This document shows positions 1 through 64,000 of a stretch of 64,000 bases of DNA, piece by piece. Under the pieces are notes generated by a model. That model made no database searches. It saw only the letters and a list, made by a program, of their open reading frames with translations, and was not told where the DNA came from. The DNA comes from Cyclobacteriaceae bacterium (GTDB taxonomy: Bacteria > Bacteroidota > Bacteroidia > Cytophagales > Cyclobacteriaceae): positions 37,000-100,999 of the forward strand of contig BPHC01000009.1 in the NCBI GenBank assembly GCA_026003355.1, written 5' to 3'. Both the position numbers and the translations under genes were made by a program. Every line of letters starts with the position of its first letter. Position 1 is the stretch's first letter.

Positions 1-222
1 AGTTGAGGAAATAACAGCATCCCACAGGGCCAGGGCAGTATTTTGCCTGCCCCCATCCAGCCGGGTAATGTTCAGACCGTTGAGTTCTTCGGTATATGGC
101 TCGCCCTTTCTGCGCAGGCAAAGCAGGTAAACTTGATGACCTGCACCCAAAAGGGCCTGTACTTCCTTGCTTACCCGTATATCGGGCGGATAAGGTGCGT
201 TAAGCAACATGCCTATGTTCAT
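1..222 (-). CDS. Glycosyltransferase family 4, N-terminal part (cut by window edge)
   Basis: The minus strand from an ATG at 222 reads open to the window edge (74 codons) and is missing from the ORF track because it is incomplete. The start reads MNIGMLLNAPYPPDIRVSKE and continues into QALLGAGHQVYLLC, the usual N-terminal Rossmann strand and PPDxRVxKE segment of GT-B, family 4 (group 1) glycosyltransferases. These enzymes move sugars from nucleotide-sugar donors onto lipids or glycans at the cytoplasmic face of the membrane. It lies 82 bp downstream of ruvC in the same direction. Acceptor and donor cannot be judged because the catalytic C-terminal half lies outside the window. The plus-strand ORF 43-288 is its shadow. 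Confidence 0.8.
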   Translation of the reverse strand, partial: MNIGMLLNAPYPPDIRVSKEVQALLGAGHQVYLLCLRRKGEPYTEELNGLNITRLDGGRQNTALALWDAVISST

Positions 223-304
223 GCCATTGACAAAATTGCCGGCAAAGAAAACCAATTATTGGTAAAGTGTTTTAACCTGCCGGGATAATGAGAACCTCTG
301 GCGG

Positions 305-880
305 CTACCGCGATGTTTTGTCCATTCTTTCCGGATGCCGGGCAACAAACTCCTTCCAGGTGGTTTTGGCCGTTCGCTTGTGGGCAACCCTGGTGTTAAA
401 GCCGTGGTGGCACAGTGCAACGGCCAGCGCATCGGTTGCATCGAGCAGCCGGGGTGCCTCTTTTATGCCAAATTGCCGTAAAAGCATTCGAGCCACCTGT
501 TCTTTGCTGGCATTGCCGTTGCCGGTAACAGCCTGCTTTACTTTTCGGGGTGCATACTCGGTTATGGGTATTTGCCGCGAAAGGGCAGCTGCCATGGCTA
601 CTCCCTGGGCGCGGCCAAGCTTCAATGCCGACTGCACGTTTTTACCAAAGAAGGGAGCCTCAAGGGCTACCTCGTCCGGAATAAAGGCGTCTATCAGTTT
701 GAGTACCTCCTCAAAAATCTTTTTTAGTTTTAATTCGTGCGAGCCGCCTTTTCCAAGACGAATAATTCCGTATTTAACAAGGTTAACTTTTTTATTATCT
801 GAACAGATTACCGCGTATCCGGTAATGGTGGTGCCGGGGTCAAGTCCCAGAATTACCCGTTCGCTTACCTTTTTCATCAT
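305..880 (-). CDS. ruvC: Crossover junction endodeoxyribonuclease RuvC
   Basis: 191 residues, a little longer than the usual 160-190. RuvC is the dimeric Holliday-junction resolvase that acts with the RuvAB branch-migration motor. Visible family marks are ILGLDPGTTITGYAV at the start (first catalytic Asp at residue 14), VALEAPFFGKNVQSALKLG in the middle (catalytic Glu) and DATDALAVALCHH near the C-terminus (last catalytic Asp pair). The start is a double Met; either would give a normal N-terminus. The 64 bp to the divergent glycosyltransferase gene hold no clear promoter, only TAATTTGC just before the start. No ruvA or ruvB is visible nearby. Confidence 0.95.
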   Translation of the reverse strand: MMKKVSERVILGLDPGTTITGYAVICSDNKKVNLVKYGIIRLGKGGSHELKLKKIFEEVLKLIDAFIPDEVALEAPFFGKNVQSALKLGRAQGVAMAAALSRQIPITEYAPRKVKQAVTGNGNASKEQVARMLLRQFGIKEAPRLLDATDALAVALCHHGFNTRVAHKRTAKTTWKEFVARHPERMDKTSR

Positions 881-944
881 TGGGGCAAATTACACATTGC
901 AATAATAGTTTTTTCAAATTGCGCAAAACCTCACAACTTGTGGC

Positions 945-2060
945 GTGTACCTGCTAATTGTATTTTCATTTATACTTTGGTATTCGTTCATTTTGGTGCT
1001 GTTTGCTGGCTGGAAGCGGTCATTAAACCGGATTGTGCACATGCCCGAAGCCGAAAACTTACCCATGATTTCGGTGGTGGTGCCGGTACGAAATGAAGCA
1101 CATAACCTTCCGAGCCTTTTTCAAGACCTTATCCGGCAGCGGCAACCTGCCCATGAAATCATTCTGGCAGACGACCACTCTTCTGATGATACACTCCTGT
1201 TGTGCCGGCAGTTTGCAGAAATAAACCCTTCGGTAAGGTGGGTACAACCCCAAAGCGGCTGCGAGGGCAAAAAAGCTGCCCTTTCTGCGGGCATAGCTGC
1301 CGCAACTGGCGATATTATTTTAACCACCGATGCCGACTGCCGGTTGCCGGAGTCATGGATAAGAGCCATGACGGCCTGCTTCCGGCAAAATGACACATTA
1401 TTTGTGGCTGGTCCGGTGTTGCTTACCGGCAGCAGTCTATTACAGCGCCTGCTGGGGCTGGAGCAACTGGCGCTGCAGGCTGTGGCTGCGGCTTCGTTTG
1501 GGTTGAACCGGCCGGTGTTTTGCAGTGGCGCCAACCTGGCATTTCGCAAACCGGCTTTTCTGCAGGCTGGCGGCTATTCGGCTAATCTGCACATTCCTTC
1601 GGGTGACGACGTATTCCTGATGCAACGCATAAAACAAAAGTGCGATGGCAATCTTCTTTTTTGCAATTCTCCCGCTGCAACCGTTTTAACCTCTCCGCCC
1701 GAAACCTGGACCCACCTTATCAGTCAGCGCATACGGTGGGCCGGCAAGTGGAAAGCCCTGGGAGTAGGTACAACAGCCCTTGCATTTTTTGTATTTCTCT
1801 TTCATGTGTTGCTGCTTACTTTTCCGGTATGGGCTATGAGCTGGGTTATTACCCTGCCACAGGTATTGGGGCTTGTTTTTATAAAATGGATGCTTGAATT
1901 TATTTTGCTGAGCCGGGTAGCCAGGGGCCTCGGAACGGCTTTTTCGGCAGCCGATTTTCTGTGCGCACAATTTTTGTTTCCGCTGTATGTTGTACTGGCC
2001 GGCATACTGGCCCTGAAGAAAAAAACGTTATGGAAGGGTCGTATTATTAACACCCGATAA
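945..2060 (+). CDS. Membrane-bound glycosyltransferase, family 2
   Basis: 371 residues with a GTG start at 945; an alternative GTG lies at 940 in another frame. Residues 1-25 form one membrane helix. The GT-A catalytic domain follows: ISVVVPVRNEAHNL (nucleotide-sugar binding), ILADDHSSDDT, the DADCR metal-binding Asp motif, GDDVFL, and QRIRWAGKW, the QxxRW motif typical of processive or polyprenyl-type family 2 enzymes. Two to three hydrophobic segments close the protein. The fold suggests transfer of a sugar to a lipid or growing polysaccharide at the inner membrane. It stands 16 bp before the next gene. Substrate is not predictable from the sequence. Confidence 0.88.
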   Translation: MYLLIVFSFILWYSFILVLFAGWKRSLNRIVHMPEAENLPMISVVVPVRNEAHNLPSLFQDLIRQRQPAHEIILADDHSSDDTLLLCRQFAEINPSVRWVQPQSGCEGKKAALSAGIAAATGDIILTTDADCRLPESWIRAMTACFRQNDTLFVAGPVLLTGSSLLQRLLGLEQLALQAVAAASFGLNRPVFCSGANLAFRKPAFLQAGGYSANLHIPSGDDVFLMQRIKQKCDGNLLFCNSPAATVLTSPPETWTHLISQRIRWAGKWKALGVGTTALAFFVFLFHVLLLTFPVWAMSWVITLPQVLGLVFIKWMLEFILLSRVARGLGTAFSAADFLCAQFLFPLYVVLAGILALKKKTLWKGRIINTR

Positions 2061-2064
2061 CTGG

Positions 2065-2072
2065 TAACTTTG
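2065..2072 (+). promoter_or_regulatory. Bacteroidota -7 box TAACTTTG before the phosphatase gene
   Basis: TAACTTTGC matches the TAnnTTTG element of the Bacteroidota primary sigma factor and stands only 4 bp before the ATG, implying a near-leaderless transcript. I could not find a convincing TTG -33 element at the normal spacing, so this is a weak call. Confidence 0.35.
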
Positions 2073-2076
2073 CCCT

Positions 2077-3300
2077 ATGAACGACCTCTCACTGCAAAGC
2101 CGGTATGAACTGAAAGAGCTGGAACTCAACGCCCTGCTGGAAGTTACCCAGGCCATTAACAATAACGTTTCAGAAGATGCGCTGTACAAAATCTACCATT
2201 TTATTCTGCGTTCAAATCTGAATCTTAAAAAACTGGCGCTATATGTTTTCGATGAGGGCTGGTGCTGTAAGGTAAACTTTGGCACTCAGCAAAACTTCAT
2301 GAAAACGCCCCTGCCGCCGGTCTTTCATCAATTGCTGGAAATTACCTCGCTGCGCGATATACAGGCGCCGGAATTCGGTGAATTTGATCTGGTTATTCCG
2401 GTGGCACACAAAACCGAGTTGCTGGCCCTGGTGTTTGTGGGCGATGAACATGCCGACAGCTACTACGACCACGCTGAGGGTCTGAAGTTCATTCAGGCAC
2501 TCAGCAACATCATAATCGTGGCAATTGAAAACAAAAAACTGGCGCGCAAGCAGTTGCAGCAGGAAGCTTTCCGTAAGGAACTGGAAATTGCGCGCGATGT
2601 GCAGCAATTTCTGTTTCCCGACAAACTGCCGCGCACCGATCGCCTGCAGGTGGAAGCCAGCTATCTGCCGCACGACCGCATAGGGGGGGATTATTACGAC
2701 TATATACCCATAAATAAAAACCAGTTTTTGCTTTGTGTGGCCGATGTAAGCGGCAAGGGCATACCCGCTGCCCTCATGATGTCGAACTTCCAGGCTTCGC
2801 TGCGAACATTGGTACGGCAAACCCCCAACCTGCGCGAAATTGTGGAGGCCCTGAACTACCAGGTGCTGGAAAATACCAAGGGCGAAAAGTTTATTACGCT
2901 CTTTGCCGCCATTTACGACATTGAGCTGCGCACCCTGTTATACATTAATGCCGGGCACAACCCGCCCCTGCTGGTTCAGCATGGATACGGGTGCCGCTGG
3001 CTGCAGGAAGGTTCTACCGTGCTGGGCGCCATGCATCCGCTGCCTTTTATAAATGAAGGATTTCTTACCGGTGTGCACGACTTTACCCTGTTTTGCTATA
3101 CCGATGGCCTTACCGAAACCCTTAATGATAACGGTGAGGAATTCGGGTCCGACCGGCTGGCACAGTACTTTTCCGATCCGGCCATTTATGTAAAAGACCT
3201 TCGGAACATTCACCATGACATCATCATCAGTCTGGATAATTTTAAAGGCAACAACGGTTATCGCGATGATATTACCATGTTGTCGGTACGGGTAGCCTGA
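2077..3300 (+). CDS. GAF domain plus SpoIIE/PP2C-type serine phosphatase
   Basis: 407 residues. Residues 1-155 look like a GAF-type sensory domain ending in a helical linker; ELEIARDVQQFLFPDKLP (about 168-185) is the usual lead-in to the RsbU/SpoIIE phosphatase domain. Metal-binding motifs are GGDYYDY (203-209), DVSGKG (223-228), INAGHNPP and the C-terminal RDDITML. Such enzymes dephosphorylate STAS-domain antagonists in partner-switching control of sigma factors or other outputs. A STAS protein exists in this window at about 52 kb, but the two are far apart and pairing them is only a guess. No membrane segment is seen, so it should act in the cytoplasm. Confidence 0.9.
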   Translation: MNDLSLQSRYELKELELNALLEVTQAINNNVSEDALYKIYHFILRSNLNLKKLALYVFDEGWCCKVNFGTQQNFMKTPLPPVFHQLLEITSLRDIQAPEFGEFDLVIPVAHKTELLALVFVGDEHADSYYDHAEGLKFIQALSNIIIVAIENKKLARKQLQQEAFRKELEIARDVQQFLFPDKLPRTDRLQVEASYLPHDRIGGDYYDYIPINKNQFLLCVADVSGKGIPAALMMSNFQASLRTLVRQTPNLREIVEALNYQVLENTKGEKFITLFAAIYDIELRTLLYINAGHNPPLLVQHGYGCRWLQEGSTVLGAMHPLPFINEGFLTGVHDFTLFCYTDGLTETLNDNGEEFGSDRLAQYFSDPAIYVKDLRNIHHDIIISLDNFKGNNGYRDDITMLSVRVA

Positions 3301-3307
3301 ACAGCCC

Positions 3308-3941
3308 ATGCGCTTTTACCGAACACCGGCTTTGCTTTCTGCTATCTTTCCAAGGCTGCTTTGGCGTATGCCCCAGGCTGAAAAAAACCGTTTACCTTAC
3401 CTTCGATGACGGACCTGTGCCAGGGCCTACCGGGTTCGTGTTGCAAACACTGAAGCAGGCCGGAATAAAAGCAACCTTTTTTTGCATAGGCGATAATATC
3501 CGCAAGCATCCGGATATTTTTTTGCAGATAACCGAAGACGGACACGCCATTGGAAACCATACTTTTAACCATCTTAACGGCTGGAAAACCGATACCTTTT
3601 CTTACCTGGCCAACATAACGGCATGCGAGGCAGTTATGCAGCAGGTGCATGCGGGCTTCACCACCCGGCTGTTCAGGCCTCCGTACGGTAAAATTACCCC
3701 GGGGCAAATTAACCGCCTGTCTGCCTACCGCATTGTAATGTGGGACGTGCTGACCTATGACTACGACTCCGGCCTGAAAGCAGAAACCTGTCTGCTCAAA
3801 ACCCTGCGCGCCGTGCGCAACGGCTCCATAATCGTAATGCACGACAGCCTGAAGGCCTGGCCCCGCCTGCACCCTATGCTGCCCCGCCTTATATCCCATT
3901 TATCGGCACAAGGCTATTCGTTTAAGCCATTACCTTTCTGA
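3308..3941 (+). CDS. Polysaccharide deacetylase family protein (NodB domain), frameshifted
   Basis: The ORF track starts at an internal GTG (3417), but the NodB signature YLTFDDGP lies upstream of it. The natural start is the ATG at 3308 (MRFYRTPALLSAIFP), in a frame that joins the downstream one if one A is removed from the A7 run at 3381-3387. The joined product is about 210 residues. NodB-type motifs are TFDDGP (metal-binding Asp pair), GNHTFNH (metal-binding His pair), RPPYGK and MHD near the C-terminus. The family removes N- or O-acetyl groups from polysaccharides such as peptidoglycan or poly-GlcNAc. No signal peptide is obvious. The extra A is probably a sequencing error. It lies in a run with two glycosyltransferases. 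Confidence 0.85.
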
Positions 3942-3945
3942 AACC

Positions 3946-5019
3946 ATGGGCAAAACCAAAGTACTGGTGGCTGTACTGAACTGGGGCCTGGGCCATGCTA
4001 CCCGCAGCATTCCTGTAATTGGTGAGCTGTTAAACCAAAATTGCGAGGTTATTCTGGCCAGCGATGGCCAGGCTCTGGATTTGCTCAGGCAGGAGTTTCC
4101 CGGGCTGCATGCCGTTGAATTCCCGTCTTATAACATCCGGTATGCTGCCACAGCCCGTACCTTGCCATTTGTGCTTGCCGCCCGGGTGCCGCAATTATTG
4201 CGCGCAATTACTGCCGAAAGTAAGTACACGGCCAGCCTGGTACAACAGGAAAACATCAGGCTTATCATCTCCGATAACCGGTATGGTGTATTTCACCCCG
4301 CTGTCCATTCGGTCTGGCTGGGGCACCAGCTTCATCTGCTTATGCCACACGGATGGAAATGGCTTTCGCGACTTATAAACCAGGTACACCGCAGGTATCT
4401 TGGCCGCTTTAATTCATATTGGGTGCCCGACCTGCCCGGATCGGTGCTTAGCGGTGAAATGTCCAGGGCCGGCTTTCCCAACCGGTATGTGGGGTTGCTG
4501 TCGCGGTTTAACATACAGGTGCCACCACCCGAAAAACCCTATCAGGTAGTGGCTGTACTGTCGGGGCCCGAACCGCAGCGAAGCCTGCTGGAAAGTGGCC
4601 TGCGCAGGCAGTTTGAACAAAACAGGCTGCACACCCTGTTGGTACGGGGCATTGGCACCGGCAGCCATATTGTTGCATGTAATGGGTTTGATGTAGTAGA
4701 TTTTCTTCCTGCCGGACAACTGAATGCGTATATGTTGCATGCCGGCCTGGTTGTAGCCCGAAGCGGATATAGTACCGTTATGGACCTGTGCCGGCTTAAC
4801 CGAAAGGCGCTTTTAATTCCAACACCCGGCCAGCCCGAACAAGAATACCTGGCACAAAAGCTGGCAGGTACAGGCTGCGTGATGGTGCAGCACCAAAACA
4901 GGCTTAACCTTGCCGAAGCCTGGCAGCGCCGCCATGAACTGGTTCCATTTAATATTCCTGACCACCACAACCAATTGCTTGCACAGGCTGTTCGAACAGC
5001 TCTTGGAACTGTAGGCTGA
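3946..5019 (+). CDS. GT28/MurG-like glycosyltransferase
   Basis: 357 residues, 4 bp after the deacetylase. The N-terminus (VAVLNWGLGHATRSIPVI) has the glycine-rich loop of GT-B family 28 enzymes, and the C-terminal half carries VVDFLPAGQLNAYM, VARSGYSTVMDL and IPTPGQPEQEYLA, which match the UDP-sugar binding site of MurG/MGD-type enzymes. It is not MurG itself: membrane-associating and lipid I-binding segments differ, and it stands away from any division cluster. Bacteroidota carry this as a conserved glycosyltransferase of unassigned substrate. With the upstream deacetylase it may modify a surface glycan; that link is inference. Confidence 0.8.
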   Translation: MGKTKVLVAVLNWGLGHATRSIPVIGELLNQNCEVILASDGQALDLLRQEFPGLHAVEFPSYNIRYAATARTLPFVLAARVPQLLRAITAESKYTASLVQQENIRLIISDNRYGVFHPAVHSVWLGHQLHLLMPHGWKWLSRLINQVHRRYLGRFNSYWVPDLPGSVLSGEMSRAGFPNRYVGLLSRFNIQVPPPEKPYQVVAVLSGPEPQRSLLESGLRRQFEQNRLHTLLVRGIGTGSHIVACNGFDVVDFLPAGQLNAYMLHAGLVVARSGYSTVMDLCRLNRKALLIPTPGQPEQEYLAQKLAGTGCVMVQHQNRLNLAEAWQRRHELVPFNIPDHHNQLLAQAVRTALGTVG

Positions 5020-5079
5020 GCACTGTGGTGCGCCCGTTAACCGGTTGGCAGGCTTTTGTTATTTTCGCACCACACCGGC

Positions 5080-5856
5080 ATGAGCTATTACATCGATACC
5101 CACGCCCACATTTATCTACCGGAATTTGATGCCGACAGAGATGACATGGTGCTTCGGGCGCAGCATGCCGGCGTGGAAAAAATACTCATGCCGAATATAG
5201 ACGAGCATTCGGTTGAGCAAATGGTAGCTGTAGCACAGCAATTTAACGGCACCTGCTTTGCTATGGCAGGGCTGCACCCGTGCTCGGTAAAAACCAACGT
5301 ACAGCAGCAGTTGTATGAGGTTGAGACATGGTTAAACCGCAAAGATTTTGTGGCGGTAGGCGAAACAGGCACCGACCGGTACTGGGACACCACTTACTGG
5401 AACCAGCAGATAGAAGCGTTTACCGTTCAGGCAGGCTGGGCCGCCCGGTTAAACCTGCCCCTGGTTATCCATTGCCGGCAATCGCTTGACGAAACCCTGG
5501 ACCTGGTAGAAAAGCTCCAGGACGGAAGGCTTACCGGCGTATTTCATTGCTTTACGGGCTCGGTAAAACAGGCAGAACGTGCCATAAAGCTGGGCTTTTT
5601 CCTGGGCATTGGTGGCGTGGTTACGTTTAAAAACGGTGGGTTGGACAGGGTGCTGCCCCACATACCCCCTGAACGCATTATACTGGAAACCGACAGCCCC
5701 TACCTGGCTCCGGTACCGCACCGAGGCAAGCGCAACGAGCCGTCTTACCTTACGCTGGTAGCCGAAAAGCTCGCAGCCCTGTACAGCATGGAGGTCGAAA
5801 CCCTGCGCAGCGTGACCACACAAAATGCCCTGAAGCTCTTTCAACATGTTCGCTGA
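5080..5856 (+). CDS. tatD: TatD family metal-dependent hydrolase
   Basis: 258 residues from ATG 5080 (MSYYIDTHAHIY). The track start at 5056 adds eight residues from a TTG and is less likely. TatD proteins are TIM-barrel 3'-5' DNA exonucleases and D-aminoacyl-tRNA deacylase-like hydrolases. Metal ligands are visible as THAH near the start, VGETGTD (Glu), LVIHCRQ, VFHCFTGS and ETDSPYLAP (Asp). The third motif reads GETGTDRYW rather than the commoner GExGLDYYW, a minor change. The stop overlaps the start of the asparaginase gene by 11 bp, so the two are likely co-transcribed. Confidence 0.93.
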   Translation: MSYYIDTHAHIYLPEFDADRDDMVLRAQHAGVEKILMPNIDEHSVEQMVAVAQQFNGTCFAMAGLHPCSVKTNVQQQLYEVETWLNRKDFVAVGETGTDRYWDTTYWNQQIEAFTVQAGWAARLNLPLVIHCRQSLDETLDLVEKLQDGRLTGVFHCFTGSVKQAERAIKLGFFLGIGGVVTFKNGGLDRVLPHIPPERIILETDSPYLAPVPHRGKRNEPSYLTLVAEKLAALYSMEVETLRSVTTQNALKLFQHVR

Positions 5857-6907
5857 AAAAACGATAACCATTCATACCGCGTCAGCACGTGCCCGGTTAC
5901 TCGTTATTTATACAGGAGGTACCTTTGGCATGTCCTACAATACCGATGGTGTGCTGGTGCCGTTCGACTTTGAAGCCATACTCGGTCATTTGCCTGTAGT
6001 ACGCCACATGGGTTTGTCGTTTACTGTAACTTCCTTTCGCCATCCCATTGATTCGTCCAATATCAAACCGGAACACTGGCAGGGTATAGCCGGGGTTATC
6101 GGGCAGCACTACCACCAGCACGATGGTTTTGTAATACTGCATGGTACCGACACCATGGCCTACACCGCTTCGGCTTTGAGCTTTATGCTGGAAAATCTCG
6201 GTAAGCCCGTAATACTTACCGGAGCGCAGTTACCGGTAAGCGACCCGCGTTCGGATGCACGCGAAAACCTTATTACTTCGCTGGAGATTGCCTCGGCCAA
6301 AACAGCCGATCGGGCAGTGGTGCCTGAGGTGTGCATTTACTTCGATTACCGGCTGTTGCGCGGCAACCGGACACGCAAGGTTGAGTCCATGCAGTTCAAC
6401 GCCTTCGACTCGGGCAACTATCCGCCTCTGGCCATTGCCGGGGTTAAGATAAACTACAACCACAGTCTTATCCGGCCTTTTCCGGGTCAGCCTTTCCGGG
6501 TAAACACAGCTTTGGATAACCGCATAGCGGTGCTGCGGCTGTTTCCGGGCATAACCGAAAGCGTGGTGAAGGGGGTGTTGCAGGCTGCCGGTCTCAGGGC
6601 TTTAATACTTGAAACTTTTGGCGCCGGAAATGCGCCATCTGATGCCTGGCTGCTCCGGCTTCTTAAAGAAGCCACCGACAGCGGGCTGGTAGTGGTTAAT
6701 ATTTCGCAATGCCCGGGTGGCAGGGTAGTGCAGGGACGCTATGAAACCGGGCAGCAGCTGGAAAAAGCCGGCGTTGCAGGTGGTGCCGATATGACCACCG
6801 AAGCGGCCCTTGCCAAACTAATGGTTTTAATGGGTAGGTACACCAGCAACGATGAGGTGAAAAAACGGATAGGCGAGGACCTGGCCGGAGAATTAACGCC
6901 TTACTGA
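5846..6907 (+). CDS. ansA: Type I L-asparaginase
   Basis: 353 residues, near the family norm of 330-350. It hydrolyses L-asparagine to aspartate and ammonia in the cytoplasm; there is no signal peptide. Visible motifs are YTGGTFGM (first catalytic Thr), [20 protein letters not shown] (second Thr, Asp and Lys region), [17 protein letters not shown], and the C-terminal YETG and [14 protein letters not shown]. The reading frame starts 11 bp inside the tatD stop, which supports one transcript. The gene ends 13 bp before the tRNA-Ser gene on the other strand. Confidence 0.93.
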
Positions 6908-6920
6908 ATGGGTGTTTCTG

Positions 6921-7007
6921 CGGAGAGAGCGGGATTCGAACCCGCGATACCGTTTCCGGTATACACACTTTCCAGGCGTGCTCCTTCAACCACTCGGACA
7001 CCTCTCC
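6921..7007 (-). tRNA. tRNA-Ser(GGA)
   Basis: Read on the minus strand the 87 bases fold as a class II tRNA with long variable arm. The acceptor GGAGAGG pairs with CTCTCC plus one G-U, the anticodon loop CTGGAAA gives GGA, the T arm reads GGGTTCGAATCCC, and the discriminator base is G. CCA is not encoded. Confidence 0.95.
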
Positions 7008-7020
7008 GTAAAAAAGAATT

Positions 7021-7050
7021 GCAAAGTAAATCAAAAAAAATTAAGCCAAA
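7021..7050 (-). promoter_or_regulatory. Candidate promoter of tRNA-Ser(GGA)
   Basis: On the minus strand TTTG is followed by an AT-rich spacer of 17-18 bp and TTACTTTGC, close to the Bacteroidota TTG-N19-TAnnTTTG pattern with one mismatch. It ends 14 bp upstream of the mature tRNA 5' end. Confidence 0.5.
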
Positions 7051-7214
7051 CACAGGCAGGTACATCCCGCACAATACAGGTAAAATCCCCTGAATTGGCC
7101 GCTGCTCCAAATGTGTCTTTTTGTCGGTTGGGTTGTTATTTCAGGTAGAATATCGGGCAAACAGCCGTCAGTAGAAAATTTTTTTAAAAAAGTTACTTAA
7201 ATTACCAAAACCTT

Positions 7215-7222
7215 TAATTTTG
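7215..7222 (+). promoter_or_regulatory. -7 box TAATTTTG upstream of the exbB operon
   Basis: TAATTTTG fits TAnnTTTG exactly and lies 32 bp before the ATG of exbB in an AT-rich stretch. The -33 region shows only GTTAC, so the upstream element is weak. The rest of the 245 bp between the tRNA and exbB shows no gene. Confidence 0.4.
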
Positions 7223-7254
7223 GCGTCTTCAATGGACTACTTAAACCTTAAACT

Positions 7255-8002
7255 ATGAAAAAATTACTCGCTATTCTGGCATTAACCGGGGTTATGGCAA
7301 CTGTTACCCTGGCCCAGTCTACTGATGGATCGCAGCCCGCCACCGAACAAACCGGGGGACCTTCCTTCCATCAGGTTTTGAAAGAGAAATTTATTGAGGG
7401 CGATGTGCGCTTTATGACTCCGGTGCTGATCTGCTTGATTTTAGGATTGGCATTCAGTATTGAACGGATCATAACGCTTAACATGGCCACTACCAATACC
7501 AAAAAACTGCTGGCACAGATTGAAGATGCCCTTTCCAAAGGAGGCGTTAATGCAGCACTTGAAGTTACACGCAACACCCGCGGTCCGGTTGCCTCTATTT
7601 TTACCCAGGGTTTTAATGCGTTTTTCGGAGGGGATTGAAATGGTGGAAAAATCCATCGTATCGTATGGAGGTGTGGAAATGGGCAAACTGGAGCGCGGCC
7701 TTATCTGGATTTCGCTGTTTATAGCGCTCGGACCCATGCTGGGTTTCTTCGGCACGGTAGTAGGTATGGTACAGGCTTTCTCTGATATTGAGGCAGCCGG
7801 TGATATTTCGCCCAACATTGTTGCCGGGGGTATGAAAGTGGCTCTTACCACAACAGTAGGCGGTTTAATTGTGGGTATGGTGCTGCAGGTATTCTACAAC
7901 TACCTGGTATCAAAAATCGATGCACTGGTAAACAATATGGAAGATGCTTCCATTGCCCTGGTTGACCTGCTGGTGAAGCACAAGCTCGTATCACAAAAGT
8001 AA
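7255..8002 (+). CDS. exbB: MotA/TolQ/ExbB proton channel protein, frameshifted
   Basis: Two ORF-track entries (7255-7638 and 7520-8002) join into one protein of about 248 residues if one base is removed from the TTTTAA stretch at 7611-7616, giving QGFMRFSEGIEMVEK. The protein starts with a signal-like hydrophobic segment followed by a Gln/Thr-rich periplasmic stretch, then has the ExbB/TolQ core: a helix around RFMTPVLICLILGLAF, and the paired helices with GLIWISLFIALGPMLGFFGTVVGMVQAF and MKVALTTTVGGLIVGMVLQVFYNYLV, which line the proton path. It works with ExbD in the inner membrane to drive TonB-type or gliding/secretion machinery. It leads a four-gene operon. The frameshift is probably an artefact. 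Confidence 0.9.
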
Positions 8003-8008
8003 TTACCT

Positions 8009-8383
8009 ATGAGAGGTTTTATTGTTGTTCTCATTGCGGTAGCGCTGGTGGTTGCATCCTTAACATCGGTAGATGCCGGCCTGTACATTGGCTACATTCT
8101 TTTTGGTATTGCGGTGTTAACGGCCGTGATCCTTCCGCTGGTAAAATCGCTGCAGTCGCCCGGTGAATTGAAAAAGCCGCTTATCGCCATTGCAGCAATG
8201 GCTGTTTTATTTGCCATTTCGTATGCTCTCACCGGCAGCGACCTCACAACTGAGCAGGCTGCCAAGGGAATTACCGAAACCACATCGAAACTGGTGGGCG
8301 CCGGTCTTACCCTGTTTTACCTGATTTCCGGCATTGCCGTGTTGGGTTTGATTTATTCTGAAATCAATAAAGCGTTAAAGTAA
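8009..8383 (+). CDS. Small integral membrane protein of the exb operon, function unknown
   Basis: 124 residues with about four hydrophobic segments (residues 2-22, 25-45, 58-75, 95-118) and short charged loops. I do not recognise a named family. It starts 6 bp after exbB and ends 1 bp before the first exbD, so it is certainly part of the operon and may be an accessory subunit or stabiliser of the ExbBD motor. No catalytic motif is visible. Confidence 0.7.
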
Positions 8384-8384
8384 A

Positions 8385-8969
8385 ATGCCCCGTCCTGTTC
8401 CCGATATACCCAACGCCTCGATGGCAGATATTGCGTTTCTGCTGCTGGTGTTTTTTCTGGTAACCACCACAGTGGCCAACGACAAAGGTTTAAGTATCCT
8501 GCTGCCGCCGCCTCCTGAGGCACTGCCGCCCGATATGGACATTAAAATACAGGAGCGTAACCTGTTTAAAATTCAGGTTAACTCTTTTGATAATGTACTG
8601 GTAGAGGGCGAGCCGTTTACGGGAACGCCTGATGAACTTACGGAGCGCATAAAAAAGTTTATTTTAAACTACGGTGCCGACCCTGCTTCATCAGACAACC
8701 CCGAGAAAGCCATCGTTTCGTACAAAACCGACCGGGGTACAAGCCACAAAAAATTCATTGAGATACTGGATGCCATTCAGGCTGCATACTATCAGATTTA
8801 TGCTGATAATGCCGGTGTATCGGTAAAGAAGTGGCTGGATCTGTCATCGGATCTTAATGATCCGGAGAACCGGAAACTTTACGATTTAGGCCGGAAAAAA
8901 CGCCCCGATGGCACCATTGAAATTCCCATGAATGTGTCGATTGCTGAACCCACTAAAGTAGGAGGATAA
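8385..8969 (+). CDS. exbD: ExbD/TolR family biopolymer transport protein
   Basis: 194 residues, longer than classical ExbD (about 140). The N-terminus [24 protein letters not shown] contains the single ExbD membrane helix with the conserved Asp (ADIAFLLL) thought to carry protons. A periplasmic domain follows, with an insertion ([13 protein letters not shown]) that explains the extra length. It pairs with ExbB in the inner membrane. Two adjacent ExbD paralogues, this one and the next, are typical for Bacteroidota. Confidence 0.9.
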
Positions 8970-8973
8970 TTCT

Positions 8974-9439
8974 ATGTCTAAATTCAAGAAAAAGGCTGCT
9001 GTTAAACAGGAAATACCCACTTCTTCTATGCCCGATGTGGTGTTTATGCTCCTGTTTTTCTTTATGGTTACCACGGTGTTGCGGGAAACGTCAATTAATG
9101 TTAAGCAGCATTTGCCCGAGGCCACCCAGCTAAAAAAGCTGGCCCGGAAATCACTGGTAGCCTATATGTATATTGGCGAGCCGAAAAAAAACCGATGAGT
9201 GGGGTAAGGAACCCAAAATTCAGGTAAACGATGTGTTTATTGAACCCAAAGATGTAATTCAATGGGTAAACACAGAAAAGTCGAAACTCAATGAATTTGA
9301 GCGCGACCAGCTTACCGTTTCCATGAAGGTTGATGAAGAAGTGAAACGCGGCATCATTGCCGATGTGGAAACCGAACTTCGAAAAGCCAACGCTCGGCTG
9401 CTGCTGTACTCCACCCAGCAGCGCAGGGTAGAAAATTAA
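8974..9439 (+). CDS. exbD: Second ExbD/TolR family protein, frameshifted
   Basis: Track entries 8974-9198 and 9173-9439 belong together. Removing one A from the A8 run at 9184-9191 gives IGEPKKTDEWGKEP and a product of about 154 residues. The N-terminus carries a Lys-rich cytoplasmic tip and the membrane helix MPDVVFMLLFFFMVTTV with the conserved Asp, followed by a periplasmic domain rich in charged residues. It follows the first exbD by 4 bp and closes the operon. The frameshift is most likely a homopolymer sequencing error. Confidence 0.88.
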
Positions 9440-9457
9440 CCCCAATCCAAACACCAC

Positions 9458-9482
9458 AGCCCTGCAACAGCAGGGCTTTTTT
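9458..9482 (+). terminator. Rho-independent terminator of the exbB-exbD operon
   Basis: Stem AGCCCTGC / GCAGGGCT with loop AACA is followed by six T. The T run ends directly at the ATG of the MFS gene, so the hairpin sits in the 5' leader of that gene if there is read-through. Confidence 0.85.
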
Positions 9483-10802
9483 ATGAATACAAAACTGCAA
9501 CGCAATAATCCCGCTGTTGTCAAGGCTTGGTGCATGTACGACTGGGCCAACTCGGTTTACTCGCTGGTTATTACATCGGCCATTTTTCCGGTGTACTATA
9601 AGGCTGTGGCCATTACCCGCGAAGGCAGCGACACGGTGCCTTTCCTGGGGTTTATGATGAAAAATTCAGTGCTGTATTCATACGCGCTGTCATTTTCTTT
9701 TCTGGTTGTAGCTGCCCTGCTGCCCCTGCTATCGGGTGTATCGGATTACACCGGACGTAAAAAGCTGTTTATGCAGGTATTTGTGGTTATGGGCAGCCTG
9801 TCGTGCATAGGCTTGTACTTCTTCGAAGGTATCGAAACCCTGTATTGGGGTATTTTCTGCTCGGTAATGGCCAGCATTGGTTACTCTGGCAGCCTGGTTT
9901 TTTACGATGCCTTTCTTCCTGAAATTGTTACTAAAGACCGGCTGGATGAGGTAAGCGCCAGAGGATATGCAATGGGCTATTACGGAAGTGTAATTTTGAT
10001 GATTGCCTGCCTGGTACTCATACTCAATCCCCCGTGGTTTGGCTTTGCCACCGAAGGCGAAGCCACGCGGTTCAGCTTTCTGCTGGTGGGCCTTTGGTGG
10101 ATAGGCTTTGCCTGGATGGCGTTTCGGAAACTGCCCGAAAAGCCATCCGGTAAGCCGCAACGACAGGTGTGGCGAAATGGCTATGAAGAGTTAATGAAAG
10201 TGTGGAACGAATTGAAGTTCAACCCCGACCTGAAGAAATACTTAATAGCCTTTTTCTTTTTCAACATGGGCGTTCAAACAGTTATGTATCTGGCCACGCT
10301 TTTTGGCACCGATGTGCTGCTGTTGCCCGCGCAGAATCTTATAGCCACCATTCTGCTCATTCAACTGGTGGCGGCTGCAGGGGCCAGGTATTTTGCGCGT
10401 TTGTCGCGAAGAAAAGGCAACTCGTTTACTTTAACCCTTATGCTCACAGGCTGGATTGTGGTTTGTTTTTCGGCCTATGCCATTCAGGCTCCATGGCAGT
10501 TTTATCTTCTTGCCGTGATGGTGGGCACCATCATGGGCGGCATTCAGTCGTTGTCGCGGGCAACCTATGCCAAATTGCTGCCGGCCGATACCGCCGACCA
10601 TGCATCTTATTTTAGTTTTTACGATGTAACCTACAACCTGAGCATTGTGATGGGCACGTTTTCGTATGGGTTGGTGCACCAGCTAACAGGTAGCATGCGA
10701 AACAGCGCGCTGGCGCTGGCTTTATATTTCCTGGCCGGCCTTTACTTTCTGCACCGGGTGCGGGCTGCCAGCATCCGCAGCACCGGCCCGGCAGGCACTT
10801 AG
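9483..10802 (+). CDS. MFS transporter, UMF1/Atg22-like
   Basis: 439 residues with about twelve hydrophobic helices. The start AWCMYDWANSVYSLVITSAIFPVYY is the characteristic N-terminal signature of the UMF1/Atg22 branch of the major facilitator superfamily, and SDYTGRKK is the MFS loop 2-3 motif. Members in fungi export amino acids from the vacuole; bacterial substrates are unknown, so an efflux role is inference. The gene begins immediately at the T tract of the preceding terminator, so its own promoter is not obvious. Its 3' end overlaps the convergent amn gene by 4 bp. Confidence 0.85.
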   Translation: MNTKLQRNNPAVVKAWCMYDWANSVYSLVITSAIFPVYYKAVAITREGSDTVPFLGFMMKNSVLYSYALSFSFLVVAALLPLLSGVSDYTGRKKLFMQVFVVMGSLSCIGLYFFEGIETLYWGIFCSVMASIGYSGSLVFYDAFLPEIVTKDRLDEVSARGYAMGYYGSVILMIACLVLILNPPWFGFATEGEATRFSFLLVGLWWIGFAWMAFRKLPEKPSGKPQRQVWRNGYEELMKVWNELKFNPDLKKYLIAFFFFNMGVQTVMYLATLFGTDVLLLPAQNLIATILLIQLVAAAGARYFARLSRRKGNSFTLTLMLTGWIVVCFSAYAIQAPWQFYLLAVMVGTIMGGIQSLSRATYAKLLPADTADHASYFSFYDVTYNLSIVMGTFSYGLVHQLTGSMRNSALALALYFLAGLYFLHRVRAASIRSTGPAGT

Positions 10803-11569
10803 TAACGCAGGTGTTTTACGGTAATGCCGTTATTGATAAGCTGGCGCAGCGAATCAATGCCTATCTTCAGGTGCAACTCAACATAATTTTGCGTAACCAC
10901 GCGGTCGCTGGCCTCGGTTTTAACCCCTTCGGGCGTCATGGGCTGGTCCGATACCAGCAGTAGGGCACCTGCCGGTATTTTGTTTTTAAAGGCTGTTGTG
11001 AAAATGGTGGCTGTTTCCATGTCAATGGCCTGGGCGCGTATTTTTCGCAGATAGATTTTAAACTTTTCGTCCCATTCCCAAACCCTTCGGTTGGTGGTGT
11101 ACACGGTGCCGGTCCAGTAATCCTGATTGTAGTCGCGTATGGTTGTTGATATGGCTTTTTGCAGGGCAAAGGCAGGCAGGGCAGGGACTTCGGGTGGCAT
11201 GTAGTCATTGCTTGTTCCTTCGCCCCGTATGGCAGCAATGGGTAAAATAAAGTCACCTATATCGTTCTTCTTTTTCAGTGCCCCGCATTTACCCAGAAAC
11301 AATGCAGCCTTTGGCTTAATGGCACTCAGGCAGTCCATAATCGTGGCTGCGTTTGGGCTGCCCATGCCAAAATTTATAATGGTAATACCCTGCGCAGTAG
11401 CGTTGCGCATGGGCCGGTCGGTTCCGTTAATGGGCACGTTGTGCCACTCGGCAAATAACTTAACGTAATTGTCGAAATTGGTAAGTAAAATGTACTGTCC
11501 GAACTGATCAAGCGGTTGCCCGGTGTACCGGGGCAACCAGTTTTCTACAATTTCCTGTTTGGTCTTCAT
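10799..11569 (-). CDS. amn: AMP nucleosidase
   Basis: 256 residues, the short Bacteroidota form lacking the N-terminal regulatory domain of the E. coli enzyme (484 residues). It cleaves AMP to adenine and ribose 5-phosphate. The nucleoside phosphorylase fold shows INFGMGSPNAATI (phosphate site), ALFLGKCGALKK, AIDMETATIFTTAF (Met-Glu pair contacting ribose) and LLLVSDQPMTPEGVKT. Its 3' end overlaps the convergent MFS gene by 4 bp. The divergent gene upstream begins 20 bp away, so its promoter must be very short or lie within the neighbour. Confidence 0.9.
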   Translation of the reverse strand: MKTKQEIVENWLPRYTGQPLDQFGQYILLTNFDNYVKLFAEWHNVPINGTDRPMRNATAQGITIINFGMGSPNAATIMDCLSAIKPKAALFLGKCGALKKKNDIGDFILPIAAIRGEGTSNDYMPPEVPALPAFALQKAISTTIRDYNQDYWTGTVYTTNRRVWEWDEKFKIYLRKIRAQAIDMETATIFTTAFKNKIPAGALLLVSDQPMTPEGVKTEASDRVVTQNYVELHLKIGIDSLRQLINNGITVKHLRY

Positions 11570-11589
11570 AAGCTGATGTAACTTGCTGC

Positions 11590-12033
11590 ATGCACAAATT
11601 AAATTTTCCCGATGCGGAGTTAAAAATTACGCGGCAGTTGGGCAAGCTATGGATTTTTGACCGCATTAGAAAAAAAATGGTGGTACTTACACCCGAAGAG
11701 TGGGTACGCCAGCATTTGGTCAATTTCCTTATCCGGCACCGCAACTGCCCCCGCAGCCTTACGCAGGTTGAACGGGGATTGTTGTGCAACGGGTTGCCCC
11801 GCCGGGTAGATGTGGTGGTTTTTGACCGGCAGGGTGGTTGCTGGTTGGTTGCCGAATGCAAAGCTGCCGATGTGGCACTCACCAGCCATACAGCCATGCA
11901 ACTGGCGCAGTACAACATGCCCCTGCGGGCCAAATACCTGTTGCTTACCAACGGTCTGGTTCATTTTTGTTACGCAGCCGATTATGAAAATGCAGCGCTT
12001 ACCCCGTTAAGCGATGTGCCTTTTTACGCTTAG
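11590..12033 (+). CDS. Solo type I restriction enzyme R N-terminal domain (HSDR_N) protein
   Basis: 147 residues. It resembles the N-terminal PD-(D/E)xK nuclease domain of HsdR but no helicase domain follows and no hsdS or hsdM is near. The nuclease core is visible: a Glu in QVERGL, RRVDVVVFD (catalytic Asp), WLVAECKA (ExK) and the following AMQLAQYN motif seen in restriction-type members. Bacteroidota commonly carry this as a lone conserved gene, so it is probably not a restriction remnant. The role is unknown; a DNA-repair or housekeeping nuclease is a guess. It is convergent with ald, 3 bp apart. Confidence 0.8.
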   Translation: MHKLNFPDAELKITRQLGKLWIFDRIRKKMVVLTPEEWVRQHLVNFLIRHRNCPRSLTQVERGLLCNGLPRRVDVVVFDRQGGCWLVAECKAADVALTSHTAMQLAQYNMPLRAKYLLLTNGLVHFCYAADYENAALTPLSDVPFYA

Positions 12034-12036
12034 GTT

Positions 12037-13151
12037 TTACAAAAACTTTTTAACATCGGTATAAGGCAGGTTAAAGGCATCGGCCACACCCTTGTACACC
12101 ACCTCTCCGAAAACCACATTCAGACCCAGCCGAAGTTCGGCACTTTCCTGACAGGCCTTTCTCCAGCCCATGTTGGCCAGCTTAATGGCATAGGGCAGCG
12201 TAGCGTTGGTAAGGGCCAAAGTAGAGGTATAGGGTACCGCACCGGGCATATTGGCCACGCAATAGTGCACCACATCGTCAATAATAAAAGTGGGGTTTTC
12301 GTGGGTAGTGGGGGTACAGGTTTCTATGCATCCGCCCTGGTCTACAGCCACATCAACAAGTACTGTTCCGGGGCGCATGGTTTTAAGCATGTCGCGGGTA
12401 ATAAGTTTCGGGGCTTTGGCGCCGGGTATCAGCACACCGCCAATAATCAGGTCGGCATCGCGCACCAGTTCGCGAATCACATATTCGTTCGAAACCATGG
12501 TGCGTACGTTTTTCGGCATCACATCGTCCAGATAGCGAAGCCGGTTAATGTTTACATCCAGTATGGTAACATCTGCGCCCATGCCGGCAGCAATCTTTGC
12601 GGCGTTGGTGCCCACCACACCGCCCCCCAATATCAGCACTTTGGCGGGTTTTACACCGGGTACGCCCCCCAGCAAAATGCCGCGCCCTTTCAAGGGTTTT
12701 TCCAGGTATTTCGCGCCTTCCTGCACGGCCATGCGGCCCGCTACTTCCGACATGGGGATGAGCAGGGGCAGGCTGCCATCGGCCCGTTCAACGGTTTCGT
12801 AGGCCAGGCACACGGCCCCCGCTTTCCATCATGGCGCGGGTAAGGGGCTCGTAACTGGCAAAGTGAAAGTAGGTAAATACCAGTTGTTCTTTTTTAATGA
12901 GTTTGTATTCCGGCTCAATGGGTTCTTTTACTTTTATAATCATATCGGCCTGGGCATACACCTCATCGGCCTGGCCGATTATCATGGCGCCCGCCTGTTT
13001 GTATTCATCGTCCGTAAAGCCGCTTCCCGCCCCCGGCCGATTTTTCGATATACACGGTATGGCCGCGCTTTACCAGTTCCTTTGTTCCTGCAGGGGTAAG
13101 AGCTACGCGGTTTTCGTTGTTTTTAATTTCTTTCGGAACGCCAATAATCAT
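12037..13151 (-). CDS. ald: Alanine dehydrogenase, two frameshifts
   Basis: Three track pieces (13005-13211, 12788-12985, 12037-12813) make one protein of about 370 residues once one G is removed from each of two G5 runs on the coding strand (plus C5 at 13030-13034 and at 12816-12820). The true start is the ATG at 13151 ([20 protein letters not shown]). Alanine dehydrogenase interconverts alanine and pyruvate plus ammonia with NAD. Visible marks are the substrate-binding [14 protein letters not shown] (Lys), FTYFHFA (His), and the NAD-binding [30 protein letters not shown] lies near the C-terminus. Both shifts are extra bases, so likely sequencing errors. Confidence 0.92.
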
Positions 13152-13204
13152 GGTTAAATCGTTTGAATTGGCTGCAAAGATAACCGGCGGGTCCCAAATC
13201 GCAA

Positions 13205-13235
13205 TTGGCATTTGGCAGCGTATTGGCTATTTTTG
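13205..13235 (+). promoter_or_regulatory. Promoter of the E1 dehydrogenase gene
   Basis: TTG at 13205-13207 and TATTTTTG at 13228-13235 are separated by 20 bp, a good fit to the Bacteroidota consensus TTG-N19-21-TAnnTTTG. The start codon follows 22 bp downstream. It lies between divergent ald and the E1 gene. Confidence 0.6.
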
Positions 13236-13257
13236 ACCGGAACGAAAATTTTGTGGT

Positions 13258-15670
13258 GTGGCTGAGACAAAAACATCAAAAACCCGCTTTTCGCAGGCAC
13301 GCATAAAAGAAATTCTTGCCGATTACCGCCTGGCCTGCGAAAGCCGCGAGGCCAGCCTGCTGGGTCGCAAGGAAGTGTTTATGGGAAAGGCAAAGTTTGG
13401 CATTTTTGGCGACGGCAAAGAAGTAGCCCAGATTGCCATGGCAAAGGTGTTCCGTGCCGGAGATTTCCGGTCGGGATACTACCGCGATCAGACGTTTATG
13501 TTTGCCATTGGCGAGCTTACGTTGGAGCAGTATTTTGCGCAGCTGTACGCACATACTTCGGTTGAAGCCGAACCGGCCTCGGCCGGCCGGCTGAATGAAC
13601 GGACATTTTGCCACGCGGTGGCTGGATGAAAACGGAAAGCTTAAAGACCTTACCAAACTGCGGAACTCCTCTTCGGATATAAGCCCCACGGCCGCCCAAA
13701 TGCCGCGCCTGCTGGGTATGGCCTATGCTTCAAAACTTTTTCGCCACAACAGGGCGTTACATCAATATACCAACCTTTCGCGGCAGGGTAACGAAATTGC
13801 CTTTGGAACCATTGGTAACGCCTCCACTTCAGAGGGCATGTTCTTTGAAGCCATGAATGCAGCCGGCGTACTGCAGGTGCCCATGCTCGTTTCGGTTTGG
13901 GACGATGACTACGGCATATCGGTTCCGCAGCAATACCATACTACCAAAGGCAGCATTTCCAGGGCATTGGCCGGTTTGCAGCGCACCGGCAGCGAATCCG
14001 GCATTGAGATATTTACCGTAAAGGGATGGGATTATCCCGCTTTGCTGGACACATACCGCAAAGCCGAAAAAATATGCCGCGAACAGCATGTGCCCGTGCT
14101 GGTGCATGTTACCGAAATGACCCAGCCGCAGGGACATTCTACCTCCGGGTCGCACGAACGCTACAAATCAAAAGAGCGGCTGGCCTGGGAAGCTGAGCAC
14201 GACTGCATTAAGAAAATGCGCGATTGGATTACCGGCGAAGTGCTGGTTTTACCCGAAGAACTTGACGCCATTGAAGCAGAGGCCCGCCAGCGTGTACGTA
14301 AGGCCAAAGAAAGTGCATGGAAAGCTTTTACCGAAGATATTCAACAGGACCAGCGTGAACTGGAAGCCATACTGGCTGAACTGGAAAACCAATCGCAACA
14401 CGGTAATGAAGTTGCCGAAGTGAGCCGGCAGCTTAAACGCACAATAAACCCGGTTCGCATGGATGCCATGCGCGCAGCGCGCAAGGTAATGCGCCTGGTG
14501 CGCCATGAACAGTCGGCCGGCCGCGAAAAATTGATGGGCTGGATAAATAAACTGCACGAAAAGGCTTACGACCGGTACAGTTCCCATCTGTATAGCGAGT
14601 CGGAGGAGTCTGCCCTGCGCGTGCCCGAAGTTAAGCCGGTGTTTTCTGACCAGTCGCCTGAAGTAGATGGGCGCGAGGTGGTTCGCGCCTGCTTTGATGC
14701 CGCCCTTGCCCGCGACCCGAGGGTATTTGCTTTCGGGGAAGATGTGGGCCGTATAGGCGATGTGAACCAGGGCTTTGCCGGTTTACAGGAAAAGTACGGA
14801 GAGCTGCGCGTAACCGACACGGGCATACGCGAATGCACCATTATTGGCCAGGGTATTGGCGCTGCGCTGCGCGGGCTGCGGCCCATAGCCGAAATTCAGT
14901 ATCTGGATTATCTGCTCTACGCACTGCAGATTATGAGCGATGACCTGGCCTGCCTGCAATACCGCACAAAGGGCGGGCAAAAGGCGCCGCTCATTATCCG
15001 CACAAGAGGTCATCGCCTGGAAGGGGTGTGGCACTCCGGGTCGCCTATCGGGATGATTTTGCACAGCATTCGCGGAATATATGTGCTGGTGCCACGCAAC
15101 ATGACCCAGGCTGCCGGGTTTTATAACACTATGTTAAGATCAGACGATCCGGCATTGATTATTGAATGTCTAAACGGCTACCGCCTTAAGGAGCGCATAC
15201 CCGATAACATAGGCGAATTTACCGTTCCGCTGGGTGTGCCTGAAATTTTGCGCCCGGGTACCGATGTTACGCTGGTAACTTACGGTTCCATGTGCCGCAT
15301 TGTTATGGAGGCTGCAGCCGAGCTGGAGCAGATGGGTGTTTCGTGCGAAGTAATTGATGTGCAGACACTCCTGCCATTCGACATTCATCAGGTTATAGTG
15401 AACTCGGTAAGAAAAACAAACAGGGTGGTGTTTGCTGATGAAGATGTTCCGGGAGGTGCTACGGCATTTATGATGCAGCAGGTACTGGAGGCACAGCAGG
15501 CCTGGCGCTACCTCGATGCCCCGCCAGTTACCATTACAGCCCGCGAACACCGCCCGGCCTATTCATCGGACGGGGATTATTTTTCGAAGCCCAGTGCAGA
15601 TGACGTAATCGAAAAAGTGTATACCCTGATGCATGAGGCCGACCCGGAAAAGTTCCCCCCGTTGTTCTAG
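13258..15670 (+). CDS. Fused alpha/beta 2-oxoacid dehydrogenase E1 component, frameshifted
   Basis: About 803 residues after joining 13258-13629 with 13595-15670 by removing one A at 13594-13595 (AGRLMNGHF). The start is a GTG. The N-terminal half is E1 alpha: [19 protein letters not shown] and WDDDYGIS form the ThDP-binding stretch, and [12 protein letters not shown] resembles the phosphorylation-loop region. The C-terminal half is E1 beta: [30 protein letters not shown] and DVQTLLPFD. It decarboxylates a 2-oxoacid and acylates E2 lipoyl groups; branched-chain or pyruvate substrates are both possible. Single-chain alpha/beta E1 proteins are standard in Bacteroidota. E2 and E3 are not in the window. 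Confidence 0.9.
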
Positions 15671-16533
15671 TTAACCCGAACCTGATCGAGCGTAAACTCC
15701 GAAACCCGAACCGAATCGCGGTTCAGCGCGCGGTCGGTAACAACTACATCCAGGGCAATGGGACGTACGCCAAAAACAGTAAGAAAGCCTGTTGATGTCA
15801 TTTTATATTTCAATGTTCCTTCTGTGGGCCCGCTGGTTTCGGCAACCACCGGAAAGCGCGAGTTAAAGGTTGTGCAGAAATTATTTTCCCAGCTGTATTC
15901 CTGCAGCGATGAACCCACCCGCTGGTAAAACCGTATGCGAAGGTTGAAGTGGTTTTTGTTGGTGGTGTAGTACAGGGTATCCTGCACAATTACATCGCCT
16001 GTTGTTGAAGTAGCCACTATGTTATAGGATGAATCGACCACGTCGGCCATTTCAGCAGGAACAATCAGGTATTGTACGCGGTAATTTCTGCAGCCCAGGT
16101 CACCGCTGTTTAACGGAGGCAGGTAACCGTAACCTGGTTTGTTGCGCGTGCGCAGCCGCACCAGCTTACCTGAATTGCCCGTTATTTTTAGCATGGGCAG
16201 GCTTGGTGGAATAGGGTCCGGGGCAATTACGTTTATCTGTTCGGTGGCATTGGGTATGATGGTTGAACCCGCACCTTCAAGATAGTAATTGATGGGATGA
16301 TAGGGGTCGCTTTCGTGGTTTAAGTTAAGCGGGTCAAAACCCAGATCGCCATCGCCATCGCGAAAGTCAAGATAAATGGCAAGGGTGTCGGCATCGCCAA
16401 AGGCAGGTGTTTCGTAAAATTCTATTTTGCTAACGGTAACCTCGGGCCTGTTGCTGAACTGGGGCGGCTCGAAACACGAACCCAGCAGGGCCATGACCAG
16501 TATTAAACCGCCTTTACCTGACAATACGCGCAT
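15667..16533 (-). CDS. Outer-membrane-type lipoprotein of unknown function
   Basis: 288 residues from the ATG at 16533 (MRVLSGKGGLILVMALLGSC); the track start at 16572 adds 13 residues upstream of the signal peptide. The lipobox LLGSC gives a lipidated Cys around residue 20, followed by FEPPQFSNRPEV. The rest looks like beta-sandwich sequence with a calcium-like Asp-rich stretch FRDGDGDLGFDP near residue 60 and a C-terminal segment containing VTDRALNRDSV. No named family is recognised. It converges with the E1 gene (4-bp overlap) and diverges from the LuxE-like gene. Confidence 0.75.
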   Translation of the reverse strand: MRVLSGKGGLILVMALLGSCFEPPQFSNRPEVTVSKIEFYETPAFGDADTLAIYLDFRDGDGDLGFDPLNLNHESDPYHPINYYLEGAGSTIIPNATEQINVIAPDPIPPSLPMLKITGNSGKLVRLRTRNKPGYGYLPPLNSGDLGCRNYRVQYLIVPAEMADVVDSSYNIVATSTTGDVIVQDTLYYTTNKNHFNLRIRFYQRVGSSLQEYSWENNFCTTFNSRFPVVAETSGPTEGTLKYKMTSTGFLTVFGVRPIALDVVVTDRALNRDSVRVSEFTLDQVRVN

Positions 16534-16565
16534 GTGCTTAAATTTGAAGGCAAAATACGTAACGT

Positions 16566-17559
16566 TTGTCAACCTTAAATGATTTCCGGAAACAAATACA
16601 GGGTATTAACGAAAATACATTTACCGATATTGCCTTAAAGGTTTTTCGTTATCAGGCCTGCAACAATCCGGTATACCAGCGGTATTTGGCCTTCCGGCAA
16701 ATAGATTACCGTGATGTAAACCGCCTGACGGATATTCCGTTTCTGCCCATAACCTTTTTCAGGTCGCACCGGCTCATTACCGGCAACTGGAAACCGGCAG
16801 GTTTCTTCGAGAGCAGCGGCACCACCGGGCGTTTGTCCAGTTTTCATTACTATCCCGACTATGATTTTTACGTTGCACACGCAATGGGTAATTTCAGATT
16901 GTTTTTCGGCCCGGCAAGCCAATATCATTTTTTTGCTTTGCTGCCCTCCTATCTGGAGCGCAGGCATTCGTCATTGATAACCATGTTGCATGGGCTGATG
17001 AAAGAAAGCCGGTCTGGTTTGGGTGGTTTTTTTCTCTACAATACCGATGAAATGTTAAACCGCATGGAGCAGGCCCGGAAGCGGGCCGACAGGCAGCTGA
17101 TGTTGTGGGGCGTAACGTTTGCGTTGCTTGATCTTGCCGAAAAACATGCCTCCCGATTTGCCGGCCTGCGTAATAGTGGAAACCGGAGGCATGAAGGGCA
17201 GGAGGGAAGAGATTACCCGCGAGGCGCTCCACGACCGGCTTAAAAAAGCTTTTGGGGTGAACCGCATTTTTTCGGAGTATGGAATGACCGAGTTGTTTTC
17301 GCAGGCCTATACGCGGGGCGAAACGCGTTTTTATGCACCACCCTGGATGCGGGTTTTTATCCGCGACCTGTACGATCCGTTTTCGGTGGGCCTGGAAGGG
17401 CTTACCGGCGGCATAAACATCATTGACCTGGCTAATATTCACTCCGTATCGTTCATTGAGACGGCTGATTTGGGGCGTGTTTATTCCGATGGGTCGTTTG
17501 AGGTGCTGGGGCGGATCGATAACAGCGAAGTGAGGGGTTGTAACCTGCTGGTGGAATGA
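16566..17559 (+). CDS. LuxE-like acyl-protein synthetase/adenylating enzyme, frameshifted
   Basis: Entries 16566-17243 and 17119-17559 join into about 330 residues by removing one base near the A5 run at 17140-17144, so that DLAEK leads into PPDLPACVIVETGGMKGRR. Start is a TTG at 16566 (MSTLNDFRKQ); no good in-frame ATG is near. FFESSGTTGRLS is the nucleotide-binding P-loop-like motif of acyl-adenylate enzymes, and YGMTELFSQAY resembles the aromatic-TE motif of that superfamily. LuxE activates fatty acids; in Bacteroidota this gene stands alone without luxCD, and its acyl substrate is unknown. Regulation is not apparent. Confidence 0.8.
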
Positions 17560-17595
17560 TGTTTTTGTCGTTAAAGCGTTTTTTCTTACGTTAAA

Positions 17596-17626
17596 TTTGT
17601 TTTAAAGGCCTATCCTTTTACCTTTG
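17596..17626 (+). promoter_or_regulatory. Strong consensus promoter for the small lipoprotein gene
   Basis: TTTG at 17596-17599, a spacer of 19 bp and TACCTTTG at 17619-17626 match the Bacteroidota consensus exactly. The ATG follows 21 bp after the -7 box. Confidence 0.7.
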
Positions 17627-17647
17627 TTGCGGTAACCTGATAAAACC

Positions 17648-17767
17648 ATGAAAAAACTGCTTATTTTCGTTCTGTTGGCACTTTTTGCCGTTGCATGCAG
17701 CCAGTACACCTGTCCTACCTACAGCAAAAAAGAAGCTCAGAAAGAATCAGGTATTCGTAAAATTTAG
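17648..17767 (+). CDS. 39-residue predicted lipoprotein
   Basis: Too short for the ORF track. ATG 17648 opens a 39-codon frame: MKKLLIFVLLALFAVACSQY has a basic N-terminus, a hydrophobic core and a lipobox (AVAC, Cys at 17), then a short hydrophilic tail with YTCPTYSKKEAQ that ends in GIRKI. The tail has one more Cys. A consensus promoter lies directly upstream, supporting expression. Bacteroidota carry many tiny lipoproteins of this layout with YTCPTYSK-like tails; function is unknown. It converges with the response regulator gene, 2 bp apart. Confidence 0.75.
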   Translation: MKKLLIFVLLALFAVACSQYTCPTYSKKEAQKESGIRKI

Positions 17768-17769
17768 GC

Positions 17770-18924
17770 CTAAAGGTAGGCTTCCACGTCTTTTTCTGTA
17801 ATGATGTCGTCTGACATGATTACGAGTCTTTCAACCACATTTCGAAGTTCCCGCACATTGCCCGTCCATTGATGCTGCTGTAAGGCCTGGAGGGCATTTT
17901 CATTAATTTTTTTCTTTCGGTTACCGTGTTCAAGTGCTATGTCGGTCAGGAATTTATCGGTCAGCAGGGGAATGTCTTCCTTTCTTTCGCTTAGCGAAGG
18001 TACGCGGATTACAATAACGCTCAGGCGATGATAGAGGTCTTCGCGAAAGCGGTTGCCGGCAATTTCCTGTTTTAAATCTTTGTTGGTAGCGGCAATAACG
18101 CGCACGTTTACCGGAATATCTTTTTCCCCGCCCACGCGGGTTATTTTGTTTTCCTGCAGGGCCCTGAGCACCTTGGCCTGTGCCGAAAGGCTCATGTCGC
18201 CAATTTCGTCCAGAAAAAGTGTACCACCCTCGGCCTGTTCGAATTTTCCGATGCGTTGTTTAATGGCAGAAGTGAAAGCGCCCTTTTCATGGCCAAAGAG
18301 TTCGCTTTCTATCAGCTCAGAAGGTATGGCAGCGCAGTTAACTTCAATCCAGGGTGCTTCGCTCCGCCTGCTTTTTTCGTGCAGTTGCCGCGCCACAAGT
18401 TCCTTTCCGGAGCCATTGGGCCCAATAATGAGCACTCGGGCATCGGTGGGTGCCACTTTGTCGATCATGGACTTTACCTGCCTGATGGCCTCCGACTCTC
18501 CGATGATTTCCCATTTCCTGCTTATTTTCTTTTTCAGGTCGCGGTTTTCGGCACGCAGGGAGTTGCGCTCCAGCACGTTTCGCAAATGGATAAGAATGGT
18601 TTCAATGCTGTCGAAAGGTTTTTGTATGAAAAAATAGGCGCCCTGTTTAATGCACTCCAGAGCGGTTTGGCGGGTACCGTGGGCCGAGATCATGATGAAG
18701 GCTGTTTGTATGCCCGCTTTTCTGGCGTGTTGCAGCAGTTCAATGCCGTCTAGTTTGGGCATTTTCACATCACAAAAGGCCACATCAGCTTCATTTTCCT
18801 GTAGCCAGGTAAGGGCCTCCTGGCCATCGGATGCTTCAAACACTTCGTGGCCTTCATGCTCAAGGATTTCTCTGAGCGAGGCACGAATGGCGGCCATATC
18901 ATCAACCAGTAATATTCTTGCCAT
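17770..18924 (-). CDS. NtrC-type sigma-54 response regulator lacking a C-terminal HTH
   Basis: 384 residues from ATG 18924 (MARILLVDDM); the track start at 19044 would run back into the terminator hairpin and rnpB. Receiver domain residues 1-120: acidic pair after ILLVDD, phospho-acceptor Asp52 in CDVKMP, Lys in IQKPFD. AAA+ domain about 145-370: Walker A GPNGSGKE, the sigma-54 contact loop reads GAFTSA instead of GAFTGA, Walker B GGTLFLDEIGD, and the RELRNVVERL sensor region. The protein stops at TEKDVEAYL with no Fis-type helix-turn-helix, so it may activate sigma-54 holoenzyme from solution or through a partner. No kinase gene is adjacent. Confidence 0.9.
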   Translation of the reverse strand: MARILLVDDMAAIRASLREILEHEGHEVFEASDGQEALTWLQENEADVAFCDVKMPKLDGIELLQHARKAGIQTAFIMISAHGTRQTALECIKQGAYFFIQKPFDSIETILIHLRNVLERNSLRAENRDLKKKISRKWEIIGESEAIRQVKSMIDKVAPTDARVLIIGPNGSGKELVARQLHEKSRRSEAPWIEVNCAAIPSELIESELFGHEKGAFTSAIKQRIGKFEQAEGGTLFLDEIGDMSLSAQAKVLRALQENKITRVGGEKDIPVNVRVIAATNKDLKQEIAGNRFREDLYHRLSVIVIRVPSLSERKEDIPLLTDKFLTDIALEHGNRKKKINENALQALQQHQWTGNVRELRNVVERLVIMSDDIITEKDVEAYL

Positions 18925-18952
18925 GGGGTTAAGGTTGTTTGCAAATAAAAAC

Positions 18953-18981
18953 AAACCTTCCGGATTTTGTCCGGAAGGTTT
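18953..18981 (-). terminator. Rho-independent terminator of rnpB
   Basis: A perfect 12-bp stem (AAACCTTCCGGA / TCCGGAAGGTTT) with a 5-base loop is followed on the minus strand by TTTTTATTTG. It lies 11 bp past the RNase P RNA 3' end and just upstream of the response regulator start. Confidence 0.85.
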
Positions 18982-18991
18982 GGTAATGATT

Positions 18992-19360
18992 GAGCAGGCC
19001 TGTAAGCCGGGTTCTGTCTCCCGCCGGGGCGGGATGCTTACCATTTATCTGGCCCTATTAAGGGGTCAAGCGGTCTACCCACTCCGGCCGGCAACAGGTT
19101 GCCTGGGAATCAGGAGGTTCCATGCCGGAGCCTATTTGACCTTTCAACGCATAAGGTTTTCCGAGCTACCGGTTATTGCTAACCGGTACGGTGGGCTCTT
19201 ACCCCACCTTTTCACTATCACCCCACAGGGGCTACCTGTTTTCTGTGGCACTTTCTGTCCCGGCCGCTTTACCGGCCGGTCCCCCGGTGTTCCCGGGGTA
19301 TGCTTCCTGAAGTTGCCCGGACTTTCCTCCCCGAACGAGGGGCGGTAAGCCGGCCTGCCC
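18992..19360 (-). ncRNA. rnpB: RNase P RNA, bacterial class A
   Basis: About 369 nt on the minus strand. The 5' and 3' ends pair as P1 (GGGCAGGCC with GGCCTGCTC, one G-U). The conserved GAGGAAAGTCCGGGC near the 5' end and the 3' block AGAACCCGGCTTACAGGCC are the universally conserved CR-I/CR-V (P4) segments, and CAGATAAATGGTAAGC is also typical. It is the catalytic RNA for tRNA 5' processing. A terminator follows. The long plus-strand ORF 18650-19348 across it is a shadow. Confidence 0.95.
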
Positions 19361-19393
19361 GTGCAAAGATAACGAAACCGGGCTTTGGCCAGT

Positions 19394-19792
19394 TTAGTGA
19401 ATGTCTTTTCCGGTAAGTTTTAACTCATAATGATCGGCCAGCTGGGCTACTTCCTGTACCATAAACTTTACTTCATCTTCTGTCATGCTGTCGGCCAGTC
19501 CGCTGGCAATTACCTTTAACTGGTTGCCGTCTACAATAAACTTGCAGTAATCAAACAATCCGTTTTGCACCAGCAAATCGCGGGCATCAATGCCGCTGTG
19601 ATAATCGGCTACTTTGCTGGTAAACACTACACGCTGCCTGCCGGAGGTTTTGCTTTTTTCCAGCACGGCCAGTACGGTTTGAAATCTTCCATCCTGCAGC
19701 GGTACTACCACAATGGCTTTTGAATGGTCGTAGTCGCTGAAGGTGCCGCCAATCTGGTCGGCATAGTTTTTCAGGGTGTTGAGAATATCCAT
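19394..19792 (-). CDS. Small cytoplasmic protein of unknown function
   Basis: 132 residues from the ATG at 19792 (MDILNTLKNYADQIGG); the track start at 19843 adds 17 residues and is less likely. Mixed alpha/beta pattern without signal peptide: VVVPLQDGRFQTVLAVLEKSK and RVVFTSKVADY look like paired strands, followed by an amphipathic C-terminal helix rich in acid residues. This resembles the YbjN/CesT-like chaperone fold in size and pattern, but no signature supports that. It is followed by rnpB 33 bp downstream, same strand, and may share a transcript with the DUF2279 gene upstream (51 bp). Confidence 0.6.
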   Translation of the reverse strand: MDILNTLKNYADQIGGTFSDYDHSKAIVVVPLQDGRFQTVLAVLEKSKTSGRQRVVFTSKVADYHSGIDARDLLVQNGLFDYCKFIVDGNQLKVIASGLADSMTEDEVKFMVQEVAQLADHYELKLTGKDIH

Positions 19793-19843
19793 GGCGAGGG
19801 GATTAACGGGTATTTGCGTTAAGGTAAAAAAAACCTGAAACAT

Positions 19844-20707
19844 TCAGAACTTGAGCCAGTGCCACTTGCCTTTACCGGATGAGAACTCCAGTGCAGGGGC
19901 CGGGAGCTTAACCAGATTAATGATGCGCAAAGTGGCTTGTATTACTTTTGACCGGCTTTTGATATGGGAAAGGTCAATGTCGGGGCCGATGTACAATTGC
20001 CGCAGGGCCCGGAAGCCTGCGGCCTGGTTCTGAGGGTCCCGGCCATAGACCATGCCGGTGGCCCCGTAGCCTACGGCCAGGTTCAGCCATGCGGGGAAGG
20101 TAATGAATTTATTGAGGTTAACAGAGAGCCAGTAGGTTTGGCCGTTATAGTCTTTAAGCATTTCAGAAAGCAGCCCGCTGCCCAGTGTGTGGTCGGGGCG
20201 AAGGCCGGGATAGGCGGTGCGCTGAAAGGAAAATTTTGGTTCGATTCGGACTTCATTCCACAGGCTTGCCTGGGCATAATAGAAAGCCGACCCGGCCAGA
20301 TTTGCGCCCAGGTCGGGCAGGGAGGCGCCATAGTTGGCCGAAAAGCCGTCCAGCACTTCTATTGGCAGCAGCATGAGAAAGCCTGCAATGGCTCCGTACA
20401 GCCGGGCACCTGATGGCTTAACATGGTGTTGCTGCATGGCCTGCGAAGTGCCTGCCGATAAATGGAAAGCTGTAAAAAAATGCCCGGCTTTATCTACCTG
20501 TTTCCATTCGGGCCAGTCGTTAAAGAAGGTAAATGGCTGGCGTTGGGCTTCGCTGTACCACAGGCTTCCGAGTGCCACGAGCGAGGCTGTGTAGGCGGCT
20601 CCGGAGATGACGATGAGTTTACGGGCAGAGCGGGCGCCCAGGCTGTCCTGTGCAGAGAGTGCTCCAGGCAGGGCTAACCACCAAAGCAGGGCGTATTTAA
20701 TCTTCAT
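19844..20707 (-). CDS. DUF2279 (YfiM-like) periplasmic or outer-membrane protein
   Basis: 287 residues from ATG 20707 (MKIKYALLWWLALPGALSAQ), giving a clear signal peptide cut after LSAQ; the track start at 20797 lies inside tamB. The family block FNDWPEWKQVDKAGHFFTAFHLS (Asp-Lys-x-Gly-His) and the later PIEVLDGFSANYGASLPDLGANLAGS match the DUF2279/YfiM family, whose biochemical role is unknown. Two to three hydrophobic stretches suggest membrane association. The start overlaps the tamB stop, so the two genes are translated from one message. Confidence 0.8.
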   Translation of the reverse strand: MKIKYALLWWLALPGALSAQDSLGARSARKLIVISGAAYTASLVALGSLWYSEAQRQPFTFFNDWPEWKQVDKAGHFFTAFHLSAGTSQAMQQHHVKPSGARLYGAIAGFLMLLPIEVLDGFSANYGASLPDLGANLAGSAFYYAQASLWNEVRIEPKFSFQRTAYPGLRPDHTLGSGLLSEMLKDYNGQTYWLSVNLNKFITFPAWLNLAVGYGATGMVYGRDPQNQAAGFRALRQLYIGPDIDLSHIKSRSKVIQATLRIINLVKLPAPALEFSSGKGKWHWLKF

Positions 20708-23700
20708 CTTCTTTTCGTGCGGCTGAGTCGGGCGGGGCCGGGGATTGTTCCCTGCGCTGGCGTTCATGGGCTGAGCGCAGCAGTTCCTTAACTGCATTAA
20801 AGTTTTGGGTGTAAGTAAGGCTTACGCCGGTGGTTATGGTATTCTGGTTGTTAAGGCCTGTGGTGTTTTGGTTAACGTTGGTTCGGCTGTACATTTTAAC
20901 CTTGAACCTTCCGTCGGGGGTAAGCAGGTAGTCAATGGTCCAGTCGCCCGCCAGCGAAGAGAAGGTGCCGGGCTGGCCGCCCGTTCCTGATGCCGGAACG
21001 TTTTGGTTGTTAAAGGTGCCGTCACCGGTTATGCGCATGCGCCCGTTTAACAGGGTATATGACAGACGAAGCTGGAAAGTGTTAAAAGCCTCCTGATCCA
21101 TGGCGCCAAGGTTTACGTCAATTTCAAGATTTTCGTCTACCTGGCTCATCCAGTAACTCAGCTGGTTCGACAGCAGCTCGCTTACGCTGTTGGTTACCGA
21201 GCCGCTCATGCTGAATGATTCGGGAGGTGTAAACCGGCGCAGCACAATGAGGCTAAACACCTGCTTTTTAAGTTCCTGTTCGTCCATGCGGCTTTTAAAA
21301 GAATAAAACTCAAGGTCTAAAGCTACCGGAGGTCGCCCTTCTACCGCTACTGATTTGGGCAGATCGCGGGCTTCAATGTCAAAATTAATCTGGGGCGACA
21401 GCATGGGTCCTTCGAGTTTGAGCAGTACTTCAACCGGATACTTTCTTTTAAGGGCGGTGCTGTTGGCCAGGGTGGGGTCGTTCAGTATCGGCCCTAGTGA
21501 GGCAAGCTGGTTGTAGGAAGCGTTGATATCCAGCACGGCCTGGTAAGGGTCGCCATACCAGGTAATGCGGCTTCCGGGTTTTATCATAAACTCCTTGTTG
21601 ATGATATTTTGCAGGGTAAAGTTGTACCAGCCTTCGGTAAATTCTATGGGCCCGAACATGGTAAACTCGCCATCGGTATTCATTTGAAGTCTGAGTTTAC
21701 CGTTGCCTCTTCCGCGTATGATATCACCTGCCTTGATGTCGAATATGATTTCCGAATAGGCATCGGGGGTAACTTCCAGGTTAAATTCCAGATTGAAACC
21801 TGCGAGCTGTATTTTTTTTGATTCACCTGCATAATCGGTTTGTGCTGAATCGGTTTGCGTAAGGTTTACAAAGCTGATGAAATCTTTTTGCTGGCTTACA
21901 GTGGTACCCCCTATGGGTATAAAAAGGCGCGTGTTTTTACGGGTAATGGCGTTTACGGTAAGGCTTAGGTTGTTAACAGGTCCTGTTATAGTAGCATTGC
22001 CCGATGCGTAGGCCTGGCCGTAAAACAGTTCATTATCGCGTTGCGATGTGTTCAGCACCTGAAAATCGGAAAATGAGGCACTAAGGTTAAGCTCCATGTT
22101 TGCGAAAGCCCGGTGCCTGATCTGGCCCTGCAGCCGCGCACGGTTGTTCAAAACATCGGTAAGGTTAAAGTCGCTGAAGGTAATGGCTGTTGGGCTGAAG
22201 CCCAGATTGCCACTGAACTTATAGGATGTTTTAAGGTAATTTACGGTAAGCTCACCGTTTGTTATGGCAGCGCTGCCGTTAAGCCTCGGGTTGGCCAGTG
22301 TGCCCGTTACCAGGCAGGTCCCGGAGGCTTCTCCATTCATCCGGCTGAACAGATCTTCCAGAAAAGGCTCAACCATTTTAAGGCTGGCCCGGTTTAAAAT
22401 GGCCTTTCCGTTCAGCGGGCTGATGGTATCGGAGGGAGTATAATATCCGTTGAAGTCCACAATCCTGCTTCCCGAACGGTCAATATAAAACTGCATTTCA
22501 AACTGCCGGTTGTCGGAGTTCCAGTGGTTGTTGCCGGTAATGTTGCCGATCAGGAAGTCATTAACCATGAGATCGGAGATTGAAAGGGTGTTTTCAACAG
22601 AAAGTTTATTGTAAAAGTTCACCAGCTTTACTTTTCCGTTCAGTATTCCCTCAAGCTTTCTTTGGGCCAGTCCGCTTAAAAACTTAAGCGAAACATTTGA
22701 AATAGCCAGCTGCAGTGCACGGCTGCTGTCGGCCGAAAGGCTTCCATTGAATGCAATGGACTGATTTGGCTGCTGAATTACCACATTATGTACGCGCCAC
22801 TCCCTGCCCGAAACGGCAATGTAATTGTTGTTATTAAACGACCAGGCAGAGTTAAGCAAAACAATTTCTGAAGGATTAAACCTGATGTAGGTGCTGTCTT
22901 CAAAATCAACAATGGCATTTATTCGGATTTTGTTGTCAGGCGGCTGGCTCAGGCCCAGGTCCAGGTCGATGTGGTTCCCATCCCAGATGGCTTCTGCCGT
23001 AAACGGGCCGGTAGTAAGGTTTTTGTTCATAACCTGCTTATCTGATTTTACATACACCATGGCCAGTGCTTCGGTTCCGGAATACGATTTGGATGCACTG
23101 ATTTCGACCTCATTTTTGCAAAAGGCAGATGAGCCATAAAAAACCGAATCGCTTCGCGTAAAAGCCCTTAAGGTTACAACCGGTCCGTGGGTAAAACTGC
23201 CCGTAATAAGGGTGTTGCGTGTAAGCCTAAGCGGAATATCGAGCAGGTTGAAGAGCGGGTTAAGGTCTTTTAACAGCACTTCGAATGCAGCAGCGTATGT
23301 GCTGGGTGTTTTGTTTTTTGCCTGGTAGTATGTTGCCAGGTTTTCGCGGTTATTCCTGATGGAAAGCCAGAACTCATGCAGCAGTTCTTCCGTATCGCCC
23401 AGCAGATTAGAGAAGTTAAAATTACCGCTTACCTGTGCATTAACCAAGGTGGTTTGCAGTATTAGCTGCCTGGTTTGGTTGTTGTGCGATGCGGTTAAAG
23501 ACAATTCACCGAAGTTGTGTTTTTCATCTTTGTAGAATACGGTAAGATTCTTTAAATGTGCTGTGCCCCGCAGGCTGTCGAGGGTTAGACCATAGGTATC
23601 CAGATCAATAATGCCGCTCAGGTGCAGTGCATCCCGGCTCAGGTTAAGATATTCCAGTCGTGCTGAGTCGAGCGTTCCACGAAGCTGCACGTGTTGCCTG

Positions 23701-25263
23701 TTGTTGCGCAGGTCAATGGTGCCATCTATGCGCAGCGTCAGATTGGGGTCTAGCACGGCAAGGGTGCCGGCAAAAAGCTGATTTGCAAAGCGTGCATTGG
23801 TGGTAATGCCGGTGTAGGTATAACCCATAACACCCAGCGCGTTTATGGTTCCTTTTAAATACAGATCGGCACTTTCCAGGGTTAGCCCTTTACCGTTTAC
23901 CGATCCGTCCATAGTAACCTGCTGGAACAACAGGGTATCGCGTAAAAACATGCCCAGGTTAAACTTATCCAGGCTAAGCCTGCCACTGTAAGCCGACAGG
24001 GCCGGGTTGGCTTCGTTTATTTTAAGATTTATATCCGACCGTATCCGGCCGATGCTACCGGCAAATTCGCCATTGGCAACAAAATCGTTCGGGTAGCCCA
24101 GAAATTGTCCTTTAAAACTTACCCGGCCCAGGTTATTAAGCTGCTCCAGGGTTTCGGGGGTAAATAGAAACGACAGGTCGTTCGGGTCAATTTCCGAATG
24201 GCTAAGTTCTGCCACAATAAAGGTTTCTTCCAGGTCGGGGAGTCCATCCATTGATAGTTCTCCGGTTAACCGGGTATTACCTGTATTCAGCTGCATGTTG
24301 CGAAAAGTAAAGTCAGATATTTTTCCGGTCAGGTTTCCGTTTAGCCTAACCGTGTTGCAACAGCTTCTCCGTTCCCGGAGCAAACAGGGCCAGATCTTCA
24401 GGGTGTATAACTGTCTTCTTCAGGTGAATTTCGGCCCATACAGAATCAGCAAAATCCGAAAGATCATCCTGACCCGAAAACCGGAACAACACCGTATCGG
24501 CAATGTAGCTTTTGCCGGCCTGCAGTTCAATGCCATGAAATTCCAGGCCCCGGTCAGAAAACCTGAAAAAAGTATGCAGTTGGTGAATGGAAAGCCGTGT
24601 TTTGGCCTCGGTTGCCTGCAGCGACTGCACCTGCATGCTAACGGTATCATCCTGAATGAAAAGCTGCTGTACCTCGGCTCCGGCAATATTTACCCGAAAA
24701 TGGTTGTAGTCGAACCCCTGGGTTATGCTGTCGCGGTCCGAGGCGTAGATAAAAGTGCCGTTTTTGAGCAACACTTCGCCAACCGTAATGGCAGGAGTGC
24801 GTGCCGGCTTTTTACCGGAGCGCGGCATAAGCCGGTGGACAAATACATTTATATTCAGATTGTTTACCGAGTCGTTTTCTTTAATGGTGGCCAGGTGCAC
24901 GGTGGCCGAATCAGCCAGGGCCGCATCGAGCTCATACCCATGGCCCTGCACCAGTCCTTGAAATGTAAAATTCAGCCGCAACGAGGCAATGTTAAACATG
25001 TCGTTGTTTTCGGGATCGGTAATCCTGAGGTTTTTTATGTGCAGCCGGTCAAACCAGTAAAACTCCAGCCGCCCGATACTGGCCTTAAAACCGGTTTGTT
25101 CGGTTACCGATTCGAGTACCCGGCGTGTTAAGCGGGTTTGTACCCAGGGAAGCTGAAGAATGAAAAAAGAAGCAACAATAAGAATAAAAGCGCTGTAAAG
25201 GGTATAGATGGTTACCCATCTCAAAGCATACAATACCTTATTTTTAATAACTTGCAGCTTCAT
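20697..25263 (-). CDS. tamB: TamB-type inner-membrane translocation/lipid-transport protein, frameshifted
   Basis: About 1,521 residues when 24346-25263 and 20697-24383 are joined by removing one base at the CC of 24350-24351 (LLQHVRLNGN). Start is ATG 25263 (MKLQVIKNKVLYALRW), followed by a membrane anchor (about 15-40) and AsmA-like N-terminal region. The long middle is a repetitive beta-strand sequence expected to form the hydrophobic groove (beta-taco) spanning the periplasm, and the C-terminal TamB domain is visible in YQAVLDINASYNQLASLGP and QVFSLIVLRRFTPPESF. TamB acts with an Omp85 partner in outer-membrane assembly or phospholipid transport; a TamL candidate lies at 46.9 kb. Confidence 0.9.
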
Positions 25264-26285
25264 GCCGTCAACTGGTTCTGCCCAAATACTTGCAATCGAA
25301 TCGTCCTGCGATGAAACTTCGGCCGCCGTTATCCGAAACGGCAAGGTACTCAATAATATTATTGCTTCGCAGGAGGTGCACCAAAAATACGGAGGTGTGG
25401 TGCCCGAGCTCGCCTCGCGTGCCCACCAGCGCACCATTTGGTTAACCGTAGATGAAGCGCTGCGCTCGGCCGGCATCACGGTGCAGCAGCTCGATGCCAT
25501 AGCTTTTACCAAAGGACCAGGCCTGATGGGTGCCCTGTTGGTGGGCGCTTCTTTTGCCAAAGGCCTTGCGCTGGCGCTTGACGTTCCCCTTATCGGAGTG
25601 AACCACATGGAGGCCCATGTGCTTTCGAACTTTATTGATGAGCCGGTTCCGGAATTTCCCTTTCTTTGTCTCACAGTAAGCGGCGGGCACACCCAGCTGG
25701 TAAAAGTAACCAGCTACCTGACCATGGAAGTGTTGGGCGAAACCCAGGATGATGCCGCAGGAGAGGCCTTCGATAAGGCCGCCAGGTTGCTGGGTCTTCC
25801 GTATCCGGGCGGGCCGCTCATCGACAGATATGCCCAGGCCGGCATTACCGGTCGCTTTGCTTTTCCTAAAGCCGAAATGCCCGGGCTGCACTTTTCGTTC
25901 AGCGGAATTAAAACGGCTTTTATGTACTTTTTACGCGACCACACTGCGGCTGACCCTGACTTTGTAAAAAAAAACCTGAACGATATTTGTGCCGCACTGC
26001 AGCATACATTGGTAACCATGCTCACCGACCGGCTGGTACAGGCTGCGCGGCTTACCGGCATTAAACAAATAGCCCTGGCGGGCGGGGGTATCGGCAAACT
26101 CAGGCCTGCGCAGGGCCGTACAACAACTGGCTGAAGAAAACCAGTGGAAAGTGTATATGCCGGCCATTCAGTATTGTACCGATAATGCCGCCATGGTGGC
26201 CGTGGTTGCTCACCATAAGTTCTTAAATGGATTATTTGAACCGCTTGACAGTGTGCCACTGGCACAATACCCCGTAGGTGTATGA
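25262..26285 (+). CDS. tsaD: tRNA N6-threonylcarbamoyladenosine synthase subunit TsaD, frameshifted
   Basis: About 340 residues. Start is ATG 25262 (MPSTGSAQILAIESSCDETS); the track start at 25208 lies inside tamB. Hallmarks are AIESSCDETSAAV, the metal-binding HMEAH and SGGHTQL, GEAFDKAARLLGL and the C-terminal TDNAAM. Frame is lost at ALAGG because of one extra G in the G5 run at 26084-26088; corrected it reads GGVSANSGLRRAV and ends at 26285. TsaD transfers the threonylcarbamoyl group onto A37 of ANN-decoding tRNAs and is essential, so the shift must be an error. Its start codon shares CATG with the start of divergent tamB. Confidence 0.95.
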
Positions 26286-26675
26286 AAACGAACGTGCAAC
26301 CAGGCGATGTACAGGAATACCGCTTTACCGTACAACCCGATGACGTGGCCTGTTTTAACGATGAAGTAGTACACCCTGTTTGTTCCACTTTTACCCTGGC
26401 CCGTGAAATTGAGTGGACCACCAGGCAGTTTTGTACTGCGCATGCGCGAGCACGATGAAGAGGGCGTAGGAACATACCTGAGCATAGACCACCGGGGGCC
26501 CGCATTTGTGGGTGAAGAAGTGGTTATTGTTGCGCAGGTAGAGAGCCTTAAAGGAAACGAGCTGCTGTGCAGCTACGAAGCATATGCGGGAGGACGGCTG
26601 GTGGCAAAAGGGACCACCGGACAGAAAATTCTGAAACGTGAAAAGCTTAAGCAATTATTCCGGCATCCATTATGA
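26282..26675 (+). CDS. FlK-like hotdog thioesterase, frameshifted
   Basis: About 130 residues. ATG 26282 overlaps the tsaD TGA. The first frame gives [18 protein letters not shown] and [14 protein letters not shown]; the second frame (track 26403-26675) continues [30 protein letters not shown]. Removing one T from the T4 run at 26429-26432 joins them. The Thr/Glu/His pattern [15 protein letters not shown] resembles fluoroacetyl-CoA thioesterase-like hotdog proteins, which hydrolyse small acyl-CoAs. The natural substrate is unknown. It sits between tsaD and smpB with overlaps on both sides (4 bp each), so it belongs to that operon. Confidence 0.75.
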
Positions 26676-27127
26676 GCAAGCGTTTTAACGATACGGTAAA
26701 CATCCGCAACCGGCAGGCTACCTTCCAGTTTGAAATACTGGATAAATATGTGGCAGGCCTGGTGCTTACCGGCACCGAAATAAAATCCATACGCGAAGGA
26801 AAAGCCAACCTTACCGATGGTTACTGCTATTTCAAAAACGGTGAATTGTATGTAAAAGGCATGTCCATAAGCCCTTATGCCGAGGGTACTTACTATAACC
26901 ATGACCCCCTGCGTGAGCGCAAGCTGCTCATGAAGAGGAGCGAGCTGCGCAAACTGGAGGGAAAGCTTGAAAAAGGCCTTACCCTGGTGCCGCTCAGGCT
27001 CTTTATCAATGAACGCGGATACGCCAAACTGGAGATAGCCCTGGCCCGTGGAAAAAAAATGTACGATAAACGGCAGACCATAAAAGAACGCGAGGCCCGC
27101 CGTGAGTTAAACAGAATAAAATGGTAG
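26672..27127 (+). CDS. smpB: SsrA-binding protein SmpB
   Basis: 151 residues, normal length. SmpB delivers tmRNA to stalled ribosomes for trans-translation. Family motifs are [46 protein letters not shown] and the basic tail [21 protein letters not shown], which folds in the ribosome mRNA channel. It overlaps the thioesterase gene by 4 bp and is followed after 1 bp by the NlpC/P60-like gene. The tmRNA gene itself is not seen in the window. Confidence 0.95.
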
Positions 27128-27128
27128 T

Positions 27129-27896
27129 ATGATACCGGCCGAAGGATACGGTGTATGCAGGCTAAACATGGTGGCCGTACGGCACGAGCCGGATTTTTCA
27201 TCCATGTGGTGTACCCAGTTGTTGTTTGGTGACCATTATATGGTGCTGGCTCAGACAAACGACCGCAAATTTATGCGCATTAAAGTCTATTCCGACGGCG
27301 CGGAAGGATGGATAGACAGCCGCCAGCATCATGCCATATCTGCCGACTATTTTGATTACCTGTGCCGGGCCGAATTTAAGATAACAACCGATGTTACCTC
27401 GGGCATGCTCTATAATAAAACGCCTGTGGTAATCGTAATGGGAAGCATTATTCCCATTTCCTCGGCCGAATTGTTTAAAATGGAAGAACACTTTGCCTTT
27501 AATGGCGAAGCCAAAACCCTGGGGCAATACCGCGACTTTGAATATCTGAAAAGCCAGGCCACGAAGTATCTTGGGGCGCCCTATCTGCCCGGAGGCAAAA
27601 CTCCTTTCGGAATAGACGAAGGCGGACTGGTGCAGATGGCCTACCGGTTTTGCGGCTACCTGCTGCCCCGATACCCTGAACAACAAATTAGGTATGGCAG
27701 GCCGGTGGCCGAGCCCCGGCAACTGCTGCCGGGCGACCTGCTGTTTACCCGCCGGGCCGACGGAGGCCTGCACCCGGCTATTTTACTTGAAACCACACCT
27801 TTCAGGGTGTTGCATGTCGAAGAAAAGGTAAAGGCCGAAATACTTCCGGCCGGCATAACCCCGGTGGGCATGCGCAGAATTCTTACGGCAGCCTAG
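27129..27896 (+). CDS. NlpC/P60-family protein with catalytic Cys replaced
   Basis: 255 residues. Residues 1-75 and 80-125 look like two SH3b-type domains (FGDHYMVL, GWIDSRQ), and 135-255 is the NlpC/P60 fold: YLGAPYLPGGKTPFGID, the position normally DCSG reads DEGG (Glu164 for the catalytic Cys), and the His of the dyad is present in GGLHPAILLE (His215). In other respects the architecture is the Bacteroidota dipeptidyl-peptidase VI type that cuts gamma-D-Glu-diamino acid bonds in peptidoglycan fragments. No signal peptide is present, consistent with cytoplasmic recycling or binding. As read it should be catalytically dead. It follows smpB by 1 bp. Confidence 0.8.
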   Translation: MIPAEGYGVCRLNMVAVRHEPDFSSMWCTQLLFGDHYMVLAQTNDRKFMRIKVYSDGAEGWIDSRQHHAISADYFDYLCRAEFKITTDVTSGMLYNKTPVVIVMGSIIPISSAELFKMEEHFAFNGEAKTLGQYRDFEYLKSQATKYLGAPYLPGGKTPFGIDEGGLVQMAYRFCGYLLPRYPEQQIRYGRPVAEPRQLLPGDLLFTRRADGGLHPAILLETTPFRVLHVEEKVKAEILPAGITPVGMRRILTAA

Positions 27897-27901
27897 CCCG
27901 A

Positions 27902-27933
27902 TTTGCTTGGTTGACAATTTGCTCCTATCTTTC
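27902..27933 (+). promoter_or_regulatory. Candidate promoter of the HNH gene
   Basis: TTTG at 27902-27905, 20-bp spacer, TATCTTTC at 27926-27933 (one mismatch to TAnnTTTG). The ATG is 4 bp downstream, so the transcript would be almost leaderless. Confidence 0.5.
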
Positions 27934-27937
27934 CTGT

Positions 27938-28444
27938 ATGAATAACCGGGTTCTGGTACTTAATCAGGATTATAGTCCGTTAATGGTTTGCTCCGTTCAA
28001 CGGGCTTTTCTTCTGGTTTACCTTAACAAAAGTGAGCTGGTGCGTTCAGCCAACGGCCACCGTCTGCACTCGGTTAGCCAAAGTTTTCCCATGCCCTCGG
28101 TAATCCGGCTGCACCGTTATGTGCGGGCGCCTTACAAGGGGGTTGCACTTACACGCCAGAATGTTTTTAAGCGCGATAATTTTGAATGCCAGTACTGCGG
28201 CACAAAGCGCGATCTTACCTTAGACCATATTATTCCAACCTCAAAAGGCGGGCAGCACACCTGGTTAAACCTGGTGACTGCCTGCAAAAGTTGTAACGCC
28301 CGCAAGGGCGATTACACCCCCGAAGAGGCCGGCATGCTGCTGCGCAAAAAACCGCACAGGCCCACCTATGCTCTTTTTCTTCGTGAATTTGCAGGGCACG
28401 AAGGAAACGAATGGGACGAATTCCTGCTCCAAAGTTCAGTCTAA
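27938..28444 (+). CDS. HNH endonuclease family protein
   Basis: 168 residues from ATG 27938 (MNNRVLVLNQDYSPL); the track start at 27911 overlaps the promoter. The C-terminal half holds the HNH zinc-bound nuclease motif: CQYCG, LTLDHIIPTSKGG, WLNLVTACKSCNARKG. The N-terminal half (VLNQDYSPLMVCSVQRAFLLV) is the segment typical of the chromosomal, widely conserved HNH proteins annotated as 5-methylcytosine restriction-like nucleases. It is not beside restriction or phage genes, so a housekeeping role is more likely than a mobile one. Confidence 0.88.
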   Translation: MNNRVLVLNQDYSPLMVCSVQRAFLLVYLNKSELVRSANGHRLHSVSQSFPMPSVIRLHRYVRAPYKGVALTRQNVFKRDNFECQYCGTKRDLTLDHIIPTSKGGQHTWLNLVTACKSCNARKGDYTPEEAGMLLRKKPHRPTYALFLREFAGHEGNEWDEFLLQSSV

Positions 28445-28458
28445 CCAAACCGCACGTT

Positions 28459-29013
28459 ATGAACCTGTTTAAATGTAATCCAATGCTACTGAAAGCAACG
28501 ACTTGCCTTGCTTTTGGTATACTTCTGTCATCCTGCAGCAAAGATGAGGAAGGCATACCCAACCGCCTTACCATTAACGGTACAAACTATGTGTTAAGCA
28601 ACGGATATATTTCCGGCAATGGCGTTTTTGAAGATGATAACGGCAACCGTGGCTCTGTATACCAGGTAATTTTGGCTACCTCGGGTGTTACCATTACCGA
28701 TGGCGATTTGGCCGGAACGGGCCAGTTGTTTTACATGGCGCTCTTTTCACCTTCGACCGTTGAGCTTGCTGCCGGAACCTATGCCTATGACGAACGGTTT
28801 CTGGAAGGAAACCTCTTGGAAGCGGCAGGTGCAGATGGCAACTTTACCACAGGAGTTGGATCTGAATATGGTATTACCAGTGGCACGGTTACCATCAGCA
28901 AATCGGGTAATACCTGGACGTTTCAGTTTGAAGGAGAAGCCGATGACGGTGCTGGCGGAACCATAGCCATAAGCGGGTCGTTTTCCGGGCCGCTTACTGA
29001 AATAGAGTTCTGA
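28459..29013 (+). CDS. Predicted lipoprotein with beta-rich domain
   Basis: 184 residues from ATG 28459 (MNLFKCNPMLLKATTC); another Met eight residues later gives a tighter signal peptide MLLKATTCLAFGILLSSC with lipobox LSSC. The mature part begins SKDEEGIPNRLTINGTNYV and is acidic and rich in Gly, Thr and aromatic residues in a beta-strand pattern, ending in GGTIAISGSFSGPL. This layout occurs in many secreted Bacteroidota lipoproteins of unknown role. The track start at 28411 overlaps the HNH gene and is rejected. Confidence 0.7.
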   Translation: MNLFKCNPMLLKATTCLAFGILLSSCSKDEEGIPNRLTINGTNYVLSNGYISGNGVFEDDNGNRGSVYQVILATSGVTITDGDLAGTGQLFYMALFSPSTVELAAGTYAYDERFLEGNLLEAAGADGNFTTGVGSEYGITSGTVTISKSGNTWTFQFEGEADDGAGGTIAISGSFSGPLTEIEF

Positions 29014-29065
29014 TTCAGCCTGCGAAACCTCATACCTGTTGGCGAATCATAACCGGGTGTTAAGA

Positions 29066-29088
29066 TTCCGGTAAGCATCTTACCGGAA
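29066..29088. repeat. Perfect inverted repeat after the lipoprotein gene
   Basis: TTCCGGTAAG and CTTACCGGAA flank a 3-base CAT centre. It lies 53 bp past the lipoprotein stop. No T tract follows on the plus strand, so it may be an RNA stem without classical terminator function or a protein-binding palindrome. Confidence 0.5.
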
Positions 29089-29142
29089 CGTTTACCACGC
29101 AGGGCAGTCCTCCTCTAAAACAGCATGACTTTTCTGTGTGTA

Positions 29143-29162
29143 ACCGGACAGCCCTGTTCGGT
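29143..29162. promoter_or_regulatory. Inverted repeat, candidate activator site (UAS) of the efflux genes
   Basis: ACCGGACA, 4 bp, TGTTCGGT: an inverted repeat with one mismatch. It lies 61 bp upstream of the sigma-54-like element at 29224 and shares its GGACA...TGT(C/T)CG core with the repeat at 31399. Confidence 0.45.
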
Positions 29163-29223
29163 TGCGGACGGTACAGTGCATGGGCAATGCCTGGAACAGG
29201 CTCCGGATGCCCTTTCCTGGCGG

Positions 29224-29239
29224 TGGCACGGTTGTTGGT
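29224..29239 (+). promoter_or_regulatory. Sigma-54-like -24/-12 element before the adaptor gene
   Basis: TGGCACGGTTGTTGGT fits TGGCAC-N5-TTGCW except for G at the C of the -12 GC. It lies 157 bp before the adaptor start. The 383 bp between the lipoprotein and adaptor genes hold this element, the two inverted repeats and a hairpin, and no convincing gene. Confidence 0.45.
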
Positions 29240-29289
29240 TAAAGGCAGCCATTATGTTTATGGAAAGGAATACACCTTATTTTTGTTAC

Positions 29290-29328
29290 CGGGCTTGGGT
29301 AAAAAGAAGAAAAAGCCCGTATTTTTTA
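29290..29328 (+). terminator. Possible hairpin with T tract in the adaptor leader
   Basis: CGGGCTT and AAGCCCG are separated by 16 bases of A-rich loop and followed by TATTTTTT. It would lie downstream of the sigma-54-like start site and 70 bp before the adaptor ATG, so it could be an attenuator or a weak terminator. Confidence 0.4.
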
Positions 29329-29396
29329 CCGAGCAGGCAAGGTTGCGAACAACCTTTACGTGCCGGTTTGCATCCTGAGCTTTAGTTTCGATTGAA

Positions 29397-30647
29397 ATGG
29401 ACAGACCTATAGAAAAGAAAAAATGGCCGGCAAAGCGAATCATGTCCTACGGGGGTATTGCGCTGGCGGTTGTATTGGTTGCCTGGATGCTTATGTTTTC
29501 CGATCGCAGGTCGCGCCTCAGGGTGGAGCGCGACAAGATTGCCATTGCCGAAGTAAAGCGAGGCGTTTTTCAGGAATTTATCCCCCAAACCGGCACGGTC
29601 GAGCCCAGCCGGACGGTTTACCTCGATGCCATAGAGGGCGGCATCATTAAACGGGTGGCGGTAGAAAGCGGCACGATGGTTAAAAAAGGCGATGTTATAC
29701 TGGAGCTCAGCAACCTTAACCGGGAGTTAGCCGTTCTGCAACAGGAGGCTTCGTTTAATGAAAGCATTAACCGGGCACGCGAAACCCGCCTGAACCTGAT
29801 GCGCAACGATTTGGAACAACGCCAGACACTCGCCCTTATAGAAAACCAGCTGGCTATTTTGGAGCCGCTGTATCACCGGCAAAAGTATTTGTATGAGCAG
29901 AAGCTGCTTTCCAGGCAGGATTTCGAACGCACCGAAGCCGATTACAAATACAACCTGGAGCGAAAGCGCATTACCTACGAAGTGTACAAGGCCGACTCCA
30001 TTGACCGCATACGGCAGTTGCGCGAAACAGCAGCCAGCGAAATGCGCATGATTAAAAGCCTGGAAGCTGTGCGCAAAATTCTGGATAACCTCATTATCCG
30101 CGCTCCTATTGACGGCCAGCTTACCCGCCCCCAGCTGGATGTAGGACAAAATGTGAACCCCGGGCAGCGCCTGGGCCAGGTAGATGTGGTGGGCAGCTAC
30201 AAAGTGCGCGTGGAAATAGACGAACTGTATTTGCCGCGCATTTACGAAGGCCTCAGGGCCACCACTTCGTTTGCCGGAAAAGATTATGCGCTAACCATAA
30301 CCTACGTATATCCAACAGTTACCAACGGCCGCTTTCCGGTAGATATGCAGTTTGCCGGCGAAATACCAGAAGGACTGCGCAGGGGCCTTTCGCTGCGCCT
30401 GCGCATTGAGCTGGGGCAGTCTTCGGAGGAACTTTTGCTCCCCACCGGAGGATTTTATAAAGATACCGGCGGTAACTGGGTATATGTACTGGAACCAGAC
30501 GGACAAAGGGCTGTAAAGCGAAACATACGCCTGGGCAGAAAAAATACAGAACATTACGAGGTGCTGGAAGGATTGCAGCCGGGCGAGAAAGTAATCGTTT
30601 CATCGTACGAAAATTTTGGCAATAATGAAGTGCTCATACTTAAGTAA
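29397..30647 (+). CDS. Periplasmic adaptor (MacA/HlyD type) of an ABC efflux system
   Basis: 416 residues. A short basic cytoplasmic tip and one membrane helix (residues 18-34) anchor it in the inner membrane. A lipoyl-like domain is split by a long alpha-hairpin: the first half around GIIKRVAVESGTMVKKGDVILEL, the coiled coil about 105-225 with heptad-like Leu/Glu/Arg, and the second half IRAPIDGQLTRPQLDVGQNVNPGQ. A beta-barrel and membrane-proximal domain close it (GDWVYVLEP-like region, LQPGEKVIVSSYENF). It links the FtsX permease to an outer-membrane channel, as MacA does. The ATPase gene follows after 33 bp. Confidence 0.9.
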   Translation: MDRPIEKKKWPAKRIMSYGGIALAVVLVAWMLMFSDRRSRLRVERDKIAIAEVKRGVFQEFIPQTGTVEPSRTVYLDAIEGGIIKRVAVESGTMVKKGDVILELSNLNRELAVLQQEASFNESINRARETRLNLMRNDLEQRQTLALIENQLAILEPLYHRQKYLYEQKLLSRQDFERTEADYKYNLERKRITYEVYKADSIDRIRQLRETAASEMRMIKSLEAVRKILDNLIIRAPIDGQLTRPQLDVGQNVNPGQRLGQVDVVGSYKVRVEIDELYLPRIYEGLRATTSFAGKDYALTITYVYPTVTNGRFPVDMQFAGEIPEGLRRGLSLRLRIELGQSSEELLLPTGGFYKDTGGNWVYVLEPDGQRAVKRNIRLGRKNTEHYEVLEGLQPGEKVIVSSYENFGNNEVLILK

Positions 30648-30680
30648 TATCCTAATTCACAACTAAACCCTACTACTACC

Positions 30681-31370
30681 ATGCTACGACTTAAAAATCT
30701 TGACAAAGTGTTCACTACCGAAGAAGTAGAAACCACCGCACTTAGCAAAATAAACCTGGAAATCAACGAGGGCGAATTTGTAGCCATCATGGGGCCGTCG
30801 GGCTGCGGCAAATCGACTTTACTGAATATCATCGGCCTGCTCGATAGCCCCACTTCGGGTGAATATTATTTTGGCGAACAGGAGGTATCCAGATTTACCG
30901 AACGGCAACGTGCACAGCTGCGCAAAGGATCTATAGGTTTTGTTTTTCAAAGTTTTAATCTTATTGATGAGCTCACCGTTTTTGAAAACGTTGAACTTCC
31001 GTTGCTGTATCTTAAAATACCTGCGGCCGAACGCAGGCAGCGGGTAGAAGAGGTGCTGGAGCGCATGAATATTATGCACCGCAGAAATCATTTTCCGCAG
31101 CAACTCAGCGGAGGCCAACAGCAACGGGTGGCCATATCACGGGCTATAGTTGCCAAACCCAGGGTAATACTGGCCGATGAACCCACCGGTAATCTCGACT
31201 CGGCCAATGGAGAAGAAGTAATAAAGCTGCTAACGCAGCTTAATCAGGAGGGTACCACGGTTGTAATGGTAACCCACTCGCCTTACGATGCCAGCCATGC
31301 CCACCGCATTGTTAACCTGTTTGATGGCAAAATAGTAACCGAAAATGTGAAAGAGCGCTTTCACGTTTAA
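30681..31370 (+). CDS. ABC transporter ATP-binding protein, MacB/LolD type
   Basis: 229 residues, normal size for the family. It binds and hydrolyses ATP for the FtsX-like permease encoded downstream. Walker [11 protein letters not shown]-loop region [14 protein letters not shown], signature LSGGQQQR, Walker [14 protein letters not shown] and the switch His in MVTHSP are all present. The gene lies 33 bp after the adaptor and 179 bp before the permease, with a separate regulatory region in between. Confidence 0.95.
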
Positions 31371-31398
31371 GGCAACCTAATCAGAATATTTGCTTACC

Positions 31399-31428
31399 AG
31401 CGGACAGTCGTTTGTCCGCTTACGGACA
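31399..31428. promoter_or_regulatory. Inverted repeat plus third half-site, candidate activator site (UAS)
   Basis: AGCGGACA, 6 bp, TGTCCGCT is a perfect 8-bp inverted repeat, followed 2 bp later by another CGGACA. It lies 59 bp upstream of a sigma-54-like element, repeating the arrangement seen before the adaptor gene. Confidence 0.5.
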
Positions 31429-31479
31429 GGTGCTTTGTGTTAACCCGCCTGAAATCAACAATAGGGCCATAATGTTTAC

Positions 31480-31495
31480 TGGCATCGGGTTTGAT
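31480..31495 (+). promoter_or_regulatory. Sigma-54-like -24/-12 element before the FtsX permease gene
   Basis: TGGCATCGGGTTTGAT aligns with TGGCAC-N5-TTGCW with two mismatches (T for C in the -24 box, A for C of the -12 GC). The ATG lies 54 bp downstream, a normal leader length. Confidence 0.45.
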
Positions 31496-31549
31496 TTTAG
31501 TGCAACTATTAACCCTGTTGTTTCATCTTACATGCATTAAACCCAGATT

Positions 31550-33961
31550 ATGTTACGGAATTATATTCTCGTTGCCCTGCGCAACATAAGGAAACAAAAG
31601 TTTTTCGCTTTCATTAACATTGCCGGGCTGGCCATTGGCATAAGTGTTTGTTTGCTGGTGTACCTGTATGTAACGGATGAGCTGAGTTACGACCGGTTTC
31701 ATCGGGGCTATGGGAATATTTATCGCATAGGTCTGCACGGTCGCCTGGCCGGTCAGGAAATTTACACTTCCAACTCCAGCCTGCCTGTTGGGCCAGCTGC
31801 GGTTTCGGATATTCCGGGTGTTGAAGAAATGGTAAGGCTTTTTCCCATCGGGGGCTCCACAGGTGTGGCCTTCCGCTATGAAGACCATGTGTTTTCAGAA
31901 CCGCGGGTGTTCGGGGCCGACTCCAACTTTTTTTCTTTCTTCAGTTTTGAACTTCTTAGGGGCGATGCCAGAACAGCGCTTAAAGAAGTAAACAGCGTGG
32001 TCATTACCGAAGCCCTGGCCCGCAAGTATTTCGGAAGTGACGATCCGATTGGCAAGATTATAACCATAGGCAATGACAAGTGGCCCTGTAAAGTTACCGG
32101 CGTTACCAGGGGTGCCCCGGCCAATTCGCATATTCAGTTCAATGCTATCATTTCTTTTGCAACCATTGAAAAGACCTATTGGCCCGGGTGGACGGGCAAC
32201 TCCATATATACCTATCTGCGCAAAAACCCGCAAACATCAGTTGAGCAAATTAATGCCGGCCTTGCTGAGCTTGTGCGAAAACATGTGGGTAAGGAACTGG
32301 AAGAGGGCCTGGGCATTAATTTCGATGAGTTTCTTAAGCAGGGAGGTATTTACAGCTACATGGTTTACCCGATGGCCGACTCACATCTTTACAGTCAGTT
32401 TCGTGATGACATGGAGCCTTCGGGCGATATAAGTCATGTGTATATTTTTTCTGCAATAGGTTTGTTTGTTCTGCTTATTGCCTGCATAAATTTTATGAAC
32501 CTCTCAACAGCCCGCTCGGTCGGCCGGGCCAAAGAAGTGGGCCTGCGCAAAACTTTCGGCTCGGTGCGTTCGCAAATGATTTTCCGCTTTTTGGCCGAAT
32601 CGGTGGTGTATAGCCTGCTGGCCATGATGCTGGCCCTGATCGCCACCTACCTGGTTTTGCCCTGGTTTAACGAACTGGCCGGAAAATCGCTTACCTTTTG
32701 GCATTTGCTTAGGTTTTCATTTCTGGGTATTTCGCTTGTTCTTGCACTGCTGGTAGGAATTATTGCCGGAAGTTATCCGGCCTTTTACCTTACTTCGTTC
32801 GAAGCAGTAAATGTGCTAAAGGGAAAACTGCAGGCAGGAGCAAAAAGCAAAGGCATACGAAGTGCCCTGGTTGTGCTGCAGTTTGCCGTTTCGGCTTTCC
32901 TTATTGTTGCCACACTGGTAGTGTACAGGCAGCTGGAGTACATGCAAGACAAAGATCTGGGTATGGACCAGCATCAGGTTATACAGGTACGAAACACCAG
33001 GCGCCTTGGTGGCAATCAAAAGGCATTCAGGCAGGAGGCTGAAAAAATTACAGGTGTGGAGCTGGCCAGTTTTACCAGCAATGTTTTACCGGGTGTTAAC
33101 AATACTACGGTTTTCAGGGTGCGGGGAGTAAACCAGGATTTCCTTGCAGGCAAGTATTATGCCGATTACAACCATGTGCAGCTCATGAAGCTGAAAATGA
33201 AAGCCGGACGCTTCTTTTCTCCCGAATTTGCAACCGACTCATCGGCTGTGGTGTTAAACGAAGCAGCCGTAAAGGAATTTGGTCTGGAAAATCCGCTTGA
33301 AGCCTATATCATTGATTTTAACGATGAAGTGCCCGACACCTTACGGGTTGTAGGTGTGGTAAGCGATTTCAATTTTGAGTCGCTTAAAACCCACGTTCGG
33401 CCGTTGGTTATCCGACTGGCCGATGTAAGCCATAACCTGCTGGTTCGCTATTCGGGCAATCCGCAAACGGTAGTATCAGGCCTGGAAGAATTGTGGCGCA
33501 GGCTGGGCGAAGGAGAACCTTTTAGTTACACTTTTATGGATCAGGACTTTGACGAGCTTTTCCGGGCCGAACTGCGCATGCGCAATATTTTCCTGGTGCT
33601 GGCGGGCATTACCCTGTTTATAGCCTGCATGGGCCTGTTTGCACTGGCATCGTTTACCACCGAACAGCGCACCAAAGAAATAGGCATCCGCAAAGTTTTG
33701 GGCGCCCCTGTTTACACCCTGGCGCTTCTGCTTACGCGCGAGTTTACGGTGCTGGTAGGTGTTGCGCTGGTTCCTGCACTGCTCATGGGCTGGTATTTTG
33801 GCCGGCAGTGGCTTCAGAACTTCACCTACCGAACGGCCATCGGTGCAGAGGTGTATCTGGTGGCTTCCCTGCTGGCACTTGTTATTGCATGGGTTACCGT
33901 GTCTTACCAGGCACTAAAAGCGGCCCGTGCCAACCCGGCCCACTCGCTGCGTTACGAGTAA
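31550..33961 (+). CDS. FtsX/MacB-family ABC permease (duplicated-module type)
   Basis: 803 residues, the size typical of Bacteroidota MacB-like permeases with two FtsX units. The start NYILVALRNIRKQKFFAFINIAGLAIGISVCLLVYLY is the usual first membrane helix; a large periplasmic MacB core domain follows; helices near 285-305, 330-350, 375-400 form the first FtsX unit with RSVGRAKEVGLRKTFGSVRSQM; a second half repeats this, ending with LFALASFTTEQRTKEIGIRKVLGAP and two more helices. It should form a dimer that uses ATP to extrude a substrate by mechanotransmission with the adaptor. Substrate unknown. Confidence 0.92.
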   Translation: MLRNYILVALRNIRKQKFFAFINIAGLAIGISVCLLVYLYVTDELSYDRFHRGYGNIYRIGLHGRLAGQEIYTSNSSLPVGPAAVSDIPGVEEMVRLFPIGGSTGVAFRYEDHVFSEPRVFGADSNFFSFFSFELLRGDARTALKEVNSVVITEALARKYFGSDDPIGKIITIGNDKWPCKVTGVTRGAPANSHIQFNAIISFATIEKTYWPGWTGNSIYTYLRKNPQTSVEQINAGLAELVRKHVGKELEEGLGINFDEFLKQGGIYSYMVYPMADSHLYSQFRDDMEPSGDISHVYIFSAIGLFVLLIACINFMNLSTARSVGRAKEVGLRKTFGSVRSQMIFRFLAESVVYSLLAMMLALIATYLVLPWFNELAGKSLTFWHLLRFSFLGISLVLALLVGIIAGSYPAFYLTSFEAVNVLKGKLQAGAKSKGIRSALVVLQFAVSAFLIVATLVVYRQLEYMQDKDLGMDQHQVIQVRNTRRLGGNQKAFRQEAEKITGVELASFTSNVLPGVNNTTVFRVRGVNQDFLAGKYYADYNHVQLMKLKMKAGRFFSPEFATDSSAVVLNEAAVKEFGLENPLEAYIIDFNDEVPDTLRVVGVVSDFNFESLKTHVRPLVIRLADVSHNLLVRYSGNPQTVVSGLEELWRRLGEGEPFSYTFMDQDFDELFRAELRMRNIFLVLAGITLFIACMGLFALASFTTEQRTKEIGIRKVLGAPVYTLALLLTREFTVLVGVALVPALLMGWYFGRQWLQNFTYRTAIGAEVYLVASLLALVIAWVTVSYQALKAARANPAHSLRYE

Positions 33962-34096
33962 ATTGCCCAGGCGCCTGATTATTTAAAATGATTTAAAATG
34001 TTGATTGTGAAGTGATTAGATTTGATAATATTAAATTTTTGTTAACTGTTTAATCGCTATCTAACAATTCAATAATTTTCCGAAAATCATACAATC

Positions 34097-34351
34097 ATGA
34101 AACGGAAAAAGGCTATGCGCAAAGACCTTCGAAACAGGTTAAGCGGTTCAATTGAAGAACTGGTTAAGCAGGAAGACCCCAGCCCATCGAAAAAAGTAAA
34201 AAAAATTATTAAGCGGGCTTCTGATAAGCTGGCCCGTGCCGTGGTAAAAGACACGAAAAAGGCGGAGAATAAAAGTGACAAAACCGGTAAAAAGCTAAGC
34301 CGGAAAGCAGCTCAAAGAAAGACCGAAATGTCTGCTGAGTCTGTGGCTTAA
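34097..34351 (+). CDS. Small, very basic protein of unknown function
   Basis: 84 residues with Lys and Arg making up about a third of the sequence and clustered Lys runs (SKKVKKIIKRASDKLARAVVKDTKK). The composition recalls histone H1-like or nucleoid-associated tails of Bacteroidota, but no signature confirms it. It starts 135 bp after the permease in an AT-rich region containing TTGTTAAC and GTTTAA, and overlaps the convergent end of the lycopene cyclase gene by 4 bp. The reading frame is open with a good ATG, so it is probably real. Confidence 0.55.
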   Translation: MKRKKAMRKDLRNRLSGSIEELVKQEDPSPSKKVKKIIKRASDKLARAVVKDTKKAENKSDKTGKKLSRKAAQRKTEMSAESVA

Positions 34352-35040
34352 CGGCGGTGTTGTTTAAAAAATTCGTAAAGTACAATGTTGAGCCATATAA
34401 GTAACATGCCGTAGAACACGTCTTCGGCAGGTATGGTCCCCAGGCGTACACCCAGGTTTTCGTTGTTGTTGTACCAAACCACTTCCTCATCTATCCAGGA
34501 GCCGGTAAGGATGCCGTTTACAATAAAAAACGGAATAAGTATTACGGCATAAGCCAGGTAAAACCTGCCCATAAACCGGGGCCTGAAATAATACATGTGC
34601 AGGCCGAGCAGCATACCCAGTGTTATGAAGGTTACCGAAGTGTACCATTTTTCGAGGTTATATAACCCGGAAATAAAAAGGAACGCTACCAGCGCAAATG
34701 AAATGAAATCATGATGCGGGAAGAGATAATCTTTTTCAATGAGGTGGTTCAGTGCAAAATAGGTAAATACACAGGCGTAGGGAATGCAGACAAAAAACAG
34801 AATTTCTTCCAGCGGCAGACTGCCAACATAAATTTCCGAAAGATAACGCGGGTTAAAGCCCCACACGCCCATGCGTGTAAACCATTCGTCCCATACAATA
34901 AACAAGGCTGCCGTTACCAGCAAGGCAGGCCAGAGGTATTTCCAGGTTTTGTAAAAGGGTGCTTTCGGATAAAAACTACAGGCCAGCGGAATACTGATGC
35001 TGCCAATATCTAACGCCAGGTATAGGTACTTTTCGCTCAA
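34348..35040 (-). CDS. Lycopene cyclase, CrtYcd-domain type
   Basis: 230 residues with six or seven membrane helices. Family signs are IVWDEWFTRMGVWGFNP, GSLPLEEILFFVCIPYACVF and TIPAEDVFYGMLL, the repeated PxEExxF motifs of the fused CrtYc-CrtYd (CarR/archaeal-type) cyclases, plus EEVVWYNNNENLG. It turns the ends of lycopene into beta-ionone rings, giving beta-carotene. It is the last gene of the light/carotenoid operon and follows crtZ after 5 bp. No flavin-type CrtY is present. Confidence 0.9.
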   Translation of the reverse strand: MSEKYLYLALDIGSISIPLACSFYPKAPFYKTWKYLWPALLVTAALFIVWDEWFTRMGVWGFNPRYLSEIYVGSLPLEEILFFVCIPYACVFTYFALNHLIEKDYLFPHHDFISFALVAFLFISGLYNLEKWYTSVTFITLGMLLGLHMYYFRPRFMGRFYLAYAVILIPFFIVNGILTGSWIDEEVVWYNNNENLGVRLGTIPAEDVFYGMLLIWLNIVLYEFFKQHRR

Positions 35041-35045
35041 GCGGA

Positions 35046-35540
35046 TTACTGGGTTTCCTGGCGCTCTTTTTTAAAGACAAATTGTTTGGGTTCGTACTTT
35101 TTTGGCGCGATCAGGAACCCAAACGCTTCGCAGCCTTCTTTCGTGTGTTTGGCATGGTGAATATAGTGTGCATTAATCATACGCTGCAGGTATTTGCTGC
35201 GCCTGGACGGGCGCCATCTTATGCGCTGGTGCACAATAATGTCGTGAAAAACGATGTAAAAAATACCGTATAACAGTATTCCTAACCCTACCGCAATGCC
35301 GTAAGGATTATAATTTACTACCGTGAAGTAATAAAACAGAAACATAGAAGGGATACTGAAAACCACAGCAAACCAGTCGTTTTTTTCCAGGGCGTGGTTA
35401 TGCACCGTGTGGTGCGATTTGTGCCACGACCATAAAAAGCCATGCATTACATATTTGTGTGTAAACCACGCTACAAATTCCCAGAAAAGAAACGTAGCAA
35501 CGGTAACCAATGCGCAGCTTATGATTAACCAGACACTCAT
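35046..35540 (-). CDS. crtZ: Beta-carotene hydroxylase
   Basis: 164 residues with four hydrophobic helices. The di-iron histidine motifs are complete: WFTHKYVMHGFLWSWHKSHH, FHDIIVHQRI and NAHYIHHAKH, as in CrtZ and the sterol-desaturase superfamily. It hydroxylates the beta rings of beta-carotene at C3, giving zeaxanthin. The start overlaps the SRPBCC stop by 4 bp and the cyclase follows 5 bp later, so all are translated from one message. Confidence 0.9.
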   Translation of the reverse strand: MSVWLIISCALVTVATFLFWEFVAWFTHKYVMHGFLWSWHKSHHTVHNHALEKNDWFAVVFSIPSMFLFYYFTVVNYNPYGIAVGLGILLYGIFYIVFHDIIVHQRIRWRPSRRSKYLQRMINAHYIHHAKHTKEGCEAFGFLIAPKKYEPKQFVFKKERQETQ

Positions 35541-36019
35541 ACAATAGCCGATGCTGATTTGTTGACGAACAACGCTTCCAGTTTTTTAAAGCGATAGTCA
35601 AAGATACGGCTTAACGACCGCTTTACAAAAAGTGCGTGTGCCCAGGTGCCTAAGGGCCCAAGGGGCAGCGCATAATTAACCTCATCGGTCATTTCTATAC
35701 CGCCTTCCACCTCTCTGAAATGGTGCTGATGATGCCATAGGGCGTAAGGCCCTGAACGTTGCTCGTCAACAAAATAATAGGGTTGGTTCACATGGGTAAT
35801 CTCAGTTACCCAGTGCATGGTAATGCCGCGGATACCCTGCACCTGATACCGGATAATCTGTCCCGGGTACATGGGGCCATGCCCTGAGATATAGAGAATT
35901 TTAAAACCCATGTATTCCGGTGTAATAATGGCCAGGTTGCGCGGATCAGAAAAAAATGTCCACGCTTCGGCCAGTGTTAAGGGAAGAATTTGCGTTCGTT
36001 TAAGATTATAAATTGTCAT
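35537..36019 (-). CDS. SRPBCC (START-like) ligand-binding protein
   Basis: 160 residues. The helix-grip SRPBCC fold is indicated by the N-terminal strand and helix TQILPLTLAEAWTFFSDPRNLAIITPEYMGFKI and by the HWVTEITHVNQPYYFVDEQRSGPYALWHHQHHF stretch, which is common to a Bacteroidota and cyanobacterial subfamily often next to photolyase and carotenoid genes. These proteins bind hydrophobic ligands; a carotenoid-handling role is inference from the operon. It stands between the flavin reductase and crtZ genes. Confidence 0.85.
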   Translation of the reverse strand: MTIYNLKRTQILPLTLAEAWTFFSDPRNLAIITPEYMGFKILYISGHGPMYPGQIIRYQVQGIRGITMHWVTEITHVNQPYYFVDEQRSGPYALWHHQHHFREVEGGIEMTDEVNYALPLGPLGTWAHALFVKRSLSRIFDYRFKKLEALFVNKSASAIV

Positions 36020-36048
36020 ACCGGTATAACAAGTACCTTCAAAAAAGG

Positions 36049-36531
36049 TTAGGAACGGATTATGTTTTTAAGCTTCAGGTAGCGGGTGGTCAGGGGTATG
36101 CCGTGGTTCAGATTTCTAAAGGTCAGCACACGGCAAACCGTACTCAGGTGGTCTCCGGTATCAAAACACCTTACAACCTTCAAGTGAACAAAGGCAAGCG
36201 CACGGCTAAGGTAGGGCAAACCGTGGTGCCACTCAACAGGTTCGTTGATGCTGCTGAGTTTATGGGTGTTCCGGCCGGAAGTTTTTCCAAGGCGTGCTAC
36301 CAGCCGGTACTGTTTACGCTCCAGCAGTTGCAGCAGAAATTCACCCCGTTTACCAACCAGCTCGAGCGTGAAGGTATTCCGGTAAAGAGCTACTACATAT
36401 AATTTAGGTTTCAGGCTTACCGGCACGGCATAGGTGCAAATGTTCATGTTGGCGTTACCCTGCCAGGCCGATGCAATGCTGTATACGGGCTGGTCAACAC
36501 GGTTCCACGGTTTTTTACGCAGTTCGCTCAT
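36049..36531 (-). CDS. Flavin reductase-like (FMN-binding split barrel) protein
   Basis: 160 residues, short for the family. NRVDQPVYSIASAWQGNANMNICTYAVPVSLKP is the flavin reductase-domain start (ligand loop with Asn and Thr contacts), and FLLQLLERKQYRLVARLGKTSGRNTHKL follows the family pattern. Such proteins reduce FMN or FAD with NAD(P)H, or bind the flavin only. In this operon it could supply reduced flavin to the two photolyase-type proteins, which is inference. The start lies 17 bp inside the upstream cry gene, a translational-coupling overlap. Confidence 0.8.
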   Translation of the reverse strand: MSELRKKPWNRVDQPVYSIASAWQGNANMNICTYAVPVSLKPKLYVVALYRNTFTLELVGKRGEFLLQLLERKQYRLVARLGKTSGRNTHKLSSINEPVEWHHGLPYLSRALAFVHLKVVRCFDTGDHLSTVCRVLTFRNLNHGIPLTTRYLKLKNIIRS

Positions 36532-37993
36532 ATAATTTTTCCAGAAACCAATCTGCCTGTTTAAATAGCCTTATCTGCCGCGCTTTGGGCATTTGTTGCA
36601 TTAGCTTCAGCATTATACGCATACGTGCGTTACCGGCAAATTTCTGCTGGTGTTTATTTAAAAACCGCCAGTATAGGCCGTCCCAGGTATCTACCCATTT
36701 ATCCTTGCTGAAGGAGCTCATTTTCAGAATATAGTTTGAACTGCTGATGTAGGGTTTTGTTGCCATCAGACCGCCATCGGCATACTGACTCATGCCATAC
36801 ACGTTGGGTACCATAACCCAGTCGTAGGCATCGATAAACAATTCCATAAACCATTGGTACACCCTGTCGGGATGGATTTCGCAAAGCAGCATGAAGTTGC
36901 CCATCACCATGAGGCGTTCAATGTGATGAGCATAGGCTTGTTCGGTGACGCGGTGGATGACGGCATCCACCGGATCAACGCCTGTTGTGCCGGTGTAAAA
37001 GGCTAAAGGCATAGGTGCGCTGTGCCCAAAAAAATTGCAGGTACGTTGAAACGTTCCCTGGCGGAGGTAAACCGCACGGATAAATTCCCTCCATCCTATT
37101 AGTTGCCGCACAAATCCTTCCAGGGAATTAAGCGGGATGCGGTGGGTAAGGGCATATTCCAACGTACGTTCAAGCACATATTCCGGTTGCAGCAGTCCTG
37201 TATTCAGGGCGGGGGCCAGTACAGAGTGAAACACAACAGCGTGGTGCGGATGGATGGCGTCCTGGTAGGTGCCAAAGTTATACAGCCGGTTGGCGAGGAA
37301 ATGGTCCAGCGCTTGCCGGGCATCCTGAAAAGTTGTGGCATAGCCAAATCCATGGGTGGTCCCCGGGTTATCAGGGAAGGTCTGCGCTACGTATGCGGCT
37401 GCTTCTTCCGTAAAACGGGAAGCGGGTGCCTGGTATGTTGGTGGCAGAACAATTTTTCGGGGCAGCGCCTTCCGGTTTTCGGCATCGAACGACCAGCGGT
37501 TTCCTAAGGGTTTGCCGTTGGCCATTAAAATGTTGAGGCTCTTCCGTGCGTGTTGATAGAAGCGGGTTTGGAAGTACCTGTCTGTGTGTTGAAAATGGCT
37601 CTGAAGAAATGCCAAAGGGAAAATAAAGTTAGGGGTTTCGTACCGTATACCCCGTATGGAATGGTTGCGGCAGTAGCGGGTTAGTCTTCTTTCCAGGAGG
37701 TAATCGGTGGTATCGGCATAGTGTACGACTGCTGTGTTTTGTGCTTTCAGATTGCCGAAAACATTGTTCAGTGAGCGTCCTTGTGCCCAGTTGATATAGG
37801 TTACCGGATATCCTTTTTGGGTCAGGTAATCGGCATAATATTTCATGCTGGCCCGGTGCAGCATGAGTTTCTTTTTATGAAAGGCATACTGGCCAAAAAA
37901 AAGGTCGTCTTCAATAAGAATTACCCTCCGGCTTTTGCTCAGTGCCGGGTGGCGTTCAAACAGTTGATGGGGAAACACCAGGGTTACTTCCAC
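36515..37993 (-). CDS. Cryptochrome/photolyase-related protein (FeS-BCP branch) lacking the Fe-S cysteines
   Basis: 492 residues, GTG start. The N-terminal Rossmann-like domain reads LVFPHQLFERHPALSKSRRVILIEDDLFF, as in the deoxyribodipyrimidine photolyase-related (DPRP, FeS-BCP/PhrB) branch. The C-terminal FAD domain shows LIGWREFIRAVYL, AHHIERLMVMGNFMLL, and PNVYGMSQYADGGLMATKPY. Bacterial (6-4) photolyases of this branch carry four Cys for a 4Fe-4S cluster; here the matching places read GVDPVDAVI and MSSFSKDKWVDTWDGLYW, with no Cys. It may repair (6-4) lesions or act as a photoreceptor. It overlaps the flavin reductase gene. Confidence 0.85.
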   Translation of the reverse strand: MEVTLVFPHQLFERHPALSKSRRVILIEDDLFFGQYAFHKKKLMLHRASMKYYADYLTQKGYPVTYINWAQGRSLNNVFGNLKAQNTAVVHYADTTDYLLERRLTRYCRNHSIRGIRYETPNFIFPLAFLQSHFQHTDRYFQTRFYQHARKSLNILMANGKPLGNRWSFDAENRKALPRKIVLPPTYQAPASRFTEEAAAYVAQTFPDNPGTTHGFGYATTFQDARQALDHFLANRLYNFGTYQDAIHPHHAVVFHSVLAPALNTGLLQPEYVLERTLEYALTHRIPLNSLEGFVRQLIGWREFIRAVYLRQGTFQRTCNFFGHSAPMPLAFYTGTTGVDPVDAVIHRVTEQAYAHHIERLMVMGNFMLLCEIHPDRVYQWFMELFIDAYDWVMVPNVYGMSQYADGGLMATKPYISSSNYILKMSSFSKDKWVDTWDGLYWRFLNKHQQKFAGNARMRIMLKLMQQMPKARQIRLFKQADWFLEKLYERTA

Positions 37994-38030
37994 ATAGTTG
38001 AAACAATTATAAAGCTCTACGGTTTTGGCT

Positions 38031-38153
38031 TATCCGGCTTTTTTTACTGCAATATTTTACTTCGGTCCAACAGCGTTTCCACTTTTTACGCCAGGTAAAA
38101 AGCTGGCCGCATGTGGGGCAGGTTTTTTCAGGCAGGTGGGCTTTTTTTGTCAT
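38031..38153 (-). CDS. DUF2256 zinc-ribbon peptide (as read, truncated)
   Basis: 40 residues, too short for the ORF track. MTKKAHLPEKTCPTCGQLFT followed by WRKKWKRCW and VKYCSKK is the DUF2256 signature, a short zinc-ribbon-like protein often found next to photolyase and cryptochrome genes. The normal family ending CSxKCRxN is absent: the frame stops at YCSKKAG right after an A6 run (plus 38040-38045). Adding one A would continue into SRISQNRRAL, closer to the family, so a deletion error is possible. The ATG overlaps the upstream photolyase stop by 4 bp. Function is unknown. Confidence 0.75.
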
Positions 38154-39487
38154 TCCAGTGTGCGGCCAAGTGCTTCGCTGTACACTTTAAGTGCGCGCTG
38201 GCGTGCAAAGTTATAGTCAACAATAGGTTTGGGGTATTGGGGTGTTTCATATTCGGGAACCCATTTTTTAATGTAAGTGCGTTGCGGGTCGAATTTCTCC
38301 ATTTGCAAACCGGGATTAAAAACTCTGAAGTACGGTGCGGCATCGCATCCGCTTCCGGCGGCCCACTGCCAGCCTCCGTTATTCGAGGCCAGGTCGAAGT
38401 CCAGCAGTTTTTTGGCAAAATAGGCCTCGCCCCAGCGCCAGTCTATTAACAGGTTTTTAGTGAGAAAACTGGCTGTAACCATACGTACCCTGTTGTGCAT
38501 GTATCCGGTGGCGTTCAGTTCGCGCATGCCGGCATCTACCAGCGGATATCCGGTACGGCCCTGGCACCATGCTTCAAATTCACCGGCATGGTTGCGCCAT
38601 TTTATCCGGTCGTATTCGGGTTTAAAGGCCCGACTCACTACGTGCGGGAAATGCCATAAAATCATCTGGTAAAAGTCGCGCCAGATGAGCTCGTTAAGCC
38701 ATTTTTCATTTTTTTTAAATGCTATACCGGCCAGTTGCCGGATGCTTACCGTGCCAAAGCGCAGGTGCACACTCAGGCGGGTGGTACCGGCGGTGCCGGG
38801 ATAGTCGCGGGTAAGGTGGTAGTTTTCAATGACTTTCAGCGGAATTTTCCTTTCAGGTAAAGGAATATGCGAGGTGCGAAAGCCAATTTCCTCAATCGCG
38901 GGAAAGGGCAGTGGGGGCGTTTGTTGCAAATGATGAAAATATTTTTCAGTGGGATAGGCCTTTAAATAAAACGCACGGCACAGAGCTTTCCACTTTTTGC
39001 TGTATGGTGTGTACACCGTATAAGGTTGTCCATCATCTTTCAATACCTCATTCTTTTCAAAAAGAACCTGATCTTTAAAAGTGCGAAAGGGTACGTTGGC
39101 AGCCTGCAATACGGTTCTTACCTCCTTATCGCGTCTGATGGCATAAGGTTCGTAATCGTGGTTGGTGTAAACGGCTGCAGGTTTTAGTTTTTTAAAAATT
39201 TCAACCGGATTGCCATGCAGTACCAGCAGCGAGCTGCCTTTTTCTTCCAGTTCCTGTTTTAAACGAATAAGCGTTTGATATATAAATGTTACACGGGAAT
39301 CTGCGGGGTCGTCCAGCTTGTTCAGTATTTCGGTATCAAAAATAAAAAGAGGCAACACCTGGCGGTGTTCGCGCAGTGCGTGGTACAGTGCGGCCTGGTC
39401 GGTAAGGCGCAAATCCCTGCGAAGCCAAACCAGCACCGTGTCGGGTGTTACTGCGTTAAGTGCCTGGTGATTTTGGTACAGGTTCAA
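38150..39487 (-). CDS. phrB: Class I deoxyribodipyrimidine (CPD) photolyase
   Basis: 445 residues, family-normal. The N-terminal antenna domain is TVLVWLRRDLRLTDQAAL. The FAD domain holds TRLSVHLRFGTVSIRQL, WLNELIWRDFYQMIL, GYPLVDAGMRELNATGYMHNRVRM and NNGGWQWAAGSGCDAAPYFRVFNP, which includes FAD and CPD-contact residues and the electron-transfer Trp. It repairs cyclobutane pyrimidine dimers in DNA with blue light. It follows idi after 14 bp and is overlapped by the DUF2256 gene. Confidence 0.95.
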   Translation of the reverse strand: MNLYQNHQALNAVTPDTVLVWLRRDLRLTDQAALYHALREHRQVLPLFIFDTEILNKLDDPADSRVTFIYQTLIRLKQELEEKGSSLLVLHGNPVEIFKKLKPAAVYTNHDYEPYAIRRDKEVRTVLQAANVPFRTFKDQVLFEKNEVLKDDGQPYTVYTPYSKKWKALCRAFYLKAYPTEKYFHHLQQTPPLPFPAIEEIGFRTSHIPLPERKIPLKVIENYHLTRDYPGTAGTTRLSVHLRFGTVSIRQLAGIAFKKNEKWLNELIWRDFYQMILWHFPHVVSRAFKPEYDRIKWRNHAGEFEAWCQGRTGYPLVDAGMRELNATGYMHNRVRMVTASFLTKNLLIDWRWGEAYFAKKLLDFDLASNNGGWQWAAGSGCDAAPYFRVFNPGLQMEKFDPQRTYIKKWVPEYETPQYPKPIVDYNFARQRALKVYSEALGRTLE

Positions 39488-39501
39488 ATTTTCAACAGGG
39501 T

Positions 39502-40023
39502 TTAAAGTCTGTCAAACAGGTAGTTAAATTCGGGGTGGGTTATCATGAGCCTGAGCCACGGGGTAAAGCGTTCAGGATTATGTATAACTTCGGCATACAT
39601 GCTGTTAAGTGAAACAAACCGCCAGGCGGCAACTTCGGCAGGGTTTGCCTCCGGAATGCCGTCAAACCTGCCGGTAAATACGTGGTCTACCTCATGTTCG
39701 GTAAGGTGGTTATCCAGGTTGGCTTTGTAGATAAATGAATAGACAAACCGGGGTTCAAGGTCTATGCCCATCTCTTCTTTCAATCTTCTTCGGGCGGCTT
39801 CGGCCGTGCTTTCGCACGGACGGGGGTGGCTGCAGCAGGTGTTGCTCCACAAACCGGCGCAGTGGTATTTATGCGGTGCGCGTTTCTGCAGCAGCAATTC
39901 TCCTTTTGAGTTTAAAATAACCACAGAAAAGGCGCGGTGCAAAAGGCCCTGGCGGTGGGCTTCCAGCTTTTCCATGGTGCCGGTTTGCCGGTCGTGCGGG
40001 TCAACCAGAATTACCTCTTCCAT
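39502..40023 (-). CDS. idi: Isopentenyl-diphosphate delta-isomerase, type I
   Basis: 173 residues from ATG 40023 (MEEVILVDPHDRQTG); the track adds a GTG codon. The Nudix-fold isomerase shows HRAFSVVILNSKGELLLQKRA, the catalytic Cys and His in WSNTCCSHPRP, RRLKEEMGID (Nudix Glu residues) and TEHEVDHVF (metal Glu pair). It interconverts IPP and DMAPP and should feed the carotenoid pathway. The ATG shares one base with the crtB stop (TGATG), strong coupling. Confidence 0.93.
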   Translation of the reverse strand: MEEVILVDPHDRQTGTMEKLEAHRQGLLHRAFSVVILNSKGELLLQKRAPHKYHCAGLWSNTCCSHPRPCESTAEAARRRLKEEMGIDLEPRFVYSFIYKANLDNHLTEHEVDHVFTGRFDGIPEANPAEVAAWRFVSLNSMYAEVIHNPERFTPWLRLMITHPEFNYLFDRL

Positions 40024-40859
40024 CACAACAGGTTGAACTGATGTTTAACATACGACCATGCCAGCAGGGCAGCTTTATGCCGGTTGCGTATGCGAATGCG
40101 TGTGGACATGATGATTTCGCACGGGGTGTTTTGAATTTTTTTAAACAGGGTTTTATAGTACACATAGGCTACGTAAACCCCGAAACGCGATGATCGGGGC
40201 AACATCTTAATGCCATGATAGGCTGCCTCAAAATCGGCATGGATGCTTTTTTCAATTTCCCTTTTGGAATTTTCATTTATCGCTGACAGGTCCACATCCG
40301 GAAAATAGCTTCGGCCCATGTGCAGGTAGTCGGCCTGTAGGTCGCGCAGAAAATTTACTTTTTGAAAAGCAGCTCCCAGTTTCATGGCAAATGGTTTAAG
40401 CTCATTGTACTTGTGGTCATCGCCATTTACAAAAACCCGCAGACACATAAGGCCCACTACTTCGGCTGAGCCCAGAATATATTCGTTAAAACTGTTGTGA
40501 TCATGGCGGCTGCGGTACAGGTCCATTTCCATGCTTCGCATAAACAGTTCAATGGAAGTCCGGTCGATTTTGTACTGATGAACTGCCTTTTGAAAACTGT
40601 TGAGAATAGGATTAAGGCTGATTCCTTCTTCAATTGCTTGCCATGTTTCTGATTTAAAGCGCTCCAGCAAGCCGGCTTTGTTGTAGTTGTGGAAAGAATC
40701 GACTATTTCATCGGCAAGACGAACAAAACCATAAATGGCATAGATGGGTTCGCGCAGCTTTTTGTTAAGGCACAGTATGCCCAGCGAAAAGGATGTGCTG
40801 TAGGCCCGGGTGGTAATACGGCTGCAGGCAACAGATACTTTGTCGAATAAATCTTTCAT
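40023..40859 (-). CDS. crtB: Phytoene synthase
   Basis: 278 residues from ATG 40859 (MKDLFDKVSVACSRITTRAYSTSFS). The two metal-binding Asp motifs are LADEIVDSF and NFLRDLQAD (DxxxD type); YCRxVAG-like VVGLMCLRVF lies between. It joins two GGPP molecules into phytoene. The GGPP synthase gene is not in the window. The 14-bp gap from crtI and the 1-base overlap with idi show one transcript. Confidence 0.93.
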   Translation of the reverse strand: MKDLFDKVSVACSRITTRAYSTSFSLGILCLNKKLREPIYAIYGFVRLADEIVDSFHNYNKAGLLERFKSETWQAIEEGISLNPILNSFQKAVHQYKIDRTSIELFMRSMEMDLYRSRHDHNSFNEYILGSAEVVGLMCLRVFVNGDDHKYNELKPFAMKLGAAFQKVNFLRDLQADYLHMGRSYFPDVDLSAINENSKREIEKSIHADFEAAYHGIKMLPRSSRFGVYVAYVYYKTLFKKIQNTPCEIIMSTRIRIRNRHKAALLAWSYVKHQFNLL

Positions 40860-40873
40860 AGGCAATACAGGTA

Positions 40874-42346
40874 TTAACAATTGTTTTTTACCAGTACATC
40901 GGCCACCACCTTACCGGATATGAGCGAAGGCGGAACGCCCGGGCCGGGAACGGTTAACTGGCCGGTATAGTACAGGTTGGGTATTTTTTTGTTTACTATT
41001 TTAGGTTTAAGGTTGGCGGTTTGCAACAATGTATTGGCCAGACCATAAGCGTTGCCCATGCAGGCATTGTAGTCGTTAATAAAATCGTTGTGGGCATAGC
41101 TTCGGCTGTACACAATGTGCGGGGCAATGCGCTGGCCGGTAAGCGTCTCCAGCCTGCCGATAATTTCCTGAAAATACTTTTCCCGGATTTCGGGCGTGTC
41201 GGTCAGGTTTGGGGCAACCGGTATAAGTATCATTACCGTTTCGCCCTCGGGCGGAGCAACTGTGCTATCGGTTTTGGAGGTACAGCTCAGGTAAAACTGG
41301 GGGCGCTCCGGCCAGCGTTTTTCGGTATATATGGCGCGGGCATGGCGTTCAAAATCTTCATCGAAGAACAGGGTGTGATGAAGCAGGCCCGAAAGCTTTT
41401 TGTTCAGGCCCAGATAAAAAATAAGACTGGAAGGAGCAAACGTGCGTTTCTGCCAGTATTTTTCGGAGTAATTGCGGTGCGAGGCAGGCAACAGCTTTTG
41501 TTCCACATGGTGGTAGTCGGCACCGGCCACAATAAAGTCGAACGGATGCCATTCACCGTTCACCACCAGTCCTTTGGCTTTTGTGCCGTTTAATGAAATT
41601 TGCTGCACGGGGGCATTGTATCTTATTTCCACACCCAGTTCGCGGGCCAGGTTAACAATGGCCTGTACCACGGTAAACATGCCTCCTTCAGGGTACCAGG
41701 TGCCCAGCGCCATGTCGGCATAGTTCATCAGGCTGTAAAGGGCAGGTGTTTTTTGCGGTGTGGCACCTAAAAATATTACCGGAAACTCAAGCAACTGAAT
41801 GAGCCTGGGATGATGGAAATATTTTCGCACGTGGGCCGACAATGAGGTGAACACCTGTAATCTCACAAGGCCGGAAAGTATTTCCCTGTCCAGCAGTTCG
41901 GCATACGAAAGGCCTGGCTTATACACCAGTTTTTTTATGCCGGCTTCGTACTTAAAGCGGGCTTCTTCCAGAAATTTTTTCAGTCTGGGCCCGCTGCCCG
42001 GTTCAAGGTTTTCAAACAGGGTTGTTAAAGGTTCAATGCCTGCGGGAATATCGAGGTAGTCGGCCCGGGCAAAGTAAATGCGGTAGGATGGATCCAGGCG
42101 ATGTAACTGATAGTAATCGGACGGATTTTTACCGAATGTGCGGAAGAACGACTCAAATACATCGGGCATCCAGTACCAGCTGGGGCCCATATCGAACGTA
42201 AAACCCTGTGCCTGAAACATGCGGGCTCTTCCGCCCGGTGTGCTGTTTTTTTCGAAAACCGTTACGGCATAGCCGGCCTTTGCCAGGTGGCATGCTGCCG
42301 AAAGACCGGCAAAACCCGAACCGATAACCGCAACCGTTTTACGCAT
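40874..42346 (-). CDS. crtI: Phytoene desaturase (lycopene-forming)
   Basis: 490 residues. The FAD-binding N-terminus VAVIGSGFAGLSAACHLAKAGYAVTVFEKN is the GxGxxG dinucleotide fold, followed by TPGGRARMFQAQGFTFDMGPSWYWMP. The C-terminal CrtI signature is YYTGQLTVPGPGVPPSLISGKVVAD. It performs the four desaturations from phytoene to lycopene. It lies 18 bp behind the sigma-factor gene and 14 bp before crtB. Confidence 0.95.
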   Translation of the reverse strand: MRKTVAVIGSGFAGLSAACHLAKAGYAVTVFEKNSTPGGRARMFQAQGFTFDMGPSWYWMPDVFESFFRTFGKNPSDYYQLHRLDPSYRIYFARADYLDIPAGIEPLTTLFENLEPGSGPRLKKFLEEARFKYEAGIKKLVYKPGLSYAELLDREILSGLVRLQVFTSLSAHVRKYFHHPRLIQLLEFPVIFLGATPQKTPALYSLMNYADMALGTWYPEGGMFTVVQAIVNLARELGVEIRYNAPVQQISLNGTKAKGLVVNGEWHPFDFIVAGADYHHVEQKLLPASHRNYSEKYWQKRTFAPSSLIFYLGLNKKLSGLLHHTLFFDEDFERHARAIYTEKRWPERPQFYLSCTSKTDSTVAPPEGETVMILIPVAPNLTDTPEIREKYFQEIIGRLETLTGQRIAPHIVYSRSYAHNDFINDYNACMGNAYGLANTLLQTANLKPKIVNKKIPNLYYTGQLTVPGPGVPPSLISGKVVADVLVKNNC

Positions 42347-42364
42347 ATAGAAGCATTAATTTAG

Positions 42365-42865
42365 TCAAAAACCTGCGAGTCGTTTTTGTATTTCTTTTCG
42401 CGCATGGAATATGCGGTTTTTTACCGTGCCAATCGGAATACCCAGGTGTTTGGCTATTTCCTGATACTTGTAACCTGATGTGTGCATCTTGAACGGTACG
42501 AGCAGCTCATCGCGAAGGCCGTTGATGTGCTGCCAGATGTCTTTGTACTCTAAAGCCGTGTCGGGTGAGTTAAAAGTATGTGTATCGGCTACGTTCAAAA
42601 AATGCAGATCGGCCGTTTTGTCCTGAAAGGTTCCGGAGCGCTGGTTCTTCCTGTAATTGTTGATAAACGTGTTGCGCATTATGGTAAACAGCCAGCCCTT
42701 CAGGTTTGTGCCGCTTCTGAATTTATCGCGGTAGGTAAGTGCTTTCAGGATAGTATCCTGAACCAGATCGTTCATTTCATCGCGGTCGGTGGTAAACCTG
42801 CGTGTAAACAGGCTTAATGTACTGCGCAGCCGGCTGATTTCGAGAGCAAATTCATGAGCTGACAT
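42365..42865 (-). CDS. ECF-type RNA polymerase sigma factor
   Basis: 166 residues from ATG 42865 (MSAHEFALEISRLRSTLS). The track start at 42904 would make the TTGTTTAA repeats coding, so I prefer the inner Met. Region 2 reads DEMNDLVQDTILKALTYRDKFRSGTNLKGWLFTIMRNTFINNYRK; region 4 reads YKYQEIAKHLGIPIGTVKNRIFHARKEIQKRL, a helix-turn-helix. It is an ECF sigma factor without an adjacent anti-sigma gene. Placed between the CarH-like regulator and crtI, it may transcribe the light-induced genes, as LitS-type sigma factors do in some actinobacteria; that comparison is inference. Confidence 0.9.
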   Translation of the reverse strand: MSAHEFALEISRLRSTLSLFTRRFTTDRDEMNDLVQDTILKALTYRDKFRSGTNLKGWLFTIMRNTFINNYRKNQRSGTFQDKTADLHFLNVADTHTFNSPDTALEYKDIWQHINGLRDELLVPFKMHTSGYKYQEIAKHLGIPIGTVKNRIFHARKEIQKRLAGF

Positions 42866-42870
42866 GGAAA

Positions 42871-42967
42871 TTTTGTTTAACTTTTGTTTAAAATCGTTAA
42901 ACAATTTTACGCAAATCTGCCTTAAATGATGGGTTTTTTGAGGTCTTGTTTAATGAATTTTGTTAAA
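42871..42967. promoter_or_regulatory. TTGTTTAA repeat cluster between carH-like and sigma genes, candidate operator
   Basis: Five near-identical boxes stand in this AT-rich stretch: TTGTTTAA at 42873, TTGTTTAA at 42884 (11 bp later), TTAAACAA at 42897 (inverted, making an 8-bp palindrome with a 5-bp spacer with the previous one), TTGTTTAA at 42946 and TTGTTAAA at 42960. A further GTTAAACA covers the carH stop codon. On the minus strand each contains TnnACA. CarH of Thermus is known to bind tandem 11-bp repeats, so these are good candidates for a light-sensitive operator of the operon. Confidence 0.5.
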
Positions 42968-43001
42968 TGCCGTGATTTTATGGCTTTTGGCGTGGACCGC
43001 G

Positions 43002-43889
43002 TTAAACAGCGTCTGCCGGCGGTAGTTGTTCGTCCAGTTCCAGGGCTCTGTAAATAATTTTTACATTTTTCGGAATGAGTACGGCTGCATTGCGCAGGTT
43101 ATGCCCGGCCGCGAAAACAGTGGCCCCGGCCATGTGCTCGGCCAGGGTGTTTAAAAACGGCTGAATTTGGGAAGCAGAAGGTGTGGAAATAAAATTGGTT
43201 AGCACATAACGGGGTTGGTGTGTGCGGTAAATGGTTAATACATCGTTAAACGGTACCGATTGCCCGAGGTAAAAGGTATAATAACCTTTGCGCCGCACCA
43301 GGTAATGAAAAAACAGCAGGCCAAATTCGTGCAACTCTCCTTCAGGCAGAAAAAGCAGGGCACCGGGTGCCATGCGTGGAGCCACCGGCAGCGCTGCTAT
43401 GGCGGTAATAAATTTTTGGCGGATAAGATTGGAGATGAAATGTTCATGCGCCGGAGTTATGGTGCCGGTTTGCCACATTACGCCTATTTTTTCCAGAAAG
43501 GGATAAACAACTTCGGCAATGGTGCGTGTAAAGCCGATTCTTTCTTCCAGCTGCGCGATAACCTCGTTGAACTTCCATTCATCGAGGTCAACCATGGCCA
43601 CCACCAGCTGGTCTATAAACAATTCGGCATCTGTTTTAAGCCGGCTTAATTCCGATATTCGCTCGCTGATTTCGGCATCTGACATGCGTGCGATGTGCGA
43701 TATTTTAAGACCGTGATGGTTGAGCAGCGAAATATTAATAATGCGTTTCAGGTCGTCATCGGTATATAGCCTTATATTGGTAGCCGTGCGCAGGGGCTCC
43801 ACAATGCGGTGCCGTTTTTCCCATATGCGGATGGTGTGGGCTTTGATGCCCGAAAGTTTTTCCAGTTCTTTAATGGAATATTGGCCCAT
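43002..43889 (-). CDS. CarH/LitR-like B12-binding MerR photoreceptor regulator
   Basis: 295 residues. MerR-type winged helix, residues 1-75 (YSIKELEKLSGIKAHTIRIWEKRH). The helical cap domain holds W139-x9-E149-H150 (MWQTGTITPAHEH), the light-sensing adenosylcobalamin signature of CarH. The Rossmann-like B12 domain shows E185LHEFG (E-x-H-x-x-G, lower-ligand His187). In the dark such proteins bind B12 and DNA as tetramers and repress; light breaks the Co-C bond and releases DNA. The residue after Trp is Gln140 where the Thermus protein has His. It heads the eleven-gene operon on this strand; the divergent helicase starts 17 bp away. Confidence 0.88.
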   Translation of the reverse strand: MGQYSIKELEKLSGIKAHTIRIWEKRHRIVEPLRTATNIRLYTDDDLKRIINISLLNHHGLKISHIARMSDAEISERISELSRLKTDAELFIDQLVVAMVDLDEWKFNEVIAQLEERIGFTRTIAEVVYPFLEKIGVMWQTGTITPAHEHFISNLIRQKFITAIAALPVAPRMAPGALLFLPEGELHEFGLLFFHYLVRRKGYYTFYLGQSVPFNDVLTIYRTHQPRYVLTNFISTPSASQIQPFLNTLAEHMAGATVFAAGHNLRNAAVLIPKNVKIIYRALELDEQLPPADAV

Positions 43890-43906
43890 GTCTGATAAAC
43901 AGCCTT

Positions 43907-46393
43907 ATGGCAGGTAATGTTTTAAGCTACCCAGGTAAAAATAAAGAAAAAGGCGGCAGCGAAAGCCCCCTTGAGCCAGCCATAAGGTGGTTTGAAGAAT
44001 GCGGTTGGAAGCCCTTTGATTTTCAACTCCGCGTGTGGCAGGCGTGGCTTGCCGGAAAAAGCGGCCTGCTGAATGCCCCCACCGGCAGCGGAAAAACCTA
44101 TGCCCTGCTTTTGCCCGCCATGCTTTACGACAGGCAGAAGCCTGATGAGGTTGCGGGTGTTAAGATGTTATGGATTACCCCGCTTCGCGCGCTGGCCCGC
44201 GAAATAGAAGCTTCGGCCCTGCGGGCTATACAGGGTATGGGTGTGAACTGGCAGGTGGGAGTGCGTACCGGCGATACCCCCGCGGGGGTGCGGCAGGCCC
44301 AGCGAACCTCACCACCGGGGCTGCTCATCATTACCCCGGAAAGTCTGCACCTGCTGCTCTCGCAAAAAGGTTACAGTACTTTGCTGGGCACCCTGCAGGG
44401 GGTAGTGGTTGACGAATGGCACGAGTTGCTGGGCAGCAAACGGGGTGTACAGGTTGAACTGGCTTTATCGCGCATAAAATCCATTGTTCCGCAGGTTCGC
44501 GTGTGGGGAATTTCTGCAACAATAGGTAACCTGAAACAGGCAGCCGGTATTTTGCTGGGCAAGGCACCGGGTTACCGGCATCTTATCGTTCGCGCTTCGG
44601 TTGAAAAGAAAATCGAAATTAAATCCGTATTTCCCGATACAGCCGAAACGTTGCCGTGGGCCGGACATCTGGGCATTAAACTGCTCGACAAGGTGGTTCA
44701 ACTCATAAAAGCCAGCAACAGCACGCTGGTGTTCACCAACACCCGGTCGTTTGCCGAAATTTGGTACCAAAAACTACTGGAGCGCGCGCCCGATCTGGCC
44801 GGCGCAATGGCCTTGCACCATGGTTCTGTAAGTGCTTCTGTACGGGAGTGGGTAGAGAACCAGTTGCACGCCGGCAAACTTAAGGCAGTGGTGTGCACCT
44901 CAAGCCTCGATCTTGGGGTGGACTTCCGGCCGGTGGAAACCGTAATCCAGGTGGGCAGCCCGAAGGGCGTGGCAAGGTTTATGCAGCGGGCCGGCCGCAG
45001 CGGTCATCAACCGGGAGCCACAAGCCGCATTTATTTCGTGCCTACCCATTCGTTGGAACTGGTTGAGGCCGCTGCCCTGCGGCAAGCCATTGACAGCGGC
45101 ACGATAGAAAACCGCCATCCCTATATCCGGTCGTTTGATGTGCTCATTCAGTACCTTGTAACCCTGGCTGTGTCGGATGGCTTTTATCCTGAACAAATAT
45201 TTTCTGAAATCAAACAAACGCACAGCTACTCATCCATTACACTCCAGGAGTGGAACTGGGTTCTGAACTTTATTACCGCAGGTGGCGATGCCCTTCAGGC
45301 TTATGATGAATACAGAAAGGTAACCATTCAGCCCGATGGCAAATATGTTGTGGAAAGCCGGCAAATGGCCCAACGCCATCGCCTTTCCATAGGTACCATT
45401 GCCTCCGACAGCCAACTGAACGTAAAATACCTTTCGGGAAAGCATTTGGGAACAATTGAAGAGTATTTCATATCGCGCCTTGAACCGGGCGATACATTCT
45501 GGTTTACCGGCAGGGTGCTGGAACTGGTGCGCATAAAAGATATGGAAGTAATCGTCCGGAAGAGCAGCCGCAAAAGCGGCATGGTACCTTCGTGGATGGG
45601 GGGCCGAATGCCGCTGTCTTCACAGCTGGGAGATCACATTCGTAAAAAACTAAACGAGGTGGCCCATGGCCAGGCAACCGACAAGGAGCTGCAGTTCCTT
45701 GAGCCCTTGTTTGAGCTGCAAAGGCGCCTGTCGCACCTGCCAAAAGCCAATGAGTTTTTAATTGAGCAGTTTACAACTGCCGAAGGGCACCATATTATTA
45801 TGTATCCGTTTGAAGGAAGGTTTGTTCACGAAGGCCTGGCGGCTTTGATAGCCTGGCGGCTTGCCAGATTAAAGCCCCTTACCTTTTCGCTGGCCATGAA
45901 CGATTATGGCTTTGAGTTGCTGAGCGACCAGCCCGTGCCGCTGGAGCAGGCCCTTGAAACCAACCTGTTTGAAACCGGTAACCTGTTGTACGATGTGCAG
46001 GCCAGCATAAACGCCGGTGAAATGGCCCGGAGAAAGTTCAGGGATATAGCTGCCATTGCCGGACTGATGTTCAAGGGCTACCCCGGCAAACCGGTACGCA
46101 GCCGCCATCTGCAGGCAACAGCAGGTTTGTTTTTTCAGGTGTTTCAGGAATACGAAGAACATAATCTGTTGTACCGACAGGCCTTTGAAGAAGTAATGGA
46201 CTTTCAGCTGGAGGAGCACCGCCTTCGCAAAGCCCTTGAGCGCATTAACCGGCAGAAAATAGTGCTAAAACATCCCGAAAAGCCTACACCCTTTGCCTTT
46301 CCGGTTATGGTCGATCGCTTGCGCGAAATGCTTACCACCGAGCAGCTTAATGACCGCATAAGGCGGATGACGGTTGACTATGCTTCTGCCTGA
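43907..46393 (+). CDS. Lhr-like DEXH helicase of the ligase-associated DNA damage response type
   Basis: 828 residues, the size of the ligase-associated DEXH helicase family. Motifs: I LNAPTGSGKT, Ia TPLRALAREI, II VVVDEWHELLG (DEWH where most have DExH), III GISATIGN, IV NTRSFAEIWYQ, V TSSLDLGVDF, VI QRAGRSGHQPG. An Lhr winged-helix and core domain follows (about 400-800). In many bacteria it is clustered with an ATP-dependent DNA ligase, an exonuclease and a phosphoesterase; none of these is nearby here. The start is 17 bp from the CarH-like gene, so the promoters overlap. Confidence 0.9.
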   Translation: MAGNVLSYPGKNKEKGGSESPLEPAIRWFEECGWKPFDFQLRVWQAWLAGKSGLLNAPTGSGKTYALLLPAMLYDRQKPDEVAGVKMLWITPLRALAREIEASALRAIQGMGVNWQVGVRTGDTPAGVRQAQRTSPPGLLIITPESLHLLLSQKGYSTLLGTLQGVVVDEWHELLGSKRGVQVELALSRIKSIVPQVRVWGISATIGNLKQAAGILLGKAPGYRHLIVRASVEKKIEIKSVFPDTAETLPWAGHLGIKLLDKVVQLIKASNSTLVFTNTRSFAEIWYQKLLERAPDLAGAMALHHGSVSASVREWVENQLHAGKLKAVVCTSSLDLGVDFRPVETVIQVGSPKGVARFMQRAGRSGHQPGATSRIYFVPTHSLELVEAAALRQAIDSGTIENRHPYIRSFDVLIQYLVTLAVSDGFYPEQIFSEIKQTHSYSSITLQEWNWVLNFITAGGDALQAYDEYRKVTIQPDGKYVVESRQMAQRHRLSIGTIASDSQLNVKYLSGKHLGTIEEYFISRLEPGDTFWFTGRVLELVRIKDMEVIVRKSSRKSGMVPSWMGGRMPLSSQLGDHIRKKLNEVAHGQATDKELQFLEPLFELQRRLSHLPKANEFLIEQFTTAEGHHIIMYPFEGRFVHEGLAALIAWRLARLKPLTFSLAMNDYGFELLSDQPVPLEQALETNLFETGNLLYDVQASINAGEMARRKFRDIAAIAGLMFKGYPGKPVRSRHLQATAGLFFQVFQEYEEHNLLYRQAFEEVMDFQLEEHRLRKALERINRQKIVLKHPEKPTPFAFPVMVDRLREMLTTEQLNDRIRRMTVDYASA

Positions 46394-46441
46394 TGGCAAA
46401 AAAGTTTAAAAAATATGAGTATAACACAATTCATCAACTTT

Positions 46442-46864
46442 ATGAAAAAAATTTTTCTGCTTCTTTGTTTGTTCAATCTGCTTATTTCGTGCAGTAAAAA
46501 AACCGATGGCACAAACATTCACCATAATAAAATGCTGGTACGAATAGCTGAACTGGAGATACATTCGGATTTTCTTTCGGATTACCTCACCATTCTTCGG
46601 GAAGAATCAAGGGCATCGGTCGAACGCGAAGCTGGGGTAATCTGCATTTTTCCCATGCAGATCAAAGAAAACCCGGCATCCATACGGCTGGTTGAAATTT
46701 ACGCCAGCGAAGAAGCCTACCGGTCACACCTTGAGTCGCTGCACTTCAAACATTACAAAAGCGCCACGCTGCATATGGTAAAGTCGCTCAGGCTTGTTGA
46801 CGCTGTAGCTGTTGATACTACCGCCATGTCGCTTATATTCAGAAAACTAAACCAGACGCGTTAA
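46442..46864 (+). CDS. Lipoprotein with antibiotic-biosynthesis-monooxygenase-like domain
   Basis: 140 residues from ATG 46442 (MKKIFLLLCLFNLLISC); the track start at 46415 adds nine residues before the signal peptide. Lipobox LISC. The mature part is an ABM-type dimeric alpha/beta barrel fold: VRIAELEIHSDFLSDYLTILREESRASVEREAGVICIF, SIRLVEIYASEEAYRSHLESLHFKHY. Cytoplasmic homologues such as YgiN are quinol monooxygenases; an exported lipidated form is less usual but common in Bacteroidota. Role unknown. Confidence 0.8.
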   Translation: MKKIFLLLCLFNLLISCSKKTDGTNIHHNKMLVRIAELEIHSDFLSDYLTILREESRASVEREAGVICIFPMQIKENPASIRLVEIYASEEAYRSHLESLHFKHYKSATLHMVKSLRLVDAVAVDTTAMSLIFRKLNQTR

Positions 46865-46896
46865 ATACCGGAGTCGGTGCGCACGTCCGGAAAACT

Positions 46897-49356
46897 TCAG
46901 AATGGAAAGCCAACGCCAAGGTTGTAAATTACCGGTTCGCGGTCTGTGCCAAAGGGGCGTCTGAACTTCATTTTATCCAGCACAAAACGGTCGCCTTCCG
47001 GCCGGGCCGGGTCGTAGACTTTTATGCCCACGTCAAAGCGCAGAATAAGAAAGGTGAAATTAAACCTTAAGCCAAACCCGGTTCCCACGCCCAGTTCTTT
47101 GTAAAAGCTGTTAAACCTGAACTTGCTGTTGCCGTTTTCAACCGGATTGCCTTCGCTGTCCTGCTTGAGTCGCTCGCTGAACAGCCACACGTTGCCGGCG
47201 TCTAAAAACAAGGCTCCCTCAAAAAATCCAACCAGTTTTCTGCGCAGCTCCAGGCTTCCTTCCAGCAATATTTCACCGGGAATTTCGAACTGGTAGCGGT
47301 ACAGGCCATCGCGTTCGGGATTGGTACTGGGTTCGGGCCGGTAGCTTCCGGGTCCGAGCCGGCGCGGGCGCCAGGCGCGTACGCTGTTGCTGCCGCCGGC
47401 AAAGAAGTATTTTTCGTATGGCAAAGCCCTGTTGGTTCCATAAGAGTAACCTACACCACCGTTAAAGCGCATGGCCAGTACGGTGCTTTTATCGATAATC
47501 TGTATTCTGCGTACATCGGCCTGAAGCCGCAGGTAGCGAAATGCCTCCAGGTTGCGGTTTTCGATTACCGGCAGGGTTAACACGTTTTGCAGGGTGCCGC
47601 CGCTTTCTACCGACCAGCGCAGGTAAACCGAATTTTCCTGCAGGTTGCCGTAATTGTTGTGGTTCCACGACATACCAAAGCCCGTAAAGCTTACATACGA
47701 GGGCAAAAAGCTGAACCGCAGCGTATTGCCCTGATATTGAAAAAGACTATCCAGCAGCTGACTGAAGTCGCTTCGAAGCGAAGAGTTTATAATGCTGAGG
47801 CTTGCTGCCGTGAAATCGAACCGCCTGATGCGCTGGTTTTCCCAGCTATACACAATGTTTGCCGTTGTGGCCGACCGTTTGTATTCCGGCCGGTCGGTAT
47901 AGGTAAAACCCAGTGTGGTTTTGGTTCGGGGATTAACACGGCCCAGTTTAAAGCGGGCCTCTTCGCGCAAGGGCCACAAAAACTGCGGAAATAATAACGA
48001 GGCATTTATGCCTGCTTCAACGCTTTGATATACATTGCCCACATCGGTGGCTGCGGCCACACCTTCGTAACCTATGCGGCCGTTCATTTCAAGATTTTCC
48101 AGCCCGCGGAAAATGTTTCGCTTTTTAAAGCTGATGTTGTAAAACGGACCCGGAAAACCCTGGGTAACGCTTAGTCCTACTTCATTCGACCATTGATACC
48201 TGTCGAAACGGCTGGCAAAAATGTTGGCCACAAACTTACCGCCTGTTGTGTCGTAGTTAATGTTTACAAATTTGAAGATATCGAGGTTGGCCAGCTGCCG
48301 CTGGGTGTTGAGGGTTTGCTGGCGGCTGAACAGGTCGCCCGGGTGAATAAACAAACGCTGACTGAGTATTTTGAGGTTGTAGTTGTTTTCGTATGCATAA
48401 AAGTTTATGTTCCGGTAGGTTTCTTTTTTACGACTAATGCCGGGCCTGGATTGGGCTGCATCGGTTGTAAAGTTCACTTCGCTTATAACAAACCTTTTGT
48501 GAGATGCCCTGCGTTCGGGGCTGTTGATTACTACCTTAATCCAAACTTTACCCGGCCTGGCCGAAACCGTATCGACCTGAAATTCTATGTACTGCTGGCT
48601 GAAGTCGTAATAGCCGTTGTTGCGCAGAAACAGGTCAATCCGCTCGCGTTCCTTTAACACAACATCCTGGCTGTACGGTTCACCTTTTTTAAGCCATGAA
48701 TCGGCCAGCGTGCCCGTAATGAGGTTTTTCAACAGCGTATCCGGAAAGGAGTAAAATACCGAATCCAGCACATAAAGAGGGCCTGGGGTAATGGTGTAAC
48801 GAATGGTTTTGGTTTTTGGAAAATATGCCGGCTCCACGCTAAAGCCAACAGAAGCCCTGAAGTACCCATTGTTAAACAAATAGTTTTCCATGTTGCTTAC
48901 TGCCTGCTCAACCCGGGTGCTGTCCAGTATAACCAGAGGCTCTCCCCACTGCATTACCACATTGCCGTTCTGTTGGCGGTCGTCATATTTTGCCTGAATT
49001 TGCTGCTTTCTGAACTGCAGGTTGTTAAGGCGCTTGGCGCGTGTGGTAAGGCTTATTTTCCTGTCAAGTTTTTCGAGTTTCGCTGCTTTGCGCTTTTCCA
49101 GCTTTTCGGGGTGATAGTGCTTTTTGCCCAGGTAATAAACCTCAGCCAGCAGGTGAACCGGAAGGCCCAGAAATTTGCGGTTGGGTTCTATTTTGGTAAG
49201 CTCGGCCATCTTATACCGACTTACGTTACGGGGGGCTTTGAACTGCTGCCGGTAAACCAGGTATTCATCTTTGCCAAGGTGGCGGGTGCCCAGACAACCC
49301 TGCAAAAGGCAGGATGCCACAATCAAAAAATAATATTTACTTTTCGGCAGCTTCAA
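46897..49356 (-). CDS. tamL: Omp85-family outer-membrane lipoprotein, TamL-like
   Basis: 819 residues. The N-terminus MKLPKSKYYFLIVASCLLQGC is a lipoprotein signal (LLQGC), which is the distinctive feature of TamL, the Bacteroidota TamA-like partner of TamB. Periplasmic POTRA-like repeats follow (about 90-360, e.g. VEQAVSNMENYLFNNGYFRASVGF and LDSVFYSFPDTLLKNLITG), then the 16-strand Omp85 barrel with GLRFNFTFLILRFDVGIKVYDPARP near the end, and the terminal PVIYNLGVGFPF with C-terminal Phe. It should insert or assemble outer-membrane proteins or lipids with TamB. The window tamB is 21 kb away. Confidence 0.85.
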   Translation of the reverse strand: MKLPKSKYYFLIVASCLLQGCLGTRHLGKDEYLVYRQQFKAPRNVSRYKMAELTKIEPNRKFLGLPVHLLAEVYYLGKKHYHPEKLEKRKAAKLEKLDRKISLTTRAKRLNNLQFRKQQIQAKYDDRQQNGNVVMQWGEPLVILDSTRVEQAVSNMENYLFNNGYFRASVGFSVEPAYFPKTKTIRYTITPGPLYVLDSVFYSFPDTLLKNLITGTLADSWLKKGEPYSQDVVLKERERIDLFLRNNGYYDFSQQYIEFQVDTVSARPGKVWIKVVINSPERRASHKRFVISEVNFTTDAAQSRPGISRKKETYRNINFYAYENNYNLKILSQRLFIHPGDLFSRQQTLNTQRQLANLDIFKFVNINYDTTGGKFVANIFASRFDRYQWSNEVGLSVTQGFPGPFYNISFKKRNIFRGLENLEMNGRIGYEGVAAATDVGNVYQSVEAGINASLLFPQFLWPLREEARFKLGRVNPRTKTTLGFTYTDRPEYKRSATTANIVYSWENQRIRRFDFTAASLSIINSSLRSDFSQLLDSLFQYQGNTLRFSFLPSYVSFTGFGMSWNHNNYGNLQENSVYLRWSVESGGTLQNVLTLPVIENRNLEAFRYLRLQADVRRIQIIDKSTVLAMRFNGGVGYSYGTNRALPYEKYFFAGGSNSVRAWRPRRLGPGSYRPEPSTNPERDGLYRYQFEIPGEILLEGSLELRRKLVGFFEGALFLDAGNVWLFSERLKQDSEGNPVENGNSKFRFNSFYKELGVGTGFGLRFNFTFLILRFDVGIKVYDPARPEGDRFVLDKMKFRRPFGTDREPVIYNLGVGFPF

Positions 49357-49365
49357 TTTTCCGGC

Positions 49366-50109
49366 ATGTTAAGCAAGGCGCGCATTAAATACATCAAATC
49401 ATTGCAAATAAAAAAATACCGCAAACAGGAACAACGGTTCCTGGCAGAAGGAGAGAAGTGTGTAGCCGAGGTGCTCAAATCGGATTTTGTGGTAGACTGG
49501 CTGGTGGTAACCGAAGCCTTTGCCGAACGCCACACCACCCTGTTGCACCAGTTTAAAGGTGAGGTAATGGTGGTAAAGCCCCAACAGCTTTCGGGACTGG
49601 GAGAGTTAAAGACCAACGAATCGGCACTTGCTGTTGTACGGATGAAACCAAATGAACCGCTGCAGGTAAAGCCTGACAAATGGCTGCTGGTGCTGGACGA
49701 TATACGCGACCCGGGTAACCTCGGAACCCTGCTTCGCATAGCCGATTGGTACGGAGTGGGGGGCATTGTGGCATCGAACGACACGGCTGAACTGTACAAC
49801 GGAAAAGTTATTCAGGCTACCATGGGATCGTTTACAAGAGTTAGGGTGTGGTACACGGCGTTATCCGAATTTCTTGCCGGGGTAAAGGTGCCTGTACTCG
49901 GAGCATTTCTGAGGGGTGAGGATGTTCACGGTTTTCGCTCTCCCACAGGGGGGTTGTTGGTTATTGGCAATGAGTCTTCCGGAATATCCGATGATGTGGC
50001 CCGTTATGTTACGCATCGTGTCACCATTCCGCGCTACGGGGGAGCCGAATCGCTTAACGCAGCTGTTGCTGCTGCTGTTTTGCTTGATAATTTGGTGAGA
50101 TGGAGATAG
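49366..50109 (+). CDS. SpoU/TrmH-family RNA 2'-O-methyltransferase
   Basis: 247 residues from ATG 49366 (MLSKARIKYIKSLQIKKYRK); the track frame from 48973 runs through tamL and is a shadow. N-terminal substrate-binding domain (FLAEGEKCVAEVL), then the SPOUT knot: LLVLDDIRDPGNLGTLLRIADWYGVGG, QATMGSFTRVRV and VIGNESSGISDDV with VTIPRYGGAESLNAAVAAAVLL (AdoMet knot). It methylates a ribose in 23S rRNA or tRNA; target unknown. It diverges from tamL with 9 bp between the starts. Confidence 0.92.
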   Translation: MLSKARIKYIKSLQIKKYRKQEQRFLAEGEKCVAEVLKSDFVVDWLVVTEAFAERHTTLLHQFKGEVMVVKPQQLSGLGELKTNESALAVVRMKPNEPLQVKPDKWLLVLDDIRDPGNLGTLLRIADWYGVGGIVASNDTAELYNGKVIQATMGSFTRVRVWYTALSEFLAGVKVPVLGAFLRGEDVHGFRSPTGGLLVIGNESSGISDDVARYVTHRVTIPRYGGAESLNAAVAAAVLLDNLVRWR

Positions 50110-50120
50110 TTACGTGGTTA

Positions 50121-50255
50121 ATGGTTAATCAGTCCATAGTTAATCAGTCCATAGTTAATCAGTCCATAGTTAATCAGTCCATGGTTAATCAGTCCATGGT
50201 TAGTCGGTCCATGGTTAGTCAGTCCATGGTTAAATAGTTTATGGTTTATCAGTCC
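50121..50255. repeat. Tandem array of nine 15-bp units (ATGGTTAATCAGTCC)
   Basis: Nine 15-bp units run head to tail from 50121 to 50255, with two forms (ATAGTTAATCAGTCC four-fold with ATGG variants) and increasing change toward 50226-50240. It starts 11 bp after the methyltransferase stop and ends 19 bp before the transporter stop. One frame reads MVNQS repeats but lacks any protein context, so it looks like a minisatellite in the convergent 3' regions. Confidence 0.9.
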
Positions 50256-50274
50256 ATATTGATGGTGGTTGAAA

Positions 50275-51048
50275 TCAAAAAAATCCCTCGCTTTTCCGGG
50301 CAGCTTCTTCGGCTATTTTGTCGGCTTCGGTCTTGCCCAGGTAGCGGTCTATCAGGTAGTGACCCAGGTACACCAGGGGCGTCATGGCAATGGCGGCAAA
50401 AAACTTGAATATGTAATTAACCAGGCCTACCGATATTACCTGCATAAAATTCCATCGTCCGAAAACATAAAAGGCTATAAACAGCACCACGAAACTATCT
50501 ACCAGCTGGGAGAACAGGGTAGAGCCGGTGGCGCGCAGCCACAACAGGTTTGCTCCGGTAAGCCGGCGCAGACGGTGGAATACAAACACATCAAGCAACT
50601 GCCCGAGCAGGAAGGCCGTTAAGGAACCAACAATAATGCCCAGCCCCTGCCGGAAAATCAGCGCAAATGCCAGGTTAATGTTCAGACCATCGGGTTCGTA
50701 AAGATTCAACCAGAAAGGAGCAGGGGGCAGCAGGGTGGAAATACCAATAATGAGAAAGGCAAAGGCTATAAGGCCAGCCGTAAGAAAGCTGATTTTTTTT
50801 ACGCCTTCCTTTCCGAAATACTCATTTATAATATCGGTGGTAACAAAAACAAAGGGCCATATTACTACTCCGGCGGTAAGGTTAAAGTCGAGTATGTAGC
50901 CGAATATGTTGAGTTGGGCAGGGGGCAATCCTAAAGTTGCTTCGAGCGAGAATATTTTTGTACCTACCATTTCGGCTACCAGGGCATTGGTAAGGAAGAA
51001 ACCTGTAAGTATATAAAAGAGGTTATGTTTTTTCTGTTCAATGCTCAT
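50275..51048 (-). CDS. yhhQ: Queuosine precursor transporter, YhhQ/VUT family
   Basis: 257 residues with six or seven membrane helices. Family marks are VEMVGTKIFS-like AEMVGTKIF, FVFVTTDIINEYFGK and the C-terminal VSVGLVNYIFKFFAAIAMTPLVYLGHYLIDRYLGK. It imports preQ0/preQ1 for queuosine synthesis. Its ATG overlaps the rnz stop by 4 bp. An acidic or basic C-terminal tail KTEADKIAEEAARKSEGFF completes it. Confidence 0.9.
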   Translation of the reverse strand: MSIEQKKHNLFYILTGFFLTNALVAEMVGTKIFSLEATLGLPPAQLNIFGYILDFNLTAGVVIWPFVFVTTDIINEYFGKEGVKKISFLTAGLIAFAFLIIGISTLLPPAPFWLNLYEPDGLNINLAFALIFRQGLGIIVGSLTAFLLGQLLDVFVFHRLRRLTGANLLWLRATGSTLFSQLVDSFVVLFIAFYVFGRWNFMQVISVGLVNYIFKFFAAIAMTPLVYLGHYLIDRYLGKTEADKIAEEAARKSEGFF

Positions 51049-51965
51049 AATCGGGTAAGGTAGAATGTGCGTCCTTCTTCTGCCAGTTCGGTATTCGGAA
51101 ACACTGCCCGGGCCTCCTGCAGAAGTGTATGCAGCTCGCGGTACCTTGCCGAGAAATGCCCCAGCAGCAGTTTGGTTGCACCGGCCTGGCGGGCTACGGT
51201 TGCAGCGTCTGCAGCTGTGCTGTGCCGGGTTTCGCGGGCTTTGCCGGCATCGGCACTGGTAAAGGTAGCCTCATGATAAATTACATCTGTTCCCTGCAGC
51301 TGCTGTACAAGCTCCTGCGAATAGATGGTGTCTGAACAATAGGCATAACTGTATGAGCGGTGGGGCGGAAGGGTGTAATCTTCGTTTTTGTACAACACCT
51401 TGCCCGCTTCATCCACAACATCCTCTCCGTTTTTCAAAGCTTTGTAATAATGAGGAGGCAGGGTTGAGGGTACTTTTTGAGGATCAATCCTCAAGGACTT
51501 TGGTTTTTCTTTAAAGATGAATCCGCAACAGGGCAGTTTATGATGTAATGGTACGGATTCTACCGTAAAGTGGGGGTGGTCCAGAATAAGCTGGCGCGTT
51601 TCGGTATTCAGGGTATGTATTATAATGCGGAATGAAGGTACCGACCGGGAATAGAAAAACTGGGTTGTTAATATTTCATTTAACCCTCTGGGAGAGTAAA
51701 GGTGCAAATCGTTCTGGCGATGGTGCAGGTGAAGCGTAAACAACAGGCCCGGCAGGCCCAGGTAATGGTCGCCATGGAGATGTGAAATAAATATGTGGTT
51801 TATCCGCATAAGCGGCAGGTCGTAACGGGACAGCTGCATTTGTGCGCCTTCTCCGCAATCTACCAGCATGTATTCGTTATGCATTTGAACAAGCTGGGAC
51901 GATGGGTAGCGCCCGTAGGCTGGTACGGCTCCGCTGCTGCCCAATATGGTTACCGCAAAGCTCAA
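51045..51965 (-). CDS. rnz: Ribonuclease Z
   Basis: 306 residues, typical. RNase Z matures tRNA 3' ends that lack encoded CCA, fitting the tRNA genes here (two lack CCA). Metallo-beta-lactamase motifs: ILGSSGAVP at the start, HLHGDHYLGLPGLL (HxHxDH), YCSDTIYS and the C-terminal LLLGHFSARY. Start at ATG 51965; 15 bp downstream of the STAS gene and coupled to yhhQ by a 4-bp overlap. Confidence 0.95.
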   Translation of the reverse strand: MSFAVTILGSSGAVPAYGRYPSSQLVQMHNEYMLVDCGEGAQMQLSRYDLPLMRINHIFISHLHGDHYLGLPGLLFTLHLHHRQNDLHLYSPRGLNEILTTQFFYSRSVPSFRIIIHTLNTETRQLILDHPHFTVESVPLHHKLPCCGFIFKEKPKSLRIDPQKVPSTLPPHYYKALKNGEDVVDEAGKVLYKNEDYTLPPHRSYSYAYCSDTIYSQELVQQLQGTDVIYHEATFTSADAGKARETRHSTAADAATVARQAGATKLLLGHFSARYRELHTLLQEARAVFPNTELAEEGRTFYLTRL

Positions 51966-51980
51966 CCGATAGGGAAGGAG

Positions 51981-52361
51981 TTAGTTGTCGGTTTCGCTCC
52001 GCAGGTCGCGTTCAATTTCATGCATGAGTACGGCATCAACCCCTTCCTGAACGGTAGGCAGGATGTTTAGCACGCTGTCGAGCTGTGATATGCGAATAAG
52101 TTTAAGCGTGTGGTCCGACAGGCAGGTAAGCACAAAAATACCTCCGTCTTCCTGCAGGATGCGGTTGCCTACCAGCAGGGCGCTAAGGCCTGAAGAGTCG
52201 GTGTATTTAACTTCGGATAGATCCAGAATAATGTTGCGTACGCCTTCGGCATGCAGGGTAATCAGTTCTGATTTCAGGGCAGGCGCAACGGTAGAGTCCA
52301 TTTTTTCTTCGTGCAGTTTAAGCAGGCTGTATTTTTCCTGTTTGTCGATGGTGTATTTCAT
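51981..52361 (-). CDS. STAS-domain anti-sigma antagonist protein
   Basis: 126 residues. The STAS fold shows LKSELITLHAEGVRNIILDLSEVKYTDSSGLSALLVGN, where the Ser in YTDSSGL is the expected phosphorylation site of SpoIIAA/RsbV-type antagonists. A longer C-terminal tail with LNILPTVQEGVDAVLMHEIERDL follows. Partner-switching with a SpoIIE-type phosphatase is the family role; one such phosphatase lies at 2 kb. No kinase or sigma factor stands beside it. It follows purC after 9 bp and precedes rnz. Confidence 0.88.
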   Translation of the reverse strand: MKYTIDKQEKYSLLKLHEEKMDSTVAPALKSELITLHAEGVRNIILDLSEVKYTDSSGLSALLVGNRILQEDGGIFVLTCLSDHTLKLIRISQLDSVLNILPTVQEGVDAVLMHEIERDLRSETDN

Positions 52362-52370
52362 GTGTATTGG

Positions 52371-53345
52371 TTAAACGAGCCCCTGCAAGTTAATTGAATT
52401 TAATGAATTGAGGATGTTCTGCCTGATTCTGTCCACGGGGTTACCGGGCGGCATGTCGGGCAGTTTTTCACCGGTAACCTGCAGGTAAAGTTCGCGGTAG
52501 CGTTCGGCTATGGCCATTACGCGTTCATCGGTCATTTCGGGTATTTGCTGTCCGGCTTTTCCCTGAAAACCGTTTTCAATAAGCCATTGGCGTACAAATT
52601 CTTTCGAAAGCTGTTTCTGCGGCATTTGTTTTCTTTGCCGTTCTTCATAGCCCCCGGCATAGAAGTAACGCGAAGAGTCGGGGGTGTGGACTTCGTCAAT
52701 TAGCCGGATGCTGCCGTTGTGGTTACCAAATTCGTACTTGGTATCGGCCAGAATAAGCCCCTGCCTTGCAGCCAGTTCGGTGCCACGCCTGAACAGCTCC
52801 AGGCTGTATTTCTCCAGCCTGGTGTAGTCGGCTTCGCTTACCAGTCCGCGCTTCAGAATTTCTGCTCGCGAAATATCTTCGTCATGCCCCTGGTGTGCCT
52901 TGGTGGTGGGCGTTATAATGGGCTCTGGCAGTTTATCGTTTTCCCTAAGCCCGTCGGGCAGGGGTACTCCGCAGAGGGTGCGTTTTCCGGCCCGGTATTC
53001 GCGCCAGGCATGACCGGCCAGATAGCCGCGCACCACCATTTCAACAGGGTAGGGGTTGCACTTTAATCCAATTGTAACATTATCGTCAGGTACACCGAGC
53101 ACCCAGTTAGGTACAATGTCTTCTGTGGCTTTAAGGTTGCGCGCAGCAATGCGATTCAGTATTCGGCCTTTGTCGGGGATAGCCCTTGGCAGCACCACAT
53201 CGAAAGCCGAGATGCGGTCGGTAACCACCATGACCATTACCTGATTAAAGAAGTACACATCGCGTACCTTGCCGCGATAAAAGCCTGTTTGGCCGGGGAA
53301 AGTGAAAGCGGTTTCAAAAATTGTAGCAGAAGGATTAAACGACAT
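52371..53345 (-). CDS. purC: Phosphoribosylaminoimidazolesuccinocarboxamide synthase
   Basis: 324 residues, the longer type found in Bacteroidota and eukaryote-like enzymes. SAICAR synthase couples CAIR and aspartate in purine synthesis. [47 protein letters not shown] and LADTKYEFG are recognizable active-site motifs. It is followed 9 bp later by the STAS gene on the same strand; this mix of purC, STAS, rnz and yhhQ is a likely operon. Confidence 0.94.
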
Positions 53346-53381
53346 AGCGGGTGCCCATTGCGTGGTGCAAACCTAACAGAA

Positions 53382-54689
53382 TTATTTGGTCTCTATAAGA
53401 ATGCCGGCTTTAAAAATGCTGGTTTTAATCAGGTTGCCCCCGGCATCAAACTCCTTCCACTCCTTGTGCTTTTTGTCGGCAATGTATTCGCCCTGTTCAC
53501 GGATGCGACCATTTTCGTAATAGGCAGTGAACATGCCGTGTTTGCGATGCGACCGGTATTCGCCCTCGCTTTCTTTGTTCCCCGAGGGGTAGTAGTTTAC
53601 AAAGGGTCCGTTAAGCAGGTTAAACTTCCAGTGTTCTTCGCGGGCAGGTTTGCCGCTGGTAAAGTATTCGGTTCTGGGTCCGTGCAAACGCCCGGCCTCG
53701 TAGGTTTCTTTAAGCCGGATGGTTTTGCCGTCAGGGTGGTAGAAAGTCCACTCTCCGTGGGGTTTCAGGTCGCGGTATTTTTTCTCAGAAAGTTTTAAAC
53801 CGCTCCCGGCAAATTCTTCCACAATCCAGTCTTTTCCGTTAAGTGCAAAATATTCTTTTTGCTTTAGCTGGCCATTGGGATGGTACACATAGCCGGTTCC
53901 GGTTTTATAACCTTCTTTGTATCTGAATTTGTGTTTAACTGCTCCCGAAGGATAGTAGCCCGTGTTGTCGCCATGTAATTTGCCGTCCAGAAAGTGTCCT
54001 ACCAGCAGCAGGCGGCCGGCGCTGTCGTAATGGCGGTATTCACCGTTGCGCGAACCTTCGCGCATGGTGGCAACGGTTTCCAGCTGGCCATTGGGATAAA
54101 AGGTTTTAAAGTATCCGGTAAGGATGCCGTTCACATAATTTCCCTCCGTTTCTACAATGCCGGTGGGATAAAAAGTCCGGCTTGTTCCGTTCGGCTTGCT
54201 GTTGCGGTAGTGCATTTCTTTTTTGAGTGTGCCGTGCGGGTAGTATTCGCGTATAACGCCATCGGGTTTTCCTTTTTTAAATATGGTTTCGCGCAGCAGC
54301 GCGCCATTGTCGTAAAATGTCCGGGCACTGTCTGTAAGCAGGTCGTTCTGATAAAAAGCCTGTTGAATTTTTTTTCCGGTTTCATCAAATACCTCAACAG
54401 GACCATGCCGCAGTCCGTTTACGTAGGTTATTTTGCGCATGGGGTTGCCGTTTTCATGGTATTCGGTAAATACGCCCGACTTTTTGCCGTTTACAAAATA
54501 TCCTTCCAGTTCGGGGTTTCCGTTGGGGTAATACCTAATGTACCGGCCTTCAAACTTTTCGCTGTTATCGGCAGCTACCGTATAGACCTCGCGGGGTATT
54601 TTGTTGCCCGCGTAGTAAGTCCGCACTTCGCGTTGTGCCTGTGCGCACAGCAGGCCGGGCAGTAAAATAAATGGCAACCAATAACGCAT
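53382..54689 (-). CDS. MORN-repeat (YwqK-like) secreted protein
   Basis: 435 residues from ATG 54689 (MRYWLPFILLPGLLCAQ), a signal peptide ending LLCAQ. The rest is about fifteen tandem units of roughly 23-25 residues with the pattern YYPNGxxxxxxxYxNGxxxG, e.g. YYPNGNPELEGYFVNGKKSG and YYHENGNPMRK-like variants, of the MORN_2 or toxin-antitoxin YwqK-like family. The repeats form a single-layer beta sheet, likely a surface or periplasmic scaffold. No catalytic site is visible. Function in Bacteroidota is unknown. Confidence 0.85.
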   Translation of the reverse strand: MRYWLPFILLPGLLCAQAQREVRTYYAGNKIPREVYTVAADNSEKFEGRYIRYYPNGNPELEGYFVNGKKSGVFTEYHENGNPMRKITYVNGLRHGPVEVFDETGKKIQQAFYQNDLLTDSARTFYDNGALLRETIFKKGKPDGVIREYYPHGTLKKEMHYRNSKPNGTSRTFYPTGIVETEGNYVNGILTGYFKTFYPNGQLETVATMREGSRNGEYRHYDSAGRLLLVGHFLDGKLHGDNTGYYPSGAVKHKFRYKEGYKTGTGYVYHPNGQLKQKEYFALNGKDWIVEEFAGSGLKLSEKKYRDLKPHGEWTFYHPDGKTIRLKETYEAGRLHGPRTEYFTSGKPAREEHWKFNLLNGPFVNYYPSGNKESEGEYRSHRKHGMFTAYYENGRIREQGEYIADKKHKEWKEFDAGGNLIKTSIFKAGILIETK

Positions 54690-54766
54690 AGACTGTACCA
54701 TTGCGGTTTTTGCGGTTTAAAAACGACATACCGGCGGTATTGTTGTACCAGCCGTTGTGCAAAGTA

Positions 54767-55945
54767 CTACAGCATTTCTATAACCACAGCCGAAGCGCCG
54801 CCGCCACCGTTGCATATACCGGCTACGCCAATGGCTGCATTATTTTGCTTTAATACATGAATAAGGGTAACGATAATGCGCGCTCCCGAAGCGCCCAGCG
54901 GGTGCCCGAGCGCTACGGCACCGCCATTTACATTTACCCGCTGCGGGTCCAGATTTAACTTTATGTTGTTGGCAAGGGCCACAGCCGCGAAAGCCTCATT
55001 AATTTCGTAGTAGCCAACCTCTTTGGGGTTCAGGCCGGCCATTTTCAGGGCTTTGGGAATGGCCAGTGCAGGAGCCGTGGTAAACCACATGGGGTCTTGT
55101 GCGGCATCGGCATAGCCGCGTATGCGCGCAAGGGGCTGCAGGCCGAGCGATCGGGCTTTTTCGGCACTCATTAGTATGAGTGCGGCAGCTCCATCGTTTA
55201 TGGTAGAGGCGTTGGCGGCTGTAACGGTGCCTTCTTTGGTAAACACGGGCTTTAGCTGGGGTATTTTGTCGAAGTTTACATTCTTATATTCCTCGTCTTC
55301 GGTAAACGTGGTTTTATTTCCTTTTCGGTCGGTTAACTTAACGGGTATGACCTCATCCTTAAACCTGCCTGCTGCCCAGGCTTCGGCTGCGCGTTTATAC
55401 GACTGAATGGCGTAGTTATCCTGTTCTTCCCGGCTAATGTTCATTTCGCGGGCGGTATTGTCGGCACAAACCCCCATGGCGCATTGGTTGTACACATCGG
55501 TAAGTCCGTCATAGGTTAGTCCGTCAACTACCTCGCCATTTCCAAAACGGTAGCCATAGCGGGCCTTGAGCAGATAATACGGAATGTTGCTCATGCTTTC
55601 CATACCACCGGCTACCACTACATCGTTTTGGCCAAGCTGGATCGACTGGGCGGCAAGCATAACAGCCTTCATGCCAGACGCACAAACCTTATTGATGATC
55701 GAACAAGGCACATGGTACCCCAGTCCGGCAGCCACGGCCACTTGTGTGGCAGGAGCCTGACCCAGCCCGGCCGATATAACGTTGCCCATCAGCACTTCCT
55801 GTACCAGGGCCGGATCAACGCCTGCTTTTTGCAGGGCACCCTTAACGGCTATGGCGCCCAGGTTGGTTGCTGATAGGGAGGCGAGGCTTCCGCCAAAACT
55901 TCCGATGGGCGTTCGCACAGCCGACACGATGACCACTTCTTTCAT
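54767..55945 (-). CDS. atoB: Acetyl-CoA C-acetyltransferase (thiolase)
   Basis: 392 residues, the family size. Catalytic residues are in the motifs [13 protein letters not shown] (nucleophile Cys near 89), [13 protein letters not shown] (His) and the C-terminal [15 protein letters not shown] (second Cys). [17 protein letters not shown] starts it. It condenses two acetyl-CoA or cleaves acetoacetyl-CoA; whether biosynthetic or degradative is not fixed by sequence. It is separated by 39 bp from the TPR gene upstream. Confidence 0.93.
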
Positions 55946-55984
55946 GAGGTATAAAATTTAAGGTTCAAAGTTACATAAAACCCC

Positions 55985-56776
55985 CTACCAATCGGGTTTG
56001 GATTTGTCTCTTGGCCTGGTGGCTTTGCGTTTTTGCTGTTGCAGATACTGCACTTCGCGGTTGCGCATAGTTTCCAGAATTTCCCTGGCTTTCTGCGGGT
56101 CTATTTCTGATTTACGCTCACCTTTCTCGGCTTCCGGCTTTATGTTGTTTTCTTCCTGCGATTTGCCCTGCTGCTGTTTTTCCATGGTTTCGCTGTTGCC
56201 AGGCTGGTTTTGTTGCAGTGGCTGCTTCTGTTCCTCCGGTTTGCGGTTGGCAGAAGACTTTTCGTTTTGATTTTCGTTTTGCTGTTTTTCGTTGCTATCG
56301 TTGTTTTCGTTGTTTTTTTGCTGCTCATTTTGCTGTGGCTGGTTGGGGTTTTTCAGCTTTTTGCGCAGCAATTCATAGTTGTAACGCGCCTCCTCGTTAT
56401 TGGCATTGGCCATCAGGGCAGAGCGAAAATGCTGAAGGGCCTGCTGGTATTTTCCTTCACGGTTGGCAATAACGCCCAGTTGCTGGTGGGCTACCGACTG
56501 AATGACCGGGTTGCTTCCGGCCGCAGCCAGGGTGTAGGCTTCTTTTGCTTTTACGGATTGGTTTAGCCGGAAATAGCTGTGGCCCAGATTAAGCAGGGCG
56601 TCATCATCGGTTACCCCGAGCGAGTCAATGAGGTAGTGGTAGTGCGCAACGGCCTCATCGTACCGCCCTTCGGCATAGGCCTGCATGGCAGCGGTTTTAT
56701 GGCGGTTTATCCGGCTTACCCTCAGCGGGTCGGTAAATGCAGATGCAATCAGCAATAAAAGAATAAGCCCTTTCAC
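55985..56776 (-). CDS. TPR protein, BatC-like
   Basis: 263 residues. A signal peptide or anchor (MKGLILLLLIASAFTDP) precedes three TPR units (AYAEGRYDEAVAHYHYLIDS, ALLNLGHSYFRLNQSVKAKEAY, QLGVIANREGKYQQALQHFRSAL). A long Gln, Asn and Glu-rich low-complexity stretch (QNEQQKNNENNDSNEKQQ and similar) follows to residue 230, and ends in a Lys/Arg-rich tail. This matches BatC of the Bat (Bacteroides aerotolerance) cluster. The start overlaps the vWA stop by 4 bp. The low-complexity part is probably disordered. Confidence 0.82.
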   Translation of the reverse strand: MKGLILLLLIASAFTDPLRVSRINRHKTAAMQAYAEGRYDEAVAHYHYLIDSLGVTDDDALLNLGHSYFRLNQSVKAKEAYTLAAAGSNPVIQSVAHQQLGVIANREGKYQQALQHFRSALMANANNEEARYNYELLRKKLKNPNQPQQNEQQKNNENNDSNEKQQNENQNEKSSANRKPEEQKQPLQQNQPGNSETMEKQQQGKSQEENNIKPEAEKGERKSEIDPQKAREILETMRNREVQYLQQQKRKATRPRDKSKPDW

Positions 56777-57744
56777 GACAGCTTTAAAATGTTTAGTGGC
56801 ACAAGCAGGTCGGCCAACAGCAGCAGCAGCGCTACTCCCAGCAAATAAGCATACTGGTTGGCGCTTACGTCAATCAGCCGGGCGTCCATCAACTCGCCTT
56901 CAATGGCGTTAATGGCAGCCACCAGCCGGTTAATGTCATTGCGTGTATCAGATAACTCAAAATAGGTGCCACCGGTTCGCCCGGCTAACATTTGCAGGCT
57001 TTCTGCGTTTAATCGGGTGATTACCGGATTTCCTTCACGGTCGGTTTTGTAGCCGGAAGGCGTGCTTATCATGCCCCCTTTAGCCGTGCCAACTCCCAGG
57101 GTAAAGATTTTGTATCCTTTTTCCTCCAGTTCTTTTGCTACGGCATGGGTTTCTTCACCAAAGTCTTCACCATCGCTTATCAGTACTATGATTTTGGAGG
57201 TAACGCGTGTGGTGGTTTGCTTTTCGGCCTCGAGTTTTTCCATGGCCATGCGCAAGGGAGGAGCCAGGTCTGTTCCGCCAGAGGGAACCAGATTGGTATT
57301 CAGGGCATCGGTAAGCATAAGCAGGGCGCTCTGGTCGAAGGTAAGGGGGCATTGCACGAAAGCTTCGGAAGAGAAAATGATAATGCCCATCCGGTTGGGC
57401 TGCAGGCTGCGGATAATGCGCTTCAGTTCGTTCTTAACCCGTTCCAGCCGGGTGGGGGGTACATCAATGGCATCCATGGACCTCGAAAGGTCGATGCAGA
57501 AAAACACATCTTTGCCAATGGCTTTAACTTCGCGTTTGGCAAAGCCTGCAGAAGGACCCATCCAGGCCATGATAATAAGAACAAAGGCAAGAAGCCGCAA
57601 CAGCATTTTGGCCAGCACGCGCGGGTAGTGTACAGGCACGAAGCGCGCTGTGCGCAGCAGCCGCAGTGCATACATCAACAGGGCGCCTGAAAATAGGGCG
57701 ATGAATATCCATTCGGTTGTTTCGGGGCTGCGGTACCAGGTCAT
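56773..57744 (-). CDS. von Willebrand factor A domain protein, BatA/BatB-like
   Basis: 323 residues. Two N-terminal membrane helices (residues 10-30 and 45-65) and one near the C-terminus frame a periplasmic vWA domain. MIDAS motif: FCIDLSRSMDAID (DxSxS), GGTDLAPPLRMA (Thr) and VLISDGEDFG (Asp). This is the BatB-type arrangement. In classical Bat clusters a MoxR ATPase, a DUF58 protein and further Bat proteins precede it; here the tRNA genes lie upstream on the other strand. Only BatB and BatC are therefore visible. Confidence 0.85.
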   Translation of the reverse strand: MTWYRSPETTEWIFIALFSGALLMYALRLLRTARFVPVHYPRVLAKMLLRLLAFVLIIMAWMGPSAGFAKREVKAIGKDVFFCIDLSRSMDAIDVPPTRLERVKNELKRIIRSLQPNRMGIIIFSSEAFVQCPLTFDQSALLMLTDALNTNLVPSGGTDLAPPLRMAMEKLEAEKQTTTRVTSKIIVLISDGEDFGEETHAVAKELEEKGYKIFTLGVGTAKGGMISTPSGYKTDREGNPVITRLNAESLQMLAGRTGGTYFELSDTRNDINRLVAAINAIEGELMDARLIDVSANQYAYLLGVALLLLLADLLVPLNILKLS

Positions 57745-57821
57745 TTCTACGGCAAGTTAGTTTGCTAAAGGTTTTTGCCCAAGCCCTGGTGACTGGCGAG
57801 GTAAAATTTCGGCAGAAGGTT

Positions 57822-57829
57822 TATATTTG
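57822..57829 (+). promoter_or_regulatory. -7 box TATATTTG of the tRNA cluster
   Basis: TATATTTG matches TAnnTTTG and lies 38 bp before tRNA-Ser(GCT). A second TATATTTG at 57984-57991, just past the terminator, lies 10 bp before tRNA-Arg. The -33 elements are weak for both. Confidence 0.45.
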
Positions 57830-57867
57830 CAGGCCGGTGAGCAAAGTTCTAAGGCTTGCCCCAAAAC

Positions 57868-57959
57868 GGAGAGGTGGGTGAGAGGCTTAAACCAGCAGTT
57901 TGCTAAACTGTCGTACGGGTAAAACCGTACCGGGGGTTCGAATCCCCCCTTCTCCGCCA
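57868..57959 (+). tRNA. tRNA-Ser(GCT)
   Basis: Class II tRNA with a long variable arm. Acceptor GGAGAGG pairs with the 3' CTTCTCC (one G-U), anticodon loop TTGCTAA gives GCT, T arm GGGGGTTCGAATCCCCC, discriminator G and an encoded CCA at 57957-57959. Confidence 0.95.
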
Positions 57960-57985
57960 AGCCCTGTGGCCGACAGGGCTTTTTA
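57959..57985 (+). terminator. Rho-independent terminator after tRNA-Ser(GCT)
   Basis: Stem AGCCCTGT / ACAGGGCT with loop GGCCG, followed by TTTTTAT. It begins directly behind the CCA end and separates tRNA-Ser from tRNA-Arg. Confidence 0.8.
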
Positions 57986-58001
57986 TATTTGTAGCAAAGA
58001 G

Positions 58002-58074
58002 GGCTCCGTAGCTCAATGGATAGAGCAACTGCCTTCTAAGCAGTAGGTTGAAGGTTCGACCCCTTCCGGAGTCA
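58002..58074 (+). tRNA. tRNA-Arg(TCT)
   Basis: Acceptor GGCTCCG / CGGAGTC (one G-U), D arm GCTCAATGGATAGAGC, anticodon loop CTTCTAA gives TCT, T arm with GGTTCGACC, discriminator A. CCA is not encoded. Confidence 0.95.
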
Positions 58075-58090
58075 CTGCTTGTATCGTGTT

Positions 58091-58168
58091 CGGGGTGTAG
58101 CGCAGCCCGGTTAGCGCACCTGGTTTGGGACCAGGGGGTCGCAGGTTCGAATCCTGCTACCCCGACCA
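58091..58168 (+). tRNA. tRNA-Pro(TGG)
   Basis: Acceptor CGGGGTG / TACCCCG, D arm GCGCAGCCCGGTTAGCGC, anticodon loop TTTGGGA gives TGG, T arm GCAGGTTCGAATCCTGC, discriminator A, and CCA encoded at 58166-58168. It follows tRNA-Arg by 16 bp and probably shares its transcript. Confidence 0.95.
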
Positions 58169-58227
58169 ATATTTCGGGGCCGTACCTGCTCAATTTATTG
58201 CAGGGCATGCGGCCTTAAGTGCTTTTG

Positions 58228-58235
58228 TACCTTTG
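58228..58235 (+). promoter_or_regulatory. -7 box TACCTTTG of the metal-efflux cluster
   Basis: TACCTTTG is an exact TAnnTTTG, 22 bp before the HYC_CC_PP gene. A TTG at the usual -33 distance is not obvious, so the match rests on the -7 box only. Confidence 0.5.
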
Positions 58236-58257
58236 CACAGCAACTAAAAAGAAATAG

Positions 58258-58710
58258 TTGCGTATATTTACTTTGCGATTTATTCAGGTGCCGCGATCCG
58301 GAAAAATATTGCCCCTTTTTCTTATCCTGCTGGTTCTGGCTGGAACATCGCGTTTTTCAATGGGTATGCATTACTGCATGGGGCAGCTGCGGGATGTGGC
58401 CCTGTTCGGAAATGCCGGGACATGCGACATGCCACGGGCTAACTCTTGTAACCATCAGCCTCAGAAAGATTCGGGTCATTACAACGCAAAAGGCTGCTGT
58501 GAAAACATTAGCCTGGCCGCGGCCACTTTGGATGAATTAACCCCGGCAGCCGGTGTTTCGCTTTCCTGTTCACCGTTTACACCCGAACGCCACTCCATCA
58601 GGCCGGTGTATGAATCTTCTGTAACCTTAAACCGACGTTTTCCTGTTTGTTATTCTCCGCCACCACCTGTGCGCGATATTCCTGTTCTTAATCATTCGTT
58701 CCTTATCTGA
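58258..58710 (+). CDS. HYC_CC_PP family protein
   Basis: 150 residues with a TTG start. A hydrophobic segment (about 17-30) is followed by MHYCMG, a Cys/His-rich stretch (TCDMPRANSCNHQ), KGCCENIS and YSPPPPVRDIPVL: the three marks that name this Bacteroidota family (HYC, CC, PP). The paired Cys, His and Met residues suggest metal binding in the periplasm. It stands 79 bp before the CusA-type pump, as often observed. The exact role is not established. Confidence 0.85.
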   Translation: MRIFTLRFIQVPRSGKILPLFLILLVLAGTSRFSMGMHYCMGQLRDVALFGNAGTCDMPRANSCNHQPQKDSGHYNAKGCCENISLAAATLDELTPAAGVSLSCSPFTPERHSIRPVYESSVTLNRRFPVCYSPPPPVRDIPVLNHSFLI

Positions 58711-58789
58711 TGCTTTGATGCAAATGCTGTAACCTGCAGATTATTTTCTGCAGGGTGTTTATCGCTTTTATCATTTAATCATTTGCATC

Positions 58790-61700
58790 ATGCTAAAACA
58801 GCTTATTACCTATTTTCTGGAAAACCGGTTTATAACCGTTCTTATCCTCATTTCTATTGTGGTGTGGGGTATTGCTACGGCACCGTTTAACTGGCATCTG
58901 GGGCTGCTTCCCACTGATCCGGTTCCGGTTGATGCCATTCCCGATATTGGCGAAAACCAACAAATTGTTTTTACAGCCTGGCCGGGGCGGTCGCCACAGG
59001 ATATTGACGATCAGATTACCTATCCGCTAACAACCTATTTGCTGGGAATACCCGGCGTAAAGTCCATCCGCAGCAGCTCGGCATTTGGTTTCAGTATGAT
59101 CAACATCATCTTCGATGAAGATGTGGAGTTCTATTGGTCGCGATCGCGCATACTGGAAAAACTCAATGCCTTGCCTACAGGGTTGCTGCCCGAAGGCGCC
59201 ATGCCGTCTCTCGGTCCGGATGCCACCGCTCTGGGCCAGATATATTGGTACACGCTGGAAGGTCGTGATAAAAACGGCCATCCTACCGGAGGATGGGATT
59301 TGCACGAAATACGGGCTGTGCAGGACTTTTATGTTCGGTATGCACTCAATGCAGTTGAGGGCGTTTCGGAAGTGGCCTCCATAGGGGGATTTGTAAGAGA
59401 ATACCAGATTGATGTGAATCCCGATGCGCTCAAAGCCTGGAATATTCCCCTTAACATGGTGGTAGAAGCTGTAAGAAAATCGAACCGTGATGTGGGCGCC
59501 CGCACCATAGAAATAAACCGTGCCGAATACCTGGTGCGCGGGCTGGGTTATGTAAAATCTATTGATGACCTGGAAAAAGCCGTTGTGATGGTGCAAAACA
59601 ATGTGCCGGTGCGCATTAAGGATATAGCGGTGGTATCGCTGGGGCCAATGCCCCGCGAAGGAGCACTCGATAAAGGCGGAGCCGAAGTAGTGGGCGGTGT
59701 GGTGGTGGCCCGGTATGGCTCCAACCCGCTGGAAGTAATTAACAACGTAAAGAAAAAAATAGAAGAAATATCGCCCGGCCTCCCGGAAAAAACGCTGCCC
59801 AACGGTGTGAAAAGCAAACTTACCATTGTTCCCTTTTACGACCGCACGCAGCTTATTCACGAAACCATTGGCACACTCGAAACGGCCCTTTCGCATGAAA
59901 TCCTTATCAGCATTATAGTGGTACTGGTGCTGGTGCTTAATCTGCGCGCCTCCATAATTATTTCAGGTTTGCTGCCCGTGGGCGTGCTGATGACCTTTAT
60001 TGTGATGCGCTATGCAGGCGTTGACGCCAACGTGGTGGCTTTATCCGGAATAGCCATAGCCATAGGCGTAATGGTTGATGTGGGCATTGTATTTGTCGAG
60101 AATATCATCCGGCATCTGGAAATGCCGCAAAACCGCGGAGCCAAGGGAACACAACTGCTGTCGGTTATTGTCCGGGCTACTTCCGAAGTGGCCCCGGCAA
60201 TAACTACTGCGCTGGCTACAACCCTGATAAGCTTTTTGCCGGTGTTTACCATGGAAGCCGCTGAAGGCAAATTGTTCCGCCCGCTTGCCTTTACCAAAAC
60301 ATTTGCCTTGCTGGGCTCGTTTGTACTGGGCATTGTGGTGCTGCCCACGCTGGCTTACTTTATTTTCGGTATTTCATACGACAAAAAACGTGTAAGGCGC
60401 TTTTGGAATGTTGTGCTTATTGCGGCTGGTTTACTGCTTTCGGCAACATTCCGCATGTGGCTGCCCCTGGTTTTGTGTCTTATTGCCGTTAACAACCTGT
60501 TGCAGCACCGCTGGAAGGAGCCTTTCAAAAAACTTCCTGAATATATAAACCTTGCACTGGCTTTGTTTGTAACCAGTTTTTTTCTGGCCGAAGAATGGAT
60601 GCCGCTGGGCGTGGAAAACCACATCATTACCAACTATATTTTTGTGGTAGTGCTGCTGGGAATTATTCTGGGTGCACTGCTAAGCGTGGTACATTTCTAT
60701 GAACCCATACTCAGGTGGTGCCTTACGCATAAAGGTACGTTTATGCTGCTGCCTGCTGCCACAGTTTTTGCCGGGATGCTCATCTGGTTTGGTTTCGATA
60801 CCATTTTTGGTTTTGCCGGTACATCGGTAAAAAACACACGTGCGTGGCAGGCCATGGTTAAACTTTTTCCGGGTGTTGGCTCTGAATTTATGCCATCGCT
60901 CAATGAAGGCAGTTTTCTGCTCATGCCCACCTCCATGCCCCATGCAGGGGTGGAACAAAACCGCGAAGTGGTGAGCCAGCTGGATATGCTGGTAAGCGGC
61001 ATCCCCGAAATAGAAATGGCAGTAGGCAAAATGGGAAGAGCCGAATCGGCCCTCGACCCGGCACCGGTGTTTATGTACGAAAACATCATCAACTACAAAC
61101 CTGAATACATAATAGACGAAGACGGGCGCCGCATGCGCTTTAAAACCGACAGGAACGGAAGGTTTATTCTTAACTCTGGCGATACGGTTACACACGAGAT
61201 GGCGCTGCAGCGAAAGACAGGTCCGGCCGATCTGATACCCGACCCCAATGGTCGTTATTTCAGGAACTGGAGGCCCCACATCAAGTCGCCTGATGATATC
61301 TGGAATGAAATTGTCCGGGTAACCCGCATCCCGGGTGTAACCTCCGCACCCCGCTTGCAGCCCATTGAAACCCGCCTGATTATGCTTCAAACCGGCATGC
61401 GCGCACCCATGGGTATAAAAGTCTTTGGCCCCGACCTGCCAACCATTGAACAGTTTGGTATGCAGCTGGAAGCTATTCTCAAAGAAGTTCCATCGGTAAA
61501 AGCCGAAGCCGTGTTTGCCGACCGCATTGTAGGCAAACCTTACCTGCTGTTGCGCATAAATCGTGAGGCAGCCTCACGGTATGGTCTGAATGTGGAAGAT
61601 GTACAGCAGGTTATCGAAACGGCTATCGGGGGTATGCCTGTCACCACTACGGTTGAAGGCCGGGCCAGGTTTCCGGTGCGCGTACGCTACCCCAGGGAAC

Positions 61701-62593
61701 TGCGCGACCACCCGGAAGCCATACCTAAAATACTGGTGCCCACCCCTTCAGGCGCCCAGATTCCGCTGGGCCAGCTCGTGGACATTTTGTATGCGCCCGG
61801 TCCGGAAATGATTAAGAGCGAAAATACCTTTCTGGTAGGGTATGTGCTGTTTGACCGCAAACGCGATGTTGCCGAGGTGGATGTGGTGAACGAGGCACAA
61901 CAGGCTATCAGGGCTAAAATAGAAAGCGGTGAGCTGGTGGTGCCTCCCGGAGTAAGCTATCTTTTTTCCGGATCATACGAAAACCATCTACGGGCTTCCA
62001 AACGACTAGCCATTGTTATACCGGTAACCCTGCTCATTGTTTTTGTGCTGCTGTACCTTCAGTTCAAAACCGTTACGGCATCGCTTATTCACTTTTCGGG
62101 TGTTTTTGTGGCTTTTGCCGGTGGTTTTATCATGATATGGCTTTACAGCCAGGAATGGTTTATGAATTTTTCAGTGGCCGGCACCAATATGCGCGAACTG
62201 TTCCAGATGCACCCGGTTAACCTGAGCGTGGCCGTATGGGTGGGTTTTATAGCGCTTTTTGGCATTGCCACCGACGATGGCGTGATTATGGGCACGTATA
62301 TTCACCAGGTGTTTGAGGAAAAGAAACCCGATACGCTTGCAGGCGTAAGGGCCGCAGTGCTGGAGGCTGGCAAAAAACGGGTGCGCCCGGCCATGATGAC
62401 CGCCGCAGTAGCCATTATTGCCCTTCTGCCCGTATTGTCTTCATCCGGAAAGGGCTCCGATATTATGGTGCCCATGGCCATACCCGCTTTCGGTGGAATG
62501 ACCATTCAAATCATGACCATGTTTGTTGTGCCGGTGCTGCAGGCATTTTGGCGCGAAACCGTTATCCGCAAGCAAAACAAGAATAACCCATGA
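58790..62593 (+). CDS. cusA: CusA/CzcA-type heavy-metal efflux RND permease
   Basis: 1,267 residues, longer than classical CusA (about 1,045). The RND core shows the first helix and porter start (AWPGRSPQDIDDQITYPLTTYLLGIPGVKSIRSSS), the proton-relay helix GIAIAIGVMVDVGIVFVENIIRHL (helix 4) and a C-terminal repeat with GFIALFGIATDDGVIMGTY. Extra length comes from two insertions, a helix-rich stretch around 550-640 and a segment around 760-830. It exports Cu(I), Ag, Zn, Co or Cd; the metal is not fixed by sequence. Its stop overlaps the TolC start by 4 bp. Confidence 0.9.
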   Translation: MLKQLITYFLENRFITVLILISIVVWGIATAPFNWHLGLLPTDPVPVDAIPDIGENQQIVFTAWPGRSPQDIDDQITYPLTTYLLGIPGVKSIRSSSAFGFSMINIIFDEDVEFYWSRSRILEKLNALPTGLLPEGAMPSLGPDATALGQIYWYTLEGRDKNGHPTGGWDLHEIRAVQDFYVRYALNAVEGVSEVASIGGFVREYQIDVNPDALKAWNIPLNMVVEAVRKSNRDVGARTIEINRAEYLVRGLGYVKSIDDLEKAVVMVQNNVPVRIKDIAVVSLGPMPREGALDKGGAEVVGGVVVARYGSNPLEVINNVKKKIEEISPGLPEKTLPNGVKSKLTIVPFYDRTQLIHETIGTLETALSHEILISIIVVLVLVLNLRASIIISGLLPVGVLMTFIVMRYAGVDANVVALSGIAIAIGVMVDVGIVFVENIIRHLEMPQNRGAKGTQLLSVIVRATSEVAPAITTALATTLISFLPVFTMEAAEGKLFRPLAFTKTFALLGSFVLGIVVLPTLAYFIFGISYDKKRVRRFWNVVLIAAGLLLSATFRMWLPLVLCLIAVNNLLQHRWKEPFKKLPEYINLALALFVTSFFLAEEWMPLGVENHIITNYIFVVVLLGIILGALLSVVHFYEPILRWCLTHKGTFMLLPAATVFAGMLIWFGFDTIFGFAGTSVKNTRAWQAMVKLFPGVGSEFMPSLNEGSFLLMPTSMPHAGVEQNREVVSQLDMLVSGIPEIEMAVGKMGRAESALDPAPVFMYENIINYKPEYIIDEDGRRMRFKTDRNGRFILNSGDTVTHEMALQRKTGPADLIPDPNGRYFRNWRPHIKSPDDIWNEIVRVTRIPGVTSAPRLQPIETRLIMLQTGMRAPMGIKVFGPDLPTIEQFGMQLEAILKEVPSVKAEAVFADRIVGKPYLLLRINREAASRYGLNVEDVQQVIETAIGGMPVTTTVEGRARFPVRVRYPRELRDHPEAIPKILVPTPSGAQIPLGQLVDILYAPGPEMIKSENTFLVGYVLFDRKRDVAEVDVVNEAQQAIRAKIESGELVVPPGVSYLFSGSYENHLRASKRLAIVIPVTLLIVFVLLYLQFKTVTASLIHFSGVFVAFAGGFIMIWLYSQEWFMNFSVAGTNMRELFQMHPVNLSVAVWVGFIALFGIATDDGVIMGTYIHQVFEEKKPDTLAGVRAAVLEAGKKRVRPAMMTAAVAIIALLPVLSSSGKGSDIMVPMAIPAFGGMTIQIMTMFVVPVLQAFWRETVIRKQNKNNP

Positions 62594-63806
62594 AGTTTAT
62601 TGTCCATCTTACGGCCCTGCTCGTAACCCTGTGCGCTTCCGGGCAGCCCCTGGAAACCTATTACCGCATGGCAGCCGAAAACAATCCGGCCCTGCGCGCG
62701 GCTTATCTGGAAGCAGAAGCTGCTGTGCAACAGGTGGCACAGGTAAGCGCCCTTCCTGACCCGGAGATTTCAGTCAGTGCTTTCGGACGAATGATTGAAA
62801 CCCGGTTAGGGCCCCAGATGGCCATTTTTTCGCTCAGCCAGATGTTTCCCTGGTTTGGCACATTAAAAGCCAAAAACACGGCAGCTGCCCGTGTGGCCGA
62901 GGCCCGGTACAAAGCCTACCTGAACATGCGCAACGAGGGTACTATACAAGCTTTCGGCTTCCTATTATGCGCTGTATGAGTGGCAACGCTGGCAGCAGGT
63001 AGAAGAAGAAAACATCAGGCTGTTGCAAACGCTAAAAACACTTGTGCTCACCGCCTATAAAAACGGTAAAGCCGGCATGGCAGATGTGCTGGAAGCCGAT
63101 AACCGGCTTCGCGAAAGCGAGGCCCGTCTGGCTGTTCTGCGCGAAAAAGAAAAACCGCTGCTTGCTTCGTTTAACACCCTGCTTAACCGAAATATATTGG
63201 AACCGGTTGTACTGCCCGACTCATTGCCGGTGTATGACCTTCCGGATGATTATCTGAAAGATTCATTACTGGCACACAATGCAACTTTAAAGGAACTGGA
63301 ACTCCGGCAGATGGCGGCAGCAGCCGAGGAAAGGGCAGCCCTGAAGGAGTCGTTACCCATGATTGGCCTGGGGTTAAACTACTCTGTTATCGGGCGAAGC
63401 GATGTACCGGTTGAAGGCAGCGGAAGGGATGCCTTTATGCCCATGGTAACCATAACGCTGCCGGTTTACCGCAAAAAATATCAGGCAGCCGTTAAGGAAT
63501 CGCAACTTATGCAGCAGCAATATGCCCTGCAGCGCGAAGCAGCCGGAAACGAACTGCTTGCAGAATACGAAAATGCATTTTTCGAAGCCATACAACAACG
63601 TAGTTGGGTTGCCCTGTACACCCAGCTGGCCGATCAGACCCTTCGTGCCAAAACGCATACTCATAACAGCCTATGCCAACGCAGAACAGCACTTTGGTGA
63701 AATACTGCGGCTGCAGCAACAGTGGCTTGAGTACGAAAAAATTAAAGGCATCGGCACAGGCTGCACATCAGGCAGCTGTTGCCCGAATTCATTACCTCAC
63801 ATCTAA
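62590..63806 (+). CDS. TolC/CusC-type outer-membrane efflux channel, three frameshifts
   Basis: About 400 residues after joining 62590-62979, 63023-63700 and 63522-63806 by removing one base at each of GGG 62937-62939, AAAA 63650-63653 and GG 63747-63748. The joined sequence reads MRNEVLYKLSASYYALYEW, then LRAKRILITAYANAEQHFGEIL and KIKASAQAAHQAAVARIHYL. It has a signal peptide (VTLCASGQ) and the two OEP halves with long helices (TAAARVAEARYKAYLNM; PLYRKKYQAAVKESQLMQQQYAL). It is the outer-membrane exit for the CusA pump. The true stop is uncertain because the corrected frame runs on into the next gene. Confidence 0.82.
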
Positions 63807-63819
63807 AACGTTTAATCCA

Positions 63820-64000
63820 ATGAAACGCAGCATTGTCATCATTTCAGTTGCCTGTTTGCTTACAGGTGTTTTTTTAGGATGGCTGATATTTGGCCGGGGC
63901 CAAGAGCAGACCGGAAAGGAAAGCACCGGCATTACCGAACAACAGGCAGGGCAGGTATGGACTTGCTCCATGCATCCGCAGATCCGACAGAAAGAGCCCG
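63820..64000 (+). CDS. CusB-type efflux adaptor with heavy-metal-binding domain (cut by window edge)
   Basis: The ATG at 63820 opens a frame to the window end (60 codons), not in the ORF track. MKRSIVIISVACLLTGVFLG is a membrane or signal segment, followed by a Gln/Gly-rich linker and VWTCSMHPQIRQKEP, the start of the heavy-metal-binding domain with its CxMHP motif that often precedes CusB-type adaptor domains. It should bridge the pump and channel encoded just upstream. The rest is outside the window. Confidence 0.8.
   Translation, partial: MKRSIVIISVACLLTGVFLGWLIFGRGQEQTGKESTGITEQQAGQVWTCSMHPQIRQKEP

Follow-up and report, generated by a model that had tools for sequence, protein, structure and literature searches.

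A conserved 32-bp inverted repeat as the probable operator of a CarH-type B12 photoreceptor in Bacteroidia

How do Bacteroidota switch on their carotenoid genes in the light? Light induction of carotenoids has been reported in this phylum, and the regulatory system has been called poorly known (PMC7064467). Elsewhere the CarH proteins provide the closest described systems. Those that have been characterised bind 11-bp direct repeats of the form nnnnTnnACAn, and CarA has been re-interpreted as a reader of direct repeats rather than inverted ones (PMC9304148). In Myxococcus xanthus, CarA and CarH repress the carotenoid operon at Pcrt. The CarA site was at first proposed to be an inverted repeat, much as is described below; binding was later assigned to direct repeats (PMC9304148), and the sequence and spacing of those repeats differ from ours. 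The class II LitR proteins of Pseudomonas (PplR1/PmlR2, PMC9758184) are MerR-type regulators that likewise place photoprotection and folate genes under the control of light through paired half-sites. Their site, however, is T(G/A)TACA-N12-TGTA(C/T)A and they work with a LOV partner, whereas the protein considered here keeps its AdoCbl residues.

The nearest comparison is with CarH of Thermus thermophilus and Bacillus megaterium (5c8d/5c8e; PMC9304148). Common to these and to the present locus are a MerR domain followed by a B12-binding helical bundle and a Rossmann fold, the residues for AdoCbl and light, the linkage to carotenoid genes, and an operator core TnnACA lying over the promoter. The differences are in the DNA and in what follows it. 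Theirs are three or four 11-bp direct repeats; here the repeat is inverted and 32 bp long, with 16 bp between its arms (hereafter IR32). An ECF sigma factor is usually the first gene controlled, the promoter is of the Bacteroidota sigma-A kind, and the proteins are only 22–23% identical in structural alignment. Judged by these comparisons, IR32 would work like a CarH operator and yet lie outside the known direct-repeat type. No description of such a site was found in the open-access literature searched, and the excerpts seen of the MliR paper (PMC9478572) and of the Flavobacterium psychrophilum transcription-start-site paper (PMC9723704) contain no such motif.

The inverted repeat and its neighbourhood

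The window is the whole 64,000-nucleotide stretch analysed, part of a 2.76-Mb genome whose nearest named records are Cyclobacteriaceae MAGs. The genes that concern us are these:

43002–43889, minus strand: CarH-like MerR/B12-binding photoreceptor-repressor, 295 aa (Pfam MerR_1 and B12-binding_2, phmmer, residues, model)
42365–42865, minus strand: ECF-type sigma factor (start ATG 42865), the gene that directly follows the putative operator
40874–42346, minus strand: crtI phytoene desaturase (NF058655 CrtID, over the cut-off)
40023–40880, minus strand: crtB phytoene synthase (SQS_PSY; operon neighbour in relatives)
39502–40026, minus strand: idi-like NUDIX protein (domain match and relatives)
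38150–39487, minus strand: DNA photolyase/cryptochrome, phr (profile match)
36515–37993, minus strand: deoxyribodipyrimidine photolyase-related protein, DPRP (domain match)
36049–36531, minus strand: flavin reductase-like protein
35537–36019, minus strand: SRPBCC protein, orthologues of which also occur with IR32 (L100, L122)
35046–35540, minus strand: CrtZ-like carotene hydroxylase (sequence resemblance); similar proteins follow IR32 (L128–L130), that of L128 having no Pfam match
34348–35040, minus strand: probable lycopene cyclase (identified by eye), end of the collinear operon

Many relatives share the order lhr←carH→sigma→crtI→crtB→idi→phr. Elsewhere in the window are an RNase P RNA of class A (18987–19361, minus strand) and tRNAs at 6921–7007, 57868–57956, 58002–58074 and 58091–58165. 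Between carH and sigma lie the boxes:

42873–42904, no strand: IR32, TTGTTTAA-N16-TTAAACAA, both arms exact at 42873–42880 and 42897–42904 (sequence and 46-locus comparison)
42873 (+), 42884 (+), 42897 (−) and 42946 (+): exact TTGTTTAA boxes, four copies within 82 bp (42873–42953)
42884–42891, plus strand: central extra TTGTTTAA half-site, exact, the source of the 11-bp direct repeat
42946–42953, plus strand: isolated exact half-site TTGTTTAA, without N16 partner (sequence match)
42960–42967, plus strand: isolated half-site TTGTTAAA, one mismatch (sequence match)
43002–43009, minus strand: half-site CTGTTTAA, one mismatch, overlapping the carH stop codon, without N16 partner

A preliminary description of this DNA had counted five boxes plus one at the carH stop. 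The cluster is real and beyond chance; the count comes instead to four exact copies and two with one mismatch, of which that at the stop codon (43002) is probably incidental. The window holds nine exact TTGTTTAA boxes on either strand, five of them outside the carH–sigma spacer. When nine boxes were placed at random in 64 kb, 200,000 times over, four never fell inside 82 bp, and in 20,000 dinucleotide shuffles of the spacer at least three boxes arose at a frequency of 5e-5 and four in none. The 11-bp period of the two proximal boxes (42873 and 42884) was correctly described. Box 42884 pairs with the inverted box at 42897 across 5 bp, and the same inverted box pairs with 42873 across 16 bp.

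Which of these arrangements is conserved? We compared the carH-to-sigma or pre-sigma regions of 46 distinct relatives, drawn from family and genome searches. These orthologous spacers contain 108 exact boxes, where dinucleotide shuffles give 5.1, and 41 of the 46 contain IR32 with no more than one mismatch per arm, against 0.17 expected. When all spacer lengths from 0 to 35 were scanned over the loci, N16 scored 41, N17 6 and N6 5, the remainder 0–3. In the profile of 51 sites most positions of TTGTTTAA and of TTAAACA hardly vary, while the spacer is loose. The TAAACA inside each TTAAACAA arm matches the TnnACA core of known CarH repeats, and these cores are conserved.

The 11-bp direct repeat fares otherwise. 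It occurs in 3 of the 46 spacers, and of 72 IR32 sites only 3 have TnnACA 11 bp ahead of arm 2. Across the class, 16 genomes contain the exact pair and 8 contain the reversed control. The central 42884 box reads GAACAA in L039, the closest relative, whose CarH is 82% identical, and it is not kept in L039–L041. The tandem pair is unique within the window genome. On these counts we rejected the direct repeat as the conserved unit. We conclude that, as judged from sequence conservation, the 11-bp pair is a local exception and the conserved unit is the inverted repeat with its 16-bp spacer. L091 (1501–1532, genome G317) is a second locus with a triple arrangement, TTGTTTAACCCTTATAAACAAAAGTTAAACAA, and matches the window in its extra central TAAACAA. 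A helically phased second, distal IR32 is common in relatives and absent from the window, the distal boxes of which are unpaired half-sites.

Promoter overlap and the adjacent photoreceptor

How does the repeat lie with respect to the promoter? The motif TAnnTTTG is the mapped sigma-A −7 box of F. psychrophilum (PMC9723704). In 24 of 42 loci it stands at a fixed offset from arm 1 of the ATG-proximal IR32, at −5 in 14 loci and at +15/+16 in 10; the two positions are 20–21 bp apart, which is two helical turns. The form TAnnWTTG is found at the −5 offset in 21 relatives, and in 16 of the 24 loci a TTG lies exactly 19 bp 5′ of TAnnTTTG. Overlap with the −35 or −10 promoter element, a feature of known CarH operators, is found in these 24 relatives. 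The window itself has only TAAAATTG, and no clear −33 TTG was found for its IR32 copy:

42902–42909, minus strand: probable −7 promoter element TAAAATTG (one mismatch to TAnnTTTG), sharing TTG with arm 1 at the −5 offset seen in 14 relatives

Just upstream of arm 1, the window (42899–42926, minus strand) and three relatives (L039, L040, L041) share a TTTAAGSC...CGTA[AG]A-like stretch, at which the usual TTG-N19-TAnnTTTG promoter is degenerate. It may serve as a promoter, either of the ECF type or peculiar to this clade.

Where several copies of IR32 occur, neighbours are 32, 43–44, 53, 62–65, 74, 106–107 or 117–118 bp apart, two further distances being 121 and 129 bp. The spacing has a period of about 10.6–10.75 (R 0.83; the loci are related and no formal p-value is claimed). 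That seven distinct distance classes share one helical register points to a protein that binds the DNA and acts from a single face.

The position of the repeat also bears on the start of the sigma gene. The preliminary description preferred the downstream start, ATG 42865, and we agree: homologues align from residue 1 at this ATG, in 30 of 42 loci a stop codon interrupts the frame between it and arm 1, and the alternative start, TTG 42904, falls inside arm 1. What of carH itself? IR32 lies upstream of carH in one of 40 loci only, and autoregulation of carH through IR32 was on this count rejected for the family; yet the repeat does precede carH in two genomes, G290 and G368 (L089, L090, L118).

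The protein encoded beside the repeat contains an N-terminal winged helix–turn–helix (Pfam MerR_1, E 4e-15) and a B12-binding_2 domain. By phmmer it matches T. thermophilus CarH (5c8d) at E 7e-19, and its AlphaFold model (pLDDT 88.8) finds full-length T. thermophilus CarH (5c8d/5c8e) as the best fold match, at E 2e-15. Residues W139, E149/H150 and H187, which are conserved in 58–59 of 59 homologues, correspond to the W-x9-EH motif and the axial histidine in ExHxxG (W131, E141, H142 and H177 of the Thermus protein). The published light signature, GxxW, EH, GxxH and GxxxP (PMC11796333), is present in full on inspection. By the measure of sequence, then, the set of AdoCbl and light-signature residues is complete, as in CarH/LitR class I; a cobalamin adenosyltransferase is encoded in the same genome. 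At 85.9 bits the protein misses the cut-off of 400 for the NCBIfam CarH equivalog NF052513, a naming cut-off that measures no functional feature. We therefore call it CarH-like and place it on a separate Bacteroidota branch.

In the DNA-binding domain the motif K-A-H-T-[IL]-R-x-W-E-x-R, with K16, A17, H18, T19 and R21 of the recognition helix, is invariant in the 59 homologues, as are R40 and Y42 of the wing; N38 and I39 are nearly so. This is what would be expected of a protein that reads an invariant box.

Which protein reads the repeat?

If IR32 is an operator, does its occurrence follow that of a particular regulator? We searched 395 Bacteroidia genomes for exact IR32 without reference to genes, and found it in 150, against 5 for the reversed control. 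A profile of the CarH branch assigned the protein to 253 of these genomes. The repeat is present in 146 of the 253 and in 4 of the 142 that lack the protein (Fisher about 2e-32, computed with 143 as the latter total). Within the nine families that include both kinds of genome the association holds, with a CMH p of 1.8e-6 and an odds ratio of 36. There remain 107 genomes with CarH and no exact IR32, in part since only exact matches were counted. When 30 IR32 loci were fetched blindly, about two thirds proved to have a gene of this system next to the site (carH, sigma, crt, phr or the operon's SRPBCC gene); folE and rhodopsin genes are also among the neighbours of sites fetched in this way. Three genomes (G368, G408 and G376) have no sigma orthologue at E ≤ 1e-25 and keep exact IR32 at carH/crtI (L090/L118, L082, L096). 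IR32 accordingly follows CarH and not sigma, and on these three genomes we ruled out sigma as its reader.

IR32 (42873–42904) is in our view highly likely to serve the adjacent CarH-type B12 photoreceptor as operator; the protein would repress the sigma-crtI-crtB-idi-phr-DPRP operon in the dark and release it in the light. In the dark, an AdoCbl-bound CarH oligomer would grip both TTGTTTAA arms, each with its TnnACA core, and mask the −7/start region of the sigma-A promoter, so that the sigma-crt-photolyase operon would be silent. On illumination the Co–C bond would break, the oligomer would dissociate, and the ECF sigma, carotenoid and photolyase genes would be expressed; sigma may then amplify a further set of genes. 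With the arms 24 bp apart and in opposite orientation, a two-fold dimer of dimers with flexibly linked DNA-binding domains would be the simplest arrangement. From what was computed, namely the inverted repeat, its overlap with promoters in relatives, its co-occurrence with CarH and the photoreceptor signature, we infer CarH binding, repression, light release and the oligomeric state.

The boxes had already been proposed as the CarH operator in the preliminary description. That idea gains support from the conservation across 46 spacers, from an occurrence that follows CarH rather than sigma, and from the overlap with predicted sigma-A promoters; the Thermus-type tandem architecture proposed with it does not. 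Might CarH all the same bind the head-to-tail repeats at 42873 and 42884, the inverted copy being incidental? Two exact boxes at 11 bp, each with TnnACA, are what known CarH operators would lead one to expect. Against the 3 of 46 spacers with that pair stand the 41 with inverted N16, and the scarcity of TnnACA before arm 2, the class-wide counts and the degenerate central box of the closest relative leave this reading quite unlikely. Another regulator of photoprotection genes, of the CRP/FNR type such as Thermus LdrP or a second MerR protein, might bind IR32, with CarH co-occurring through the shared pathway. Four genomes without CarH do hold the exact repeat, and co-occurrence was compared for CarH (class-wide) and sigma (eight genomes) only. 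But 4 in 142 is close to the rate of the reversed control (5 in 395), in most loci the regulator next to the site is carH, the arms contain the CarH core and the recognition helix does not vary, and we consider such another regulator quite unlikely.

Very unlikely, in our view, is that the ECF sigma itself reads the boxes as binding or promoter elements in autoregulation. No other gene stands first behind IR32 as often as sigma does, and the CGTA-containing stretch near the box in the window and L039–L041 resembles ECF −10 elements. Yet the repeat persists in the three genomes that lack sigma; it is palindromic and occurs in multiple phased copies, unlike an asymmetric −35/−10 promoter; and TTG-N19-TAnnTTTG promoters of the sigma-A type sit on it. 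An RNA hairpin in the leader could form a 9-bp stem of −7.1 kcal/mol (z −2.6 against shuffles), a score expected of any inverted repeat. Sites lie as much as about 250 bp ahead of the start, come as phased tandem copies and cover the promoter, all of which makes the hairpin exceedingly improbable. As for chance clustering in AT-rich intergenic DNA, the spacer does have 33% GC against 50% for the window. The dinucleotide shuffles, the spacer scan and the genome search with reversed control exclude such clustering, and with conservation in 41 of 46 spacers the probability left to chance is negligible.

The extent of the putative regulon

What else might the repeat control? In the window genome exact IR32 occurs once, the next best copy having two mismatches. 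When the genome was scanned for further copies of the repeat, nothing rose above background (51 sites with up to three mismatches, 40 for the reversed control). The direct light response of this organism would therefore be the operon of about eleven genes, from 42865 down to 34348, together with whatever sigma adds.

In other genomes the repeat precedes more. Behind 74 distinct exact sites the first gene is sigma in 30 assignments, crtI in 6, carH in 5, rhodopsin in 4 and SRPBCC in 2. PTPS genes follow it at L083, L111, L122, L135 and L139, and GTP cyclohydrolase I (folE) at L088 and L108; fasciclin-domain secreted proteins are found behind exact copies at L114, L136, L147 and L150, and DUF4397-type secreted proteins at L084, L087, L093, L103 and L116. 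These four assignments rest on Pfam searches with one to four representatives each, and CrtZ was assigned by eye. The pterin and folate genes perhaps make the antenna cofactor of photolyase; folM, of the folate pathway, is light-inducible in a Pseudomonas LitR system (PMC9758184). The fasciclin and DUF4397 genes are possibly a light-induced group of surface proteins.

Is proteorhodopsin among the targets? From 84 genomes with PF01036 we read 69 upstream regions and 71 downstream controls. IR32 with at most two mismatches occurs in 31 of the 69 and in none of the 71. The spacer scan upstream gave N16 31, N17 12 and N6 12, with 0–4 at other lengths; if N17 is included the sites rise to about 41 of 69. 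The loci concerned (L106 at 1501–1532, L134, L141, L145 and the rhodopsin loci L151–L220) include one rhodopsin gene that is followed by a blh-like gene. Upstream of some rhodopsin genes (L168, L173 and L159 are examples) the N6 and N17 partners of TTGTTTAA start from the same arm, 11 bp apart, and such combinations are possibly three-arm sites. A fixed promoter offset was not found at the rhodopsin sites, TAnnTTTG standing at −5/+15 in 4 of 31 only.

We lean, with some reserve, towards a single Bacteroidia regulon in which a CarH-family B12 light receptor with an inverted-repeat operator would control pigment, DNA repair, pterin/folate, surface fasciclin and proteorhodopsin genes; in marine flavobacteria, cobalamin supply and light would then switch rhodopsin phototrophy. 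With the site, its likely reader and its target genes in hand, a single protein and a single DNA fragment would suffice to test the question of light control. Should the inverted geometry be confirmed, CarH proteins would have two ways of gripping DNA. Of broadest interest are the proteorhodopsin sites, which would link the phototrophy of a major marine group to vitamin B12.
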